A program made the position numbers and the translations under genes. The notes beneath the pieces were generated by a model. It was not told where the DNA came from, did no database searches, and worked only from the letters and a program-made list of their open reading frames with translations. From Solirubrobacterales bacterium (GTDB lineage: Bacteria; Actinomycetota; Thermoleophilia; Solirubrobacterales; JACPNS01), in contig JACPNS010000012.1 in the NCBI GenBank assembly GCA_016185345.1, positions 1 to 64,000 on the forward strand: DNA of 64,000 bases. Direction: 5' to 3'. Below are positions 1 through 64,000 of the stretch, piece by piece (position 1 is the first letter of the stretch; the number at the start of each line of letters is the position of its first letter).

Positions 1-393
1 ATCGACAGCTCGCAGACGACAGCGCTCGTCACCAACGCACTTGGAATGGCCGTTGGCGAACGCAACCCAGGCGTCGGCTCGATAATTCACAGCGACCGCG
101 GAGCTCAATTTACGTCTTGGGCGTTCAGCCACAAGGTCAAGGGCGCAGGCCTCGCCCCGTCGATGGGCTCTGCCCGATCGGCCCATGACAACGCAATGAT
201 GGAATCGTTCTGGGCTCGCATGCAAGTTGAACTGCTCAACCGCAAACGATGGAAGACGAGGATCGAACTAGCAACGGCCATTCACGACTACATCGAGCTC
301 TTTCACAACACCAAGCGCCGGCACAGCGCTCTCAATATGCTGACGCCGGTTGAGTTCGAAACTCAACACCAATCAAACCAACTGGCTGCTTGA
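1..393 (+). CDS. IS3-family transposase (OrfB), C-terminal fragment
   Basis: The reading frame is open from base 1 with no start codon, so the gene is cut by the window edge. The visible 130 residues are the end of an rve/DDE integrase core. HSDRGAQFTS carries the second catalytic Asp and AHDNAMMESFWARMQ the catalytic Glu, at the D-35-E spacing typical of IS3. The tail FHNTKRRHSALNMLTPVEFE is the usual C-terminus of OrfB. The enzyme would catalyse cut-and-paste or copy-out transposition of its own element. The C-terminus looks intact, but whether the whole copy is functional cannot be seen here. Confidence 0.9.
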   Translation: MDSSQTTALVTNALGMAVGERNPGVGSIIHSDRGAQFTSWAFSHKVKGAGLAPSMGSARSAHDNAMMESFWARMQVELLNRKRWKTRIELATAIHDYIELFHNTKRRHSALNMLTPVEFETQHQSNQLAA

Positions 394-431
394 TTCTCGA
401 ATAGCGAGTCCACCAAAGCCGGGGCAGATCA
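1..431 (+). mobile_element. 3' end of an IS3-family insertion sequence
   Basis: The window opens inside an insertion sequence. It holds the C-terminal part of an IS3-type transposase and, about 12 bases after its stop, a terminal-repeat-like stretch (about 405-431) that reads TGATCTGCCCCGGC on the minus strand, the form expected for an IS3 right end. A similar but diverged GCGGGGCAGACC block follows at 434-457. The left end and target duplication lie outside the window, so the boundary is inferred from the sequence form only. Confidence 0.7.
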
Positions 432-591
432 AGGGTCAACCAAATGCGGGGCAGACCCATAAGCACCTTCGGGTGGCCGGGGGCGTATCCGGCCTCACGG
501 CCTCGCTGCCGCCCGTCAAACGCATTGTCGTTCAGCGTGTTGGGCTCGGCCGCTTCTTACGCATTTGGCGTTGACCGCCGATATACTGGCA

Positions 592-627
592 TCACGCTAT
601 GACGTAGGCGGTTGCTTTCGCTTCCAC
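592..627 (-). pseudogene. Decayed second copy of the 22-residue membrane peptide gene
   Basis: Read on the minus strand, a GTG at 627 opens VEAKATAYVIA and then stops. This matches the N-terminus of the small peptide encoded at 751-683 (MESATAYVIAL...). Upstream bases also resemble the other copy (GATC, A-rich, GG-TG). Where the intact copy has GCGTTGATC, this copy has GCGTGATG, so loss of one T creates the TGA stop. It lies directly beyond the hairpin at 639-672. It could instead be a real 11-residue peptide or a chance remnant. Confidence 0.45.
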
Positions 628-638
628 CTTCGATCAAC

Positions 639-672
639 AAAAACGGCCAGGGCTCTCGCCCCGGCCGTTTTT
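639..672. terminator. Bidirectional rho-independent terminator
   Basis: AAAAACGGCC (639-648) pairs perfectly with GGCCGTTTTT (663-672). The stem continues with GGG/CCC around a CTCTCG loop. The A run on one side and the T run on the other give a U-tract in both directions. On the minus strand it lies 10 bases after the stop of the 22-residue peptide gene, so it probably ends that transcript. Confidence 0.8.
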
Positions 673-682
673 GTTTAACGGG

Positions 683-751
683 TCACTTGCGGCCACTGGC
701 GACAAGCAACAGCACGATCAACGCTATGACGTAAGCCGTTGCGCTCTCCAT
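683..751 (-). CDS. Candidate 22-residue single-span membrane peptide
   Basis: ATG at 751 on the minus strand opens 22 codons ending in TGA at 683. The product starts MESATAYVIALIVLLLVA and ends SGRK: one hydrophobic helix followed by a positive C-terminus. A nearly perfect Shine-Dalgarno (AAAGGAGGTG, about 752-763) lies just upstream, and a strong terminator follows (639-672). A decayed copy lies at 592-627. Start signal, terminator and conserved duplicate together argue for a real gene that length cut-offs would miss. I do not recognise the family. KdpF- or CydX-like accessory peptides and type I toxins have this size, but nothing shows which, if any, applies. Confidence 0.55.
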   Translation of the reverse strand: MESATAYVIALIVLLLVASGRK

Positions 752-1065
752 ACCCACCTCCTTTTGATCACGGTCGAACCGGATCGTCCGACCACGTACG
801 CCGTCACCGGCCGACGCGATCGAGAAAGTGCCGTCCTCAGAGTCTGACCGACCTCCCGGCGAACACGTGTTCTGTCCGAATCGCCTCGTTAGCTCTTTGC
901 GTCAAACGCATGGAGGCGTTCACTCGATGAACGAATGGGACTGTCCGATCAACTGTGTGAGCATCCGAGTTAGTTGATTGTGTGAGCGAATCCTATTTCA
1001 GTCGGGTATCCGATCGCCGAAGTGGATCTTCAGAGCCGTCAGAGCCGACGACCAGTTATGGCACC
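752..1065. other. Gene-free stretch upstream of hisIE
   Basis: No convincing gene is seen. A 16-codon frame at 927-977 has one Trp codon but no attenuator. ATCAACT (948-954) and AGTTGAT (972-978) form an inverted repeat, and each arm is followed closely by TGTGTGAGC, so the stretch is also an imperfect direct repeat. It could be an operator or insertion scar for the his/trp operon. Confidence 0.4.
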
Positions 1066-1071
1066 TAGAAT
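1066..1071 (+). promoter_or_regulatory. Likely -10 element for the hisIE-trp operon
   Basis: TAGAAT lies 9 bases before the hisIE ATG, and no Shine-Dalgarno is visible between them. This suggests a leaderless or nearly leaderless transcript. No clear -35 is seen. Confidence 0.45.
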
Positions 1072-1080
1072 CCCCCGCAA

Positions 1081-1686
1081 ATGCCAGCACTCACCTTCGA
1101 CTCAAACGGGCTGATCCCATGCATCGTCCAGGACGCCGACACCGGCGCCGTGCTGACGCTTGCCTACATGAACGAGGAATCGCTCAAGAAGACGCAGGAG
1201 ACAGGGGAGACCTGGTTCTTCTCGCGTTCGCGAAATGAGCTCTGGCACAAGGGTGAGACCAGCGGCAACATCCAGAAGGTGCGCGAGCTGCGTTACGACT
1301 GTGACGGCGACGCGATCCTCGCTCTCGTCGAGCCAACCGGCCCTGCCTGCCACACGGGCGAGACGACCTGCTTCTACCGCGGTTTTGAAGGCGATCCGCG
1401 CACCCAGCGCTTCGAAGCCCCGGGCGAGCTGAGCCGCACGCTCGCCGCGCGCCGCGCCGAGATGCCCGAAGGCTCCTACACGACCCAGCTTCTGAACGAC
1501 CCTCCGTTCATCGCCGAGAAGGTCCTTGAAGAGGCCGAAGAGGTCACCCGCGCGGCGCGCGAAGAGACCGACGAACGCGTTGCCGACGAGGCTGCCGACG
1601 TGATCTACCACCTCGCGGTCCTGATGACCCAGCGTGGGCTGAGCCTGCAGGATGCCTTCCAAGTTCTCAACGAACGCGCACGCTGA
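1081..1686 (+). CDS. hisIE: Bifunctional phosphoribosyl-AMP cyclohydrolase / phosphoribosyl-ATP pyrophosphatase
   Basis: This enzyme carries out steps 2 and 3 of histidine biosynthesis: it hydrolyses PR-ATP to PR-AMP and opens the purine ring. The N-terminal HisI domain (about residues 1-110) shows YDCDGDAIL and [11 protein letters not shown] with the metal-binding Asp and Cys residues. The C-terminal HisE domain (about 115-201) shows [10 protein letters not shown] and [10 protein letters not shown]. At 201 residues it is normal for the fusion. Its TGA overlaps the trpE ATG (TGATG), so it is translationally coupled to the tryptophan genes. No other his genes lie in the window. Confidence 0.95.
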
Positions 1687-3167
1687 TGGCGCTGCCCTCG
1701 CTCGAGAAGGTCCGCACCCTTGCCGCGAATGGCAGCACCGTCATCCCGATCAGCGAGTCGTTCATCGAGGACGTTGAGACGCCTGTATCCGCGTTTCTAA
1801 AGCTGCGCGGCGACGGCCCAGCCTTTCTGCTCGAGTCGGCCGAGCAGGGCAACCGCTTCGGCCGTTGGTCATTCATCGGCGTCAAGCCACGTGCGCTGAT
1901 CACCCTGAAGGAAGGAGCGCTGACCGTCGGCGGTGTCGCGACTGAATTCAGTGATCCGTATCGCGCGGTTGCCGACGACCTGGCCAAGTACGTCCCGGCG
2001 GAGCTGCCGGAGTCCGACCTTCCGCCGGTCACCGGCGGCGCGGTCGGCCTCTTTGGTTACGACCTCGTCCGCTACGTAGAACCAGTGCTCGGCGAGCCGA
2101 ATCCCGATCCAGTCGGATTGCCCGACATGGCTCTGACGATCACCGGCGCGCTCGTCGCCTTTGACCACTTCAAACACCAGCTCACGGTGATCGCAAACGT
2201 CTTCCTCGATGAGGGCGCAGACGTGGACGCCGCCTACGCCGAGGCCGAGCAGACGATCGCCGAGATTCGCGAGAAGCTCAGCGGCCCGGTGCCGCGCATG
2301 GAGAAGCGCGAAACGGCGCCGGCCGAAGAGTTCGAATCAAACATCGGAGACGACGGCTACGCAAACGCCGTAGAAGCGGTGAAGGAGTACGTCCGCGCCG
2401 GCGACGCCTACCAAGTGGTCCCGTCCCAGCGCTGGAGCGGCGAATGCCCCGTCGATCCATTCAGCGTCTATCGCGGCATCCGCGCTGTGAACCCGTCGCC
2501 ATACATGTACTTCCTTGAGTTTGATGACTTTCACATCGCCGGCGCATCACCCGAGCCACTTGTCAGGGTCACCGGCCGCCACGCCGAATACCGCCCGATT
2601 GCCGGCACCAGGCCGCGCGCAGAAGATCCGGCCGCAGATGTCGCCCTTGGCGACGAGTTGCTCGCGGACGAGAAGGAAGTTGCCGAGCACGTGATGCTGG
2701 TCGACCTCGGTCGCAACGATCTCGGCCAGGTCTGCGAATACGGCTCGGTGAAGGTCGACGACCTGATGCGCATCGAGACCTTCAGCCACGTGATTCACAT
2801 CGTCAGTCAGATCAGCGGCACGCTCAAAGAGGGCGAGTCGGCGATCGAGCTGCTGCGCAGTTGTCTTCCGGCTGGCACATTGAGCGGCGCGCCAAAGGTG
2901 CGAGCGATGGAGATCATCGACGAGCTCGAGCCGGTCAAGCGCGGTGCCTACGCTGGAGCGATCGGCTATGTGGATTTCGGCGGCAACCTCGACACATGCA
3001 TCGTGATTCGCACCGTCGTGATCAAGGACGGCATTGCCCACGTGCAGGCAGGCGGCGGTATCGTCGCCGACTCCGATGCCGCGACCGAGGTCGCAGAAAC
3101 CCATGCGAAGTCGCGCGCGGTCTTCAAGGCTTTGGAACTCGCAGCGGCGCAAGAGGATTGGGCATGA
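1686..3167 (+). CDS. trpE: Anthranilate synthase component I
   Basis: TrpE converts chorismate and ammonia (supplied by TrpG) to anthranilate, the first committed step to tryptophan. At 493 residues it has the normal length. The N-terminal feedback-binding element LLES is present ([17 protein letters not shown], near residue 50). The C-terminal chorismate-binding core shows [37 protein letters not shown] and [13 protein letters not shown]. It starts inside the hisIE stop codon and overlaps trpG by 4 bases (ATGA), so the three are coupled. Retention of the LLES element suggests feedback inhibition by tryptophan. Confidence 0.96.
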
Positions 3168-3739
3168 AGGTTCTGATCATCGACAACTACGACTCGTTCA
3201 CGTACAACCTCGTGCAGTACCTCGGCGAGCTTGGCGCGGAGATCGAGGTCGTGCGCAACGACGCAGAATCGATCGAAGAGCTTCAGGCGCGCAGCCCCGA
3301 CCGCGTGGTCGTTTCGCCCGGGCCGTGCACGCCCAACGAGGCGGGCGTGTCACTCGAATCGATCAAGACTTTTGCCGAGGCCGGCGTGCCGGTGCTCGGC
3401 GTCTGCCTTGGGCACCAGGCGCTCGGTCAGGTCTTTGGCGGCGAAGTCGTTCGCGGGACCCCGACCCACGGCAAGACCGCATTGGTCGTTCACGACGGCA
3501 AGACGATCTTTGCGGACGTCGAGTCTCCGATTGAGGTCGCTCGCTACCACTCGCTTGTCGTGAAGCCAGAAACGCTGCCGGACGTTCTCGAAGTCAGCGC
3601 AACGACGAACGCGCCCGAGGGCAAGATCATCATGGGCCTGCGCCACAAGGAGCTTCCAGCTCAGGGCGTGCAATTCCACCCTGAATCGATCTTGACCGGC
3701 ACCGGGCTTGCACTTCTCGCAAACTTTCTGCGTTCGTAG
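3164..3739 (+). CDS. trpG: Anthranilate synthase component II (glutamine amidotransferase)
   Basis: TrpG is a class I glutamine amidotransferase that releases ammonia from glutamine and passes it to TrpE. Its 191 residues carry all expected marks: the start [29 protein letters not shown], the nucleophile Cys in [10 protein letters not shown], and the His/Glu pair in QFHPES. The start is set by the ATGA overlap with trpE. A separate PabA role is possible, since actinobacteria sometimes share this subunit with aminodeoxychorismate synthase. After trpG the operon is interrupted by a toxin-antitoxin pair before trpD. Confidence 0.96.
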
Positions 3740-3748
3740 CGATTTCAT

Positions 3749-3777
3749 TACACATTGCAATGTGTATAGTGATACAC
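3749..3777 (+). promoter_or_regulatory. vapBC promoter with palindromic operator
   Basis: TACACATTGCAATGTGTA (3749-3766) is an 18-base perfect palindrome. A second overlapping inverted repeat, TGTGTA-N6-TACACA, spans 3761-3778. TATAGT (3765-3770) is a good -10 and lies exactly 7 bases before the vapB ATG, so the transcript probably begins at that ATG. Operators of this form are typical binding sites for the VapB/VapC complex, implying autorepression. Confidence 0.75.
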
Positions 3778-3984
3778 ATGCGAACGAATATCGAGATTGA
3801 CGATGACGTACTGCGAGCGGCGCAGAAGGTGGCCGGCACCACGACCAAGCGGGAAACCGTGGACTATGCGCTGCGCGAGCTGGCGGCCCGGCAGAAGCGG
3901 CTCGATTTCCTGAAGCTCCGTGGAAAGGTCGCTTGGGAAGGCGACCTCGACGACATGCGCGCTGGTCGCGAATGGTCGTTGTAG
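3778..3984 (+). CDS. vapB: VapB-type antitoxin
   Basis: This 68-residue protein starts MRTNIEIDDDVLRAAQKVAG, the form of the actinobacterial VapB family (short DNA-binding N-terminus, toxin-neutralising C-terminus). The C-terminal part KVAWEGDLDDMRAGREW is the usual toxin-wrapping segment with Trp residues. The start at 3778 is preferred over the in-frame ATG at 3760, because a palindromic operator and a -10 box at 3765-3770 occupy that region. It overlaps vapC by 13 bases. It neutralises VapC and with it probably represses its own promoter. Confidence 0.88.
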   Translation: MRTNIEIDDDVLRAAQKVAGTTTKRETVDYALRELAARQKRLDFLKLRGKVAWEGDLDDMRAGREWSL

Positions 3985-4376
3985 ACACCAGCGTCTGGGT
4001 CGACTTCCTTCGCGGTGTCGACAGCGATGAGGCTTCGGTCCTCACAAATCTCATCGTCACCGGCCAAGAAGTCGCCCTGACTGATCTCACCTTCACGGAA
4101 CTCCTTCAAGGAGTGAAGTCCGATGACAAAGCGAAAATGCTCTCCCAGGAGTTGAAAGCCTTCAGCATTCTGCGTCTTGGAAGCTTGGATGACTTCGAGT
4201 CCGCCGCCACAATGTTTCGAGCGACCCGCAATCAAGGCAAGTCGGTCAGAAAGACGATCGACTGCCTGATCGCAGCGGTGTGCGTGAGCGCGGATGCGGA
4301 GCTTCTACACAAGGACGTTGACTTCGACCGACTCGCGGATGTCTCCGATCTGAAGATCCTTGAGTTCGGGATCTGA
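3972..4376 (+). CDS. vapC: VapC-type PIN-domain ribonuclease toxin
   Basis: The 134-residue protein is a PIN-domain RNase. The four acidic active-site positions are visible: D5 in MVVVDTSVWVDFL, E43 in FTELLQG, D97 in TIDCLIAA and the D115/D117 pair in HKDVDFDRLA. Family members cleave tRNA or rRNA and halt translation until neutralised by VapB. The ATG at 3972 lies inside the end of vapB, the normal overlapping arrangement. The stop is only 12 bases before the trpD start, so trpD is likely read from transcripts passing through or starting at this module. Confidence 0.88.
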   Translation: MVVVDTSVWVDFLRGVDSDEASVLTNLIVTGQEVALTDLTFTELLQGVKSDDKAKMLSQELKAFSILRLGSLDDFESAATMFRATRNQGKSVRKTIDCLIAAVCVSADAELLHKDVDFDRLADVSDLKILEFGI

Positions 4377-4388
4377 CAAGCTTTCCAC

Positions 4389-5435
4389 GTGAACGCCGAA
4401 CCGATCATTCCGAACCCGTCTGTGACGGAGGCAATCGATGCCGCTGCATCGGGCGATGACCTCTCGACCGGAACAGCAGCTGGAGTGCTCGATGAGATCA
4501 TGTCGGGGCGCGTGGGAGAGGTTCAGACCGCCGCCTTCCTGATCGCCCTGCGAACCAAGGGCGAGACTGCCGACGAATTGGCCGGACTTGCACGGACGAT
4601 GCGCCACCACGCGCTCCCTGTGAGCACCGGTCGTGACGATCTTGTGGACACGGCAGGCACGGGCGGAGGGACGCCGACCTTCAACGTCTCGACCACGGCC
4701 GCGTTCGTCGCTTGCGGTGCCGGTTGTGCAATCGCCAAGCACGGCAACAGGTCAAACACCAGCAAGAGCGGCAGCGCCGACCTGCTCGAGGCGCTCGGCG
4801 CCAACATCGAGCTCGATCCGGAAGCAGTCGCCGAACTGATCGATGAGATCGGCTTCGGGTTCATGTTCGCGCCGGCCTACCACGCGGCGATGAAGTACGT
4901 CGTCCCGGTCCGCAAGGCGCTCGCCGTAAGAACCGCTTTCAACTTCCTCGGCCCGCTCACGAACCCCGCAGGCGCCAGTCACCAGCTGATCGGCGTCTCC
5001 GACCCGCGCTTCCAAGACGTCATCGCGCAGGCGCTTGCCGAACTCGGCACTGAGCACTCGATGGTCGTCCACGGCATGGAGAAACTCGACGAGCTTTCAG
5101 CCACCCAGTCAACTCGAGTCACCGAAATCCGCGGCAGCGAAATCACCTCACACGAGGTGACTCCCGAAGATCTGGGCCTCGAAAGCGTCGAACCCGGCCG
5201 ATTCTCCGCAGGAACTCCGGGCGAAAACGCAGCCACCACCCGCGCAGTGCTGAGTGGTTCCGACGGCCCAGACCGTACGCTTACGATCATCAATGCCGCA
5301 GCGGCGATCTACGTCGGCGGCAGGGCCAGCTCACTGGCCGATGGCGTGCAGCAGGCGACAAAGTCGATTGACTCAGGCGCCGCACATGACAAACTGAATC
5401 AGTTCGTGGAGCGTTCACAGCTCCTCGCCAGGTAG
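4389..5435 (+). CDS. trpD: Anthranilate phosphoribosyltransferase
   Basis: TrpD joins anthranilate to PRPP to give phosphoribosyl-anthranilate. The 348-residue protein has the PRPP-binding GTGGGTPTFNVSTT motif and KHGNRSNTSKSGSADLLEAL, both near residues 80-135, and the GPLTNPA segment. It starts with GTG at 4389, 12 bases after vapC, with no clear ribosome-binding site. That spacing suggests it is cotranscribed with the upstream genes. Length and motifs are normal for the family. Confidence 0.95.
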   Translation: MNAEPIIPNPSVTEAIDAAASGDDLSTGTAAGVLDEIMSGRVGEVQTAAFLIALRTKGETADELAGLARTMRHHALPVSTGRDDLVDTAGTGGGTPTFNVSTTAAFVACGAGCAIAKHGNRSNTSKSGSADLLEALGANIELDPEAVAELIDEIGFGFMFAPAYHAAMKYVVPVRKALAVRTAFNFLGPLTNPAGASHQLIGVSDPRFQDVIAQALAELGTEHSMVVHGMEKLDELSATQSTRVTEIRGSEITSHEVTPEDLGLESVEPGRFSAGTPGENAATTRAVLSGSDGPDRTLTIINAAAAIYVGGRASSLADGVQQATKSIDSGAAHDKLNQFVERSQLLAR

Positions 5436-5452
5436 GGGAACACTCAGACACT

Positions 5453-6244
5453 TTGGGCAGCAGGATCGAAAACCTCATTTCCGTAACGCGAGACGAACTC
5501 GAGTCGCGCAAGCGCACCACGCCTGTCGCCGAGCTCGAAAAGCTGATTGCCTCGTCCAGCCGCGAGGGCAAGCCGTTCAACGAAGCGCTCGTGCGCCCCG
5601 GCCTTTCCGTGATCGCCGAGCACAAGCGTCGCTCGCCGAGCGTGGGTGAGATCCGCGCCGGTTCCACCGTTACCGAGATCGTCCAGGCCTACGAGCGCGG
5701 TGGCGCAGCGGCACTTTCCGTCCTGACCGACACCAAGAACTTCGGCGGCACGATCGCCGACCTCGACGAGGCTCGCGTCGCCAGCGGCCTGCCGATCCTT
5801 GCCAAGAACTTCCACATCGATCCGTACCAGCTTTACGAATCGGCAGCCCACGGTGCTGATGCGATCCTGATCGTCGTCGCGTCCGTGGACGAGCGCCGCC
5901 TCAATGAGCTCTACCAAGAGGCGCACTCGCTCGACCTCGACGTTCTCGTAGAGGTGCACAACGAGGAAGAGCTCGAGCAGGCATTCGAGCTTGATGCAGA
6001 CGTGATCGGCATCAACAATCGCGACCTCGCCACCTTCGAGATTGACGTCGAGACCACTTTTGAGCTGATGGCCGACATCCCCACGGGGATCACGATCGTC
6101 GCCGAATCAGGCATCGCCAACATGGATCAGATCCGGCGCCTGGACGATGCCGGCGTGGATGCAGTGCTGATCGGCCAAGCACTGATGAGTTCTCCCGATG
6201 TGGAAGAAGCGTGTCGCGCGTTCACCCGCCTCGACGAGGACTAA
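5453..6244 (+). CDS. trpC: Indole-3-glycerol phosphate synthase
   Basis: TrpC closes the indole ring of carboxyphenylamino-deoxyribulose phosphate. At 263 residues the (beta/alpha)8 barrel is full length. It shows AEHKRRSPSVGEI (catalytic Glu/Lys region), LAKNFHIDPYQLYES, GINNRDL and VAESGI (phosphate binding). The start is a TTG at 5453; no ATG or GTG lies near it in frame, and a GGTAGGGGA stretch is present about 15 bases upstream. It follows trpD by 17 bases and is the last gene before htrA interrupts the trp order. Confidence 0.94.
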   Translation: MGSRIENLISVTRDELESRKRTTPVAELEKLIASSSREGKPFNEALVRPGLSVIAEHKRRSPSVGEIRAGSTVTEIVQAYERGGAAALSVLTDTKNFGGTIADLDEARVASGLPILAKNFHIDPYQLYESAAHGADAILIVVASVDERRLNELYQEAHSLDLDVLVEVHNEEELEQAFELDADVIGINNRDLATFEIDVETTFELMADIPTGITIVAESGIANMDQIRRLDDAGVDAVLIGQALMSSPDVEEACRAFTRLDED

Positions 6245-6378
6245 CACTGCCACAGCCTTTTTCTCAGGCTTCTCTCAGAAATCCCCGCAAGTATTGATCG
6301 TGGTTTGAGCACGAATTGCGGAAGTTATTCCGAGCGCACCGAAACGGAAGATCCGGTGTTCATGTGCCGACTTCCCTG

Positions 6379-6384
6379 CTAAAT
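6379..6384 (+). promoter_or_regulatory. Likely -10 element for htrA
   Basis: In CTAAATAAAGGAC the hexamer CTAAAT ends 7 bases before the ATG at 6392. The AAAGGA that follows could also serve as a ribosome-binding site for the second ATG at 6401. The 147 bases between trpC and htrA thus probably hold a separate promoter. Confidence 0.4.
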
Positions 6385-6391
6385 AAAGGAC

Positions 6392-7651
6392 ATGAACTCG
6401 ATGAACGATTTTGACCAAACCCCTCAGTCGCCGGCATCCCGTGGCGGCTCAAGCGCCGGACTCTCGTTTGTGTCCGCCGTGATTGGTGGCGCGATAGTCG
6501 CCGCGATCATCGCTGTGCTGATCGTCACCGGAGTCATCGGTGACAAAGAGACGGTCGTGACCAGCAGCGGCGGCGTTGCGGCGACCACGGCGAACGCCAG
6601 CGGCGAGGCCAAGACGGTCGGCGCGATCTACAAGCAGGCCTCGCCTGCGGTCGTTTCACTTCAGACCCGCGTAGCGTCAGGAAGCGACAACGCCTTCGGC
6701 CAACAACAGGAAGGCACCGCGACGGGCACCGGCTTCGTGATCAGTGATGACGGCTACATCGTCACCAACGATCACGTGGTTGCTGGCTTCAAGGGCGATG
6801 TCAAAGTCACCTTCGGCGATGACAAAACGATCTCTGGAAAAGTGATCGGACAGGACCCCTCAAACGACATCGCAATCGTCAAGGTTGACAAGGGCGATCA
6901 CAAGCTGACCACATTGCCGCTTGGCGATTCGTCCAAAGTCGCAGTTGGCGACCCCGTTGTCGCGATCGGCAACCCGTTTGGGCTGAATCAGAGCGTCACG
7001 ACCGGAATCGTCTCCGCACTCCAGCGCACGATCACCGCGCCGAACAATTTCTCGATCGACAATGTCATTCAGACCGATGCCGCGATCAACCCCGGTAACT
7101 CCGGCGGGCCGCTTTTGAACGGCGCTGGTGAAGTGATCGGCGTGAACAGCCAGATCGCTACGGGCGGCGGCGCGGGCGGTGGTGGCAACGTTGGCATCGG
7201 CTTCGCAGTGCCGGCCGACACAGTCAAGAAGATCATCCCTCAGCTTGAGAAAAACGGCAAGGTCGAGTACGCCTACCTCGGTGTTTCGACCGGCACGCTC
7301 CCGACTGCGGCGGCCGAACGACTGAAACTGGGCACCGACGCAGGCGCGGTTGTGGCTTGCGTTGTCAAGGGTGGGCCGGGCGAGAAGGCTGGCCTCACGG
7401 CCGGAGGGCAGGACACGGCAACCATCGACGGCGCGCAGTTCAACCTCGACGCCGACGTGATCACCAAAGTTGCCGGCAAGGACGTCAAGACCAGTACCGA
7501 CGTGCAAAAGGCCGTGCTCCAGAAGAAGCCGGGTGACGAGATCGAAATCAACGTCACGCGCAACGGAGACAACAAGACGCTGAAGGCCAAGCTCGGTACC
7601 CGTCCGACTTCGACAACGAACAACTGCAGCGACCCGCAGACCCAGCCCTAG
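6392..7651 (+). CDS. HtrA/DegP-type membrane-anchored serine protease with PDZ domain
   Basis: The 419-residue protein has a short cytoplasmic N-terminus, one membrane helix (about residues 25-47), then a trypsin-like S1C protease domain facing outside. The catalytic triad is complete: His128 in TNDHVV, Asp159 in SNDIAIVKV and Ser237 in GNSGGPL. A PDZ domain follows (about 285-400), with an insert rather than the usual short loop. Such proteases degrade or sense misfolded envelope proteins. It sits between trpC and trpF, where no protease is expected, with its own likely promoter. A start at 6401 (second Met) is also possible, because AAAGGA is better spaced for it. Confidence 0.92.
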   Translation: MNSMNDFDQTPQSPASRGGSSAGLSFVSAVIGGAIVAAIIAVLIVTGVIGDKETVVTSSGGVAATTANASGEAKTVGAIYKQASPAVVSLQTRVASGSDNAFGQQQEGTATGTGFVISDDGYIVTNDHVVAGFKGDVKVTFGDDKTISGKVIGQDPSNDIAIVKVDKGDHKLTTLPLGDSSKVAVGDPVVAIGNPFGLNQSVTTGIVSALQRTITAPNNFSIDNVIQTDAAINPGNSGGPLLNGAGEVIGVNSQIATGGGAGGGGNVGIGFAVPADTVKKIIPQLEKNGKVEYAYLGVSTGTLPTAAAERLKLGTDAGAVVACVVKGGPGEKAGLTAGGQDTATIDGAQFNLDADVITKVAGKDVKTSTDVQKAVLQKKPGDEIEINVTRNGDNKTLKAKLGTRPTSTTNNCSDPQTQP

Positions 7652-7704
7652 TCCCAAGCCGAGCTGCAGAATCGCCTTGCGGCGGCCCGTCGTCACGGTC
7701 ATGT

Positions 7705-7710
7705 CAGAAT
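7705..7710 (+). promoter_or_regulatory. Possible -10 element for trpF
   Basis: CAGAAT ends 7 bases before the GTG start at 7718, the same spacing seen at vapB, pfkA and others. The hexamer itself is weak. Confidence 0.3.
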
Positions 7711-7717
7711 TCGGACC

Positions 7718-8551
7718 GTGACGACGGAATCGCCCGATATCCAGACCAGCGCAGATGCTGAAGTAACCGAGGTCGCACGCGCCAGAACGCGCGTGAAGAT
7801 CTGCGGGATCACCCGCGAGGAAGACGCCCGCCTGGCCGTTCAGAACAACGTCTGGGCCATAGGCATGATCATGTGGCCGGCGAGCCCGCGCCACGTACCG
7901 CTCCAGCAGGCGGCCGAGATTGCCGACAGCGCGCGTAAATCAACTGAGATCGCTGGCGTGTTCGTGGATCAGCCGCTGGACGAGGTTGTGGCGCTGACGA
8001 CCGAGATCGGACTGTCGGTGGTCCAGTTGCACGGAAACGAAGGCAAACACTTTGCCCAGGCCATCGTCGAGCGCACCGGTGCTCGCGTGATCAAAGCGTT
8101 CCGCGTCCAGGGCCGCGACGTGCTCGGCGAGCTGGGCAAGTTCTACAACGTCGACTTCCATCTGCTTGACACGTACAAGGCCGGCATTCCCGGCGGTACT
8201 GGCGAGACCTTCGACTGGAGATTTCTCCTCGACACGCCACGCCGCGGCAACGTCCCGCTGATCCTCTCTGGCGGATTGACACCCGAGAACGTCGGTGGCG
8301 CGATCGAGCTGGTTGGCCCGTACGCGGTCGACACGTCCTCCGGCGTCGAGAGCGAGCCGGGAATCAAAGATCACGACAAGATGAACGCGTTCTTTGCCGC
8401 AGTGAAGGAAGCCGTCTCGCCGCTCCACGCGGTGCCTGACAGCCCGCTCACCGGAGCGGACGACGAAGTTCTCACCCTCGCTTACAGTCGCCGAATGCAA
8501 GCCGAAGCCGACCTCGCAGCCCGCAAGCCAAGTGGCGGCGACCGCCGATGA
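7718..8551 (+). CDS. trpF: Phosphoribosylanthranilate isomerase
   Basis: TrpF performs the Amadori rearrangement of phosphoribosyl-anthranilate. The barrel core shows [12 protein letters not shown] with the catalytic Cys (near residue 31), VQLHGNE, the catalytic Asp in [29 protein letters not shown] and VDTSSGVES. At 277 residues it is longer than the usual 200-220. The extra length is about 25 residues at the N-terminus and about 40 at the C-terminus. The GTG start at 7718 is supported by the -10-like CAGAAT; a later start is possible. It overlaps trpB by 4 bases (ATGA). Confidence 0.93.
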
Positions 8552-9774
8552 GCGGTTTCGAGCCCACAGTCACGCAGATCTCGCAGATTAACGCCCACGC
8601 AGAAGAGGTCGAGCACCGCTTTGGCGAGTACGGCGGGCAGTACGTGCCAGAAACCCTGATGCCGGCCCTTCAAGAGCTTGAGCTTGCCTGGGTCAGCGCG
8701 CGCGACGACACGTCCTTTCAAGCCGAGCTGCACACGCTGCTCTGCGATTACGCCGGTCGCCCGACCTCGTTGTATCTCGCCGAACGGCTCTCGGATCACA
8801 TGGGCTACCCGATCTATCTCAAGCGCGAGGACCTGCTGCACACCGGTGCGCACAAGATCAACAATGCCCTCGGCCAGGCGCTGATCGCCAAGCGCATCGG
8901 CAAGAAGCGCATCATCGCCGAGACCGGTGCCGGTCAGCACGGCGTCGCCACGGCGACCGCCTGCGCCCGCCTGAACCTCGAGTGCGAGATATTCATGGGC
9001 GAGGAAGACATCCGCCGCCAGGCGCCGAACGTCGCGCGGATGCATTTGCTTGGCGCGAAGGTCACGCCCGTCAAGGCTGGATCAAAGACTTTGAAAGAAG
9101 CCGTTTCCGCGGCGATCCGCAACTGGGTCGAAACCGTTGAAGACACGCACTACATCCTTGGTTCTGCTGTTGGACCCGCCCCGTTTCCGGCGATGGTTCG
9201 CGACCTCCAGCGCGTGATCGGCGACGAGGCGCGCGGCCAGATCTGCCACATGGCCGAACGCCTCCCAGCGCGAGTTATCGCGTGCGTCGGGGCAGGCTCA
9301 AACGCGATCGGCACGTTCAAAGCATTTGAGAAGGACAGCAAGATCGAGTTGATCGGCGTGGAGGCCGGCGGCCACGGGCTTTCGTCCGGCTCGCACGGCG
9401 CCACTCTTACGGCCGGATCGACCGGCATTCTGCACGGCTCGCGCTCGTCGGTCTTGCAAACCGAGGACGGGCAGATCCAGGAGGCACACTCGATTTCCGC
9501 CGGCCTCGACTACCCGGGCGTTGGACCGGAACACTCTTACCTACGCGACATCGGCCGCGTGCAGTACTACTCCGCGACCGACGAAGAGGCTTTGGCGGCG
9601 CTACAGCTTGTGTGCAAGCTCGAGGGCATCATCCCGGCGCTTGAGAGCTCGCACGCGATCGCATGGTTGCTCGACAACCCCGGCGGCGACATGGACCTCG
9701 TAACGCTCAGCGGCCGCGGCGACAAGGACATGGACGAAGTGATGCGCCTGACAGGTCTGAAGGACGAGCTCTAG
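8548..9774 (+). CDS. trpB: Tryptophan synthase beta chain
   Basis: TrpB is the PLP enzyme that condenses indole with serine. The 408-residue protein has the N-terminal [13 protein letters not shown], the PLP lysine in [24 protein letters not shown], and the phosphate-binding [12 protein letters not shown]. This is the TrpB1 type that works with TrpA. It overlaps trpF at its start and shares a base with the GTG of trpA (TAGTG), so the three are translationally coupled. Length and motifs are normal. Confidence 0.97.
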
Positions 9775-10586
9775 TGAGTTCGGTAGAAACCGCGACTGGC
9801 GTTGAGCGGATTGCTGCGGCGTTTGCCGGGCATGGCCGCAAGGCGGCGCTCATGCCGTATCTGATGGGCGGCTTTCCAAACACCGATGATTCGCTTCGCA
9901 TCGCGCAGGCCTACATCGACGGTGGCGCGGACCTGATCGAGTTTGGTCTGCCGTTCAGCGATCCGCTTGCCGATGGTCCCGTGATTCATGGGGCGGCGGT
10001 CGACGCTCTGGCCGGCGGAGTTGTCATCGAAAAATTGTTGGATGCGATTGCGCCGATCGCGGGGCAGGTGCCGGTGCTTGTCATGACTTACTTCAACTTG
10101 ATTGAGGCGCGTGGGGTGGAGCGGTTCCTTGGCCGCGTCGCTGAGCTTGGCGTCAGTGGACTGATCGTGCCGGATATTCCGATCGAGGAGTCGGGCGCCC
10201 TGCTAGAGCCGTGCGATCGGCACGGACTTGCGCTGATTCCGCTCATCGCGCCGACGACACCGGATGAGCGCATGGCAGAGATCTGCGCCCAGGCGCGGGG
10301 ATTCATCTACACCGTTGCCGTGACCGGTACGACCGGCGAGCGCGGCGCCGATGCCGAAGGGCTGGCGAAGTTAGTTGGTCGCGTCCGCGCCCACACCGAA
10401 TTGCCCGTGGCAGTCGGATTCGGAATCTCAGACCCCGAACAGGCCGCCCGCGTGGGCGAGATCGCCGACGGCGCGATCGTCGGTACGCGGTTGGTGCGCG
10501 AAGCGCGCGAGGCGCATGAAGGTGCAGGAGACCCGATCCCGGCCGTGCTCGAATTGGTTCGATCCTTCTCTGCCGCGCTCAGCTGA
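9774..10586 (+). CDS. trpA: Tryptophan synthase alpha chain
   Basis: TrpA splits indole-3-glycerol phosphate and channels indole to TrpB. The 270-residue barrel contains LMGGFPN, the catalytic Glu in LIEFGLPFSDPLADGPVI, the catalytic Asp in IVPDIPIEES, and VGFGISDPEQ. The GTG at 9774 overlaps the trpB stop, which fixes the start. It is the last biosynthetic gene of the operon. Confidence 0.96.
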   Translation: MSSVETATGVERIAAAFAGHGRKAALMPYLMGGFPNTDDSLRIAQAYIDGGADLIEFGLPFSDPLADGPVIHGAAVDALAGGVVIEKLLDAIAPIAGQVPVLVMTYFNLIEARGVERFLGRVAELGVSGLIVPDIPIEESGALLEPCDRHGLALIPLIAPTTPDERMAEICAQARGFIYTVAVTGTTGERGADAEGLAKLVGRVRAHTELPVAVGFGISDPEQAARVGEIADGAIVGTRLVREAREAHEGAGDPIPAVLELVRSFSAALS

Positions 10587-10677
10587 AGCGCAGGAAAGTG
10601 CGACAGCTGGCACAAACTTTTTCGCGACTTGAGAGGAACTCTGCCCAGCCGAGTGACGCGCTAATCTTTCGCTGGAA

Positions 10678-10851
10678 ATGATCAACCTCGTCGCATTCTG
10701 CCTCGCCGCCATGGTGTACCTGCTCCTCTGGGCCATCGGGCGCGGACCGCTAACGGCAGCGCTCATCCCGGCTTTGATCCTGATCGTTGCCGCAGCGGTC
10801 TACACGTACATTCCGCTGATCAAGAGGACCATTCACGGTCACTCTGACTGA
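10678..10851 (+). CDS. Small two-helix membrane protein
   Basis: ATG at 10678 opens 57 codons ending in TGA at 10851. The product has two hydrophobic stretches, roughly residues 3-20 (LVAFCLAAMVYLLLWAIG) and 27-45, joined by a short GRGP turn, and ends in a charged tail KRTIHGHSD. A TAATCT at 10662-10667 could be a -10 about 10 bases upstream. It is 91 bases downstream of trpA on the same strand and converges with pfkA. The coding look (clean hydrophobic periodicity, high third-position GC) supports a real gene, but I do not recognise the family. Confidence 0.55.
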   Translation: MINLVAFCLAAMVYLLLWAIGRGPLTAALIPALILIVAAAVYTYIPLIKRTIHGHSD

Positions 10852-10869
10852 CTCGCGTCAGCCGCCCGA

Positions 10870-11907
10870 TCAGCCGAAGAATTTCCGCGCGACCTCGACG
10901 TACTGCATGTCGACGGTCTTGACATCTGTGATGCCGCTCAATGGCACGGAGACGATGTCGCTGCCAACCAGCGCCGCCATGTGGCCGAACTCGCCGTCGA
11001 TCGCGCACCTTGCGGCTTGAACGCCGTAGCGCGTAGCGAGCACGCGGTCGTGGGCAGTTGGAGTGCCGCCGCGCTGGACGTGTCCAAGCACCGTCACGCG
11101 TGACTCAAAGCCCGTGAGACTTTCAAGTTCCTCGGCCAGCGCTGCGCCAATGCCGCCCAGGCGCGGGTAGCCGTATTCGTCGGTCGATTCGTTGGCACGG
11201 ATCTGACGCGACTCGCCGGAGGCGAACGACAGGTTCGCCCCCTCAGCAGCGACGATCAGCGAGAAGTTTGCGCCCGCCGCGTGGCGCTTCTCGAGCGCGG
11301 CCGCGATCTCTTCGACGGGAGTGTCGAGCTCTGGAATCACAACGGCATCCGCGCCACCGGCGATCGCCGAGAACAACGCGATCCAGCCACTGTTGCGCCC
11401 CATGACTTCGAGCACAAGCATGCGGTCGTGCGAGGCCGCCGTGGTGTGCAGTCGGTCGAGCGCGTCGGTCGCGATCTGCACAGCAGTGTCAAAGCCAAAC
11501 GTGAAGTCGGTGCCGACGACGTCGTTGTCGATCGTCTTTGGAACGCCGATCGTCGGGATGCCCTCTTCCAAGAAGAGCCGACGGGTCATCATCATCGTGT
11601 GCTCGCCGCCGATCGCGATCACTGCGTCGAAGTTGTCTTCCTCAACGGCCGCCTTGACCAGCGCGACGCCGTTTTCCTCGCGGTACGGGTTGTAGCTGGA
11701 CGTGCCGATGATCGTGCCACCCAAGTGCAGGATGCCGCGAATCTTGGAGCGGTCGAGCGTGATGTACTCGCGCTTGGCGAGGCCGCGGTAGCCGGACTTC
11801 AGACCAACTGCCTCGTGGCCCTCCTGTTGAAGTGCGCGCGCGGCCGCTCGAATAACTGCGTTGAGTCCGGGGCAGTCTCCGCCCGCGGTGAGGATGCCTA
11901 CCTTCAT
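10870..11907 (-). CDS. pfkA: 6-phosphofructokinase
   Basis: PFK phosphorylates fructose 6-phosphate in glycolysis. The 345-residue protein shows GILTAGGDCPGLNAVIRAA, GGTIIGTSSYNP, PKTIDNDVVGTD with the catalytic Asp, and LGHVQRGGTPTAHDR. Two positions that usually separate ATP- from PPi-dependent enzymes are mixed: the usual GGDGS is GGEHT here, and the residue before TIDND is Lys, as in PPi enzymes and some actinobacterial ATP enzymes. The phosphoryl donor is therefore open. The start at 11907 is set by the TATACT box 7 bases upstream and by the conserved N-terminus; a longer frame to 11958 is unlikely. Confidence 0.94.
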   Translation of the reverse strand: MKVGILTAGGDCPGLNAVIRAAARALQQEGHEAVGLKSGYRGLAKREYITLDRSKIRGILHLGGTIIGTSSYNPYREENGVALVKAAVEEDNFDAVIAIGGEHTMMMTRRLFLEEGIPTIGVPKTIDNDVVGTDFTFGFDTAVQIATDALDRLHTTAASHDRMLVLEVMGRNSGWIALFSAIAGGADAVVIPELDTPVEEIAAALEKRHAAGANFSLIVAAEGANLSFASGESRQIRANESTDEYGYPRLGGIGAALAEELESLTGFESRVTVLGHVQRGGTPTAHDRVLATRYGVQAARCAIDGEFGHMAALVGSDIVSVPLSGITDVKTVDMQYVEVARKFFG

Positions 11908-11914
11908 TCGCGCG

Positions 11915-11920
11915 AGTATA
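11915..11920 (-). promoter_or_regulatory. -10 element for leaderless pfkA
   Basis: On the minus strand TATACT is followed by exactly 7 bases (CGCGCGA) and the ATG. There is no Shine-Dalgarno, so the mRNA probably starts at the initiation codon. Confidence 0.6.
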
Positions 11921-12004
11921 TGTTCGCTGAGCAAATGGGCGTGGTGCCATCCGGACAACGATCGCGCTCACGGTTACTCCGCATTGGCAGAGGGGCTACA
12001 GGGC

Positions 12005-12010
12005 TAGGCT
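12005..12010 (+). promoter_or_regulatory. Likely -10 element for the lipoprotein gene
   Basis: TAGGCT lies 9 bases before the ATG at 12020. A TTGGCA at 11984-11989 could be the -35, although the 15-base spacer is short. Confidence 0.4.
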
Positions 12011-12019
12011 TGCCGCTCG

Positions 12020-12856
12020 ATGCGCCTGCAACTGACCACAATTGCTGCCCTGGTCGCCAGCACGGCACTGACAACGGGGCTGGCCGGGTGCGGGGGCTCG
12101 AACGACGACCTGCCAGTGCGGACGATCTCTTTCCAGGGGCCAACCTCTGGTCCGTTGAAACAGCGCGCCTCGGATATGCGCAAAGCCGCAGAGCTCGCAG
12201 TTGGGGCAATCGACGGCGACACGAAGGGATCGCGACTGAAAATCGTCGATGGACCGGATCCGAATGCGATCGCCACTATCGATGCGCTGGCGAGCGTGCC
12301 AATCTCGGGAAAGAATCAGTTGTCGATCGCGTTGACGCCGCCAATTGCTCGTGAAACGAGGCTTCAGCGAAGGCCAGCGCCACCACGTATCTGGCTGCTC
12401 CCCCCGGATGCCCTCGGGACGGCTGCAAAGTCGAGCTACATGGCATCAGGGGTCGAGGGAGCGACAAAGGCAGCATCCGATTCGCCGCTCCGCGCCGGCA
12501 CGCCCAGCGGTCAGTACGTTACGCCGGGGCTTTCGGCCGATAACTACCCGCCTTCGGGAACGGAATTCTTCAAAAAGTTCAATGACGCGTATAACGGGAC
12601 TACGCCGGACCGATACGCGATCTACGGCTACGAAGCCGTTGGATTGATCGTCGATGCGTTGACGCGACTCGAAGAGGGCGGAACCCCAGTCACACAATCC
12701 TCCGTCGCTGAGACGGCACTCGCGATCCGCGATCGATTCAGCCCAGTCGGCCGCTACGACGTGCTGCCGTCAGGCCAGACCACGCTCTACGTCTTCCAGG
12801 CAAGGGGCAGGGGCGCGCCGCCGGGCGACGCTGCGCTGATCGAAGCACTCCGCTAG
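12020..12856 (+). CDS. Lipoprotein resembling a shortened periplasmic binding protein
   Basis: A signal peptide ends in the lipobox LAGC (Cys24), so the protein is likely anchored outside the membrane. The second half resembles the C-terminal lobe of type I periplasmic binding proteins for branched-chain amino acids: FFKKFNDAYNGTTPDRYAIY followed by GYEAVGLIVDALTR. At 278 residues it is about 100 shorter than a normal binding protein, and the first lobe is poorly preserved. There is no permease or ATPase beside it. It may be a sensor or a degenerate binding protein. Ligand unknown. Confidence 0.65.
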   Translation: MRLQLTTIAALVASTALTTGLAGCGGSNDDLPVRTISFQGPTSGPLKQRASDMRKAAELAVGAIDGDTKGSRLKIVDGPDPNAIATIDALASVPISGKNQLSIALTPPIARETRLQRRPAPPRIWLLPPDALGTAAKSSYMASGVEGATKAASDSPLRAGTPSGQYVTPGLSADNYPPSGTEFFKKFNDAYNGTTPDRYAIYGYEAVGLIVDALTRLEEGGTPVTQSSVAETALAIRDRFSPVGRYDVLPSGQTTLYVFQARGRGAPPGDAALIEALR

Positions 12857-12956
12857 CCACGCATTCACCGGCAACCCCGAGATCCTCAAAGTCAAGAATC
12901 TCCCCCGCGAGGTTCGAGACCTGCGCGATACGAAGCAAATTGAGGCCGCGTTTGAA

Positions 12957-14276
12957 TCAGTTGCGCCCGGCAACAGCCGGCATGTCAATCGTCGGAGACG
13001 TATCCGCGACATCCTGCGACACGCCACTACGAGCAGCCTCGTCGCGCACGGCCTTCGCCACTTCAATCGCTACATCGCGGTTGAAGACCGAGGGGATGAT
13101 GTAATCCTCTGATATCTCGTTCTCGGGAACGCATGCGGCGATTCCTTCGGCGGCAGCCATTTTCATCTCGTCTGTGATCTTGGTTGCGCGGGCGTCCATC
13201 GCTCCACGGAAGATTCCAGGGAAGCAGAGCACGTTGTTGATCTGGTTGGGGTAGTCCGAACGGCCGGTGGCCATGATGCGCACGTTGTAAGCAGCGGCCT
13301 CTTCGGGCATGACTTCAGGTGTGGGGTTGGCCATCGCGAAAATGATCGGGTCGGCATTCATCTTGGCCAGCGACTTGGGCTCGAGCACTCCAGGGCCGGA
13401 CAGGCCGATCACGAGGTCCATGCCCTCAATGACATCGTTTGGTCCGCCAAGGCGTTTGTCCTTGTTGGTGTGGCCGGCGTACCACTGCTTGACCGGGTCC
13501 AGAGACTCGAAGTCTTCGCGAGTGGTGCTCAGCGCGCCCTTGCGGTCGCAGCCGATGATGTCCTCTACGCCGGCGGCTTCGAGCATTTCCGTCACAGCGA
13601 TACCTGCTGCGCCAAGGCCGAGCATCAGAACGCGCAGCTCAGAGATTTTCTTGCCGGTGACCTTGCACGCGTTCATCAGCGCGGCGATCGTCACGACGGC
13701 GGTGCCGTGCTGGTCGTCGTGGAAGACGGGAATGTCGAGCGATTCCTTCAGGCGACGCTCGATCTCAAAGCAGCGCGGCGAGGAAATGTCTTCAAGGTTG
13801 ATTCCTCCGAACGTGGGAGCCATCAGCTCGACGGCGCGCACGATTTCGTCGGGGTCCTTGGTGTCAAGGCAGATCGGGAAGGCATCAACCTGGGCAAATT
13901 CCTTGAAGAGCATGCATTTGCCCTCCATCACCGGCATAGCGGCCTCGGGGCCGATGTCTCCCAGGCCAAGAACAGCCGTGCCATCGCTGACCACGGCCAC
14001 GGTGTTGGCCTTGATCGTGTACTTGTAGGCCTTCTCGACGTTCTCGTGGATCGCCATGCAGACGCGGGCGACGCCCGGGGTGTAGGCCATCGAAAGGTCG
14101 TCACGCGTGCGCAGAGGATGCTTGTTGTGCTGCTCGATCTTGCCGCCCTGGTGCATGTTGAATGTGCGATCCGTGGTCTCCAGCAACTTCGCGCCGCGGA
14201 TCTCGAGCAGGGCAGAGATGATCTCGCGGTAGTGGTCCTGGTTGCGCGCCGCGACGACGATGTCGCGGATCGTCAT
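12957..14276 (-). CDS. NAD(P)-dependent malic enzyme, possibly frameshifted at its N-terminus
   Basis: Malic enzyme oxidatively decarboxylates malate to pyruvate. Visible are MAYTPGVARVC, the NTVAVVSDGTAVLGLGDIG block, FHDDQHGTAVV, the Rossmann GLGAAGIAV and AMANPTPEVMPEEA. The N-terminus given here begins within an ACT-like segment (TIRDIVVAARNQDHY), so it looks truncated. The frame stays open upstream to 14366 with no start codon. A start with a good -10 lies at 14362 in another frame. One missing base near 14340 would join them and add about 29 residues. The 439 residues listed are the part in one frame. It converges with the lipoprotein gene. Confidence 0.9.
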   Translation of the reverse strand: MTIRDIVVAARNQDHYREIISALLEIRGAKLLETTDRTFNMHQGGKIEQHNKHPLRTRDDLSMAYTPGVARVCMAIHENVEKAYKYTIKANTVAVVSDGTAVLGLGDIGPEAAMPVMEGKCMLFKEFAQVDAFPICLDTKDPDEIVRAVELMAPTFGGINLEDISSPRCFEIERRLKESLDIPVFHDDQHGTAVVTIAALMNACKVTGKKISELRVLMLGLGAAGIAVTEMLEAAGVEDIIGCDRKGALSTTREDFESLDPVKQWYAGHTNKDKRLGGPNDVIEGMDLVIGLSGPGVLEPKSLAKMNADPIIFAMANPTPEVMPEEAAAYNVRIMATGRSDYPNQINNVLCFPGIFRGAMDARATKITDEMKMAAAEGIAACVPENEISEDYIIPSVFNRDVAIEVAKAVRDEAARSGVSQDVADTSPTIDMPAVAGRN

Positions 14277-14368
14277 GTCGTCCTTCGAGCCCGTGATGTC
14301 GACACGCGGGCACCGGCGGATGCGCTCGAAGCGCGGAAAATCTTTGTGGCGGGCGTGCTCATGGGGTC

Positions 14369-14374
14369 AGTATG
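14369..14374 (-). promoter_or_regulatory. -10 element upstream of malic enzyme
   Basis: CATACT on the minus strand lies 6 bases before an ATG at 14362. That ATG opens MSTPATK but is one base out of frame with the malic enzyme downstream. Confidence 0.4.
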
Positions 14375-14554
14375 ACAAAACCCGCGAGGGATTACGTCGG
14401 CCGCGGCCGATTGCCATCGCGTTGACATTGCAGTCCACCGCACTGCCTTCGTCAGCTTCGATGACCGCCCAGATGACGGCGGCGTAGCTTCAGCCGCCGA
14501 GGCTACAAAGAGGGCGATGATCGAGATCGCTGGTGCGGGGAGAAGGTCGATTGT

Positions 14555-14899
14555 TCATTTCTCCAACTGATCCGGATCGTGCGGCCAGAAAACGGACGCG
14601 ATGTAGATAGAGCCCAACCCCATGAGCATCGCAGCCCGCACGGCCGGTCCAATCGATCCGCCGTCGGTCACCACGGCAATCGTCACAATCGAGATGACCA
14701 CCCCGACCGCTGCATACCAGCGCCACGGCGTCGGCAAGCTGTAGGCCGAATAGATCAGGACCACCAATGCTGTCGCCCCGCCCAAAAGATGGAGAGCGAT
14801 CCAGCCACGTCCCAGTCCCAGGACGAGGGGTGCGACCGCGAGTACCGGCGCGAGGACGGCCACGACCATGAAGAGGTGTCTGGATCGAAGGGACTGCAC
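14555..14899 (-). CDS. Four-helix membrane protein of unknown function
   Basis: The 114-residue product starts MQSLRSRHLFMVVAVLAPVL and has about four hydrophobic segments spread over residues 9-108, then a short polar tail WPHDPDQLEK. I recognise no family motif. It lies between malic enzyme and a repeat-bearing secreted protein, all on the minus strand. A terminator separates it from the latter, so it is probably transcribed separately. Length and composition look like a real small integral membrane protein. Confidence 0.55.
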   Translation of the reverse strand: MQSLRSRHLFMVVAVLAPVLAVAPLVLGLGRGWIALHLLGGATALVVLIYSAYSLPTPWRWYAAVGVVISIVTIAVVTDGGSIGPAVRAAMLMGLGSIYIASVFWPHDPDQLEK

Positions 14900-14926
14900 G
14901 GCGGACCGAGGCTAGCCGCGCAAAGA

Positions 14927-14952
14927 AAACGCCCGGCGACGGCCGGGCGTTT
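14927..14952 (-). terminator. Rho-independent terminator of the repeat-bearing secreted protein
   Basis: AAACGCCCGG (14927-14936) pairs with CCGGGCGTTT (14943-14952) around a 6-base loop. On the minus strand the stem is followed by TTTTCTTT. It lies about 40 bases after the stop at 14993. Confidence 0.8.
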
Positions 14953-14992
14953 CCCTTGCTTCGGACTGCGTTGCGCGCTGCGCGCCGCAATG

Positions 14993-15715
14993 TCAGGAGC
15001 TGGGCGTGACCGTGATGATCATGTTGTCGAGCGAGCCATTGGAAAGCAGGAGTTCTACTGCCTGAGCCTTGATCGCGTGTGGACCCGGGCCTGCGTCTAT
15101 CGTGCGAGTGATGCTCGTGCTTGTGACCTGCGCATAGTTGTCCAGCGGGTCCACTGTGCAGAACTGGTTCGACGCGTCGTCGGGATCAGCGGCAACTCCA
15201 TCCACGACGACCTGGGCGCCGAGGAACTGCGAGTCGGAGGTGTAGGAAACCGAGCATTCGGCGGAGAACGTCAGGATCAACTTGGTCGTTCCCGGAGGGG
15301 CGGTGTAGTTGAGGCTCATTCCCGGAATGTCCGAGTAGCTGAGGCTCGTCGGGGGTGAGTACGCGGTGGTGCTGGTGACCGTGCCAATCGGCGGCGGAAT
15401 CACGGTGCCGGCGGCGAGCTTGCTCGCGCTGACACTGCCGTCCGCGAGCTTTGAGTTGCCCACCGACGCGTCGGTGAGGTCAGAGTTGCCGACTGTAGCG
15501 TTCTTGATGTCTGCCCCAGTGAGGCTTTCGTTCTTGATGTCGGTGCCAGTGAGAGACTTGTCCTTGACCTGCTTGGCAGTGATCGTGCCCTTCTTGATGT
15601 TCTTGCCGTTGATGGTCACAGCCGCGTAGGCACTGCCGCTGAGGGCCACGACGAGGGCAATGATTGCTACCACCATTGATGGCGACGGCGTGAGCTTTGC
15701 CGAGTAACGGTTCAT
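14993..15715 (-). CDS. Secreted protein with ten-residue repeats
   Basis: The 240-residue product starts MNRYSAKLTPSPSMVVAIIA with a signal peptide ending near GSAYAA. It then has a run of near ten-residue repeats (about residues 42-90): KDKSLTGTDIK, NESLTGADIK, NATVGNSDLT, DASVGNSKLA, DGSVSASKLA. The pattern suggests a stacked beta-solenoid or stalk. The rest (about 95-240) looks like a beta-sandwich. The start is set by a Shine-Dalgarno (CAGGAG) upstream of 15715. A terminator follows. I infer a cell-surface role; function unknown. Confidence 0.7.
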   Translation of the reverse strand: MNRYSAKLTPSPSMVVAIIALVVALSGSAYAAVTINGKNIKKGTITAKQVKDKSLTGTDIKNESLTGADIKNATVGNSDLTDASVGNSKLADGSVSASKLAAGTVIPPPIGTVTSTTAYSPPTSLSYSDIPGMSLNYTAPPGTTKLILTFSAECSVSYTSDSQFLGAQVVVDGVAADPDDASNQFCTVDPLDNYAQVTSTSITRTIDAGPGPHAIKAQAVELLLSNGSLDNMIITVTPSS

Positions 15716-15836
15716 ATTGTTCCACTCCTGAAAAATCGGGCGAGATTGGTTAGGAAAAATGATCTTATGGGGATCCTCGGCGGTTCGGGGAGATTTTCGT
15801 CCATCGCCGACGGCGTAGCCCGGCCGCACTCATCCC

Positions 15837-15842
15837 TAGGAT
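15837..15842 (+). promoter_or_regulatory. -10 element for leaderless polA
   Basis: TAGGAT overlaps the first possible ATG (15841) and ends exactly 7 bases before the in-frame GTG at 15850. This argues that translation starts at the GTG. Confidence 0.5.
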
Positions 15843-15849
15843 GCTCGAC

Positions 15850-18561
15850 GTGGCCACCGCTCCGAAATCTGACCGAAAGCTCTACCTGCTCGACGGCAAC
15901 TCGCTGGCATACCGCGCATTCTTTGCGCTGCCCGACACGTTCGTGAACTCGAAGGGCATGCCCACCGGCGCGCTCTTCGGTCTGGCCAACATGTGGCTGA
16001 AATTGATCGAGGACAACGACCACGGCACGCCGGCGGTGATCGCAGTCTGGGACGCAGGGCTGTCTGGTCGCGGCGAGATGTACGAGCCGTACAAGGCCCA
16101 GCGCGACGCCAAGCCCGACGGGCTGCGCGAGCAGTGGCCGCACTTCTATCCGCTTGCCGAGGCCTTCGGTTTCAAGAACGTGCGTATCGACGGGTGGGAG
16201 GCCGACGACGTGATCGCGTCGATCGCCGAGAAGGCGAAGATGGAGGGGTATTGCGTGGTCATCGTCACCGGGGACCGCGACTCCTTCCAGCTTGTCGATG
16301 ACGAGCACGGCCCGGTGACGATCATGGCCACGGGTCGGGGGATCACCGACACAACTGTCTATGACCGCGCGGCCGTGATCGAGCGGTATGGCATTCCGCC
16401 CGAGCTCGTGCCGGATTTCATCGGCCTGAAGGGCGACACGTCCGACAACATCCCCGGCGTTCCGGGAATCGGCGACAAGACGGCGATGCAGTTGCTTCAA
16501 GAATTCGGCGGGCTGGAGGAGGTCTTGGCGAACGTGGACAACATCTCCGGCGCCAAGCGCAAGGAGAATCTGACAAACAACGCGGATCTGGCGCGCATCT
16601 CCCGTGATCTGGCGACGATGCACCGCGACATCGATCTCGGCGAACTTTCGATCGAAGAGGTGTTTGACCTTCGGATCGATCCAAAGACGCTGCGCGACGT
16701 CATGCGCGAGAACGACCTGCGCGAACCGTTGCGACGCGTTGAGCGCTTGCTCCAGGAGCAGGCATTCCAGGGCATCGAGGACGAGATTCGCGAGGCGATG
16801 GCCGAGGAGACCGGGGTAGAAGAATTCGTTCCTGCGATCAAGGTCAAACAGACGACGCAGGACAAGCTCGAGAACGTCTTGACAGATCCCGCGATCTTCC
16901 TTGTTCACCGCGCCGACGCCGCGCTCGATGGTCCGGCTGATTCGCTGCTCGCCGACGCCGAGAACCAGTCGGCGGGTGAACAGGCTCGCTACGCCGTGGT
17001 CGGCAAGGACGGAACGGTTCACGTGGGTTCGTCCAACTCGGTCGAAGAATTCCTTGGCGTCGTCGGCGACCGCTCGGTCGTGACTCATGATCTCAAGACC
17101 CAGCTCGAACGCAGTGAGGCGGCGGTGCCAACGATCGATCACGACACTCGGATCGCGGCTTATCTGATTGATTCCGCACGGCGTCAGTACGCGATTCGTG
17201 AGATGGGCATCGAGCTTGGCGTGAAGCCGGGCGCAGTCGACGACGACTCCATCCCAGCCGAGTTCGCGCAGCTCGCCATTGACGCAGACGTGATGGTGCG
17301 GATCACGGCGCTGCAGCGGAACGAACTCGAATCGCTTGGATTGACGAAGGTCGAGAAGGAGGTCGAGCTTCCGCTCGTTTCCGTGCTCGTCGAGATCGAG
17401 CGAAACGGTCTGAAGCTCGACGTGGATGCGCTTGCGAAGGCGGCATCTGGTTTTGAGGCGGAGATCGCCCAACTCGAGTCCCAAATATACGAGCTTGCCG
17501 GCAAGCAGTTCACGATCGGCTCGCCCAAGCAGCTGGGTCCGATTCTGTTTGACGAGCTGGGGTTGCCAGCGGGCCGCAAGGGCAAGACGGGCTACTCCAC
17601 AGACGCTCGCGTGCTCGCGGGCATCCGCGACAAGCATCCGATCGTCGAGAAGATCGAGCGCTGGCGCGAACTGACAAAGCTCAAGAGCACATACGTGGAT
17701 TCGCTTCCCAAGGACGTTTCGCCCAAGGACGGACGGATCCACACCACGCTTGATCAGACCCGCGCGGCGACCGGACGCCTCAGCTCGACCAATCCCAACT
17801 TGCAGAACATCCCTGTGCGGACCCCGCTGGGCGCGACGATTCGCGAGTGCTTTGTCGCCGAAGAGGGCATGATCCTCACGAGCGCCGACTACTCGCAGGT
17901 TGAGCTGCGCGTGCTGGCGCAGGTCGCAGACGACGAGGTGCTCAAGGACATTTTCCGCCGCGGCGAGGATGTGCACACCGAGACTGCCGCCGCGATTTTC
18001 GGGATCGACCCAGCAGATGTCGACCACACAACGCGCGACCGCGCGAAGGCAGTGAACTTCGGGATCATCTACGGGCTCAGCGCATTTGGTCTCAGCGACC
18101 GACTGAAGATTCCGCGCGACGAGGCTTCCGAGTTCATCAAGCGATACCTCGGTCGATTCACCGGCGTCAAGCAGTTCATGGACGACACGGTCGCGCAGGC
18201 TAGGAAGGACGGATACGTCACCACGCTGATTGGTCGCCGTCGTGCGATCCCCGAGATCAACTCCTCGCAAGTCCAGACGCGCAACCTCGGCGAGCGACTC
18301 GCAATCAACACCGTCGTTCAGGGCACCGCTGCAGACATCATCAAGCAGGCGATGATCGATGTGAGCAGGGCGCTGGCCGAGAGCGGGCTCTCGACCAAAC
18401 TCGTGCTGCAGATTCACGACGAACTGCTTTTCGAGGGGCCGACCGAAGAGGCGGGGGCAGTCGCCGAACTCGCAGAGCGCGTCATGGCCGACGCGTACCC
18501 GCTCGATCCGCCACTCGGCGTGTCGGTCGGATCCGGCCCCAACTGGCTGGCCGCAAAGTAG
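15850..18561 (+). CDS. polA: DNA polymerase I
   Basis: PolA fills gaps in repair and removes RNA primers. The order is a 5'-3' exonuclease domain (about residues 1-300, with LYLLDGNSLAYRAFFALP and GLKGDTSDNIPGVPGIG), a central domain (about 310-480) and the polymerase domain (TRAATGRLSSTNPNLQNIPV, SADYSQVELRVLA, AKAVNFGIIYGLSAFGL, and QIHDELLFE with the catalytic Asp). The central domain lacks the Asp-x-Glu of a proofreading exonuclease, so 3'-5' activity is probably lost, as in Taq polymerase. GTG 15850 is chosen because a -10 box overlaps the ATG at 15841; the latter would add three residues. Confidence 0.95.
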   Translation: MATAPKSDRKLYLLDGNSLAYRAFFALPDTFVNSKGMPTGALFGLANMWLKLIEDNDHGTPAVIAVWDAGLSGRGEMYEPYKAQRDAKPDGLREQWPHFYPLAEAFGFKNVRIDGWEADDVIASIAEKAKMEGYCVVIVTGDRDSFQLVDDEHGPVTIMATGRGITDTTVYDRAAVIERYGIPPELVPDFIGLKGDTSDNIPGVPGIGDKTAMQLLQEFGGLEEVLANVDNISGAKRKENLTNNADLARISRDLATMHRDIDLGELSIEEVFDLRIDPKTLRDVMRENDLREPLRRVERLLQEQAFQGIEDEIREAMAEETGVEEFVPAIKVKQTTQDKLENVLTDPAIFLVHRADAALDGPADSLLADAENQSAGEQARYAVVGKDGTVHVGSSNSVEEFLGVVGDRSVVTHDLKTQLERSEAAVPTIDHDTRIAAYLIDSARRQYAIREMGIELGVKPGAVDDDSIPAEFAQLAIDADVMVRITALQRNELESLGLTKVEKEVELPLVSVLVEIERNGLKLDVDALAKAASGFEAEIAQLESQIYELAGKQFTIGSPKQLGPILFDELGLPAGRKGKTGYSTDARVLAGIRDKHPIVEKIERWRELTKLKSTYVDSLPKDVSPKDGRIHTTLDQTRAATGRLSSTNPNLQNIPVRTPLGATIRECFVAEEGMILTSADYSQVELRVLAQVADDEVLKDIFRRGEDVHTETAAAIFGIDPADVDHTTRDRAKAVNFGIIYGLSAFGLSDRLKIPRDEASEFIKRYLGRFTGVKQFMDDTVAQARKDGYVTTLIGRRRAIPEINSSQVQTRNLGERLAINTVVQGTAADIIKQAMIDVSRALAESGLSTKLVLQIHDELLFEGPTEEAGAVAELAERVMADAYPLDPPLGVSVGSGPNWLAAK

Positions 18562-18574
18562 AGGTGGGGCGGTG

Positions 18575-19024
18575 ATGGATCGGACTTTGGCCGTCCTGCT
18601 CACCGCTGGCGTCGGCGGACTGCTTGCTGCTCAGGCGCCGATCAACGGGCAGCTTGGTCAGCACGTCGGAAAGTTTCAGGCCGCGCTGATTTCGTTTGTG
18701 GTCGGGACGGCGCTGTTGACGATGATCGTCTTTGTCTTCGCCGGAGGGTTCGCCGATGGTTTCGGCATCGGCGTCGTCCCTTGGTACTACTTCATCGGCG
18801 GCCTGCTCGGTGCGGGATACATTGCCACGGTGATATTCACCGTTGGCGTCCTCGGGGCCGGCGGAATCACCGCCGCGACCGTCTCCGCGCAGCTCCTCAC
18901 CTCGATGCTGCTCGACCAGTTCGGCCTTTTCGGTCTCGAGAAGCAGCCGATCACATGGACTCGCCTGGCCGGTGTGCTGCTGCTGGCCGCCGGCACGTAC
19001 CTGGTGGTCGCGGGCCGCGACTGA
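18575..19024 (+). CDS. YdcZ/DUF606-type DMT membrane protein
   Basis: The 149-residue protein has about five membrane helices and a C-terminal hairpin ending AGTYLVVAGRD. INGQLGQHVGKFQAALISF and the GxxLLxAGTYL ending are typical of the DMT-superfamily YdcZ family (half-size transporters, substrates mostly unknown). It starts 13 bases after polA, and a GAGGTGGGG stretch precedes the start, so it may be cotranscribed. A GTG at 18572 is an equally possible start. Confidence 0.75.
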   Translation: MDRTLAVLLTAGVGGLLAAQAPINGQLGQHVGKFQAALISFVVGTALLTMIVFVFAGGFADGFGIGVVPWYYFIGGLLGAGYIATVIFTVGVLGAGGITAATVSAQLLTSMLLDQFGLFGLEKQPITWTRLAGVLLLAAGTYLVVAGRD

Positions 19025-19172
19025 CGCGCCGCCGGGCTGGCTTCCTCACGATCGCACCGAGGATGCGCGGTCGCTCGGCAGGGAAACCTGAGGAGGTCCG
19101 TCGAGCGGCCGATCCACCTGCAAAACCGCGCAATCTCAGGCCCCAAGCGGGTATCCGGGTGCCAATCTTTTG

Positions 19173-19190
19173 GTATACATCGTTGTATAC
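19173..19190 (+). promoter_or_regulatory. Palindromic operator for the GntR regulator
   Basis: GTATACA-TCGT-TGTATAC is a perfect 7-base inverted repeat, about 135 bases upstream of the GntR gene. FadR/FCD-type GntR proteins commonly bind sites built around GTATAC or TTGTATACAA, so this is a good candidate for autoregulation and control of the transporter operon. The rest of 19025-19324 shows only a weak promoter candidate, TTGCCT-N16-TACACA at 19269-19296. Confidence 0.6.
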
Positions 19191-19324
19191 AGCCCTGAAC
19201 ACATGGCCAAACGCCGGCTGTTCATTTTGTACAAGCTGAGAGACAGCTCCGCCACGAGCGCGCCTAACTTGCCTCGTAATGCGTTGCTCCTACACAACTC
19301 GGTACATAGGACTGGACTCAGCAA

Positions 19325-20074
19325 ATGCCTCCGCGTGACCTTCTCGCAGAGCTGATGCTGTCCGGCGGATCGGAAGACATGGTCGGCGACTCGATCGCCG
19401 AGCGCGTTTACCAGGACCTCCGCGGAGAGCTGCTCTTCGGCAAGATCCCACTGGGAGAGCGACTCGTCGAGGAGCACCTCGCGGAGCGTTACGAGTGCAG
19501 CCGCACTCCCGTTCGCGAAGCACTTCACCGCCTCCAGGCAGACGGCCACGTCGTCAAGCACCCAATGGGCGGCATCACGCCGCAGCCGCCGCAGGCTACG
19601 GCGCTGGAAGAGCTGTATGAACTCCGCGTCGTGCTCGAGGACCTGATCGTCCGACGCGCCTCCAACGCCGAGGAGAAGCTAAAGGTCGCAGACCTCCGCG
19701 CCAGCTGGGCGGAGCTGGCCAACGTCAGCGCGGAGCGTCGCCGCGAGATCGCCACTCCCGACTTTGTCTACGCCGACGAGGCCTTCCACGAAGGCCTCGC
19801 CGCCGCCGCCGGAAACCACTCGGCCGCGCGCTACCTGCGCGACATCAACGAGCGCATCCGCATCTTGCGCGTCCACGACTTCACGACCGACGACCGCATC
19901 GATGCGACGATCGCCGAGCACATCGAGGTCGCCGACGCCGTGCTCGCTGGCGAGGCCGATGCAGCCGCCGCTCTGATGCGTGTGCACATCGACCGCAGCG
20001 CCCGAGTGGTTGAAGAGCGCGTCGGTCGCATGCTCGCCCGCATGTTCGACGCGTCCGCCGGGAGCGCGGAGTAA
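19325..20074 (+). CDS. GntR-family transcriptional regulator (FadR/FCD type)
   Basis: The 249-residue protein has an N-terminal winged helix (about residues 24-90; [20 protein letters not shown] is the recognition region) and a C-terminal all-helical FCD domain. The FCD metal and ligand site is visible in [22 protein letters not shown] and RVHIDRS. Such regulators bind small metabolites and usually repress the neighbouring catabolic operon. Its stop overlaps an ATG of the ABC transporter gene (TAATG), so it is part of the operon it probably controls. The inducer is likely the imported substrate or a breakdown product. Confidence 0.9.
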
Positions 20075-20085
20075 TGGAGGCGGCC

Positions 20086-21630
20086 ATGAGCGCAGCGCCG
20101 GAACCATCAGTCGCCGTCCGCGGCCTCACCAAGCGCTTCGGGACGCTCGTCGCCAACGACTCAGTCGACTTCGAGCTATACCCCGGCGAGGTCCACGCGC
20201 TGCTCGGCGAGAACGGTGCCGGCAAGTCAACGCTTGCAAAATCGCTTTATGGCGTGAACGTCCCAGACGAGGGCGAGATTCTCGTCGACGGCAAGCCGCT
20301 CACGATCGACTCGCCCGGCGTCGCCCGCGAGGCCGGCATCGGACTCGTGTTCCAGGACTTCAGGCTGATCCCGGCGCTCACCGTGCTGGAAAACATCGCG
20401 CTGGCGCTTCCCGAGCACGGCATCATGCTCAACAACGCCGACATCGAGAAGCGATTCGTCGCGCTCGCTGAGAAGTACAACATGAGCGTCGACCCGCACA
20501 ACTTGATCGACGAGATCTCGATGAGCGAGCGTCAGCAGGCAGAGATTCTCAAGGTGCTCCTGTGCGGCGCAAAGACCGTGATCCTCGACGAGCCGACCAG
20601 CCTGCTCGCTCCGCAGGAAGTCGAAGGATTGATGAACGTCATTCGCGACCTGCGCGATCAGGGCTTCGCGCTCGCGATCATCACGCACAAGATCCCAGAC
20701 GTTCGCGCGGTCTGCAACCGCGTGACGATCCTGCGCCAGGGCCGCGTGGTATTTGCGACCGACAAGCTGGCCGAGATGAGCGATGAGGACCTGATCGCCA
20801 ATGTCGTCGGTCAAGAGATCCCGACCTTGACCCACCGACCGCAGGTCGTCGCCCACGCTGAAGGCCCGGCTCTGATGCTCGAGCACATGAGCGTCAATGG
20901 CGACAACGACCTCCCGGCGATCAAGGGCCTGACGCTCGTCGCCGAGCGCGGCGAAGTGATCGGTGTCGCAGGGGTCTCCGGCGGAGGCCAGAGGGAACTC
21001 GCCGAGGCGATCATGGGCCTCAGGCCGCTCACCGGCGGAGAAATCTCAGTGCGTGGCGGACACATCGCCGGCAAGACCGTCGAGGCTATCCGCGAGGCCG
21101 GCGTAGCCGTCATGGCCGAGGACCCACTTTCGATGGAGGTCGTTCCGGGCCTGTCGATCGCTGAACACATGGCGATCGGCGGCATCGATCCGCCAAAGAC
21201 GCGCATAGGTTACGACTGGAAGCGCGTCGCCGAAGAGACCGGCGACCTCGAATCCGCCAAGGCGATCGGCCTCGCCGACCCCAACCGTCGCGTCGACTCA
21301 CTCTCGGGCGGAAACGTCCAGCGCCTGATGATCGTGCGCTCTCTCGTCGGCGACCCGTACGTGGTCGTCGCTTGTTACCCGACCCGCGGCCTTGACCTCT
21401 TCTCGGTCAGCACCACGCACAAACTGCTTTTCGAACAGGCAGAGAAGGGGGCAGCAGTGCTCTTCATCTCGGAGGATCTCGACGAACTCTTCACGGTCAG
21501 CGACCGCCTTCTGGTCCTGCATGGCGGCGAGCTCGCGGGCGACCTGAAGCCGTCCGAAACCACTCGCTCTGAAGTTGGCGCGATGATGCTCGGTCGTCAC
21601 GAGGCCGAAGAAGCGGCGGCAATCGGATGA
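20086..21630 (+). CDS. BMP-type ABC importer ATPase (two nucleotide-binding domains)
   Basis: The protein carries two ABC domains in one chain, as in NupA/YufO-type nucleoside and RbsA-type sugar importers. Domain 1 has Walker [10 protein letters not shown] and Walker B VILDEPTS. Domain 2 has the degenerate Walker A usual in this group ([10 protein letters not shown]), the signature LSGGNVQR and PTRGLD. The ATG at 20086 is chosen because GGAGG lies 5 bases upstream; an in-frame ATG at 20074 overlaps the GntR stop and would add four residues. It powers the permeases that follow, overlapping the next gene by 4 bases. Confidence 0.93.
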
Positions 21631-22655
21631 GCGCTCCAGACGCAACAGTCATCCCCGCCAACGAGAAGTCGCGCAGCTTCGACCCGCGCGACTGGGTGCC
21701 CACCGGCACCTGGTTCAAGATCGCCGCGCCGATCGCGACGCCGCTGATAATCCTCCTGCTCATTCCGTTTTTTGGCATCGACGTGCCAGCGGTGATCACG
21801 CGTTCCGTTCCGTTCATCCTCGCCGCCCTGGCTGTCGCTCTTCCCGCTCGCGCAGGTCTGATCAACGTTGGTGGCGAGGGCCAGATCTTCATTGGTGCGG
21901 TCTTCGGCGCAGCGTTTGTGAAGGTCGTCGGCGATGGACTGCCGCTGCTCGCGATGCTTCCGATGGTGCTGATCGCCGGAACGATCGGCGGAGCTGTCTG
22001 GGTTGGGATCGCGGCGTTCCTGAAGGCGTACTTCAACGTCAACGAAACGATCGCGACCTTGCTGCTCAACTACGTCGCACTCTACGTCCTTTCCTACATG
22101 GTCAACGGCGCACTGAAGGACCCGGAGTCCTACGGATTCGCAATCGGCGCGATGCTCCCCGACTCCGCGCTTCTCCCTCAACTTGGCATCTCAACACTGA
22201 GTATCGGCATCGTCCTCGCGGTGCTCATGACGATCGCCGTCTGGCTTCTGCTCGACCGCTCGCGCTGGGGCTTTCGCGCCAAGGTCGTCGGAGGCAACCC
22301 CGAGGCTGCCCGCCGCGGCGGCTTCGCGGTCAACCGGACCATCGTCACGGCCCTCCTGATGGGCGGCGCGATCGCAGGCTTCGCTGGCGTCGTCGAACTG
22401 GCCGGCACAGAACTCCAACTCCGCGCGCAGATGGCGACCGGCTTCGGCTACATCGGCTTCCTCTGCGCCTTCCTCGTCGCCCAGCGCGCCGCCTGGATTC
22501 CGGCCGGCGCGATGCTGCTGGCGTCGATCTCGGTCTACGGCGACAGCCTGCAGCTCGATTTCGGCCTGCCGGCGTCGAGCGTCTACGTCGTGATGGCCGT
22601 GATCGTCCTATTCGTCCTCGCACTGCGCGGAACCAAAGTGAAGGGCGCCAGCTGA
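21627..22655 (+). CDS. BMP-type ABC importer permease 1
   Basis: The 342-residue integral membrane protein belongs to the BPD_transp_2 (LivM/RbsC-like) permeases. [37 protein letters not shown] and [11 protein letters not shown] are typical of nucleoside-type permeases partnering BMP lipoproteins. About nine to ten hydrophobic helices are visible. Its ATG lies in the stop of the ATPase gene, and its own stop overlaps the next permease by one base, showing tight coupling. Confidence 0.93.
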
Positions 22656-23563
22656 TGCTTGAAGCAATCATTCTCGGAGCTGTCAGCTACGGCGCATGCT
22701 TGATTTTTGCTGCGGAGGGCGAACTGATCGCAGAGCGCTCGGGGATCGTCAACCTCGGAACCGAGGGTTCGATTCTCTGCGGAGCGCTGCTCTCATTCAT
22801 GGTCACGGTCTGGACAGGCTCGCCCTACATCGGCGCCATCTTCGGGCTCGTCGGTGGCGCGCTTCCCGCGCTGCTGCACGCCTTCATGGTGGTTGACCGC
22901 AAGGCCGACCAGCTCGCCAGCGGATTGGCGATCACCTTCCTCGGAATCGGGATCACCGCTGCGCTCGGAAAAAGCTTCGTCGACGACAAGATCAATGGGA
23001 TGGACGCGATCGGGATTCCGCTGTTCAAGGAAATCCCTCTGATCGGCGGCGCGCTGTTTGACCAGGACATTCTCACCTACCTTGCGCTGCTCATCGGTCC
23101 CGCCATCTGGTGGTTCTTCAAGCGGACTCGGGTTGGATTGGTCTTGCGCGCAACCGGTGAAAGCGGCGATGTCGTCTACGCGTATGGTCACTCGCCGCGC
23201 AAGGTGCGTTATCTCGCCGTCACGGCCGGTGGCGCGCTCGCGGGACTGGGCGGCGCGCAGCTTGTGCTTGCAACCACGCTCAACTGGACAGAGAACATCA
23301 CTCAAGGACGCGGCTTTGTTGCCGTCGCGCTCGTGATCTTCGCCTCCTGGCTACCGCTCCGGGCCGCCGCAGGAGCGCTGCTCTTCGGCGCCGCCTTCGC
23401 GCTCAACCTCGTGCTCCAGACGCGCGGCGTCGGTATCCCATCTTTTTACTTGCTGATGCTTCCGTACCTGCTCACACTGATCGTCCTCGCGGTCGCGAGC
23501 AAGGGACAGAGACAACTGATGCCGGCCGGCTTGAAAGCCGTATTTGCCCCCGGCGGCACGTAA
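22655..23563 (+). CDS. BMP-type ABC importer permease 2
   Basis: The 302-residue permease is the second membrane subunit of the importer. It has the family marks AEGELIAERSGIVNLGTEG near the N-terminus and LRATGESGDVVYAYG in the cytoplasmic coupling loop. It forms a heterodimer with the preceding permease in related systems. Start and stop are fixed by overlap with permease 1 and by the 78-base gap to the lipoprotein gene. Confidence 0.93.
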   Translation: MLEAIILGAVSYGACLIFAAEGELIAERSGIVNLGTEGSILCGALLSFMVTVWTGSPYIGAIFGLVGGALPALLHAFMVVDRKADQLASGLAITFLGIGITAALGKSFVDDKINGMDAIGIPLFKEIPLIGGALFDQDILTYLALLIGPAIWWFFKRTRVGLVLRATGESGDVVYAYGHSPRKVRYLAVTAGGALAGLGGAQLVLATTLNWTENITQGRGFVAVALVIFASWLPLRAAAGALLFGAAFALNLVLQTRGVGIPSFYLLMLPYLLTLIVLAVASKGQRQLMPAGLKAVFAPGGT

Positions 23564-23641
23564 TTCCACCGCCTCAACCAAAAGCACTGCGTTTCGACCG
23601 ATTGCTCATTCAACTATCTCGATTGAAAGGGACTTCCCCCA

Positions 23642-24778
23642 ATGCTCAAACGAACTTCAAAGTGGCTGGCCTTCGCGGCCCTCGCCATGCTCGCCGCATT
23701 CGGCGTCACTGCGTGTGGCTCGGATTCAAAAACGAGCACGACCTCCGACGCGAAGGGCCAGACGGTTGGCTTCCTCTATGTCGGACCAAAGAACGACTTC
23801 GGCTACAACCAGGCGGCCTACGAGGGCTCGCTCGAGGTGGCGAAGAACATCCCCGGCACCAAGTTGATCCAGGCCGAAAACGTCCCCGAGACCTCTGAGG
23901 CCTCTCGCGTGATGGAGAAGATGATCAAGGACGGCGCGACGACGATCTTCGCGACCAGCTACGGACACCTGCAGCCGATGCTCGCCGTTGCCAAGAAATA
24001 CCCGAACGTAACCTTTGAGCACCAGGGTGGCGTCAAGTCAGGGGCCAACGTCGGCTCGTACTTCGGCCAGATCTACGAAGCCCAGTACCTGACCGGTATG
24101 GCGGCCGGACTCGCCACGAAGTCGAACAAGCTCGGCTATGTCGTGGCTGTGCCAATCCCGCAGACTCTTCTCAACGTCAACGCGTTTGAGCTCGGAGCAA
24201 AATCCGTCAACCCGAAGGCCAAGACAACCGTCGTGTTCACTGGTTCATGGTGCGACCCCGCCAAGCAGAAGGAAGCGGCCGACACCCTGATCCAAGGCGG
24301 CGCCGACGTGCTGAGTCAACACCAGGACTGCACCAAGACAATCGTCGAAACGACGGAGAAGGCCGGCGCGATGTCCGTCGGATACCACGCCGACGCATCG
24401 TCGCTCGCCCCCAACGGCTGGTTGACTGGATCGGTCTGGAACTGGGGCCCGCTCTACACGGACATCGTGAAGACGATCGGCGAGGGCAAGTGGAAGGGCT
24501 CTAAGTACGACGCCGACTACCGCGTCGGATTTGCCGACAGCGACATCATCAAGCTCGCCCCGTTCGGCACGGCTGTCACGCCTGAAATCAAGAAGCAGGT
24601 GCTCGCCAAGCAGAAGGAGATGAAGTCGAAGGATTTCTATCCGTTCGAAGGCCCAGTCGTGGATCAGAGCGGCAAGACCCAGATCCCGACCGGTCAGAAC
24701 CCAAGTCCGACCGACCTGGAGAAGACCGACTACCTGGTTGAAGGTGTCGTCGGCAAGATCCCGACCTCATCCAAGTAA
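23642..24778 (+). CDS. BMP/Med-family substrate-binding lipoprotein
   Basis: The 378-residue lipoprotein has a signal peptide with lipobox VTAC (Cys25) and a BMP (PnrA-like) fold: VGFLYVGPKNDFGYNQAAYEG, IFATSYGHLQPMLAVA, FEHQGGVK and YLTGMAAGLATKSNKLGYV. BMP proteins usually bind purine nucleosides. Here the downstream genes are amide hydrolases rather than nucleosidases, so the ligand may be a ureide, nucleobase derivative or biuret-like compound. A GAAAGGGA stretch precedes the ATG. It delivers substrate to the two permeases encoded just upstream. Confidence 0.92.
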   Translation: MLKRTSKWLAFAALAMLAAFGVTACGSDSKTSTTSDAKGQTVGFLYVGPKNDFGYNQAAYEGSLEVAKNIPGTKLIQAENVPETSEASRVMEKMIKDGATTIFATSYGHLQPMLAVAKKYPNVTFEHQGGVKSGANVGSYFGQIYEAQYLTGMAAGLATKSNKLGYVVAVPIPQTLLNVNAFELGAKSVNPKAKTTVVFTGSWCDPAKQKEAADTLIQGGADVLSQHQDCTKTIVETTEKAGAMSVGYHADASSLAPNGWLTGSVWNWGPLYTDIVKTIGEGKWKGSKYDADYRVGFADSDIIKLAPFGTAVTPEIKKQVLAKQKEMKSKDFYPFEGPVVDQSGKTQIPTGQNPSPTDLEKTDYLVEGVVGKIPTSSK

Positions 24779-24785
24779 TCCAGAA

Positions 24786-25334
24786 ATGATCAGCAGCACC
24801 CGACCATATGCCTGGCCCTACGACAGCCGGCTTGACCCCACGGACTTCGCGTTCGTGGTGGTCACCGGCTCGTCGGCCGGGCAGAGCGGGCAGCCGCCGA
24901 TCGAGCTCGTCGAGTCATGCAAGGCCTTCGCAGCGAAGGTCACAGAGCTCGGCGGCGCGGTCATCTGGACCGCTTGCAACGGAAGCGCGCTCCCCGATGG
25001 ATTGGCGAGTACGGACATGACGTCCGAGTCTCCGACCTCGAACGGGATGATCGGCGGAGAGCTGGAGCTGATTCTGCGCAGCCAAGGAATCGACCGCTTC
25101 GCTCTTGCCGGTTGGCCTCTGGAGATCGCGGTTCACTCGACACTCCGGCGCGCAAACGACATTGGCTATGAGTGCCTGTTGCTCGAAGACCTCTGCGTGC
25201 CGCTCGACCCGGACCTCCAGGCATCGTCTGTCTCGCAGATCCTGATGTCCGGAGGGATCTTTGGCGCCGTCGGCGAATCCGCGGCGCTGCTTGAAGCACT
25301 TGAAACTTCAACTCAAAATGGAGGCGATGCGTGA
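24786..25334 (+). CDS. Isochorismatase-fold protein without catalytic residues (pseudoenzyme)
   Basis: The 182-residue protein is a paralogue of the biuret hydrolase-like protein encoded next to it. The shared frame is clear in [11 protein letters not shown] versus [11 protein letters not shown] and in [19 protein letters not shown] versus [19 protein letters not shown]. All three catalytic positions are changed: Asp to Thr27, Lys to Ser82 and the nucleophile Cys to Ala115. About 40 residues of the segment before the Lys are also missing. It cannot use the family's Cys chemistry. It may be a structural or regulatory partner, or a binding protein. It overlaps the next gene by 4 bases. Confidence 0.8.
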
Positions 25335-26053
25335 TGACCATGACCACGACCGCGCTCGGCGAAAAGCGAATCACCGGCCTCACCGCCGACCCATATGACT
25401 GGCCCTACAACCAGAACCTCGACCTCGAGCGCACCGCGCTGGTGCTGATCGACTGGCAGACCGACTTCTGCGGCAAGGGCGGATACGTGGACCACATGGG
25501 CTACGACCTCGAGCTGACGCGAGCGGGCATTCCGGCGACGCAGAAGGTGCTCGCGCGCTGGCGCGAACTGGGACTCACGGTGGTCCACACCCGCGAGGGC
25601 CACAAGCCCGACCTTTCTGATTGTCCGCCGAACAAGCTCTGGCGCTCCAAGCAGATGGGCGCAGGGATCGGCGACTCCGGCCCGTGCGGCCGCATCCTCG
25701 TGATCGGCGAGCCCGGCTGGGACATCGTCGAAGAGCTCTATCCGGTCGAGGGCGAGATCATCATCGACAAGCCGGGGAAGGGCGCGTTCGTCGCGACCAA
25801 CCTCGATCTCACGCTACGCACCAACAAAATCGAGAACTTGATCTTCACCGGCATCACCACCGACGTGTGCGTGCACACGACGATGCGTGAGGCGAACGAC
25901 ATGGGTTACGAGTGCCTGCTGCTTTCAGACTGCACGGGCGCCACGGACTACGGCAATTACGAAGCCGCGTTGAAGATGGTCAAGATGCAGGGCGGTGTCT
26001 TCGGGTCGGTTGCGACCAGCGAAGATCTGCTCGGCGCCTTGTCGGTCCTTTAG
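25331..26053 (+). CDS. Cysteine hydrolase, probable biuret amidohydrolase
   Basis: The 240-residue protein is an isochorismatase-fold amidase with an intact triad: Asp41 ([18 protein letters not shown]), Lys147 ([10 protein letters not shown]) and Cys180 ([15 protein letters not shown]). These, and Gln220 in [12 protein letters not shown], sit at a constant offset of five from the Asp36/Lys142/Cys175/Gln215 that I recall for Rhizobium BiuH. That implies no gaps and a close match. Biuret hydrolase yields allophanate and ammonia; a related ureide substrate is possible. GGAGG lies 6 bases before the GTG start; ATG 25334 is the alternative. It is coupled to its pseudoenzyme paralogue. Confidence 0.8.
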
Positions 26054-26064
26054 GGGATTCGCTG

Positions 26065-27507
26065 ATGACAAGTGTTGCGACAAATGCGTTCGCGTGGGCG
26101 CTTGAGTACCTCGCGGACTGGGAGACTGACGATCCTGAACGGCGCGTGGCGTTCGACCTTTGGGCAGGAGAGCGCGGGGTAGGTCCTGCGACTGCGCCTG
26201 GGACGACCAACGGCGTGGATTCAGGCGAGATCGCCTCGGCGGCTGCGGCATTGGCTGCGGGGGAGACGACCTCGGTTGCGCTCGTCGAAGCGGCGATCAC
26301 AGTTGCGGCTGAGCACAACGAGCGGCTTGTTGGATTTGTCGAGCTCACTGCGGAGTCGGCGCTCGCCGATGCCGCCGCGCTCGACGCGGAACGCGCGGCC
26401 GGCGAAGTGCGCGGGCCTATGCATGGAATTCCGATTTCCGTCAAGGACGTGATTCACGTTGCTGGCGTGCCGACCCGCTGCGGATCGGACGCCTTTGAGG
26501 CTTTGCCAGAACACGATGCCTGGGCAGTCGCCCGGATGCGCGAGGCTGGAGCGATCATCCTCGGCAAGGTCGCAACTCACGAGTTTGCGCTCGGCGTGAC
26601 ATCCCCGCAGTCGCGTAACCCGCACGACGACACGCGGATCCCGGGCGGATCTTCTGGTGGATCGGCCGTGGCTGTCTCAACGGGCATGGGATTTGGGTCG
26701 ATCTGCACCGACACGCGTGCTTCATCGCGCGTGCCTGCAGCTTTGAGCGGCGTAGTCGGAATGAAGCCGACATACGGAACGGTTTCGACCAAAGGCGTGG
26801 TGCCGCTCGCATGGACGATGGACCACGTCGGCGTGATCGCCGGAACTGTCGCCGACACAGCAACGATGTTCGACATCCTCCGCGACCTGCCGCCGATGGC
26901 GCCGGGCGTGAACGACGGGGTGGAGGGCATGACGCTCGGCCTCCCCAAAGCAGCCTTCGAGGACATCGACGAGGAAGTCGAAGCAGCGGTGCGCGCTGGC
27001 GTTGAGCGCTTGATCGGCGCAGGTGCGACGACGATCGATCTCGATACGCCAGGAGAGCCTGACTTCACAGGCGCCAACGCCGGCGGAATGGTGACCAGCC
27101 GCTGCGAGGCCGCGACCTTCCACAAGTTCATCAACACCGATCGCGATCTCTACTGGCCCGAGGTTCGAGACCAACTCAACGCTGCCGACGACGTGCTCGC
27201 CACCGAGTACCTCCAGGCCCAGCGCTACCGAGCCTGGATGCGCGAGCGCATGGTCAAGGTGTTCGAGGGCGTGGACGCGCTCGTGATGCCGACGGTGCCA
27301 GTGCTGGCTCCGCCGGTCGAGGACGCCGACGATTACCTCACCATCTTGTCACGCAACGCGATCCTCTGGAGCTTCGTCGGTTTCCCTGCGATCTCTGTGC
27401 CGGCGGGCAAGTCTGCCTCGGGCCTGCCGATCGGTCTTCAGGTCGTCTGCGCGCCGTACGCCGAACGAACGCTTATCGCAGTGGCCGCCGCGGCCGAGTC
27501 GGACTGA
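26065..27507 (+). CDS. Amidase-signature hydrolase 1
   Basis: The 480-residue protein is an amidase-signature enzyme (Ser-cisSer-Lys triad). The Lys lies in GIPISVKDVIHV, the cis-Ser in GGSSGGSAVAV and the nucleophile Ser in DTRASSRVPAA. The usual DTGGS motif is DTRAS here, so the oxyanion-hole Gly pair is replaced. The chemistry may be intact, but the pocket differs from its paralogue (DTRGS). AGGGGA lies upstream of ATG 26065. Related amidases (AtzE/AtzF type) act after biuret hydrolase on carboxybiuret or allophanate, which suggests a later step of the same pathway. Confidence 0.88.
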   Translation: MTSVATNAFAWALEYLADWETDDPERRVAFDLWAGERGVGPATAPGTTNGVDSGEIASAAAALAAGETTSVALVEAAITVAAEHNERLVGFVELTAESALADAAALDAERAAGEVRGPMHGIPISVKDVIHVAGVPTRCGSDAFEALPEHDAWAVARMREAGAIILGKVATHEFALGVTSPQSRNPHDDTRIPGGSSGGSAVAVSTGMGFGSICTDTRASSRVPAALSGVVGMKPTYGTVSTKGVVPLAWTMDHVGVIAGTVADTATMFDILRDLPPMAPGVNDGVEGMTLGLPKAAFEDIDEEVEAAVRAGVERLIGAGATTIDLDTPGEPDFTGANAGGMVTSRCEAATFHKFINTDRDLYWPEVRDQLNAADDVLATEYLQAQRYRAWMRERMVKVFEGVDALVMPTVPVLAPPVEDADDYLTILSRNAILWSFVGFPAISVPAGKSASGLPIGLQVVCAPYAERTLIAVAAAAESD

Positions 27508-27678
27508 GTTCCGTTGACCGTGCGGTTTGTCCACACGGAGAGTCGCCGACCGCGATTTTTGTACGGCGCAAGGCGGGGGCAGGGGGCCTGCGCGGGTAGC
27601 TTCGCTTTGCAGCCACAGCTACGGACGCCGCAGCACCCCTACAGCGGCATTGGCTTCACCCGACAGATTGAACATTTG

Positions 27679-29127
27679 ATGTCAAACCTGGCAACTGACG
27701 CATTCCAGAATGCACTTGCGCTGCTCAGAAAGTGGCGTGCCGAGAAGGCCGATGAACCACCGGCGTATGACCTGACCATGCCGGAGGCCACTGACTCGCC
27801 CGGTCCCGTTAAGCCGCCAGCGCCGCGCCGTGGAACGATCGCGTCAACCGAGCAGTTGCTCGCCTCGCACGACGTCAGCTCGGTAGAACTGGTTTCGCGC
27901 TCGTTGCGCGCGATCGGCGATCGGAACGACGAGCTCTATGCGTTCGTGGAAATCCTCGAGGTCGAGGCGGTCGCTCGGGCGAAGAAGATGGATGCGGAGC
28001 TCACGGCCGGTCGCGTTAGAAGCCCGTTGCACGGGATTCCGGTTTCCGTCAAAGATCTGTACGCCGTAAAGGGCGGAACCACCCGCGCGGGATCGCTCGG
28101 CTACGAGCGCCGCGACGACCACGACGCGGCGGTGGTCACGAAGCTGCGTGAAGCCGGGGCGGTCCTGATCGGAAAAACTTCGACCCACGAATTCGCGATG
28201 GGGGTCACCGCACCGCAGTCGCGCAATCCGCACGACACTTCGCGGATCTCTGGTGGATCCTCAAGCGGCGCAGCGATCGCTGTGGCGACAGGCATGGGCA
28301 TGGGCGCGATCGGGACCGACACGCGTGGATCGATCCGCATTCCAGCGGCGCTCTGCGGAGTTGTCGGGATGAAGCCGACGTTTGGGAACGTCTCGCTCGA
28401 TGGCGTTGTGCCGCTTTCGTGGTCGATGGATCACGTCGGCGTGATGGCGCCGTCGGTTGACGATGCAGCAACGGTTCTTGACGCGCTCGCACCGGAGAAA
28501 AGCACTCTTTCAACCCCGGTCGCGGCAGTCAGCGATATCCGAGTCGGACTCCCTCGAGCGGCCTGGCGCGGCGTCGAGCACGCCGTTGAGCTTTCGGTGG
28601 AGTCAGTAATGGACACGCTGATTGCGACCGGCGTGGAGATGTTCGACGTGCAGCGCCCGAGCGCGATCGACTTCGACAACGCCAACCTCACGAGCATGGT
28701 CGTCAGCCGCTGCGAAGCGGCAGCGTTCCACCGCGACCTCGGACTTGACCCAATCCTTTACACAAGCGACGTCCGCACGCAGCTCGAGGCCGCAGCCGAG
28801 GCCACCGCGCAGGACTACATCGACGCCCAGCGCCTGCGCGCCGAGCTCCAGCGCGACATGCTCAGAGTCTTCAAAGACGTCGATGTGCTGCTGATGCCGA
28901 CGGTGCCGATTCTGGCTCCGACCGTCGAGACAGCAGATCAGACGCCATTGGTGCTCACGCGCAATGTTGCGCTGTGGAGCTTCGTCGGATTCCCGGCCAT
29001 CTCAGTCCCGTGCGTGCCGTCGCCGGCCGGACTGCCGATCGGCCTACAAATCGTTGCCGCGCCGCACAAGGAGGCCGCGATTTTCGCGGTTGCCCGTGCA
29101 GTCGAGCGAGGGGTGAACGCGCGATAG
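27679..29127 (+). CDS. Amidase-signature hydrolase 2
   Basis: This 482-residue paralogue of the preceding amidase has the complete triad: Lys in GIPVSVKDLYAV, cis-Ser in SGGSSSGAAIAV and nucleophile Ser in DTRGSIRIPAALCG. The N-terminal helix (SNLATDAFQNALALLRKW) matches the start of amidase 1 and fixes the start at 27679, although no clear ribosome-binding site is seen. The 171 bases between the amidases hold no gene. Tandem duplication with divergence of the active-site loop suggests two different amide substrates in one pathway. Confidence 0.87.
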   Translation: MSNLATDAFQNALALLRKWRAEKADEPPAYDLTMPEATDSPGPVKPPAPRRGTIASTEQLLASHDVSSVELVSRSLRAIGDRNDELYAFVEILEVEAVARAKKMDAELTAGRVRSPLHGIPVSVKDLYAVKGGTTRAGSLGYERRDDHDAAVVTKLREAGAVLIGKTSTHEFAMGVTAPQSRNPHDTSRISGGSSSGAAIAVATGMGMGAIGTDTRGSIRIPAALCGVVGMKPTFGNVSLDGVVPLSWSMDHVGVMAPSVDDAATVLDALAPEKSTLSTPVAAVSDIRVGLPRAAWRGVEHAVELSVESVMDTLIATGVEMFDVQRPSAIDFDNANLTSMVVSRCEAAAFHRDLGLDPILYTSDVRTQLEAAAEATAQDYIDAQRLRAELQRDMLRVFKDVDVLLMPTVPILAPTVETADQTPLVLTRNVALWSFVGFPAISVPCVPSPAGLPIGLQIVAAPHKEAAIFAVARAVERGVNAR

Positions 29128-29194
29128 CGGTCAACGGGGCATTCCCGACTCGACCCGCCGACGGTACCGGTCGCCGGGGTGTACGGGAGGCTCG

Positions 29195-29527
29195 TTACAA
29201 GGGGCCCGGCATTGAGCCGAGTTCATGTTCACTCACTCTGCCTATCCGCTCGATCAACCGACTTCGAGCTACGCCTTGGACCGCGCGTGGCACGGCTCGG
29301 CATTCAAGGTCGACCCCGCTGGCGGTTGAGATCACGGGGCGAAGGGGGGATGAACTCACCGACGCGCTCAGTGGAATGACGACAATCTGCTCATGATCAG
29401 AGCCGACCGTGAGTTCGGAGGGAGTGAGAACGACTGCTGGTCGAGTCTTCCCGGGCTCGCCGTGCCTGGCGGCGCCAAATGCAGTGAGCCAGACCTCGCC
29501 GCGTCTTGGCGCGTCAGTCGAGGTCAT
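29195..29527 (-). CDS. MazF/PemK-type endoribonuclease toxin
   Basis: The 110-residue product has the PemK/MazF fold: RRGEVWLTAFG at the N-terminus, GKTRPAVVLTP with the catalytic Arg, and IVVIPLSASV. Family members cut mRNA at short motifs. The ATG at 29527 lies 14 bases inside the antitoxin gene, the normal arrangement. It lies after the amidase operon on the opposite strand, with 67 bases between the two stops. Confidence 0.82.
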   Translation of the reverse strand: MTSTDAPRRGEVWLTAFGAARHGEPGKTRPAVVLTPSELTVGSDHEQIVVIPLSASVSSSPLRPVISTASGVDLECRAVPRAVQGVARSRLIERIGRVSEHELGSMPGPL

Positions 29528-29747
29528 CGCTGTCGGACTGATCCCAGAGTGCGTACTCCGCGGCGATCGATGGATCGGCGAGATCCCTCTTTGTGGCGGC
29601 TCGCTCTGCCGCGAAGATCGCGTGAATGTGCTCGCGGCTCGCGAACTCCATGAGGAGACGTGAAATCGAGATGCCTTGATTTGCCGCAATTTGGGCGAGG
29701 TCATCGCGAGTCTGCTTCGGTACGCGAATTGTGGCCGTGGCGCTGAT
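29514..29747 (-). CDS. Ribbon-helix-helix antitoxin, start codon apparently ATC
   Basis: The protein begins (I/M)SATATIRVPKQTRDDLAQI, a classic RHH DNA-binding start, and ends in an acidic toxin-binding tail WDQSDSDDLD. No ATG, GTG or TTG opens the frame at the expected place. The codon there is ATC, placed exactly 7 bases after a TATAGT -10, which is where a leaderless start should be. The next in-frame start upstream is ATG 29864, which would add 39 unlikely residues. The options are an unusual ATC start, a silenced gene, or a base error. It overlaps the MazF gene by 14 bases. Confidence 0.7.
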   Translation of the reverse strand: MSATATIRVPKQTRDDLAQIAANQGISISRLLMEFASREHIHAIFAAERAATKRDLADPSIAAEYALWDQSDSDDLD

Positions 29748-29779
29748 GGCGACAACTATAGCGCCATGATTGGCGCCAA
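29745..29779 (-). promoter_or_regulatory. Promoter and operator of the RHH/MazF module
   Basis: On the minus strand TATAGT is the -10. ATGGCG and CGCCAT form an inverted repeat around it (29746-29767 region), and a perfect palindrome TTGGCGCCAA lies at 29770-29779. This is typical of an RHH autoregulated promoter. Confidence 0.55.
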
Positions 29780-29857
29780 AGGCCCGAACCCGCTCATTTT
29801 CCGCCCCAGTGGTAGGCTTAGAGGTTCTGCAAATCCACCTACGAGTTAGAAGTTCAC

Positions 29858-31381
29858 GTGTCAACGACCCTTACCGAATCACCCGTAGCGACCGAACCAA
29901 CGGCCGCCGCACCTGAAACCGAAGCCCCCGCCGGAAACATCGTCCCGGGATCCGATGGCTTGCTGCTCGAAGTCGACGGCAAAATCGTCCCGAACTACGC
30001 CGCAACGCTGGTCAATTTTGAAGATGGCGATGTAGTCCAGGGCACGGTCGTTCAGATCGACCGCGACGAAGTTCTCGTCGACATCGGATACAAGTCCGAG
30101 GGCGTCATCCCGGTCAACGAGCTGTCGATCCGCAAGAATGTCAATCCTGCCGATGAAGTTGAGCTCGGTGAAGAGGTAGATGCGCTGGTCGTCACCAAAG
30201 AGGACGCCGACGGGCGCCTCGTGCTCTCCAAGAAGCGCGCAAAGTTTGAGAAGGCCTGGCGCAAGATTGAAGAAGCTGCCGAGTCTGGTGAGCCGGTCGA
30301 AGGAACGGTCATTGAAGTTGTCAAGGGCGGCCTGATCGTCGACCTCGGCATCCGTGGCTTCCTGCCTGCATCGCTGGTGGACATCCGCCGCGTCCAGGAC
30401 CTCGATGAATTCCGCGCCACAACCGTGCGCTGCAAGGTCATTGAGCTGAACCGCTCGCGCAACAACGTCGTGCTTTCACGCCGCGCGATCCTCGAAGAAG
30501 AGCGTCGCGAAGTGCGTCAGCAGATCATCGGCTCACTCGAGCGCGGTTCCGTTGTCGAGGGCGCAATCAGCAACATCGTGGACTTCGGTGCGTTCGTCGA
30601 CCTCGACGGCATCGACGGCCTGATCCACATCTCCGAGCTTTCATGGAGCCACGTCAACCACCCGAGCGAAGTTGTCTCGATCGGTGACTTGGTAAAGGTC
30701 AAGGTGCTCGACATCGACCACGACCGCCAGCGCATCTCACTGGGTCTCAAGCAGACGCAGGAAGACCCATGGCAGAAGGTCATCGACACGCACCACATTG
30801 GTGACGTGCTCGAAGGAACAGTCACGAAGATCGTCTCGTTCGGTGCTTTTGTGGAGATCTACAACGGCGTCGAGGGTCTCGTGCACATCTCGGAGCTCTC
30901 CGAGCACCACGTCGAGAACCCGCGTCAGGTGCTCAACGAAGCAGACGTCGTGCGTGTTCGCATCCTTGAGATCGACACCGAGCGTCGTCGCCTCAGCTTG
31001 AGCGCCAAACAAGTTGATGGTCAGGAGCTCGTTCCGGCCGAGCTCAACGAAGAGGGCGAAGTCATCACTCCGAAGGACCACGACGCAGCGGACCTGATCG
31101 CCGAAGCGCTTGGCGACCTCGACTTGGGCGACTCTGTCGCGGCCGAGGCTACGGCAGAAGCGGAAGCTGTCGCAGTCGAGGATGAGCCAACCGTCGGTAC
31201 GCCTGAGGACACTCCCGTTGCCGACGACGCTCCGGACGAGGAATCATCTGAAGAGGCTCCGACCGCCGAGGTCGAGACCGCAACCGAGGAAGCGCCCGTA
31301 GAAGAGGCTCCTGCGGAGGAAACTCCCGCTGCCGAAGCTGACGCTGAAGCTCCGGCCGAAGAGACTCCCGAGTCCGCCTAA
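29858..31381 (+). CDS. rpsA: 30S ribosomal protein S1
   Basis: S1 holds mRNA on the 30S subunit. The 507-residue protein has four S1 RNA-binding repeats (about residues 58-127, 145-212, 229-298 and 315-384), seen as [49 protein letters not shown] and [16 protein letters not shown] long Glu/Ala-rich tail follows (about 410-507). This is the four-repeat type of Gram-positive bacteria. The start is GTG at 29858. TAGGCT at 29813-29818 is a possible -10, giving an untranslated leader, unlike many genes here. coaE follows by 21 bases. Confidence 0.95.
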
Positions 31382-31402
31382 TCCAGCAGGGCCTCACGGT
31401 CC

Positions 31403-32014
31403 ATGGCTAAAAAACCTGTGTTCATCGGCTTGACCGGCGGCGTTGCCGCCGGCAAGTCGACGGCACTTGCCGCGCTTGCCGAGGCCGGCGTGCCGACACT
31501 CTCTGCCGACGCGGTAGTCCACCGTGTCTATGAAGACCCGGAGATGATCGAACTCGTTCGCGGGCGCTTGGGCGACGGCGTGATCCTCAACGGCGCAGTA
31601 GACCGCGACGCCGTAGCCAGTGAGATCTTCAACGAGCCAGAGCTTCGCTCCTGGCTTGAACAGCTGATCTGGCCTCGCGTAGGCATGAAGATCTTTGAGT
31701 TCCGTAGAACTCACGAGGCGCTTGACGAGCCGCCAGCCGCAACTGTCGTCGAGGTCCCACTTCTTTTCGAAGCTGGCATGGACCAGGGCTTTGACCGCAC
31801 GATCGCGGTGATCGTCGATGACGGGCTGCGCAAAGCCCGCGCCGCCGAGCGCGGTGGCGAAGAACTCGCCGCGCGTGACGAGCGCCAAATGTCGCAGGAT
31901 GAGAAGGCCAAGCGAGCCGATGTGGTTGTTGTCAACGACGGTGATCTTGAAGTTCTCGGCGAACGCGCACTTGCTGCCGTTGCCCAATGCATCGAGCTCG
32001 GACCGCGCGCCTGA
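31403..32014 (+). CDS. coaE: Dephospho-CoA kinase
   Basis: CoaE adds the 3'-phosphate in the last step of coenzyme A synthesis. The 203-residue P-loop kinase shows Walker A GLTGGVAAGKST, then LSADAVVHRVY with the substrate Asp, VVEVPLLFEAGMD, and the lid region RDERQMSQDEK. It follows rpsA on the same strand, an arrangement common in actinobacteria. It is functionally linked to the pan genes further along. Confidence 0.94.
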   Translation: MAKKPVFIGLTGGVAAGKSTALAALAEAGVPTLSADAVVHRVYEDPEMIELVRGRLGDGVILNGAVDRDAVASEIFNEPELRSWLEQLIWPRVGMKIFEFRRTHEALDEPPAATVVEVPLLFEAGMDQGFDRTIAVIVDDGLRKARAAERGGEELAARDERQMSQDEKAKRADVVVVNDGDLEVLGERALAAVAQCIELGPRA

Positions 32015-32060
32015 TCGTTGGTGAGAGGCCGCGCCGGTCTCGCTGACACAATCAGACCCC

Positions 32061-32717
32061 GTGCCCGGTCGCACAGCAACATCCAGCCGTCCTTCCCGCA
32101 GGACCCAGAAGCGTCAGGTCAAGAGGGCCGGACGCCGCTCGTCTGCGCGTCGGCGCACGATCGGCTTCATGGTTGTTCTGGCGATCCTCGGAGGCGTTGG
32201 TTTCGCGATCTCCAAGACCTTCGAAAAGGGATATCGCGAGCTGGCGCTCCCCCTGCGCCACGACGACATCATCCGCCAACAGGCCGAAGAGAAAAACCTC
32301 GACCCGGCGCTGATCGCCGCCGTGATCTACCGGGAGTCGCGCTTTCGGCCACGCGAGTCCTCGGCTGGTGCGCTCGGTCTGATGCAGCTGCTCCCGGATA
32401 CCGCCCACTTCATTGCCAGAAAGACAGGGGGATCGAAATTCACCACAGAGGACCTGGCCACGCCGCAGGTGAACATCGCCTACGGCGCGTGGTATCTGCG
32501 GTATTTGCTTGACCAGTTCGACGGCGACGAGGTGACCGCGCTGGCCGCCTACAACGGCGGAATAGGCAACGTGCAGAAGTGGCTGGTAAAAAGGGGGGAG
32601 GCGGTCCTGATGGATCCCGAGGACATCCCATTTCCGGAGACGCGCGAGTACGTCAAGAACGTGCTGAAAGCGCGGGACGAATACCGCGTCGAGTACTCCA
32701 AAGAACTCGGTCTGTAG
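32061..32717 (+). CDS. Membrane-anchored lytic murein transglycosylase (SLT domain)
   Basis: The 218-residue protein has a very basic N-terminus, one membrane helix (about residues 34-52) and a soluble SLT domain (about 68-205). The catalytic Glu lies in YRESRFRP, with the family motifs GALGLMQLLPDTA, NIAYGAWYL and ALAAYNGG. Such enzymes cut the glycan strand of peptidoglycan. The start is GTG at 32061. CACAAT 8 bases upstream could be a -10. uvrB follows by 80 bases. Confidence 0.9.
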   Translation: MPGRTATSSRPSRRTQKRQVKRAGRRSSARRRTIGFMVVLAILGGVGFAISKTFEKGYRELALPLRHDDIIRQQAEEKNLDPALIAAVIYRESRFRPRESSAGALGLMQLLPDTAHFIARKTGGSKFTTEDLATPQVNIAYGAWYLRYLLDQFDGDEVTALAAYNGGIGNVQKWLVKRGEAVLMDPEDIPFPETREYVKNVLKARDEYRVEYSKELGL

Positions 32718-32785
32718 CGCCGATCAGACGATCCCTGGGAGCTAAATCCGCCTGACCATCTGACCTCAACTCCGTGCCTGTTTCG

Positions 32786-32791
32786 TAACCT
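32786..32791 (+). promoter_or_regulatory. -10 element for leaderless uvrB
   Basis: TAACCT ends 6 bases before the uvrB ATG at 32798, and no ribosome-binding site is present. An identical TAACCT lies 7 bases before trkA at 59478. Confidence 0.5.
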
Positions 32792-32797
32792 GCATGG

Positions 32798-34801
32798 ATG
32801 GCCGTTGCGACCGACGACAAATTCGTTCTCACCAGCGAATATACGCCGACGGCCGACCAGCCGAAAGCACGCGACGAGCTGGTGGAGGGCCTGCTCGCTG
32901 GCGACCGTTTCCAGACGTTGCTCGGCGCAACCGGAACTGGCAAAACCTTCACGATGGCGACGGTGATCGAACAGATCCAGCGTCCGACGCTGCTGATCGC
33001 ACACAACAAGACGCTTGCCGCCCAGCTCTGCAGCGAATTGCGCGACTTCTTCCCGGACAACGCCGTCGAGTACTTCGTCAGCTATTACGACTACTACCAG
33101 CCAGAGGCGTACGTTCCGAGCAGCGACCTCTTCATCGACAAGGACTCTGCGGTAAACGAAGAGATCGACCGGCTGCGCCATGCGGCTACGGCTGCGCTTT
33201 TCACGCGCCGCGATGTGATCGTGGTCGCGAGCGTTTCCTGCATCTACGGACTTGGATCCCCGGGCGCGTATCAGGACTCTCACCTGATGTTCGCCGTCGG
33301 TGAGGAAACGCCGCGGGAACGCGTGCTCGAACGGCTGGTGAACATGATGTATCGACGCAACGACACGGTGCTCGAGCGCGGCTCCTTCCGCGTTCGCGGC
33401 GACACCGTTGAGCTTTTCCCGGCATATGCGGACTCGGCTTACCGGATCGAACTGTTCGGCGATGAGATCGAGAAGATCGAGCGCTTTGACCCGCTCACCG
33501 GCGAGCACTTCGGCGAACTGAAGTACGTCTCGCTCTGGCCCGCGACGCACTACGCGACCAGCCGCGACACGATCGAGCGCGCCCTGGAGACGATCGGCGC
33601 AGAGCTGACCGACCGGCTCGCAGTTCTTGAAGGTGAGGGCAAGCTGCTTGAGGCCCAACGCCTGAAGCAGCGCACGCGCTACGACCTCGAGATGATGCGC
33701 GAGCTCGGCTTCACGAACGGAATCGAGAACTACTCCCGCCACCTCGACGGCCGCCAGCCGGGGGAGAGGCCCTACTGCCTGCTCGACTATTTCCCGGAAG
33801 ACTTCGTGACGATCATCGACGAGTCCCACCAGACGGTGCCGCAGATCGGGGCGATGTACAAGGGCGACCGTGCGCGGAAGCAGACGCTTGTTGACTACGG
33901 ATTCCGCCTGCCGAGCGCGCTCGACAACCGCCCTCAGACCTTCGACGAGTTCCTCGGCGAGGTGAACCAGGTGGTGTTTGTCTCGGCCACTCCGGGTGAC
34001 TGGGAGCGAAACTACTCTTCGCGCATCGCCGAGCAGATCGTGCGCCCGACGGGCGTCGTCGATCCAGCGATCGAGATCCGCCCAACGCGCAACCAGGTTG
34101 ACGACCTGATGAACGAGATCAAAATGCGCGTCGAGCTCGATCAGCGCACGCTGGTCACCACTTTGACCAAGAAGCAGGCCGAGGATCTCTCTGAATACCT
34201 GGTCGAGTACGGCCTGAAGGTCCGCTATCTGCACAGCGATGTCGACACGCTCGAGCGCATCGAGATCATCCGGGACCTGCGCCTCGGGGTGTTTGACGTT
34301 CTGGTCGGCGTGAACCTCTTGCGCGAGGGGCTGGATATGCCGGAAGTGGCGCTCGTGGGAATCCTCGACGCCGACAAGGAAGGCTTCCTGCGCGGAGAGA
34401 CCGCGCTGCTTCAGACGACCGGCCGCGCCGCGCGAAACATTCACGGAAAGGTGATCATGTACGCCGACCGTGAGACCAGGGCGATGGTGAAAACGATCGA
34501 GGAGACCGACCGCCGGCGCGAGATCCAGGTCGCCTACAACGAAGAGCACAACATCACGCCGACGACGATCGCCAAGCGCGTTGGCTCGCTCGCTGCAATG
34601 ACTCCGCAGGGCGCAAAGGTCCCGGCGCGCAAGGCTGCCAAGGATGCGCTGGATGCCGAGATCGCCAAGCTCTCGCCCGACGAACTTCACGACAAGCTCG
34701 CATCACTTGAAGAGGAGATGCTCTACGAGGCCGAAGAGTTGCACTTTGAGCGCGCTGCTGAGCTGCGCGACGAAATCAAGGTGCTCGAGGCGCGGCTCTG
34801 A
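32798..34801 (+). CDS. uvrB: Excinuclease ABC subunit B
   Basis: UvrB is the damage-verifying helicase of nucleotide excision repair. The 667-residue protein has Walker [11 protein letters not shown], the beta-hairpin [12 protein letters not shown] that inserts into DNA, the TIDE-like [10 protein letters not shown] box, helicase motif [24 protein letters not shown], and the C-terminal UVR domain ([20 protein letters not shown]). Length is normal. uvrA lies 3 kb downstream on the same strand. Confidence 0.97.
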
Positions 34802-34880
34802 TCGCGACGGCTGTGCCCACGACAATTCGACACTGATCGGCAAATACCCCTGGACAGCCTTGTCTTCGCCCGATTAAGCG

Positions 34881-34911
34881 GGAAAGGCCCCGCCGAGCGC
34901 GGGGCCTTTCC
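34881..34911. terminator. Terminator-like hairpin after uvrB
   Basis: GGAAAGGCCCCGC (34881-34893) and GCGGGGCCTTTCC (34899-34911) form a perfect 13-base stem around the loop CGAGC. The U-tract after it is poor (TTAAAC), so it may act as a weak terminator or stabilise the mRNA end. Confidence 0.7.
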
Positions 34912-35014
34912 TTAAACGTTGATCGCGAGGTCGGTGTCAAGTTTTGTTTTCCCGAGCTGCGTCATCTTTCGATGACTGGGAGGGTGCAGCTCAAGTCACT
35001 CCCCATGAGTTCCG

Positions 35015-35030
35015 ATATCGTAATCGATAT
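35015..35030 (+). promoter_or_regulatory. Promoter/operator of the orphan RHH antitoxin
   Basis: ATATCG-TAAT-CGATAT is a perfect inverted repeat. Inside it TATCGT (35016-35021) is a -10 candidate exactly 7 bases before the ATG at 35029. Operator, promoter and start codon thus overlap, as in vapBC. Confidence 0.55.
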
Positions 35031-35253
35031 GAGAACTATATCGTTAGCGGTATCGGAAAAAAACTATGAGTTGTTCCGTGAGCGTGCTCAGGCCGAGAAT
35101 CGGTCGATCGCCAGCCTCATTCGCGATGCGATGTCCTCCTATCTACAGTCACCGGCGACTTCGGCCGAGACCGTGGAAAGCGCAGTAATCCGCCAAGTGC
35201 TGCCCGGATCGGGCAAATACAACATCTACGCCGAGGTGCGCGAGGCGGAGTAA
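35029..35253 (+). CDS. Orphan ribbon-helix-helix antitoxin-like protein
   Basis: The 74-residue product starts MRTISLAVSEKNYELFRERA and continues NRSIASLIRDAMSSYL, the strand-helix-helix pattern of RHH/CopG antitoxins. The C-terminal part is polar and could be a toxin-binding segment. The start at 35029 is preferred over the in-frame ATG at 34972, because the -10 and operator lie just before it. No toxin follows: only 73 bases separate it from the convergent GNAT gene. It may be a solitary regulator or the remains of a module. Confidence 0.65.
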   Translation: MRTISLAVSEKNYELFRERAQAENRSIASLIRDAMSSYLQSPATSAETVESAVIRQVLPGSGKYNIYAEVREAE

Positions 35254-35326
35254 ACCGCCTGCAAAATCAGCCGATCGTTGGCGATATCGATTCTTGCGCT
35301 CGCGGTATCGACCGCTGGAGTCGCGC

Positions 35327-35812
35327 TCAGACGTCGCCGATCATCAGCACGCCTGCTGGTTCGAGCCCCAAACGTCGGTAAAAATCCCGGGCCTGCTCAT
35401 TGCCCGGCACGCTCGAGAGCTCAAAATGGCTGTAGCCACGTGAGCGGAATTCCGCGCGGGCGGCGTCGATCAGTATTCGCCCGACTCCTCCGGTGCGGGC
35501 GCCTGGGCTGACCACGATGTCCTCGACGTAGCCGATTCGTTCGCTGGAATGGAATCCGAAGAGACCCTCGCGTTCGGTGCAGAAGATGAACCCGGCATCG
35601 CTGCCCTCAACAACGGCGATCGCGGCGAACCCGCCGTAGGCGTACCAGCGCTCGAATCCACCGCTGTAGTGATTCCAGAATTCCTCGTCTGAACGCTGCG
35701 GAGCGCTGCCGAGTGATGGCTGAACCGCCATCTCGTGCTGATGCAGGAAAAGCATCAGTTGGCGCGCACGCTCGATGCCCGCGGGATCGATCTCCTCCAG
35801 GGTGATATCCAT
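35327..35812 (-). CDS. GNAT-family N-acetyltransferase
   Basis: The 161-residue protein starts MDITLEEIDPAGIERARQL. It has the GNAT core: YVEDIVVSPGARTGGVGRIL is the acetyl-CoA binding motif A, followed by GNEQARDFYRRLGLEPAG (motif B). The substrate is unknown. A longer form from ATG 35872 is possible (20 more residues); its codon overlaps that of the divergent secreted-protein gene (CATG). That region would have to serve both promoters, so the shorter form is more likely. Confidence 0.75.
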   Translation of the reverse strand: MDITLEEIDPAGIERARQLMLFLHQHEMAVQPSLGSAPQRSDEEFWNHYSGGFERWYAYGGFAAIAVVEGSDAGFIFCTEREGLFGFHSSERIGYVEDIVVSPGARTGGVGRILIDAARAEFRSRGYSHFELSSVPGNEQARDFYRRLGLEPAGVLMIGDV

Positions 35813-35870
35813 TGCCGCCACCGTAGCGACCGCATCAGTCCGCTGGTCGTTGTGTTTATATGCCCGACTC

Positions 35871-37724
35871 ATGCCGGCCCTCCTCCGACCCTCCGCACGG
35901 ATCGCGCTAGCCGTTTTGACGCTCCTGGTTTTCGCCCTCGCGAACGCCAGTGGCACCTCGGCAATCGACCAGGCCTCTGGCCCAGATTCCGCACCGCTGC
36001 GCGAGTTGCCAGACCTCGTGCTCAAGCCGTGGCTGGACACGCAAACTAAGAATGGCAACTTCAACCGCCCGTCCGGCACGCCGGCGATAGACGGATATGG
36101 CAACGCCGGAATCGCTTATGGAATGCTTCAGGAGGCCGCGCGCACCGGCGACATGACCTACCTGAAGTCTGCGATGAGGACCTTCAGCTGGATCACCAGG
36201 ACGCGCCAGCCGATGAACGGCGTTTTCTACCAGATGTTCTCGGCCTCGGCCTACAACTTCGCCCGCGCAAACTTCGCTGGTCGTCCTGAGTTCAAACGGA
36301 TCCGCGTCGCATGGGCAAACCAACTGCGCCGCTTCCCGTATCAACGCGGCGTGCTGGGGAGCAGGTACCACTACAACAAGAATCTGGTCGAGGCGCTCGA
36401 GGTGATCGAGCTCTACAACTCCGGGCTGCGTGGCAACGCGCGCAATGCGATCCTGCGCGATCGCAAGCTTGCGCTGCGTCGGGCACTACGCCTGATCGAC
36501 CGTCTCATTCCGGCCCGAGTGAAGAACTACACACAAAGTGTCGGACCTGGTCAGGGCTGGCCATTCACCACGACGGTCGCCGATATGAGCGATCCGCCGG
36601 CCAACCCGCCAGCATACAACGCATTCGTCGCCGGCGTCTACGCGCGGGCCTACCAACAGCTGGCGCCGGGACTCCGCACCGAGCGAATGCGCCTGACATC
36701 CGAGACTCTGATCCGCGGTGTGATCGCGCGTACCGCGCCCGACGGCGACATCGCGTTCGACGGGCGGTCTCAGGAGCAGGCGTGGGCGCTTTCGCTTGCT
36801 GGCTACGCAGCGTGGTCAGCGTCGTCTTTTGCGACCGGAACCGAGCGCGAGATCTTCCTTGCCTTTGTCCGCCGAGTCGTCAAGCGCCTCGAGAACGTCC
36901 ACGTGACCAGCGCTTCATCGTTCGGATTTGTGCTCACGCCTGCAGCAGGTTGCTGCGACAAACAGGACATGCCGCCCGGGCAGGATCGCTATTACGACGT
37001 CGCGAAGTACTCCGGGTTGACCGCGATGACGATGGGGTGGGCACTGCAGAAGCGTCCGCAGGACTGGCAGTCCGGGCCCGACGCAATCCCAACCGATTCC
37101 GCCTCGAACTTCGTGTACACGGCAGGCGATGGTCGCTTCATCCAACATCGCGGCGCAAATATCTACTGGTTCATGAGAATGCAGAGCGACTACTTCGACG
37201 CGCGATCCGACATGGGCGTTGCCGTGATGAAGGTGCGAAATGCGAACGGCACCTGGACCGATGTGGTCCCGCCTCGGCCGTACACCGGTGGCCACCAAAA
37301 GGCAGCCGACCCTGCGTCGCCCTGCCTTGTCTACCGCAAGGGCTGCGCATATCTGGAGCTCCGCGGCGGAGCCGCAGATGCAGGCGGCGGATTCACGTTC
37401 AGTGCTATCTGGCGAACCGCGCGGGGGACACTTGTTCGGCGCGGAACCGCGACGGTCACGCCGAACGTCGACGGTCTGAAACTCACTTGGGACGCACGGG
37501 CCGGCGACGTGTTCAACTTCAACAACTTCCTTCCGTCTGCGCAATGCGCCGACACTGGGGTGACCAGTCCCGGGCTCGCCTTCACGGTCGCCGGGCAAAC
37601 CGTATGCAGGATCGCAAAAGGCACATATGCAGGCGGATCGCGCGTGGACATGCGTAAGACGCAGTCCGTGGCGCTGCCCATCAACGGCCAGGTCTACGTA
37701 GCGTATTCGGCTACCTCAAATTAG
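35871..37724 (+). CDS. Large secreted protein, probable helical toroid plus beta-sandwich
   Basis: The 617-residue product has a signal peptide (MPALLRPSARIALAVLTLLV... to about residue 28). Residues about 40-400 are helix-rich with repeated aromatic clusters (GYGNAGIAYGML, GVFYQMFSASAYNFA, EQAWALSLAGYAAWSASSF), like the (alpha/alpha) toroids of polysaccharide lyases and glycosidases. Residues about 400-617 look beta-rich. Paired Cys residues (AGCC, CLVYRKGC, SAQC...TVC) fit an extracellular protein. I cannot name a family; a lyase-like role on a polysaccharide is a guess. A TTATAT at 35856-35861 may be the -10. Confidence 0.65.
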   Translation: MPALLRPSARIALAVLTLLVFALANASGTSAIDQASGPDSAPLRELPDLVLKPWLDTQTKNGNFNRPSGTPAIDGYGNAGIAYGMLQEAARTGDMTYLKSAMRTFSWITRTRQPMNGVFYQMFSASAYNFARANFAGRPEFKRIRVAWANQLRRFPYQRGVLGSRYHYNKNLVEALEVIELYNSGLRGNARNAILRDRKLALRRALRLIDRLIPARVKNYTQSVGPGQGWPFTTTVADMSDPPANPPAYNAFVAGVYARAYQQLAPGLRTERMRLTSETLIRGVIARTAPDGDIAFDGRSQEQAWALSLAGYAAWSASSFATGTEREIFLAFVRRVVKRLENVHVTSASSFGFVLTPAAGCCDKQDMPPGQDRYYDVAKYSGLTAMTMGWALQKRPQDWQSGPDAIPTDSASNFVYTAGDGRFIQHRGANIYWFMRMQSDYFDARSDMGVAVMKVRNANGTWTDVVPPRPYTGGHQKAADPASPCLVYRKGCAYLELRGGAADAGGGFTFSAIWRTARGTLVRRGTATVTPNVDGLKLTWDARAGDVFNFNNFLPSAQCADTGVTSPGLAFTVAGQTVCRIAKGTYAGGSRVDMRKTQSVALPINGQVYVAYSATSN

Positions 37725-37778
37725 CGAACATACGTTCGGTCCGGACCGGCTGGTAAACATCACTCCTAGGATCGAGTG

Positions 37779-40709
37779 ATGGCAGGAGCAGACATCGAAC
37801 GCCGCGCAGGGACCGCATTGAGCGACCGAATGGTGATTTCGGGCGCCCGCGAGCACAACCTCAAGGACATCTCCATTGAGTTGCCGCGCGACGCCCTGAT
37901 CGTGATCACCGGCCTTTCGGGCAGCGGCAAGTCCTCACTGGCATTCGACACGATCTACGCCGAGGGTCAACGGCGATACGTCGAGTCGCTGTCCGCCTAC
38001 GCGCGCCAGTTTCTCGGGCTCATGGAGAAGCCCGACGTAGACTCGATCGAAGGCCTCTCGCCAGCAATTTCGATCGACCAGAAGACCAGCTCGCGCAACC
38101 CGCGTTCAACGGTCGGCACCGTCACAGAGATCTACGACTATCTGCGCCTGCTCTGGGCTCGCGTCGGTCACCCGTATTGCTACAACTGCGGCGAGAAGAT
38201 CGAGGCTCAGTCGGCCGAGCAGATCATCGACCGCGTGCTCGATCTTGAGGACGGCACCAAGTTCCTCGTGCTCGCCCCGATCGTGCGCGGTCGCAAGGGC
38301 GAGTTCACGAAGGTCTTCGATCAGCTTCGCGCCGACGGCTTCGTCCGCGTTCGCGTGAACGGCGAGATCCGCCGCCTCGATGACGAGCAGCCGATCGAGC
38401 TCGACAAGAAGTTCAAGCACGACATCGCAGTGGTCGTGGACCGCCTGACGATGCGGCCTGATCTGCGTAAGCGCCTCGCGGATTCGATCGAGACGTCCGT
38501 CGGTTTGGCAGACGGCTTGGTAGAGATCGAGACCGTCGAGAACGACTACCGAAGCTTCCTCTACAGCGAGAAGTTCCTCTGCATGAATTGCGGATCATCG
38601 ATGCCAGAGCTCGAGCCGCGCAGCTTCTCATTCAACTCGCCTCACGGCGCGTGCCCAGACTGTCATGGTCTCGGTCAGGTGCGCACCGTCGATCCGGATC
38701 TCGTCGTCCAGGACGAGTCCAAGCCAATCGCCGACGGCGCAATCAGTGGCTGGCTCGTTCCGTTCTCGCTCCACTTCGACCGTTTGGCGCAAGCCGTGGG
38801 CGAGCACGCCGGCTTCGACGCCTCGCTGCCATGGAACGAGCTTTCAGACGAGGCGCGCGAGATCTTCATGAACGGCCTCGGCAAGGAGCGGATCCCCGTC
38901 ACATACGTGACGCGCCGAAACAACACCCGCACGTACATGGCCAAGTACGAAGGGATCGTGCCTTCGATCGAGCGGAGATACGCCGAAACCGATTCCGACA
39001 ATGCACGCGAGTTCCTCGAGCAGGTGATGGCGCTGAAACCGTGCTCAACCTGCGACGGTGCGCGGCTTCGGGCCGAGAGCCGCGCAGTGCGCGTGGATGG
39101 GCTGGGCCTGCACGAGTACACGCATCTCTCTGCCGCCGCTGCGCTCGAGTGGATCAGCAACGTCAAACTCAGCAACACCGAGCGCCAGGTCGCGCGGCTG
39201 ATCCTGAAAGAGATCGAGGAACGGCTGAACTTCTTGGTCAACGTGGGCGTCGGGTATCTGTCGACGGATCGCACCGCCTCGACCCTCTCCGGCGGGGAAG
39301 CCCAGCGCATCCGCCTTGCGACCCAGATCGGTTCAAGCCTCGTCGGCGTGCTCTACATCCTGGACGAGCCTTCGATTGGTCTTCATCAGCGCGACAACGA
39401 ACGGCTGATTGCCACGCTCGAGCGCCTGCGCAACCTCGGCAACACCGTGATCGTCGTCGAGCACGACGAGGGCACGATGCTCGCCGCCGATCAGATCGTG
39501 GACATCGGCCCCGGCGCTGGCATCCACGGCGGAGAGATCATCGCCCAGGGCACCGCCGAAGAGATTGGAAAGGTCAAGGAGTCGCTCACCGGGCAATACC
39601 TGTCGGGCGCGCGCAAGATCGAGATGCCGTTCGCGCGGCGCAAGCCGCAGGGTTGGATCGAGGTCAAGGGCGCAACTCAGCACAACCTGAAGAACGTGGA
39701 CGCCAAGTTCCCGCTTGGGGTCTTCTGCTGCGTCACCGGCGTTTCCGGCAGCGGCAAGTCAACTCTGGTCAACGACATCCTCAACAAGGCCGCCACTGCG
39801 GCGATGAAGAACGGCGGCGGCTCACGCACTCGACCCGGCGTACACAAATCGATCCTCGGTCTCGAGCAGGTGGACAAGGTCATTGACATCAACCAGTCTC
39901 CGATCGGCCGAACGCCGCGCTCGAACCCCGCCACCTACACGGGATTGTTCGACCAGGTGCGCGATCTCTTTTCCCGCACCCAAGAATCCCGCGCCCGCGG
40001 CTACAAGCCCGGCCGCTTCAGCTTCAACGTCAAGGGCGGACGCTGCGAAGTGTGCTCGGGCGAAGGTCAGATCAAGATCGAAATGCACTTCCTGCCGGAT
40101 GTATACGTGCCCTGCGAGCAGTGCCACGGCAAGCGTTACAACCGCGAGACGCTTGAGGTCAAGTACAAGGGCAAGAGCATCGCCGACGTCCTCGACATGA
40201 CGATCGAGGAGGCTGCCGAGTTCTTCGAGCCCGTGCCAAAGATCGCGCGCAGGCTGAAGACCTTGAACGACGTCGGCCTCGGCTACGTCACGCTCGGCCA
40301 GCCGGCCACCACGCTCTCCGGCGGCGAGGCGCAGCGCGTGAAGCTCGCCAACGAGCTCGCGCGCGTGGCGACCGGCAGCACTCTCTACATCCTCGACGAG
40401 CCAACGACCGGCCTCCACTTTGCAGACATCGAGCGATTGCTCCAGGTGCTCCAACGCCTCGTTGATGCCGGCAACTCTGTCGTCGTAATCGAGCACAACC
40501 TCGATGTGATCAAGACGGCCGACTGGCTGATTGACCTCGGGCCCGAAGGCGGGGAGGGCGGGGGAGAGATTCTTGTGGCCGGTACTCCCGAGACCGTGGC
40601 CGGCGAAAAACGCTCGTACACCGGACAGTTCCTCGCCGACATCGTGACCGCGAAGAAGCCCTCCGCGAAGAAGAAATCTGCCGGCAAAAGGGTCACTGCG
40701 AACGTTTGA
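37779..40709 (+). CDS. uvrA: Excinuclease ABC subunit A
   Basis: UvrA recognises DNA damage and loads UvrB. The 976-residue protein has two ABC modules: Walker [13 protein letters not shown] near residue 45 and [14 protein letters not shown] near 655. There are zinc fingers (CMNCGSS...CPDC and CEVCSGEGQ...CEQC) and two LSGGEAQR signatures. ATG 37779 lies 6 bases after TAGGAT, a -10 candidate; a GTG at 37776 is the other choice. It completes the excision-repair pair with uvrB. Confidence 0.97.
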
Positions 40710-40821
40710 GTCACTTCCACGCAAAACATTTTTGTGCCTTGTTGCGGGGTTATTGCGAACCGCGGGCCATTCGTCACGGCCACGTCGGAGACGTCGAATA
40801 CGCTCAGTCACAGAGCTGAAA

Positions 40822-41196
40822 ATGCGCGGAGCCAACCAAGAAGAACAACACATGCTGCTGGTGGAGAACCGGCTCCTCGACATCTCGAGCACGCGCCGCA
40901 AGCTGCGCGAAACCGCGGACGAGATCGAGCGGGAAGAGGGCGAGGAGCACCTGATCCTCTTTCTTCGACGCGCCGACAAGGAACTGGAAGAGTCCTACAA
41001 CGATTTGCTCCGTGACACGCACTTCTACGTCTCGGAAGAGGACCTCGCGAAAGCTGGATCTGGCCGTCGCGAACGCGACCAGCGAGAAGACGAGTTGAAG
41101 GCCAGGAAGGCAAGTCCGAAGATTGAAGTCCCCGAGCCGGCCGAGGAACTGCGCCTGTTCGAAGGCGAAGAAGCCGCCAAGCGCGGTTCCAAGTAG
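40822..41196 (+). CDS. Small charged coiled-coil protein upstream of the restriction enzyme
   Basis: The 124-residue product is rich in Glu, Arg and Lys. Residues about 11-60 look like a coiled coil (MLLVENRLLDISSTRRKLRE, then EIEREEGEEHLILF), followed by YVSEEDLAKAG and a charged tail. I do not recognise it. It ends 6 bases before the type IIL restriction-modification gene, so it is probably cotranscribed. It could be a partner or just a neighbour. The start at 40822 is chosen from composition; ATG 40852 is possible. Confidence 0.5.
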   Translation: MRGANQEEQHMLLVENRLLDISSTRRKLRETADEIEREEGEEHLILFLRRADKELEESYNDLLRDTHFYVSEEDLAKAGSGRRERDQREDELKARKASPKIEVPEPAEELRLFEGEEAAKRGSK

Positions 41197-41202
41197 TCGG
41201 CT

Positions 41203-43911
41203 TTGCTGCTCACTACCGACGCGATCCGCAGCCGTTTGGCCAGCTTCGCCGCGGAATGGTCGAAGTACGACGGCAGCGAACGCGCTGAAGCCCAGACGTT
41301 CCTGAATCAGTTGTTCAGTTGTTATGGCCAGGACAGAAAAGGCTGCGGCGCGCTATTTGAAGACGCCCAGGAAGGTCGCTTCCTCGACCTGATCTATCCA
41401 GGCGTATGCATTATCGAGATGAAGCGCCCGTCCGAAGCCAAGTCACTTTCGAAACACCGGGAGCAGGCGCTTGACTACTGGCGAAATTCCGCGGACGCCA
41501 AGACGGGCGTGGAGGCGCCTGAATACGTCGTGCTCTGCGCGTTCGCAAAGTTTGAGATTTGGCAGCCTGGACGCTTTCCGAAAGAGCCAAGACTCGTTGT
41601 TGACCTCACCGAGCTCCCCGACAACCTCGAGGCACTCCAGTTCTTGGCCGGTCGACAGCCCGTCTTTAAGGGCAACCAACTCGACTTAACCCGGGAGGCC
41701 GTCGCAAAAGTCGCAAGCCTAAGCCGCCTGCTGGTAAAGCGCGGGGCGGGAGACGAGCAGCAGATAAGGCACTTCGTCTTCCAATGTGTATGGTGCATGT
41801 TTGCGGAGGATGTCGGCCTCTTGGACGACAATCTGTTTTCGCGATTGATCGAGAAACTTAGAGCCGATCCCTCCGATTCGAGCGAAAGCGTCCTCGGGCA
41901 ACTCTTCGAGTACATGAATCGGCCGCAGGGTGGGCCAGAGCACGGGATCTATGGGGGGGTGCGCTACGTGAATGGCGGGCTCTTCGCCGAACCCGCGTCA
42001 ATTCACCTGCTCCCCGACGAGCTTGAAATCCTTTCGGAGGCTGCGCTCGGCAAATGGGCTGACGTAGAACCAGCGATCTTCGGCGGCTTGCTTGAAGGAG
42101 GGATGGAGCATGAGCAGCAGTGGCGTCTCGGCGCGCACTACACGCATATCGCTGATATTCAGAAGATTGTTGAGCCGACAATCGCGCGGCCATGGCGGGA
42201 ACGGATAGCGGCGCTGACAACAGTGAAAGATGCCGAACAAGCACGGACGGATCTGCTCAACTTCGTTGTGTTGGACCCCGCTTGTGGCTCGGGTAACTTT
42301 CTCTACGTCGCCTACCGCGAGCTCCGCAGAATCGGCGTCGAACTCGGTGAGAAGATCGCAAAACTGAGGGTTGAGGCTGGAATGCCCGCCGCCATGGACG
42401 ATGTCTATTACCCGCTCTCAAACATCCGGGGGATCGAGGTGGATGCGTTTGCCATTCACTTGGCGAGGATCACTCTATGGATGGGACACAAACTCTCGGT
42501 TGATGAACTAGGGCTGACAGAACAGGCGATCCCGCTTGCGGATTTGTCCGGCATTCAGCGCGCCGACGCACTTCGGATCGACTGGCCTCGTGCAGACGCG
42601 ATTATCGGGAATCCACCTTTTCATGGCTCGCAAATGCTGAGGAGCCTGCAATCCGATGCGTATCTCGACTTTCTCCAGCACGAGTTCGGCGTCGGTATTA
42701 AGGACTTTTGCGTCTACTGGTTCATCAAAGCCAACGACAGCCTCGCTCCTGGGAAACGTGCCGGACTTGTTGGAACAAACTCAATAAGTCAGAATCGTGC
42801 GCGTTCTGCGAGTCTCGATTACATCGCGGAGCACGGCGGCATCATCACCGATGCCGTCTCGTCGCAGAAGTGGCCGGGCGATGCCAACGTTCACGTGAGC
42901 ATCGTGAATTGGGTGCGAGACCCGAGCGAGCGGCCTGCGGCTTTTTTCCTCGACGGGGAGGTGGTCGACGGGATCTCGACATCCCTTCAGCCGGGAGGGG
43001 ACCAGCGGTCGGCGGTCGTGCTCAGACAGAATCGTCGCCGCAGTTTCCAGGGGCCAATTCCGGTTGGCGATGGTTTCGTACTTGACCCCGCGGAGGCCGA
43101 GAGACTCTTGACACCGCACTTGTCCCAGGTTATCCGTCCGTACGTGGTCGGCGAAGACATTTTGAACAATCCTGGAGCAAGACCGGGGCGTTTCGTGATC
43201 GACTTCGGAGAGCGCTCCCTGGAAGAGTCGATGGAATTTCCTGAGGCGCTCGAAATTGTGCGTGCTCGGGTCAAGCCGGGTCGAGATCAAAACCGCGATG
43301 AGCGATTTCGTAAGTATTGGTGGAGATTTGGCCGTCCGCGCGGCCAAATGCGAGCAGCGATCGAAGGGCTTGATCGATATATCGTTGGAACCGCAACAGG
43401 AAAGCGCATTGCTTTCGCTTGGCAGGACGCGCGAGTCTGCCCCAGTAATCTGACCAATGTTTTCGCGTTTGACGACGACTACGCGTTCGGCATGCTGAGC
43501 TCAATGACGCATACCGCTTGGGCCAGGGCTCGGTCGTCGACGCTCGAAACGAGGATTCGATACACGCCGACCACTGCGTTCGCAACCTTCCCTTGGCCGG
43601 ACGCCGACGCGTCGGCGCGCGGGTCTGTCGCTGCCGTAGCTCGTTCGCTCTACGCGCTTCGCGACTCGATCTCGCTTGAACGTGGTATCGGACTCACCAA
43701 GCTTTATAACGAACTTGAGGACGGTGCCTATGAAGATCTCGAAAGGCTGCACGTTCAATTGGACCAAACGGTCGCCGAGGCCTACGGCTGGCCGAAATCG
43801 ATCGGCCAGGAACCGACCGAGACGAACGCTCGCCTTCTGGAGATGAACCACAAAATCTCCGACGGAGAAGTGCCATATACGCCGTTCGCATATCTTCAGT
43901 CATCTGAGTAG
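41203..43911 (+). CDS. MmeI-like type IIL restriction-modification enzyme
   Basis: The 902-residue single chain joins nuclease, methyltransferase and target recognition. The nuclease site is D62-x9-E72-M-K74 (LDLIYPGVCIIEMKR), the same spacing as in MmeI. A helical linker follows (to about 340). The gamma-class amino-methyltransferase shows motif I DPACGSGNF (358-366) and motif IV NPPF (470-473). The target-recognition region spans about 600-830, with a helical C-terminus. One chain methylates one strand and cuts about 20 bases away in the family. TTG at 41203 starts it, 6 bases after the preceding gene. No frameshift is seen. Confidence 0.88.
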   Translation: MLLTTDAIRSRLASFAAEWSKYDGSERAEAQTFLNQLFSCYGQDRKGCGALFEDAQEGRFLDLIYPGVCIIEMKRPSEAKSLSKHREQALDYWRNSADAKTGVEAPEYVVLCAFAKFEIWQPGRFPKEPRLVVDLTELPDNLEALQFLAGRQPVFKGNQLDLTREAVAKVASLSRLLVKRGAGDEQQIRHFVFQCVWCMFAEDVGLLDDNLFSRLIEKLRADPSDSSESVLGQLFEYMNRPQGGPEHGIYGGVRYVNGGLFAEPASIHLLPDELEILSEAALGKWADVEPAIFGGLLEGGMEHEQQWRLGAHYTHIADIQKIVEPTIARPWRERIAALTTVKDAEQARTDLLNFVVLDPACGSGNFLYVAYRELRRIGVELGEKIAKLRVEAGMPAAMDDVYYPLSNIRGIEVDAFAIHLARITLWMGHKLSVDELGLTEQAIPLADLSGIQRADALRIDWPRADAIIGNPPFHGSQMLRSLQSDAYLDFLQHEFGVGIKDFCVYWFIKANDSLAPGKRAGLVGTNSISQNRARSASLDYIAEHGGIITDAVSSQKWPGDANVHVSIVNWVRDPSERPAAFFLDGEVVDGISTSLQPGGDQRSAVVLRQNRRRSFQGPIPVGDGFVLDPAEAERLLTPHLSQVIRPYVVGEDILNNPGARPGRFVIDFGERSLEESMEFPEALEIVRARVKPGRDQNRDERFRKYWWRFGRPRGQMRAAIEGLDRYIVGTATGKRIAFAWQDARVCPSNLTNVFAFDDDYAFGMLSSMTHTAWARARSSTLETRIRYTPTTAFATFPWPDADASARGSVAAVARSLYALRDSISLERGIGLTKLYNELEDGAYEDLERLHVQLDQTVAEAYGWPKSIGQEPTETNARLLEMNHKISDGEVPYTPFAYLQSSE

Positions 43912-43921
43912 GGTGACCCGA

Positions 43922-44518
43922 ATGGATCCCGCCGAGGAAGACCTCAAGCTCTTCGCCCAGAAGCGCGACTGGTACGAGCGCAACGACAAGCCCGAGAGCC
44001 GCGAACGAATCATGCGCGAGTTCGCCGCTCGGCGCGCGTACGTCCACTTCCCGGTCCATGGCGAGATCCTCGAAGGCTTCGACACCGGCCGACTCGAGAT
44101 CGGTGAGAACACCCACCTTGAGCCACATTGCTGGATCACGCTGAATTTGGACGAGGCTCATGTGAAGATCGGCGCCGGCTCATTCCTCAACGTCGGCACG
44201 ATGATCGCTGCCCAGGAATCCGTGACGATCGGCGATCACTGCATGTTCGGCAACGGCTTCTTCGTCGGCGACGCCTCCCACAACGTTGACGACCCGAATG
44301 TTCCGATCACGCAGCAGGGCTTCACGAGCAAGGGGCCGGTGTCGATCGGCGACAACTGCTGGTTCGGGGTGCATTGCGCGGTGCTTCCGGGTGTGACAGT
44401 CGGGAATCGCGTGGTCGTCGGATCAAACAGTGTCGTCACCCATGACTTGCCCGACGGCGTCATAGCCGCCGGGGTTCCCGCGAAAATCATTCGCGAGATT
44501 GACTTCAAGTCCGAGTAG
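43922..44518 (+). CDS. Hexapeptide-repeat acyltransferase
   Basis: The 198-residue protein is a left-handed beta-helix acyltransferase. Hexapeptide turns are visible in LEIGENTHLEPHCWITL, VKIGAGSFLNVGTMI, VTIGDHCMFGNGFFVGD, VSIGDNCWFGVHCAVLPGV and VGNRVVVGSNSVV, ending AAGVPAKIIREI. Similar enzymes acetylate sugars such as maltose or galactosides. The catalytic His is likely that of DASHNVDD. It converges on the response-regulator gene with 9 bases between. GTG 43913 is an alternative start. Confidence 0.85.
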   Translation: MDPAEEDLKLFAQKRDWYERNDKPESRERIMREFAARRAYVHFPVHGEILEGFDTGRLEIGENTHLEPHCWITLNLDEAHVKIGAGSFLNVGTMIAAQESVTIGDHCMFGNGFFVGDASHNVDDPNVPITQQGFTSKGPVSIGDNCWFGVHCAVLPGVTVGNRVVVGSNSVVTHDLPDGVIAAGVPAKIIREIDFKSE

Positions 44519-44527
44519 GTCGAAGCG

Positions 44528-45148
44528 CTAACGGATCGAAAGATCCCGCAACGCAATCGCCACAGCGTGGGCTCGCGTCGAGGCATCAAGCTTGCGCATC
44601 GCGTTCTTCACATGCGTACGCACCGTGTGAGCACTCAGCGAGAGCTTGTCCGCCACCTCGTCGGTGGAGAAACCGTCTGAAAGCAAACCGAGGATCTCAC
44701 GCTCACGGCGTGAAAGCTGCGGCTGTTCAGAGGCGATCATGTCGTCGATCTGCTGATCGCTCATTGGCTCGGGGAGCCAGCGGCGGCCACCTGCGACCGT
44801 GCGGATTCCTTCGATCAACGCGTCGGTGTCGTCGTCTTTGATCGCAAATCCAAGTGCGCCGGCGGTCATTGCGCGGGCGACGAGGCGATCGTCGTGATAA
44901 TCACCCCACGCGATCACGTTGAAGCGTTTACGGCTGAGATCGCGAATCAGATCGATTGCGTCCAGCCCCTCGGGGCGTAGGTCCACGACGACGACATCGG
45001 GACGTTCAGTCGCGATCAGATCTCTTGACGCCTCATTCGCCACTGTGTCGGCGACGACGTGGATGTTGTGCGGTTCCAGCACGTAGCGCAAGCCACTACG
45101 CAGGACCGCATGGTCATCGATGACCACAACCCTGGTCTCGGCGCTCAT
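44528..45148 (-). CDS. NarL/LuxR-type orphan response regulator
   Basis: The 206-residue protein has a receiver domain (Asp11/Asp12 in VVVIDDHAVLRSGL, phospho-acceptor Asp56 in VVVVDLRPEG, Lys in GFAIKDDD). A C-terminal LuxR helix-turn-helix follows (LSRREREILGLLSDGFSTDE, LSLSAHTVRTHVKNAMRKL). The conserved Thr/Ser of the receiver is replaced by Gly82 (VIAWGDY), so the phosphorylation switch may be non-canonical. No histidine kinase lies near. The 241 bases upstream hold no gene, only an inverted repeat AGCTCA/TGAGCT near 45250. Confidence 0.9.
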   Translation of the reverse strand: MSAETRVVVIDDHAVLRSGLRYVLEPHNIHVVADTVANEASRDLIATERPDVVVVDLRPEGLDAIDLIRDLSRKRFNVIAWGDYHDDRLVARAMTAGALGFAIKDDDTDALIEGIRTVAGGRRWLPEPMSDQQIDDMIASEQPQLSRREREILGLLSDGFSTDEVADKLSLSAHTVRTHVKNAMRKLDASTRAHAVAIALRDLSIR

Positions 45149-45389
45149 TCTTCTATGGATTCCTTTCGCTCCGACTTCGCCGGGTGCTAGGCAGAGTTGA
45201 CTCCACTTGTGGAGGTCATCCGAGTCGCGGTCCGGGCGGGCCGTTTAAAGCTCAGTTTGAGCTGTTTCCCGAGCGGGGCCACTCGGTAACACCCGTCAGT
45301 CCACCAAGGCCAACGGTGAACGCAATATACATCAACAACCGGCGGGTGACCAGTCGGTCAGTTGGCCGTTTAGCCAGTTTTGATGCGCG

Positions 45390-46346
45390 TTAGCCCGGTT
45401 TGCTGGCTGCGTGCTCGCTCGGGAGTGTCTCGGCCCAATTTTGGAGTTCCAGGGCCTCGTCTGGAGACATGCCGTATCCGTGTTCAGGGGCGGGATACGA
45501 TCGCGCGCGTACATCGCGCGCATAGTCGCTGACGCCACGGACCATCTCCTCGCGAACCTGGGCGTATTGGCGCACGAACTTCGCCGGTCGGCCGTTCCAG
45601 ATCCCCAGGAGATCGTGGTAGACGAGCACCTGGCCGTCGGCCGCAGGGCCAGCGCCAATCCCGATCGCCGGAATCTCAAGGTGCGGCATGAGCGCTTCGG
45701 TCAGTTCGGAGGGCACAGCCTCGAGCACCACGGCAAAGCAACCTGCTGCCTGAAGCTCGAGCGCTTCTTCGATCACCTCGCGGCCGCGTGCAGCGGTGCG
45801 ACCCTGGGCGCGAAAGCCGCCGAGCTGCACAGCGCTCTGCGGGGTGAGGCCAACGTGGCCCATCACGGGAATGCCCGCGTCAACGATCGCCTTCGCGCGA
45901 TCGGCCGACGCGCCGCCACGCTCGAGTTTGACCGCGTCGCAGCCGGCTTCCTTGATAAAGCGCTGGGCGTTTGCGATAGCGAGCTCGTTGGAACCCTCGT
46001 AGCTTCCGAACGGCATGTCGCCAATCAGCAGCGGCGTCTTCAGGCCGCGACGCACAGCGGCCGACAGCATCACCATTTCATTCATCGAGACCGGGGTGGT
46101 GTTCGGATAGCCAAGCACGACCATGGCTGCCGAGTCGCCAACCAGCACCAGGTCCACTCCGGACTCGTCCACGACAGTGGCCGAGGGGTAGTCGTAGGCC
46201 GTGACCATGACGATCGGCTCGCCGAGCGCCTTCTTCTCGAGCAGGCGCGTGATCGACATGGGGCTCACTGCCTGGCTGTTGGGCTTGTTACTGGTCGGGC
46301 TGCTCTGCTGGGGCTGGTGCGGGGCGGGCTGGGGGTAGATGCTCAT
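45390..46346 (-). CDS. panB: 3-methyl-2-oxobutanoate hydroxymethyltransferase
   Basis: PanB makes ketopantoate with methylene-tetrahydrofolate, the first step to pantothenate. The barrel shows MVTAYDYPSA, LVGDSAAMVVLGY, LIGDMPFGSYE, VKLERGG, VMGHVGLTPQS and IGIGAGPAADGQVLVYHD. The 318 residues include an extra Pro/Gln-rich N-terminus (about 29 residues) before MSITRLLEKK. A start there (46259) would give the family's usual length. AAGGAG lies about 12 bases before ATG 46346. It is the last gene of panC-panD-panB. Confidence 0.94.
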   Translation of the reverse strand: MSIYPQPAPHQPQQSSPTSNKPNSQAVSPMSITRLLEKKALGEPIVMVTAYDYPSATVVDESGVDLVLVGDSAAMVVLGYPNTTPVSMNEMVMLSAAVRRGLKTPLLIGDMPFGSYEGSNELAIANAQRFIKEAGCDAVKLERGGASADRAKAIVDAGIPVMGHVGLTPQSAVQLGGFRAQGRTAARGREVIEEALELQAAGCFAVVLEAVPSELTEALMPHLEIPAIGIGAGPAADGQVLVYHDLLGIWNGRPAKFVRQYAQVREEMVRGVSDYARDVRARSYPAPEHGYGMSPDEALELQNWAETLPSEHAASKPG

Positions 46347-46370
46347 GATTTGTCTTGCTCCTTAAACGGG

Positions 46371-46781
46371 CTAGCGCTCGCGCGGGTCCTGCACGACGGA
46401 GCTGCCAAGCAGCTTCGCTACTTCGTTGTCAACTGAGACGCGACGGTTGTCCTCGTCCACGTGCACCACTAATGGCTCGTAGTTCTCGAGGTCGTTCTCG
46501 GTGTAGTCGGCGTAGCTGACGATGATCACCTTGTCGCCCTTGGCGACCAGGCGCGCCGCGGCGCCGTTGACCTGGATCATTCCGCTGCCACGCTGACCGG
46601 CGATCGTGTAGGTCTCAAAGCGCTGACCGTTGTCGATGTCGAGCACGTGGACGTGCTCGTTCTCGAGAATGTCTGACTGTTCGAGCAGATCTACGTCGAT
46701 CGTGATCGATCCGACGTAGTGCAGGTCGCAGTCGGTGACTGTGGCGCGGTGGATCTTGCTCTTGAGCATCTTGCGTTGCAT
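46371..46781 (-). CDS. panD: Aspartate 1-decarboxylase
   Basis: PanD makes beta-alanine from aspartate. The 136-residue proenzyme cleaves itself at Gly-Ser in LHYVGSITID (Ser25) to form the pyruvoyl cofactor. It starts MQRKMLKSKIHRATVTDCDL, and AARLVAKGDKVIIVSY is typical. AGGAG precedes the ATG. It sits between panC and panB with short gaps (16 and 24 bases), so the three form one operon. Confidence 0.96.
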   Translation of the reverse strand: MQRKMLKSKIHRATVTDCDLHYVGSITIDVDLLEQSDILENEHVHVLDIDNGQRFETYTIAGQRGSGMIQVNGAAARLVAKGDKVIIVSYADYTENDLENYEPLVVHVDEDNRRVSVDNEVAKLLGSSVVQDPRER

Positions 46782-46797
46782 TACTGCGGTCTCCTGT

Positions 46798-47709
46798 TTA
46801 GCCCTGCAGGTGTGCGGCCTGGGGCGCGGGGTTTGTGGTTTGAGTTGGGACGGGTGCGGCGTGTGGTTCGAGCAAAAAATTGTCTATCAGGCGGGTTTTT
46901 CCGACGCGGGCTGCCGTGACGGCAAGCACGGCGCGCTCGACCGTGGTGACTGCTTCGAGCGTTTCGGGATCGACCAGCTCGAAGTACTCGATCGAATCAG
47001 TGATCGAGAGCTCGTCGCGCGCGATTGCGCAGAGAACGGCGGCGTCGCGCTGGCCATCAGACAGCGCTCCGGCCACTGAGCGCAGCGCCTTGGAGAGCGC
47101 GAGTGCACGCGGGCGATCCTCGGCGGTGAGGTAGGCGTTGCGAGAACTGAGCGCCAGACCATCGGCCTCGCGGACGGTCGGACAGACGATCACCTTGGTA
47201 CGAAAGTTCAGATCGGTCGCCATGCGACGGATCACTGCGACCTGCTGCGCGTCTTTCTGGCCGAAGTACGCACGGTCGGCCTGGACCATGTTGAAAAGCT
47301 TTGCCACCACGGTGGTCACGCCGTCGAAGTGTTCGTGGCCGCGGCGCGCTGGCGCACCGCAGAGAGTTTCTGTGATTCCGAGCACCGAGACCGTGGTGGC
47401 GAAGCCATCTGGGTAGACCTCTTGGACGGACGGTGCGAAGACGATGTCGGCGCCGCGCTCGCTTGCGAGGGCGATGTCGTCCTGCAGCTGGCGGGGGTAC
47501 GCCTCGAGGTCCTCGCCGGGGCGGAACTGGGTTGGGTTGACGAAGATCGTCACGACGGTGATGCCGTTCTCGGCGACGCTGCGGTCGACGAGTGAGAGGT
47601 GACCCTCGTGCAACGCTCCCATCGTCGGGACGAGGCCGATGCTTCGACCGGAAAGGCGCGCGAGGTCGAGTTCGGCGCGCAGGTCATCGAGCGTCGTCAG
47701 CGTTCGCAT
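46798..47709 (-). CDS. panC: Pantothenate synthetase
   Basis: PanC joins pantoate and beta-alanine with ATP. The 303-residue protein has the HIGH-like motif in VPTMGALHEGHLSLV, FVNPTQFRPGEDLEAYPR, FDGVTTVVAKLFNMV, YFGQKDAQQ and SSRNAYL. A Pro/Thr-rich tail (about 285-303) is extra. It is the first gene of the pan operon and diverges from tsaE. The shared upstream region (47710-47939) holds two GCA(G/C)AAAATTG copies at about 47868 and 47896. Confidence 0.95.
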   Translation of the reverse strand: MRTLTTLDDLRAELDLARLSGRSIGLVPTMGALHEGHLSLVDRSVAENGITVVTIFVNPTQFRPGEDLEAYPRQLQDDIALASERGADIVFAPSVQEVYPDGFATTVSVLGITETLCGAPARRGHEHFDGVTTVVAKLFNMVQADRAYFGQKDAQQVAVIRRMATDLNFRTKVIVCPTVREADGLALSSRNAYLTAEDRPRALALSKALRSVAGALSDGQRDAAVLCAIARDELSITDSIEYFELVDPETLEAVTTVERAVLAVTAARVGKTRLIDNFLLEPHAAPVPTQTTNPAPQAAHLQG

Positions 47710-47939
47710 GACGTGTCCAGTGAGCGAAAGTGGGATTGATATTGATTCGGTGTCATCTTCGTTCCAGTTCTTGCGATACCGGACGAAATACGTTGCCGCT
47801 CAAAACCTGCGGCTGGTGTGGGTCTTGCTGAGTCCGTCCCTTGTGAGTGACGGCTACTGCAGAAAATTGTACTCCGCAGATGGGACGGGGGCAAGCACAA
47901 AATTGCCTATCTGCACCACCGAGGCCAGAAGGTACATTC

Positions 47940-48395
47940 GTGGCAGTGAAGGCAGTAGCGATCACAGAGATTTTCGACACGGCTTCGCCTGACGAGACCG
48001 CAGCAGTCGCGACCAGGTTCGCTGAGCGGCTCTCGCCTGGCGACGTAGTCGTTTTGCAGGGGGAACTCGGAACCGGCAAAACCGTGTTCGTGCGCGGCGC
48101 TGCTCGTGCACTCGGGTTCATGGGCCGGGTCACCAGTCCCACGTTCGCGATCGGCAATATCTACTCGGGCGAAAATACCGAGATCGCGCACCTCGATCTC
48201 TACCGCCTCGGAGAGATCGATGTCGGCGACGAAGCCGTGCTCGAGGACTTTCTCACGCCCGAGCGCATCGCCTTTGTCGAGTGGCCCCACGATGAGTTGG
48301 CCGACGCAGATCGCCTGCGCGCAGTGATCTCGATGGAGCACGCGGGCGAGGATCATCGCGCCATCGAGATCCACTGGATCGGGGAGACGCCGTGA
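47940..48395 (+). CDS. tsaE: tRNA t6A biosynthesis ATPase TsaE
   Basis: TsaE is the P-loop ATPase that resets the TsaB-TsaD complex during synthesis of t6A at A37 of tRNA. The 151-residue protein shows Walker A GELGTGKTVFV, TSPTFAI and LDLYRLGE, then EWPH. It starts with GTG at 47940, with AGAAGG about 8 bases upstream. It overlaps tsaB by 4 bases; the cluster tsaE-tsaB-rimI-tsaD is tightly coupled. Confidence 0.93.
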   Translation: MAVKAVAITEIFDTASPDETAAVATRFAERLSPGDVVVLQGELGTGKTVFVRGAARALGFMGRVTSPTFAIGNIYSGENTEIAHLDLYRLGEIDVGDEAVLEDFLTPERIAFVEWPHDELADADRLRAVISMEHAGEDHRAIEIHWIGETP

Positions 48396-49054
48396 TCGAA
48401 CTTGCCTTCGACACCGCGACTGCCGCCTGCACGGTCGCGCTCCGCAGGGCAGACGGCGAACTGTTTGAGATCACGCCGCCTCCTGCGCGATTGACCGAGC
48501 GCCCGGCGCACACCACCGAGCTGCTTTCCGCGATTCTTGAAGTGACGGCTCGCGCCGGCGTCGAGCTCGGCGATGTCGATCGCCTCGCCGTCGGCGTTGG
48601 TCCTGGAGCCTTCACCGGGTTGCGCATCGGCGTCGCCACTGCTCGAGCAATCGCGACCGCCAACGGAATCGAGTTGACGCCTGTCTCGTCACTCGCGGCG
48701 CTCAGCTCCGGCGAGGTGACTCCGGTCATCGACGCGCGACGCAACGAGTTCTTCTTTCGGATCGGCGACGAGGATCGACTGGCCGGTCCCGAGCAGGCGA
48801 TCTCAGAGATCGCGGCGGCTGGACTGCCGTCCGTCGGCGACGGTGCGATCAAGTTGCGGACACTGCTCACGGACCAGGGTGTCCCGGTCCCGCCAGGTGA
48901 CGATCCAATCCACCTCGTCCGCGCAGCAAGAACGCTGGACCTGGGGCGCGAGCTCAGTTCCGCCAAGCCGGACGATGTCGTCCCGAACTACATCCGCCCG
49001 CCCGACGCAAAGGTCAGTTCGCGCGAGAGCTGGCTCGTGGGGGCTCCAGAGTGA
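48392..49054 (+). CDS. tsaB: tRNA t6A biosynthesis protein TsaB
   Basis: TsaB is the scaffold partner of TsaD in the t6A complex. The 220-residue ASKHA-fold protein starts IELAFDTATAACTVALR and has GVGPGAFTGLRIGVATARA and VIDARRNEFFF. It lacks the metal-binding His pair of TsaD, as expected. GTG 48392 overlaps the tsaE stop, and its own stop overlaps the rimI GTG (GTGA). Confidence 0.93.
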   Translation: MIELAFDTATAACTVALRRADGELFEITPPPARLTERPAHTTELLSAILEVTARAGVELGDVDRLAVGVGPGAFTGLRIGVATARAIATANGIELTPVSSLAALSSGEVTPVIDARRNEFFFRIGDEDRLAGPEQAISEIAAAGLPSVGDGAIKLRTLLTDQGVPVPPGDDPIHLVRAARTLDLGRELSSAKPDDVVPNYIRPPDAKVSSRESWLVGAPE

Positions 49055-49563
49055 ACGCCCAGCCGCAACAGAGCTTCGAAATTCGTCGGATGAACATGGA
49101 GGACATCGCCGACGCCCTGAAGATCGAACACCAGTCTTTCCCGACGCCGTGGTCCTCGGCGATGTTCGTGCTCGAGCTCTCGAAGGCCGGAAGCATCTGC
49201 CTTGCCGCTCACGACGACGACGTGCTGATCGGCTACATGATCGCCGCGCGCTACGCACAGGTCTGGCACATCATGAACGTGTCCGTCGATCCGGCGAACC
49301 GCCGCAGCGGGGTGGGCAGCGCGATGATCCACGAGATGTTTCGCATCGCCGACGGTGACCGCACTCACTACACGCTCGAGGTGCGCGCGTCAAACCTCGG
49401 CGCGATCCGTATGTATGAAGAGTGTGGCTTCCGCGAAGCGGGCGTGCGGCCCGGCTACTACGCCGACAACAAGGAAGACGCGCTGATCATGTGGCGCAGC
49501 ACCGACAGCGACTTCGTGCCGCCCAACGCGTCCAACCCGACCGAGTGGAAGGGCCATCGATGA
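49051..49563 (+). CDS. rimI: Ribosomal protein S18 alanine N-acetyltransferase-like (RimI)
   Basis: The 170-residue GNAT protein shows IRRMNMEDIADALKIEHQSF, the substrate-site SFPTPWSSAMF, the acetyl-CoA site SVDPANRRSGVGSAMIHEM, and LEVRASNLGAIRMYEECGF. This is the RimI type, which modifies S18 and is regularly found between tsaB and tsaD. GTG 49051 and the ATGA overlap with tsaD fix both ends. Confidence 0.93.
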   Translation: MNAQPQQSFEIRRMNMEDIADALKIEHQSFPTPWSSAMFVLELSKAGSICLAAHDDDVLIGYMIAARYAQVWHIMNVSVDPANRRSGVGSAMIHEMFRIADGDRTHYTLEVRASNLGAIRMYEECGFREAGVRPGYYADNKEDALIMWRSTDSDFVPPNASNPTEWKGHR

Positions 49564-50546
49564 TCCTCGCGATCGAAACATCCTGCGACGACACATGCGC
49601 CGCGGTTGTGACCAGCAAAGGCGAAGTCAGATCGAACCTGATCGCCTCGCAGATGGAGCACGACCGCTTCGGCGGCGTCGTGCCCGAGGTCGCATCGCGA
49701 CGGCACCTGGAGTTGCTCGACGGTGTGGTGAGCGCCGCACTCGCCGACGCGGGTGCGACGCTCGATGAAATCGATGCAATCGCCGTGACGCGCGGACCGG
49801 GTCTGATCGGAACTCTGCTCGTCGGCTTCTCGTATGCGAAGGCGCTCTCGGCCGCCGCCGGCAAGCCGCTGATTCCGGTCGATCACCTCCAGGGCCACGT
49901 CTCGGCCAATTTCTTGGAGCCCGACCCGTTCGAGGCGCCCTTCCTCTGCCTGGTTGCGAGCGGCGGCCACACATTCCTCGCAAAGGTCACTGAACGCGAG
50001 GGCTACGAAGTGCTCGGCTCGACCGTCGACGACGCGGCGGGGGAGGCCTTCGACAAGGGCGCGCGGTTGCTTGGACTTGGCTACCCCGGCGGGGCTGCGC
50101 TCGACGCCCTCGCAAAGCATGGCAACCCGAAGGCCCACGACTTCCCGCGCAGCTATCCGGGCGAACTCGACTTCTCGTTCAGCGGCATCAAGACTTCGTT
50201 GCTCTACAGGCTCAGGGCATTGCCCGAGGGCGAGTTCGAGAACGCCAGGGCCGATTTCGCAGCCGGCTACCAGGCTGCGGTCGTCGAGATGCTCGTCAAG
50301 CGCGTGGAGAAGGCGATAACGGTCACGGGAATCAATCGCGTCGCAATCGGCGGGGGCGTCGCGGCAAACTCGCAGCTGCGCGATCAGATACGCGCTGTCG
50401 CGACCGACGTGAAGGTTCCGCCGCGCGAGTACTGCACCGACAATGCAGCGATGATCGGCGCCGCCGCACTGAACAGGCGCGAGGGCCCGCTGAGTGACTT
50501 TGCGGCATTGGACGCGTATCCCTCGGGTCAGCCGGCACCTTCCTGA
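49560..50546 (+). CDS. tsaD: tRNA N6-adenosine threonylcarbamoyltransferase TsaD
   Basis: TsaD transfers the threonylcarbamoyl group to A37 of ANN-decoding tRNAs. The 328-residue ASKHA protein starts MILAIETSCDDTCAAVV and has the metal-binding HLQGHVSANF (two His), LVASGGHTFL, GEAFDKGARLLGLGYPGG and GGGVAANSQLR. Length is normal. ATG 49560 lies inside the rimI stop. TsaC is not in the window. Confidence 0.96.
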   Translation: MILAIETSCDDTCAAVVTSKGEVRSNLIASQMEHDRFGGVVPEVASRRHLELLDGVVSAALADAGATLDEIDAIAVTRGPGLIGTLLVGFSYAKALSAAAGKPLIPVDHLQGHVSANFLEPDPFEAPFLCLVASGGHTFLAKVTEREGYEVLGSTVDDAAGEAFDKGARLLGLGYPGGAALDALAKHGNPKAHDFPRSYPGELDFSFSGIKTSLLYRLRALPEGEFENARADFAAGYQAAVVEMLVKRVEKAITVTGINRVAIGGGVAANSQLRDQIRAVATDVKVPPREYCTDNAAMIGAAALNRREGPLSDFAALDAYPSGQPAPS

Positions 50547-50800
50547 TGCCCGCGCGGATCACGATCTACGGCCGCCCTGACTGTCACCTCTGCGACGACG
50601 CCGAGGCGCTTGTTGCGGATCTTGTGGCCGGCAGCGGCGCGCTGATCGAAGTGGTCAACATCGAACACGACGATGAGCTGCACAAAGAAATGCTTGAAGT
50701 GATCCCGGTGATCGAGCTGAACGGCAACCGAATCTCCAAGCTGATCGAGTACCGAGGCGATCGCTTCGCCGAAGCCGTGCGCGAGGGCTTGATCAATTAG
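50546..50800 (+). CDS. Glutaredoxin-like protein (DUF836)
   Basis: The 84-residue protein has a thioredoxin fold with the active-site CHLC (Cys13 and Cys16 in YGRPDCHLCDDAEA) and the cis-Pro in VIPVIELNG. These small proteins are thought to act in thiol redox exchange. Its start shares one base with the tsaD stop (TGATG), and rex follows after 27 bases. Confidence 0.85.
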   Translation: MPARITIYGRPDCHLCDDAEALVADLVAGSGALIEVVNIEHDDELHKEMLEVIPVIELNGNRISKLIEYRGDRFAEAVREGLIN

Positions 50801-50827
50801 TTACTAAGGTGCCCCGCGGCCCGACCT

Positions 50828-51502
50828 ATGCCTCCTTCTCAGCCGAAAAAAACTTCAGCCAGTCAAGCCGCCCCAGGGCTCGATGGCGAACGGCTCTCGC
50901 TTGGCGTTGCGGCGCGGCTGTCGCGCTACCTCCAGGTTCTGACGCAGGCCAAAAAGATGGACAAGGACAAGATCAGCTCGCAGGAGCTGGCGCGATTCAC
51001 CCATGTGAATCCCACGCAGATCCGCCGCGACCTCTCGGGCTTCGGCAAGTTCGGCAAACGCGGGGTTGGCTACAACGTTGATTTTCTGATCGAGCAGATC
51101 CGCGCGATCCTCCACACCGCCGCGAAGTACAACATCGCGCTATTTGGAGCCGGACACCTCGGCAAGGCGATCGCCGGATCCGAAGTCTTCGCCGACCACG
51201 GCTTCGAGATCAAGGCCGTTTTCGACAACGACGCCAAGAAGGTCGGCACGCTGTGCGGGGACAAGGAGGTGATGCCCGCGGCGGACCTGCGCCAGACCGT
51301 GATCGACGAGGAAATCGTCGTCGGCGTCATCGCAGTGCCCGCCGTCGCGGCACAGCCCGTCGCGGATGAGCTCGTTGCTGCAGGCGTGACGATCATCTTC
51401 AACTACACCGACCGCCTGCTGGATGTGCCGCAGGAAGTCACCGTGCACACGTCGAGCCCGGCCGTCGACCTGCTCTACGCGCTCTACTTCTATCTGGCCT
51501 AG
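50828..51502 (+). CDS. rex: Redox-sensing transcriptional repressor Rex
   Basis: Rex senses the NADH/NAD+ ratio and represses fermentation and respiratory genes. The 224-residue protein has an N-terminal winged helix (LSRYLQVLTQAKK; NPTQIRRDLSGFGKFGKRG) and a Rossmann domain (LFGAGHLGKAIAG, FDNDAKKVG), ending with the swapped C-terminal helix LYALYFYLA. No TTGTGAA-N4-TTCACAA operator was seen near it. It lies between a thioredoxin-fold protein and a carboxylate-amine ligase, a redox-themed group. Confidence 0.95.
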   Translation: MPPSQPKKTSASQAAPGLDGERLSLGVAARLSRYLQVLTQAKKMDKDKISSQELARFTHVNPTQIRRDLSGFGKFGKRGVGYNVDFLIEQIRAILHTAAKYNIALFGAGHLGKAIAGSEVFADHGFEIKAVFDNDAKKVGTLCGDKEVMPAADLRQTVIDEEIVVGVIAVPAVAAQPVADELVAAGVTIIFNYTDRLLDVPQEVTVHTSSPAVDLLYALYFYLA

Positions 51503-51503
51503 C

Positions 51504-51509
51504 CATAAT
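51504..51509 (+). promoter_or_regulatory. -10 element for the leaderless carboxylate-amine ligase gene
   Basis: CATAAT ends exactly 7 bases before the ATG at 51517, just after the rex stop. No ribosome-binding site is present. Confidence 0.55.
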
Positions 51510-51516
51510 TCCTCGC

Positions 51517-52692
51517 ATGTCGCTGGACCTGATCAAAGCGCGCGAGGTATTCGAGCAGTCAACTGACTTCACCGTCGGTCTGGAAGAAGAATTCCAGATT
51601 CTCGATCCGCAGTCGCTCGAGCTCGTTCCGCGCTACGAAGAGCTTCGCTCAGCAGCGCAGGAAGACGATGACCTCGCAGTCTCCGTCGCCGGCGAGTTGA
51701 TCTCATCGGAGATCGAGATCCGATCCGGTCGTGGCGAGAACTTCCCGCACGCCGTCGCGCTGCAGGAGTCCTTCCGGTCCAAGCTCTTTGGCGTGGCAGA
51801 AGGCCAGGGCGTGAAGCTCGGCTCGATCGGAGCACACCCGTTCAGCCCGTGGCAGGATCAGAAGATCATCGACACGGAGCATTACCGCCTCGTCGAGGAT
51901 GGCCTCAAGTACGTCGCGTGGCGCAATAACACCTTCAGCCTGCACGTACATGTGGGCGTGCGCGGCGCCGATCGCGCGATCGCCGTGTGTGACCGCGTTC
52001 GCGAGCTGTTGCCCGAGCTGCTGGCGATCTCAGCTTCTTCGCCGTTTGTCGACGGCCGTGACAGCGGACTCGCGACGGCCCGCACTCAGCTCTTTACGCG
52101 GATGTTTCCGCGCTGCGGCATCCCGGAGCCCTTCGTCGATTGGAACGGGTACGCCGGTTTCGTCGACTTCCTCAAAGACGTCAACTCCGTCGTCGAATCA
52201 ACGCAGCTCTGGTGGTCAGTGCGACCGCACCACAGTTACGGAACCGTCGAGGTACGAATTTGCGACGCGCAGCCGACGGCCGAGGGCTCGACGGCGCTCG
52301 CAGGACTGATCACTGCCTGCGTCGCGCAGGCGGCACGCGACTACGACGAGGGCGTGCCCTTCACGCCGCGACCGGGCCGCGAGCTCGAGGAGAATTTCTG
52401 GCGCGCAATTCGCTTCGGCCTCGACGGCAAGCTGATCGATTTCGAGGCCCGCACCGAGTATTCGGCCGCCGAAGTGACCGATCGCCTGCTCCAGTGGACG
52501 GCGCCGGTTCGCACCGAACTAGGGATCGAGCCGCAGTTTTCTGAGCGCAATGTTGCGCAGGTTCTTCGCGACCAACTCGCCGCTGGCCAGAGCCTGCGTC
52601 AGGTATTTGCCGCCGCCGTCGAAGAGACGCAGGCGAGCTTCAGCCGCAGCGCCGCGCCCGGACTACCGCATTTCGGCCGGGCTGCTGGCTAG
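51517..52692 (+). CDS. Carboxylate-amine ligase (GCS2 / YbdK family)
   Basis: The 391-residue ATP-grasp-like ligase starts with the typical FTVGLEEEFQILDP. It shows ELISSEIEIRSG, LGSIGAHPFSPW, FSLHVHVGVRGADRAI and TVEVRICDAQPT. YbdK members have weak glutamate-cysteine ligase activity; in actinobacteria a role in ergothioneine (EgtA-like) or another thiol is also possible, so the true substrate is unsettled. The 111 bases that follow hold a CCCGTACGGG palindrome (52763-52772) before hppA. Confidence 0.88.
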   Translation: MSLDLIKAREVFEQSTDFTVGLEEEFQILDPQSLELVPRYEELRSAAQEDDDLAVSVAGELISSEIEIRSGRGENFPHAVALQESFRSKLFGVAEGQGVKLGSIGAHPFSPWQDQKIIDTEHYRLVEDGLKYVAWRNNTFSLHVHVGVRGADRAIAVCDRVRELLPELLAISASSPFVDGRDSGLATARTQLFTRMFPRCGIPEPFVDWNGYAGFVDFLKDVNSVVESTQLWWSVRPHHSYGTVEVRICDAQPTAEGSTALAGLITACVAQAARDYDEGVPFTPRPGRELEENFWRAIRFGLDGKLIDFEARTEYSAAEVTDRLLQWTAPVRTELGIEPQFSERNVAQVLRDQLAAGQSLRQVFAAAVEETQASFSRSAAPGLPHFGRAAG

Positions 52693-52812
52693 ACTGGCCA
52701 ACGCTTCCCGGGGAAAGATGCGTTTTGGGCGCAAAAGCGATGGACAAATTCACTCGGATCGCCCCGTACGGGAGCTCCAATTCCACTTGATCCGTTATGA
52801 AAGGTGTCGGTC

Positions 52813-54918
52813 TTGACTGACTTTCTGAATGAAAATGGGGTCGTCGTTGCGCTGATCAGCGCGCTCGTCGCCGTTGTTTACGGGATTTTGAACACGCGTT
52901 CGCTGCTCAAACTCTCTCCGGGCAACGAGAAGATGCAGGACATTTCCAAGGCGATCCAAGAGGGCGCCAGCGCCTATCTCAACCGGCAGTACTCATCAAT
53001 TGCGATCGTCGGCATCATCGTCGCTGCGATTCTCGCGCTGATTCCGGATCTCGGCCCTTCGGTCGCGATCGGTTTCATCATCGGCGGTGTTTCGTCGGCC
53101 GCGGCCGGGTACATCGGTATGAATGTCTCGGTGCGCATGAACGCCCGCGTGGCCGAATCCGCGCGCGGTGGCATCAGTCCGGCGCTCGACACCGCATTCC
53201 GCGGTGGCGCCGTGACCGGAATGCTCGTCGTCGGGCTCGCCCTCTTCGGAGTGGCCGCCTACTACGGCATCCTGACCTGGCTGTTCGACTTCTCCACTCG
53301 TGATGCGATCGACGCACTCGTCGGTCTCGGATTTGGTGGATCGCTGATCTCCGTGTTTGCACGACTGGGCGGCGGAATCTTCACCAAGGGTGCCGACGTC
53401 GGCGCTGACATCGTCGGCAAGATCGAGGCCGGCATCCCCGAGGACGACCCGCGCAACCCGGCCGTGATCGCCGACAACGTTGGAGACAACGTCGGAGACT
53501 GCGCCGGCATGGCCGCTGACCTGTTCGAGACCTACGCGGTCACGCTCGTCGCAGTCATGCTGATCGGGGTCCTGACCTTCTCGGTCGACGAGAACGCTCC
53601 GCGTGCTGCGCTCTACCCGCTGGTCCTTGGTGGCGTTTCGATTCTCGCCTCCGTGATCGGTTCGTTCTTCGTGCGCACCAAGAGCGGAAACGTCGAAGGC
53701 GCGCTCTACAAGGGCGTCGCAGTCGCAGGCGTCATCGCCGCTGCAGCGTTCTACCCGGTGACCAACTGGATGATGGGCGACATCGCCGTCCTCTCGACGA
53801 TCACCGAACCAGTCCCCTCCGTGTTTGCGCTCTGGGTCTGCACGCTCGTCGGGCTCGCAGTAACCGGCCTGATCTTCGTGCTCACCGATTACTACACCTC
53901 GACGCGCTTCAAGCCGGTCAAGAGCATCGCTGAGGCATCACAGACCGGTCATGCAACCAACATCATCGCTGGCCTCGCAGTTGGTTTCCGTTCGACGGCC
54001 GCTCCGGCGCTCGTGTTCGTGATCGGGATTATCGCCAGCTACAACGTCGCTGGTGGCGGAGATGTCGGAATCTACGGAATCGGCGTCGCCGTCATGGCAA
54101 TGCTCTCGCTCTGCGGACTGATCGTCGCGCTCGACGCGTTCGGTCCGATCACCGACAACGCCGGTGGAATCGCCGAGATGGCAGACATGCCCGAAGAAGT
54201 TCGCGCCGTCACCGACCCGCTTGACGCCGTGGGTAACACCACCAAAGCCGTCACGAAGGGCTACGCAATCGGTTCAGCAGTTCTGGCCGCGATTGTGCTG
54301 TTCGCAGCCGTCAAGGCCGAACTTCCGACCGCGAGCGCGGACATCTCGTTCGCGATCGACAACCCGTCAGTCCTTTCCGGTCTTCTGATCGGTGGCGTCA
54401 TGGTCTATCTGTTCGTCGCATTCGCGATGCAGGCAGTCGGCCGCGCCGGTGGCGCAGTCGTCGAGGAAGTCCGTCGCCAGTTCAAGGAGAACCCCGGCAT
54501 CATGGATGGCTCGGTCAAGCCCGAGTATGGCCAGTGCGTCGACATCGTCACCAAGGCCGCTCAGCGGGAGATGATCATCCCGGCGCTGATCCCGATCATC
54601 GGAACCGGCATCGTCGGCGTGTTCGCCGCGATCTGGAAGGTCAATGGACTGTTGATGCTCGGTGGCCTGCTGATGGGCGTGATCGTCGTCGGTCTGTTTG
54701 TCGCGATCTCCATGACCAATGGTGGTGGAGCCTGGGACAACGCCAAGAAGTTGATCGAAGATGGTGCATACGGCGGCAAGGGTTCAACCGCCCACGAGTC
54801 ATCGATCACCGGTGACACCGTCGGTGACCCGTACAAGGACACCGCCGGCCCGGCGATCAACCCGATGATCAAGGTGGCGAACATCGTCGCGCTGCTTATC
54901 ATTCCGCTGATCACCTGA
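52813..54918 (+). CDS. hppA: Membrane-bound proton-translocating pyrophosphatase
   Basis: HppA hydrolyses PPi and pumps H+ (or Na+). The protein of about 701 residues has about 16 membrane helices. The PPi site is visible in [22 protein letters not shown] (split by the Mg-binding Asp residues) and [34 protein letters not shown] carries Lys where K+-dependent enzymes have Ala, so this should be K+-independent, usually an H+ pump. The TTG start at 52813 is chosen because AAAGGTG lies 6 bases upstream; GTG 52804 has no such site. Confidence 0.96.
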
Positions 54919-54955
54919 GACAAGTGACCGGGGAGACACTTAGTTCCATTTGCAC

Positions 54956-54984
54956 TTGACTTGTGCGATGAAACCGGGTATCGT
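54956..54984 (+). promoter_or_regulatory. Near-consensus promoter downstream of hppA
   Basis: TTGACT (54956-54961) and TATCGT (54979-54984) are separated by 17 bases, the best sigma-70-type promoter seen in the window. Transcription should start near 54991-54992 and run into the terminator at 55042-55078. Confidence 0.65.
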
Positions 54985-54991
54985 TCGCCTC

Positions 54992-55078
54992 GGCTTTTCA
55001 CCCCGGTGACGTGTTGGGGGACACATCACCATCGTGTTACAAAAGGTCGCTCCGAAAGGGGCGGCCTTTTTCTTTTTT
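54992..55078 (+). ncRNA. Candidate small RNA of about 87 nucleotides
   Basis: The stretch between the promoter and the terminator has no coding frame of note but strong structure. GGTGACGTGT and ACACATCACC (55005-55030) form a ten-pair hairpin with one mismatch and a TGGGGG loop; the terminator hairpin follows. The CACCCC just before the first stem could pair with the G-rich loop. The next gene has its own -10 at 55109, so this looks like an independent RNA. An attenuated leader for that gene is the other reading. Confidence 0.45.
55042..55078 (+). terminator. Rho-independent terminator
   Basis: AAAGGTCGCTCC (55042-55053) pairs with GGGGCGGCCTTT (55058-55069), including G-U pairs, around a GAAA loop. 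TTTTTCTTTTTT follows. Confidence 0.85.
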
Positions 55079-55108
55079 GCGGGACGCGCCTGACGCCCGG
55101 TCCGGGCA

Positions 55109-55114
55109 TACACT
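55109..55114 (+). promoter_or_regulatory. Possible -10 element for the first APC permease
   Basis: TACACT ends 9 bases before the ATG at 55124, and no ribosome-binding site is seen between. Confidence 0.4.
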
Positions 55115-55123
55115 TCCGCGCTG

Positions 55124-56989
55124 ATGGCAGAGCGCCGACCAAAGACCCATTCGCTCGAACGCGTCCTCGGCACTGGCGCGCTCTTCAGCACCGCCTACGG
55201 GAACGTCGGCAGCTCGATCTACTACGCGTTGGGCCTGGTCGCGGCCTTCGCCGCCGGCATGACCCCGCTCGTCTTCGTGATCACGGGCATCATTTTCTTC
55301 TTCACCGCCGCGACGTACATCGAGGGCACAACGATGTTCCCGGAGGCCGGCGGCTCGAGCTCTTTCGCGCGCCATGCCTTCAACGAGTTCTGGTCGTTCT
55401 TCGCTGCTTGGGCCCAGATGCTCAACTACATCATCACGGCAGCGATCAGCGCGTATTTCGTGCCGCACTACCTCGGCGTCTTCTGGGAGCCGCTGAAAGA
55501 AGCCCCGTGGGACATTGTCTTCGGCATCGGTGTGCTCGTCGTGCTGGGCATGCTGAACATCTTCGGGGCCGAGGAGTCGGCGAACGTCAACATCGTGCTT
55601 TCGCTCGTGGACTTCGCTACGCAGGTGCTGCTCGTGATCCTCGGCCTTTTCCTTGTCTTCAACGCAGACCTGCTGATCGGTCAGGTCGATTTCGGCACTG
55701 CGCCAACCGTCGAGAATTTCCTCATCGCAATCCCAGTCGGGATGGTTGCCTATACGGGCATTGAGACGATCTCCAACCTGGCCGAGGAGGCCAAGGACTA
55801 TGAGAAGACCGTGCCAGCCGCCGCGAAGCTCGTCGTCGCAGCAGTGTTCGCGATCTACCTCTTTCTGCCGGCGATCGCGCTCAGCGCGATGCCCGTCAAC
55901 GCAGCAGGAGCGACCGAGCTGGGAACGACATATGCCGGTGACCCCGTGCTCGGCATCGTCAAGAACATGGGACTCGGCTCATTCGAAAACGCAGTCGAGA
56001 TCTACGTCGGAATTCTCGCGGCGACGATTCTGTTCATCGCGACCAACGCCGGCATCATCGGTGTCTCGCGACTGACCTACAGCATGGGGCAGTATCGGCA
56101 GGTGCCTCAAGCGCTGCGCTCGCTGCACCCCAAGTTCAAGACGCCGTACATCGCGATCATCGTCTTTGGCACTATCGCCTGCCTAGTGATAGTTCCCGGG
56201 CAGGCCGAGTTCCTCGCGAAGCTCTATGCCTTCGGCGCGCTGCTGAGTTTCACGATCGCGCACGTATCGGTGATCAAGATGCGGCTCGACCTGCCGATCC
56301 GGCAGAGGCCGTGGCTCGGGCCGCTCAACGTGCAGTTCCGCGACAGGTCCTGGCCGCTCTTCGCTTTCATCGGCGGTGCGGGAACGTTCATCGCCTGGGT
56401 CGTCGTGACCGCGCTGAATCCGTCAACACTCGTTTTCGGCGTTTTCTGGATGGTCGCGGGAGTGCTCTTCTACGTCTTCTACCGCCGTAGCCAAGGGCTG
56501 GGTCTGACGGTCACCAACAAAATCGTCGCGCCGAAAACAATCGTCGACCACGACGTCGAATACGACTCAGTTCTCGTCGTCTTCGAAGACGGAATCTATT
56601 CGCAGGAGGCCGTGCGAACGGCCGTCAAGATGGCGACGCGCCGCCGGCGTGGGATTCACGTCCTGGTGACGATAAACGTCCCGGCAAACGCGCCGATCGC
56701 TGCGGTGCTTCCGACGGCCGAATCAAAGGCAGCGTCCGTGATCGAGCGTGCGCGTGTGTTGGGCGGGCGCCGCGTCACCGGTCACTGGGTGAAGGTGCGT
56801 TCCGGCGAGGCCGGCAGCCGCATCGTGCACGAAGCCAATGAGATCAACGCCCGCGCGATCGTCTTCCCGCTCAAGCCAGACCTGTCGGGGTCGCTGTTCT
56901 CGCCTGCCGTGCAGAAGGTCCTGGCCGCGCGTCCGTGCCGAGTGATTCTTACGTCTGATTCCGCAGAGAAGTCTGCGCCGGTGCGATGA
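55124..56989 (+). CDS. APC-superfamily permease with C-terminal UspA-like domain (1)
   Basis: The 621-residue protein has about 12 membrane helices (to about residue 450) of the amino acid-polyamine-organocation fold. GALFSTAYGNVGSSIYYALG is the first broken helix and PEAGGSSSFARHAFNEFW follows. A cytoplasmic UspA-like domain follows from about residue 475 (YDSVLVVFEDGIYSQEA ... PCRVILTSD). This architecture is found in amino-acid transporters and in KimA-like K+ importers. With two TrkA-type proteins nearby, K+ transport is a fair guess, not shown. The stop overlaps the next small gene. Confidence 0.85.
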   Translation: MAERRPKTHSLERVLGTGALFSTAYGNVGSSIYYALGLVAAFAAGMTPLVFVITGIIFFFTAATYIEGTTMFPEAGGSSSFARHAFNEFWSFFAAWAQMLNYIITAAISAYFVPHYLGVFWEPLKEAPWDIVFGIGVLVVLGMLNIFGAEESANVNIVLSLVDFATQVLLVILGLFLVFNADLLIGQVDFGTAPTVENFLIAIPVGMVAYTGIETISNLAEEAKDYEKTVPAAAKLVVAAVFAIYLFLPAIALSAMPVNAAGATELGTTYAGDPVLGIVKNMGLGSFENAVEIYVGILAATILFIATNAGIIGVSRLTYSMGQYRQVPQALRSLHPKFKTPYIAIIVFGTIACLVIVPGQAEFLAKLYAFGALLSFTIAHVSVIKMRLDLPIRQRPWLGPLNVQFRDRSWPLFAFIGGAGTFIAWVVVTALNPSTLVFGVFWMVAGVLFYVFYRRSQGLGLTVTNKIVAPKTIVDHDVEYDSVLVVFEDGIYSQEAVRTAVKMATRRRRGIHVLVTINVPANAPIAAVLPTAESKAASVIERARVLGGRRVTGHWVKVRSGEAGSRIVHEANEINARAIVFPLKPDLSGSLFSPAVQKVLAARPCRVILTSDSAEKSAPVR

Positions 56990-57165
56990 ACATGCGCAAC
57001 GTGAAAATCATCCTCTTTGTGGCGATCTTCGCGCTTGGCCTCGCGACGATCATCGTCACACTGGCCAACGGCGGCACGCTCACCTCGCGTGGGATCCTCT
57101 TCGGCGGAATTCTCTGCGCAATGGCCGCGCTCCGCATCTTCCTGGCGCTCAAACACAACGCCTGA
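56986..57165 (+). CDS. 59-residue two-helix membrane protein
   Basis: The product starts MNMRNVKIILFVAIFALGLA and has two hydrophobic helices (about residues 7-26 and 37-55) with a short polar turn NGGTLTSRG, ending LKHNA. Both ends are fixed by overlaps: ATGA with the first APC gene and TGATG with the second. Such tight coupling between two related transporters suggests an accessory subunit. I do not recognise a named family. Confidence 0.7.
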   Translation: MNMRNVKIILFVAIFALGLATIIVTLANGGTLTSRGILFGGILCAMAALRIFLALKHNA

Positions 57166-59342
57166 TGTTTCGCCGAGTGACAAATCTCGTTCGCTTCGGG
57201 CCGATGTCGACGATCGGCGCGGGTGCGCTGTTCATGGTCGTCTACATCGCCGCGGCGTCATCGCTGTATTTCGGGCTGGGGCTGATTGCGGAGCAGAGCC
57301 TGGGTCTAACGCCGGTGGTGATGGTGCTCGGCGGCGTCTTCTTCGTTTTCACCTTCATGTCGTACGTCGAGGGCTCCTCGCTGCACATCGAGCGGGGCGG
57401 CGCCTCCTCGTTTGCGCGCTACGCCTTCGACGAGTTCGTCAGCTTCATCGCGGGCTGGGCGATCCTGCTCGACTACGCGATCGTCCTTGCCCTGGTCGCG
57501 GCGACGGTGCCGAACTACCTCGCTGTTTTCTGGGGCGGGTTCGACAGCCGCGCGGGCGAGATGCTCATCCCTGTCGCGTTGATCCTCGTGATGACGTGGT
57601 CGAACATCCGTGGCGTCAGCGCGCAGACGCTGCGCCGTCGGCTGCCGCTTGGCTGGATCGACCTGATCGTCCTGCTGACGATCATCGTCATCGGTCTGTT
57701 TGTGCTCTGGAATCCCTCGGTGCTGACAGACCGTTGGGACCACGGCGGCGCGCCGACCTGGCACAGCCTGTTCATCGCTCTGATCCTCTCCACGGTCGCC
57801 GGCACCGGCATCGAGTCGGCATCTGGGCTCGCAGGGGAGATCAAAATCGGTCGCCGCGAGCTGAGGTCGGTCGTCTGGTCGAGTACGTCTTCGACGATCA
57901 CGATCTTCACGGGCATCTCTGTCATCGCACTGATGGCAGATCCATTGATCGGTGGGCCCGGCGCGTCATCGACGTCGATAGCTACGCAGTATGTGGAGAG
58001 CCCGGTCGTTGGCGTTGTCCGCGGTTTCGATCCTTCGTGGCTTGCGAGTGCTTTGGCGTATGTGGTCGGCGTCGTCGCCGTTGTCACGCTGGTCCAGGCA
58101 TCGCGCATCTACGTGCTCGGACCGATGCGCGTGACATACGCGCTTGCAACCAACCGCCAGGTGCCGAGCGCGATCGGCCGACTGCACCCCAAGCATGGAA
58201 CCCCGTACGTCGCCGCCACCGCAGTTGCGCTGGTTTCGAGCGGCCTCGCGCTGCTCGACAACCCCGAGCTGCTGATCGCGATCTTCGCGTTTGGCGCGCT
58301 GCTGACGTTCTCGATCGCAAACCTCTCGATCATCCGCCTGCGCTTCTCTGAACCAGACGCCGCGCGTGCTTACCGTGTGCCGTTCTCGATCCCGATCGGC
58401 AAGGGCTCGATCCCGTTGCCGTCCCTTGTCGCGCTGCTCGGCTCGGTCGGCGCGTTCATCGGCGTGATCGCCCTGCGCCCGACGGCGACGATCGTCGGCG
58501 GTACCTGGCTGGCGCTCGGCATCGCTCTTTATGTGACCTACCGCAAAACGCAGGACAAGCCGTTGCGCGGACGAGTCACGATCCCCGAGGAAGACCTCAA
58601 GCGCCGCTCGGCGCGCGACACGGCCAAGGAAGGTTTCGGATCGATCCTCGTTCCGGTCTTCGGCGGCGTGCTCGACGACGACATCATCGGCACCGCGGGC
58701 CGCTTGGCGATGGAAGAGGGCGACGACGAGGAGGGCGCGATGATCGAGGCGCTGCACGTCATCGAGATCCCGATGTCGCAACCGATCGACGCGCCGGTCC
58801 CGGTCGAGCGCCTGACCCGCGCGCGGAAGATCCTTGCTCGCGCCAAGGAGGTCGGCGAGGAGTACCAGGGCGTTGAAGTGGCGACTGCAACTGTTCGCGC
58901 ACGTTCGACCGGCGAAGCGATCGTCAAGGAAGCCTCGCGGCGCGGGGTGGAGGTGATTGTGCTGGCGGCGGAGCGCCCGTCGCGCATCCGCGGTGGACCA
59001 CTTTTGGGCGGGGTCGAGCCCCGCGCGGCCGAGTTCATCGGAAAGGTCACCGAGTACGTGGCGCGCAAGGCGCCCTGCCGCGTGATCCTGACTGCGCCGC
59101 CCGAGACCGACGTTGAGGCGCTCGCGACTTCGATCGCTGCCAACCCGCACGTCTCCGAGGACTTCGCAAAGCAAGAGGCAGAGCGGCTCGCGCGCATGAA
59201 GGGTGTCACCGAGGAGCACAGCGCGATCGACCCGGGCGTTGCCCACCCGACCGATGCGGCGCGCCCGCACGAGCAAGAGGCCGATCACCGCGCGGTGGCT
59301 GACGATGAGGATCCGGACGACTTCATTGACACGATTGCATGA
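57165..59342 (+). CDS. APC-superfamily permease with C-terminal UspA-like domain (2)
   Basis: The 725-residue paralogue of the first permease shares the layout. About 12 helices come first: GAGALFMVVYIAAASSLYFG, then SYVEGSSLHIERGGASSFAR, TGIESASGLAGEIK and YALATNRQVPSAIGRLHPKH. A UspA-like domain follows (about 490-645: FGSILVPVFGG ... PCRVILT). An extra acidic, His-containing tail (about 650-725) follows that. Sequence divergence from copy 1 suggests different substrates or a heteromer. It starts in the stop of the 59-residue gene. Confidence 0.85.
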   Translation: MFRRVTNLVRFGPMSTIGAGALFMVVYIAAASSLYFGLGLIAEQSLGLTPVVMVLGGVFFVFTFMSYVEGSSLHIERGGASSFARYAFDEFVSFIAGWAILLDYAIVLALVAATVPNYLAVFWGGFDSRAGEMLIPVALILVMTWSNIRGVSAQTLRRRLPLGWIDLIVLLTIIVIGLFVLWNPSVLTDRWDHGGAPTWHSLFIALILSTVAGTGIESASGLAGEIKIGRRELRSVVWSSTSSTITIFTGISVIALMADPLIGGPGASSTSIATQYVESPVVGVVRGFDPSWLASALAYVVGVVAVVTLVQASRIYVLGPMRVTYALATNRQVPSAIGRLHPKHGTPYVAATAVALVSSGLALLDNPELLIAIFAFGALLTFSIANLSIIRLRFSEPDAARAYRVPFSIPIGKGSIPLPSLVALLGSVGAFIGVIALRPTATIVGGTWLALGIALYVTYRKTQDKPLRGRVTIPEEDLKRRSARDTAKEGFGSILVPVFGGVLDDDIIGTAGRLAMEEGDDEEGAMIEALHVIEIPMSQPIDAPVPVERLTRARKILARAKEVGEEYQGVEVATATVRARSTGEAIVKEASRRGVEVIVLAAERPSRIRGGPLLGGVEPRAAEFIGKVTEYVARKAPCRVILTAPPETDVEALATSIAANPHVSEDFAKQEAERLARMKGVTEEHSAIDPGVAHPTDAARPHEQEADHRAVADDEDPDDFIDTIA

Positions 59343-59400
59343 CCAATCTCGTCGCTATCGGGTCACCAACTCGGACTTGGCTTAGGTATGCGGGATCCAG

Positions 59401-59433
59401 TCCACAGTATGCCCCGCCGGGATCGACTGTGGA
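59401..59433 (+). repeat. Inverted repeat upstream of the TrkA-type genes
   Basis: TCCACAGT (59401-59408) and ACTGTGGA (59426-59433) are perfect 8-base arms separated by 17 bases. They lie about 45 bases before the trkA start. An operator or a mRNA hairpin are both possible. Confidence 0.45.
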
Positions 59434-59464
59434 TGACCAGGCCCCCATCCCGATTTCCCCTGAG

Positions 59465-59470
59465 TAACCT
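59465..59470 (+). promoter_or_regulatory. -10 element for the leaderless TrkA-type gene
   Basis: TAACCT ends exactly 7 bases before the ATG at 59478, identical to the uvrB hexamer. Confidence 0.5.
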
Positions 59471-59477
59471 CCAACCC

Positions 59478-59927
59478 ATGTTCGTATTGATCGTTGGCTG
59501 TGGGCGCGCGGGAAGCGCATTGGCAAAGAATCTGCTCGAGGACGGTCACACCGTTTCGGTGCTCGACGAGAGCGCTGAGTCGCACCGTCTTCTGGATGTT
59601 GGTCTTGAGACCAACTGGGAGGACGAGGGCGGGATGTTCACCGTCGGAACAGCACTGGAGATCGACGCGCTGGTCGAGGCCGGCATCGAGCGCGCCGACG
59701 CATTCGTGGCCGGCACCAACGGCGACAACACGAACCTTGTGATCGCGCAGATCGCACAGAAGAAGTTCAACGTCCCCAAGGTCGTCGTCCGCGTGCTCGA
59801 CCCGCGCCGCGCCACCTGGTACTCCGAGCAGGGTCTGCACACGATCTGTCCGACCCAGGCCGGCATCGAGATGCTCACGGCCGCAGTCCGCGGTGAAACC
59901 GAAGTCGTACTCACGGAGCAGATCTAG
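59478..59927 (+). CDS. TrkA-N (RCK) domain protein 1
   Basis: The 149-residue protein is a single RCK N-domain with the nucleotide-binding FVLIVGCGRAGSALAKNL and the second-strand acidic residue in SVLDES, then FVAGTNGDNTNLVIAQIA. It lacks a TrkA-C domain. RCK proteins bind NAD(H), ATP or c-di-AMP and gate K+ channels or transporters. The next gene is a full-length relative, and the two may form mixed rings. The start at 59478 is set by the -10 box; an in-frame upstream start is not supported. Confidence 0.88.
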   Translation: MFVLIVGCGRAGSALAKNLLEDGHTVSVLDESAESHRLLDVGLETNWEDEGGMFTVGTALEIDALVEAGIERADAFVAGTNGDNTNLVIAQIAQKKFNVPKVVVRVLDPRRATWYSEQGLHTICPTQAGIEMLTAAVRGETEVVLTEQI

Positions 59928-59929
59928 CC

Positions 59930-60604
59930 ATGTACGTGATTGTCGCCGGCGGCGGAAAGGTCGGATTGAACCTCACGCGTGAGTTGATGGCCAAGGGCCA
60001 CGAGGTAACCCTGATCGAGAACAACCGTCGGCGTTACACGATCCTTGAGCCACAGCTCGAGCACGTCGTACACCTAGGTGACAGCACCGAGCTCTGGGTC
60101 CTTGAGCGCGCCGGCATCGAGCGCGCCGACATGGTCATCGCCGTGACCGGCGACGACGAGGACAACATCATCATCGCCCAGGTCGCGCGCGAAAAGTACG
60201 GTCGCGACAAAATCATCGCGCGCTGCAACAACATCCGCAACATGGAGCACTTCGACCTTCTGAACATCAGTCCGGTGATCAGCTCTACAGATCTGATCCT
60301 CCGCCTGATCGAGCATGAGGTGCCGCAGTACGGGCTGGTCCACCTGCTCAAGCTGCAGGCCGAGGACCTCGAGATCATCGAGGTCGAAGTCGGCATCGGC
60401 TCAATTGCTGCGGGTAAGACCGTCGGCGAGATCGACCTTCCCGAGGGCGGCTTGATCATCGCGATCCTGCGCGAGGGCGAGGGCATCGTTCCGGGCGGCG
60501 ACACGATGATCAACACTGGCGACGAAGTCATGCTGATCCTCAACCCGGGCCTCGAAGACGACATCACGCGTCTGTTCACGGCGTCTGAAGAGTCCTTCGC
60601 CTAG
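59930..60604 (+). CDS. TrkA-type K+ uptake regulator (RCK N and C domains)
   Basis: The 224-residue protein has the N-terminal MYVIVAGGGKVGLNLTREL Rossmann motif with TLIENN, AVTGDDEDNIIIAQVA, and a TrkA-C domain (about 140-220; VGIGSIAAGKTVGEIDLPEG ... DEVMLIL). TrkA-C often binds c-di-AMP in Gram-positives. It follows the single-domain protein by 2 bases. No TrkH/KtrB channel gene lies here. The two APC-UspA permeases upstream are the nearest transport partners. Confidence 0.9.
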   Translation: MYVIVAGGGKVGLNLTRELMAKGHEVTLIENNRRRYTILEPQLEHVVHLGDSTELWVLERAGIERADMVIAVTGDDEDNIIIAQVAREKYGRDKIIARCNNIRNMEHFDLLNISPVISSTDLILRLIEHEVPQYGLVHLLKLQAEDLEIIEVEVGIGSIAAGKTVGEIDLPEGGLIIAILREGEGIVPGGDTMINTGDEVMLILNPGLEDDITRLFTASEESFA

Positions 60605-60616
60605 TCGGCCACCAAT

Positions 60617-61858
60617 ATGGCTGACCGCCACGTTGACCATCTTCTGATCGGCGGAGGCCTTGCCTCTGGTAACTGCGCACGCCATCTGCGCGAGAGCGGT
60701 GACGGGTCGATCCTGCTCGTCGGCCGCGAGCCCGAGCCGCCCTACAACCGCCCTGCGCTGACCAAGGGCTACCTCGCGCGCACCGAAGAGCGCGCGATGG
60801 ACTACTTTCGCCCGCCCGAGTTCTGGGAAGAGCAGAGCATCGAGCTGTTGACGCGCATGAACGTGATGAAGCTCGACACGGATGCGCACACCGCAACGCT
60901 GATGAACAAAGATGTGATCACCTATGGCAACGCCCTGGTCGCCACGGGAGCCAACGTGAATCTGCTCCGCGTCGAGGGGATGGGGCAGGAGGGGATCCAC
61001 TACCTGCGGGCCTTCGGAAACAGCGACTCGATCCTCGAAGACCTCGACAAGCTCGGCCGCCGTGTCACATTGATCGGCGGCAGCTACATCGGCTGCGAGG
61101 TCGCGGCAACGCTTTCGCGCCATGACTGCCAGTGCCAGATCATCATGCTCGAAGATCTTCCGCTTCAGCGCACGCTTGGCGATGACCTCGGCGCCTGGGC
61201 CAAGCGCCACCTCGAACGACTCGGCGTCCAGATTCACCCGGGCGAGAGTCTCGCGAGTTTCGAAGGTGATGGCGAGCGCGTCACTGCGGTCGCCTGTGAG
61301 TCTGGACTGAAGATCGAGACGGACATCGTCGTGATCGGCGCCGGAGTGAGCCCGGACACGATGCTCGCGAAGGCCGCCGGCCTTGAAATCGGCGAGCGCG
61401 GTGGGATCCTCACCGATGCAAACCTGCACAGCAGCGCGCCCGACGTATTTGCCGCCGGTGACGTCGCCGAGTGGTACTCAAGCGCGCACCAGTCGCACAT
61501 TCGCGTTGAACACTGGGACGTTGCATTCAACCACGGCCGCACGGCCGCACTGAACATGCTCGGGCAGGACGTCAAGCACGAAGTAGTTCCATATTTCTGG
61601 ACCGACATGGCCGATGTCGAGATCGAATCGGTCGGACCGGCATACGGCTGGGATCGCGTCGTCCTCCGCGGTTCGATCGATGATTCATCGTTCAGCGTCT
61701 GGTATCTGCAGGGCAACCGGGTCGCTCAGGTCGCGGCCGTTGGTCGAACGCATGACATCGAGATCGGCAAGAAGTTGATCGCAGAACGCACCGAGCTGCC
61801 CAGCGAGCAGCTCGAATCGCTCGGCAACGTCGAATTTGACGTCGCGTGCCTGGCCTGA
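60617..61858 (+). CDS. FAD-dependent NAD(P) oxidoreductase (AIF / ferredoxin-reductase type)
   Basis: The 413-residue flavoprotein has two dinucleotide-binding motifs, LIGGGLASGNCARHL for FAD (near residue 9) and TLIGGSYIGCEVAATL for NAD(P)H (near 150). It also has the second FAD motif VFAAGDVAEW (near 285) and a C-terminal dimer domain with VEHWDVAFNHGR. Family members reduce ferredoxins of oxygenases or rubredoxins. No ferredoxin or oxygenase gene is near, so the partner is unknown. Confidence 0.88.
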   Translation: MADRHVDHLLIGGGLASGNCARHLRESGDGSILLVGREPEPPYNRPALTKGYLARTEERAMDYFRPPEFWEEQSIELLTRMNVMKLDTDAHTATLMNKDVITYGNALVATGANVNLLRVEGMGQEGIHYLRAFGNSDSILEDLDKLGRRVTLIGGSYIGCEVAATLSRHDCQCQIIMLEDLPLQRTLGDDLGAWAKRHLERLGVQIHPGESLASFEGDGERVTAVACESGLKIETDIVVIGAGVSPDTMLAKAAGLEIGERGGILTDANLHSSAPDVFAAGDVAEWYSSAHQSHIRVEHWDVAFNHGRTAALNMLGQDVKHEVVPYFWTDMADVEIESVGPAYGWDRVVLRGSIDDSSFSVWYLQGNRVAQVAAVGRTHDIEIGKKLIAERTELPSEQLESLGNVEFDVACLA

Positions 61859-61908
61859 ATTCGGTAGCTTCCGCGCAACTCGACCCCGCGCATAGTGTTC
61901 ATCATCTG

Positions 61909-64000
61909 ATGCCCAACAGGTCTTTCGCGACACTTCTCGCAGCGCTGCTCCTGACGCTGGCCCTTGCCTCTACGGGAACTGCAGCTGCGGCACTCCCAGC
62001 AGGCAACACCGGCTGGTCGTGGGCGAACCCGCTCCCACAGGGCAACACGCTCGACAGCGTCGCGGTCTCCGGCGGCCGCGCATGGGCTGGCGGAGCGACC
62101 GGAACGCTACTTCGTTCGGACGATCTGGGAGCGACCTGGATCGCCACGCGCACCGGTCTTCTGGACGACATCCGAACGATCGAAGCCATTTCGCCGACTT
62201 CGGTCGTGTTTGCTGGCCGTTGCGCCCTTCGCCGGACCGACGACGGTGGGGTCACGGTCAAGCGCCTCGCGTGGGGAGCAAGCGACGACACCTGCGCCGC
62301 ACAGATCCAGGCGGTTTCATTCCCTTCACCTCTGATCGGGTATCTGCTGCTTACCAACGGCGACCTCTACGCGACGGGCGACGGAGGCGACAGCTGGAAC
62401 AAGCGCGGAGTAGCGCCGGGTTCGACAGCGGTGGGCGGCACAGACAGCGTCCGCGACATCTCATTTTCTGGTCCGAGCACCGGAGTTCTGAGTGCAGGAA
62501 ACCGCATCCTGCAGACGGTCGATGCGGGGGTCAACTGGACTCCCGTGGCAGCGCCCGCAGGCAACGGTCAGTTCAAATTTGAGTTTCTCAATGCCTCAAT
62601 CGGATTCGCTGCGGGCAATAAGAGTGCTTTCCTCAAGACGACAGACAGTGGCGCGACTTGGTCCGTCGTACCGGGGGGCGGGCTCGGCTCGGCGGGGTTG
62701 GTCGATGTCACGGGAATCAGCTGCGCCAGCGAGCTGCTCTGTCTCATCACAGCAAGCCCGAGCAACGGATATCTGCGAACCGTCGACGGTGGAGCAACAT
62801 GGACGGGTTCAGCCAGCGCGGTGCCGAACGCGGCCGAGTTCATCGATGCGTCGAACGCGGTCGCTGTCGGAAATGGCGGAGCGGTCTCAATCAGCTCTGA
62901 TGCCGGAGCTTCTTTCACGCCCGCCACTTCCTCTGCGTCGGGCAGCTTCACCGGCATTCGGGTGGACTCTGCAACTTCCGCATTTCTCTACGGGTTCGAC
63001 GGCGCGATCGCACGGTCGACCAACGGCGGACAATCATGGAACTCTTTCGTGCTCCCATTCAGAACTCCGATTCTCGACGTGACGTCATCAAGCTCGTCGC
63101 GAATCTTCGCGCTGACAGCTGGCGGAATCCAGCGCAGCAGCAACGGCGGAACGACTTGGGTCAGGGCCGGGATCGGCTCCAAGGTGAAGCCGAAGGGGAT
63201 ATTTGCCTGGAAGCCGTCGAGGGTTCTGATCGTCGGCTCAAAGGGCGTGCGCGTTTCAATCAGGAATGGAAGCGCGAGCAAGCCGGCCAAGGGTAAGATC
63301 GCGAAACTCTCACTCAGCTCCGTCGACCGCGCAGGATCATCTGTTTTCGCCTACGGAAAGAAGGCGATCGCATCGACCAGCACCAAGGGCAGGACGTGGT
63401 CGACAACCAGGGCACCTCGAGGCGCCGGATCGATCATCAAGCTCGACATGATCGACTCCAAATACGGTTTCCTGCTCGACTCCAAGGCGGAGCTCTTCTC
63501 GACCAGGACCGGCGGAAAGAGGTGGACGCGAATGGAAACCACTGGCGCGAACGTCGCGTCATCGATGGCCTTCGGCGACATCAGACACGGCTACCTCACT
63601 GACAACACCGGTCGCGTGCTCGCGACCGCCGATGGCGGCGCAACATGGGCTCGTCAGTACCCGTTCTATGACGCGTTGGCCAACTCCATTTCGCTCGTCG
63701 CAGCCCCTGGGCGCCTCGCAGCTCTGACGCTCGTCTCCGGGACCAACCGGGTGTTCGGCACTACAACGGGCGGTCGAATCGGCAACGCTTCTCAGCTCAC
63801 GATCACGCCTTCGGCGAAGGCGGTTCGCAAAGGCACCATCGTTCGCGTGACCGGAAAACTCACCCCCGCCACCGGAACAGAGCGCGTCGCAGTGCTCGCT
63901 CGCGTCGTGAACGCCGAAGGCGGCACCCGCTGGGTTACGCAGGAACGCACTGTGTCCGCAACGGGAACCTTCACCACCTCGTGGCGGATGTCGGCGACCA
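61909..64000 (+). CDS. Secreted Ycf48/BNR-type beta-propeller protein (cut by window end)
   Basis: A signal peptide (MPNRSFATLLAALLLTLALA... to about residue 28) is followed by at least ten BNR-like repeats with the form TxDGGxTW: LRSDDLGATW, ATGDGGDSWN, QTVDAGVNW, KTTDSGATW, RTVDGGATW, SSDAGASF, RSTNGGQSW, RSSNGGTTW, TRTGGKRW and TADGGATW. They form one or two beta-propellers, like Ycf48 and sialidase-like stress-exposed proteins. After about residue 625 an Ig-like domain begins (LTITPSAKAVRKGTIVRVTG). The frame is open to the last base. CATAGT at 61891-61896 may be the -10. Function is unknown; probably surface-exposed. Confidence 0.8.
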   Translation, partial: MPNRSFATLLAALLLTLALASTGTAAAALPAGNTGWSWANPLPQGNTLDSVAVSGGRAWAGGATGTLLRSDDLGATWIATRTGLLDDIRTIEAISPTSVVFAGRCALRRTDDGGVTVKRLAWGASDDTCAAQIQAVSFPSPLIGYLLLTNGDLYATGDGGDSWNKRGVAPGSTAVGGTDSVRDISFSGPSTGVLSAGNRILQTVDAGVNWTPVAAPAGNGQFKFEFLNASIGFAAGNKSAFLKTTDSGATWSVVPGGGLGSAGLVDVTGISCASELLCLITASPSNGYLRTVDGGATWTGSASAVPNAAEFIDASNAVAVGNGGAVSISSDAGASFTPATSSASGSFTGIRVDSATSAFLYGFDGAIARSTNGGQSWNSFVLPFRTPILDVTSSSSSRIFALTAGGIQRSSNGGTTWVRAGIGSKVKPKGIFAWKPSRVLIVGSKGVRVSIRNGSASKPAKGKIAKLSLSSVDRAGSSVFAYGKKAIASTSTKGRTWSTTRAPRGAGSIIKLDMIDSKYGFLLDSKAELFSTRTGGKRWTRMETTGANVASSMAFGDIRHGYLTDNTGRVLATADGGATWARQYPFYDALANSISLVAAPGRLAALTLVSGTNRVFGTTTGGRIGNASQLTITPSAKAVRKGTIVRVTGKLTPATGTERVAVLARVVNAEGGTRWVTQERTVSATGTFTTSWRMSAT

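Follow-up and report, generated by a model that had tools for sequence, protein, structure and literature searches.

Between hppA and the gene of an APC-family permease, the window (the whole 64,000-nucleotide stretch of contig JACPNS010000012.1 analysed here) has a promoter-like sequence, a hairpin and a terminator in close succession. Does this unit make an RNA of its own, or does it control the transporter gene that comes after it? A sequence-only reading had preferred an independent small RNA and offered a riboswitch-like attenuator as the alternative. Comparison with related genomes leads us to think that the unit is probably an ordinary young small regulatory RNA gene and not a transporter switch. 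The unit lies 3' of hppA in the intergenic stretch at 54919-55123, between the following genes.

52804-54918, + strand: hppA, membrane H+/Na+-translocating pyrophosphatase (Pfam H_PPase, 839.6 bits; NCBIfam PRK00733)
55124-56989, + strand: APC-family permease with C-terminal Usp domain (AA_permease_2 + Usp), a neighbour outside the unit

An hppA gene adjoining an APC-Usp gene is a frequent arrangement across the order, and the pair is usually followed by another APC-Usp gene in tandem, which is 33-37% identical to the first one. In the window, the APC-Usp genes are followed by two TrkA-domain genes, and the content of 52804-60604 suggests an ion- or amino-acid-transport cluster.

The proposed promoter, TTGACT-N17-TATCGT, is present where it had been placed, with a spacer of 17 nt between its boxes.

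54956-54961, + strand: -35 box TTGACT, within a block identical at 12 of 12 positions in the sister genome G001
54979-54984, + strand: -10 box TATCGT, within the block AAACCGGGTATCGTTCGC (54971-54988), identical at 18 of 18 positions
54952-54966, + strand: inverted repeat GCAC-TTGACTT-GTGC with the -35 box at its centre; the sequences of both species fold there

As a promoter match this site scores 9/12. There are two such sites in 6 kb compared with 1.0 +/- 1.1 in shuffles, and the window contains eleven 9/12 sites when spacers of 15-19 are allowed. The claim that this is the best promoter in the window did not hold, since it ties with the other ten. By itself the promoter match is weak evidence, no better than chance; on the sequence comparison, what raises the unit over chance is its conservation in a sister genome. 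The promoters of RNase P and tmRNA, used as controls, have TAGAAT/TAGACT-like -10 boxes and no clear -35 box at 17 nt, so they do not speak for or against the TATCGT box.

When 61 relatives were searched at the DNA level, the unit turned up once more, at the same place in a genome of the same genus (G001, contig JAEMSX010000002.1, a Thermoleophilaceae metagenome-assembled genome). The two carriers are uncultured actinobacteria and close relatives. The hppA products of this genome and of the genome studied here (G000) are 95% identical, and fourfold-degenerate sites agree at 63% in hppA and 52% in the APC permease gene. Identity is 58-68% for flanking non-coding bases, with 68% in the adjacent 3' UTR and 15 of 26 positions past the terminator. 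Within the unit, identity occurs in blocks: 12/12 at the -35 box (54951-54962), 0/8 in the spacer (54963-54970), 18/18 over the -10 box and its flanks (54971-54988), 11/11 at 54994-55004, 7/10 and 8/10 in the arms of the hairpin stem, 6/6 in its loop, 8/8 in ATCGTGTT (55031-55038) and 28/30 in the terminator. The whole unit is identical at 72 of 88 positions. The binomial P of this is 9e-5 if 63% identity is expected and 0.003 if the 68% seen in the 3' UTR next to it is expected. Among simulated sequences, a fraction of no more than 5e-5 had four or more stretches of 12 or more identical bases within 125 positions. Because block limits were set after viewing the alignment, these statistics serve as guides. 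The promoter spacing is 17 nt in both species although the spacer bases at 54963-54970 do not match at any position, and spacing that is kept while its sequence is not is what a promoter predicts. Judged by this comparison, the unit is real and under selection.

The identical 18-base block reaches well past the -10 hexamer, and a bare promoter does not explain this extension. The sister genome has a shifted dyad, GCACT-TGACTT-AGTGC, with the promoter spacing unchanged; the inverted repeat at 54952-54966 is a possible operator.

From a sigma-70-type promoter of this kind, transcription would start near 54991 and give an RNA with the following parts.

54991-55078, + strand: predicted small RNA of about 85 nt, its start placed 6-8 nt past the -10 box; same fold in both species
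54994-55004, + strand: 5' segment CTTTTCACCCC, identical at 11 of 11 positions and for the most part single-stranded; candidate seed for base pairing
54999-55036, + strand: weak outer clamp around the hairpin, CAC (54999-55001) with GTG (55034-55036), in the minimum-energy fold of both species
55005-55030, + strand: hairpin GGTGACGTGT-TGGGGG-ACACATCACC, 26 bases; loop identical in G001, stem paired in both species
55041-55078, + strand: intrinsic terminator, common to the unit and hppA; 28 of 30 identical in G001

The hairpin at 55005-55030 and the terminator after it had thus been located correctly. The stem has 10 pairs (55005-55014 with 55021-55030) around the loop TGGGGG (55015-55020), and the strong terminator consists of a stem-loop at 55041-55070 and a T tract to 55078. 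The predicted RNA (88 nt) folds at -36.7 kcal/mol, with z = -4.4 versus shuffles, and the terminator is the main cause of this value; the first 50 nt, before the terminator, are unremarkable when folded alone (z = -0.6). The RNA of G001 has the same minimum-energy fold (z = -5.3). A coding reading of the hairpin (frame GTG ACG TGT TGG GGG ACA CAT CAC CAT..., with His codons) was rejected. This open frame crosses the terminator and is not conserved as a protein, most codon differences between G000 and G001, as read from the alignment, being amino-acid-changing. What the two species share is a predicted structured transcript with a common fold and without coding constraint.

The G-rich loop had also been proposed to pair with CACCCC just upstream. 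Four C-G pairs can be drawn on paper, but CCCC ends at 55004 and abuts the stem base at 55005 with no linker, so that it cannot reach the apical loop while the 10-pair stem is intact. On this geometry the contact is implausible within one molecule, and an intramolecular pseudoknot was discarded. A contact between two molecules is conceivable; the homodimer is predicted to be more stable than a pair of separate monomers by only about 3-4 kcal/mol.

The stems of G000 and G001 differ as follows: a G-C pair has changed on both sides and is C-G in G001, an A-U pair is G-U there, and a C x A mismatch of G000 is replaced by a G-U pair. In the sequence comparison, maintenance of stem pairing by selection across these changes is suggestive only; the covariation score, from one pair in two sequences, was reached by 236 of 500 shuffles. 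The sequence-only reading had looked to relatives for conservation and covariation: the former was found in one sister species, but the latter was not above the shuffle control.

These stem changes also bear on control at the level of DNA, where the inverted repeats would be operators for a repressor or activator and there would be no functional short RNA. Such a role fits the dyads at 54952-54966 and 55005-55030 and the extension of identity over 18 of 18 bases at the -10 box, but in the large dyad the two half-sites have changed together, pair by pair and with G-U pairs, while its asymmetric centre, TGGGGG, is invariant. Operators usually do the opposite, with half-sites conserved rather than the centre. 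The terminator, moreover, comes directly after the large dyad, and we regard DNA-level control as very improbable.

The invariance of the GGA-containing loop would equally suit a decoy in which UUGGGGGA exposes GGA to titrate CsrA, a protein for which each of the genus's five genomes has a gene. However, three CsrA-bearing congeners lack the unit, and each RNA has one GGA and no ANGGA, compared with the several GGA in loops expected of a sponge. Known CsrA sponges carry many sites. It is extremely doubtful that the RNA acts in this way.

We then considered the gene downstream, which appears to have a promoter element of its own.

55109-55114, + strand: TACACT, the APC gene's own -10 box, which ends 9 nt before the ATG, with a predicted near-leaderless transcript; similar boxes in relatives

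Relatives across the order have TAGACT, TAGAAT, TAGCTT and like boxes at about equal distance, so the separate -10-like box that the sequence-only reading noted for this gene is conserved. Leaderless genes, of which Actinobacteria have many, are marked by a TANNNT box some 12 nt ahead of the start codon (PMC3160421). By comparison, a cis-acting attenuator or riboswitch would make the unit a distal second promoter of the APC-Usp gene, with the hairpin or a ligand deciding passage through the terminator. The unit does have the layout of such a device, a promoter followed by a structured leader and then a terminator ahead of a transporter gene, and its hairpin and loop are conserved. Against this, three congeners have the APC gene without the unit (the gene is kept in 58 of 61 genomes, the unit in 2), nothing similar was found in 299-399 genomes of the class, there is no Rfam match and so no described aptamer family, and a conserved TAnnnT box precedes the ATG of the APC gene by 9 nt. 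No antiterminator pairing shared by G000 and G001 was found between the leaders and the terminator arms; the best pairings differ between the two species and, at -8.6 to -12.6 kcal/mol, are far weaker than the terminator stem at -20 to -23 kcal/mol. Because the APC gene has its own box, because no antiterminator is shared and because congeners have the gene without the unit, attenuation is unlikely, and we give little credence to a transporter switch. By contrast, the earlier view that the unit is independent of the downstream gene is borne out by the block-wise conservation, the kept 17-nt spacer, the kept fold and the separate APC box.

Fluoride, ZTP and preQ1 riboswitches are transcriptional riboswitches of the pseudoknot type. 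The unit is like these in having a compact hairpin directly before an intrinsic terminator and complementary C and G runs. It differs in that it has no Rfam match, its hairpin and terminator do not overlap, there is no linker for the loop contact, and it is not conserved with the downstream gene.

To place the origin of the unit, we compared the congeners. In three of these (G002-G004) hppA and the permease gene are adjacent with only hppA's terminator between them, and this terminator, directly after hppA, is related to that of the unit. The promoter and hairpin therefore sit before a pre-existing terminator. Either the lineage of G000 and G001 gained the unit or other lineages lost it, and its absence from the outgroup genomes favours a gain. 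Wider searches for relatives of the hairpin, as had been suggested, returned the same-place copy in G001 but no further convincing match, neither with a covariance model in 151 genomes of the order and 399 of the class nor, in 299 genomes of the class, with a pattern that allowed as many as 3 mismatches. Model matches in G327, G265 and G177 (E 0.05-0.9) were rejected as chance-level, and the alignments in G327 and G265 are without the core. Exact patterns were also looked for in 84,980 species genomes and in viral contigs; besides the G001 contig, every match was without the surrounding unit and without a model score. Phage and plasmid searches matched only the terminator or short stretches, and Rfam had no match at gathering level in the whole window and only chance-level ones locally at E up to 10.

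The shared terminator raises the possibility that the unit is simply the structured 3' end of the hppA mRNA, which would stabilise the message or mark it for processing, with the promoter boxes incidental and a cut RNA able to accumulate. The unit indeed ends at a terminator orthologous to the hppA terminator of congeners. However, the best-conserved parts take in the two promoter blocks, -35 and -10, with their exact spacing, all upstream of the hairpin. In addition, G000 and G001 share a fold for the RNA predicted from the promoter but not for the long 3' UTR. We consider this explanation improbable, if somewhat worth keeping in mind.

Together, the block conservation, the 17-nt spacer and the common fold support the small-RNA reading of a predicted RNA, and we think it likely that the unit encodes a small, lineage-specific sRNA that starts from a promoter of its own, ends at the terminator of hppA and pairs in trans. 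The transcript would form the hairpin with its G-rich loop and end at the intrinsic terminator that also closes the hppA mRNA. Many sRNAs pair through their 5' end. This RNA, too, would act by base pairing in trans probably through its 5' end, and the likeliest pairing part would be the invariant segment CUUUUCACCCC, with the G-rich loop as a second contact. The complement of this segment, GGGGUGAAAAG, resembles a Shine-Dalgarno sequence with A-rich bases, as in a ribosome-binding site. Counted against this reading are the limitation to two carriers, the lack of Hfq (which was not found in the genus), the lack of a shared seed site, and the 18-base block past the -10 box. Exact complements of two candidate seeds gave no site common to G000 and G001 except the RNA locus. 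Exact 10-base complements are rare, with three in G000 and two in G001 besides the locus itself. One match in G000 (C22:4246-4255, minus strand), GGGGTGAAAATG, is the full complement of part of the 5' segment and lies at the start of an acyltransferase-like open frame; it has no exact counterpart in G001.

Some sRNAs of mRNA 3' ends start from their own promoter and use the terminator of the mRNA (PMC9438474). The unit resembles these in its position after a coding gene, its own (predicted) promoter, the shared intrinsic terminator, the short hairpin and the conserved single-stranded 5' segment. It is unlike them in that its promoter comes after the stop codon whereas theirs is inside the gene, Hfq is absent here, and the RNA here is predicted. 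In Vibrio cholerae, MicX is made from its own promoter in a 3' UTR, a locus that in relatives yields an sRNA by processing (PMC9438474); the likeness to the unit, in a different phylum, is in this arrangement of an own promoter at a 3'-end locus and implies no sequence relation. A limited literature search found no papers on small RNAs of Thermoleophilia. If expressed, the unit would be a clean case of sRNA birth beside a terminator that was already there, with congeners that still show the arrangement without it; the general picture of regulation would stay as it is. A more specific version is tentative and rather doubtful: a young sRNA gene soon after birth, in one Hfq-less lineage of Thermoleophilia, which gained promoter and hairpin before the hppA terminator and whose Shine-Dalgarno-blocking 5' end would link pyrophosphate-driven ion pumping to mRNA translation.

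Elsewhere in the window, a gene for a Rex-like redox repressor (Put_DNA-bind_N and CoA_binding domains) is at 50828-51502, beside a glutaredoxin-like gene at 50546-50800. At 644-667 a strong hairpin resembling a terminator has T tracts on either strand and is probably a bidirectional terminator.
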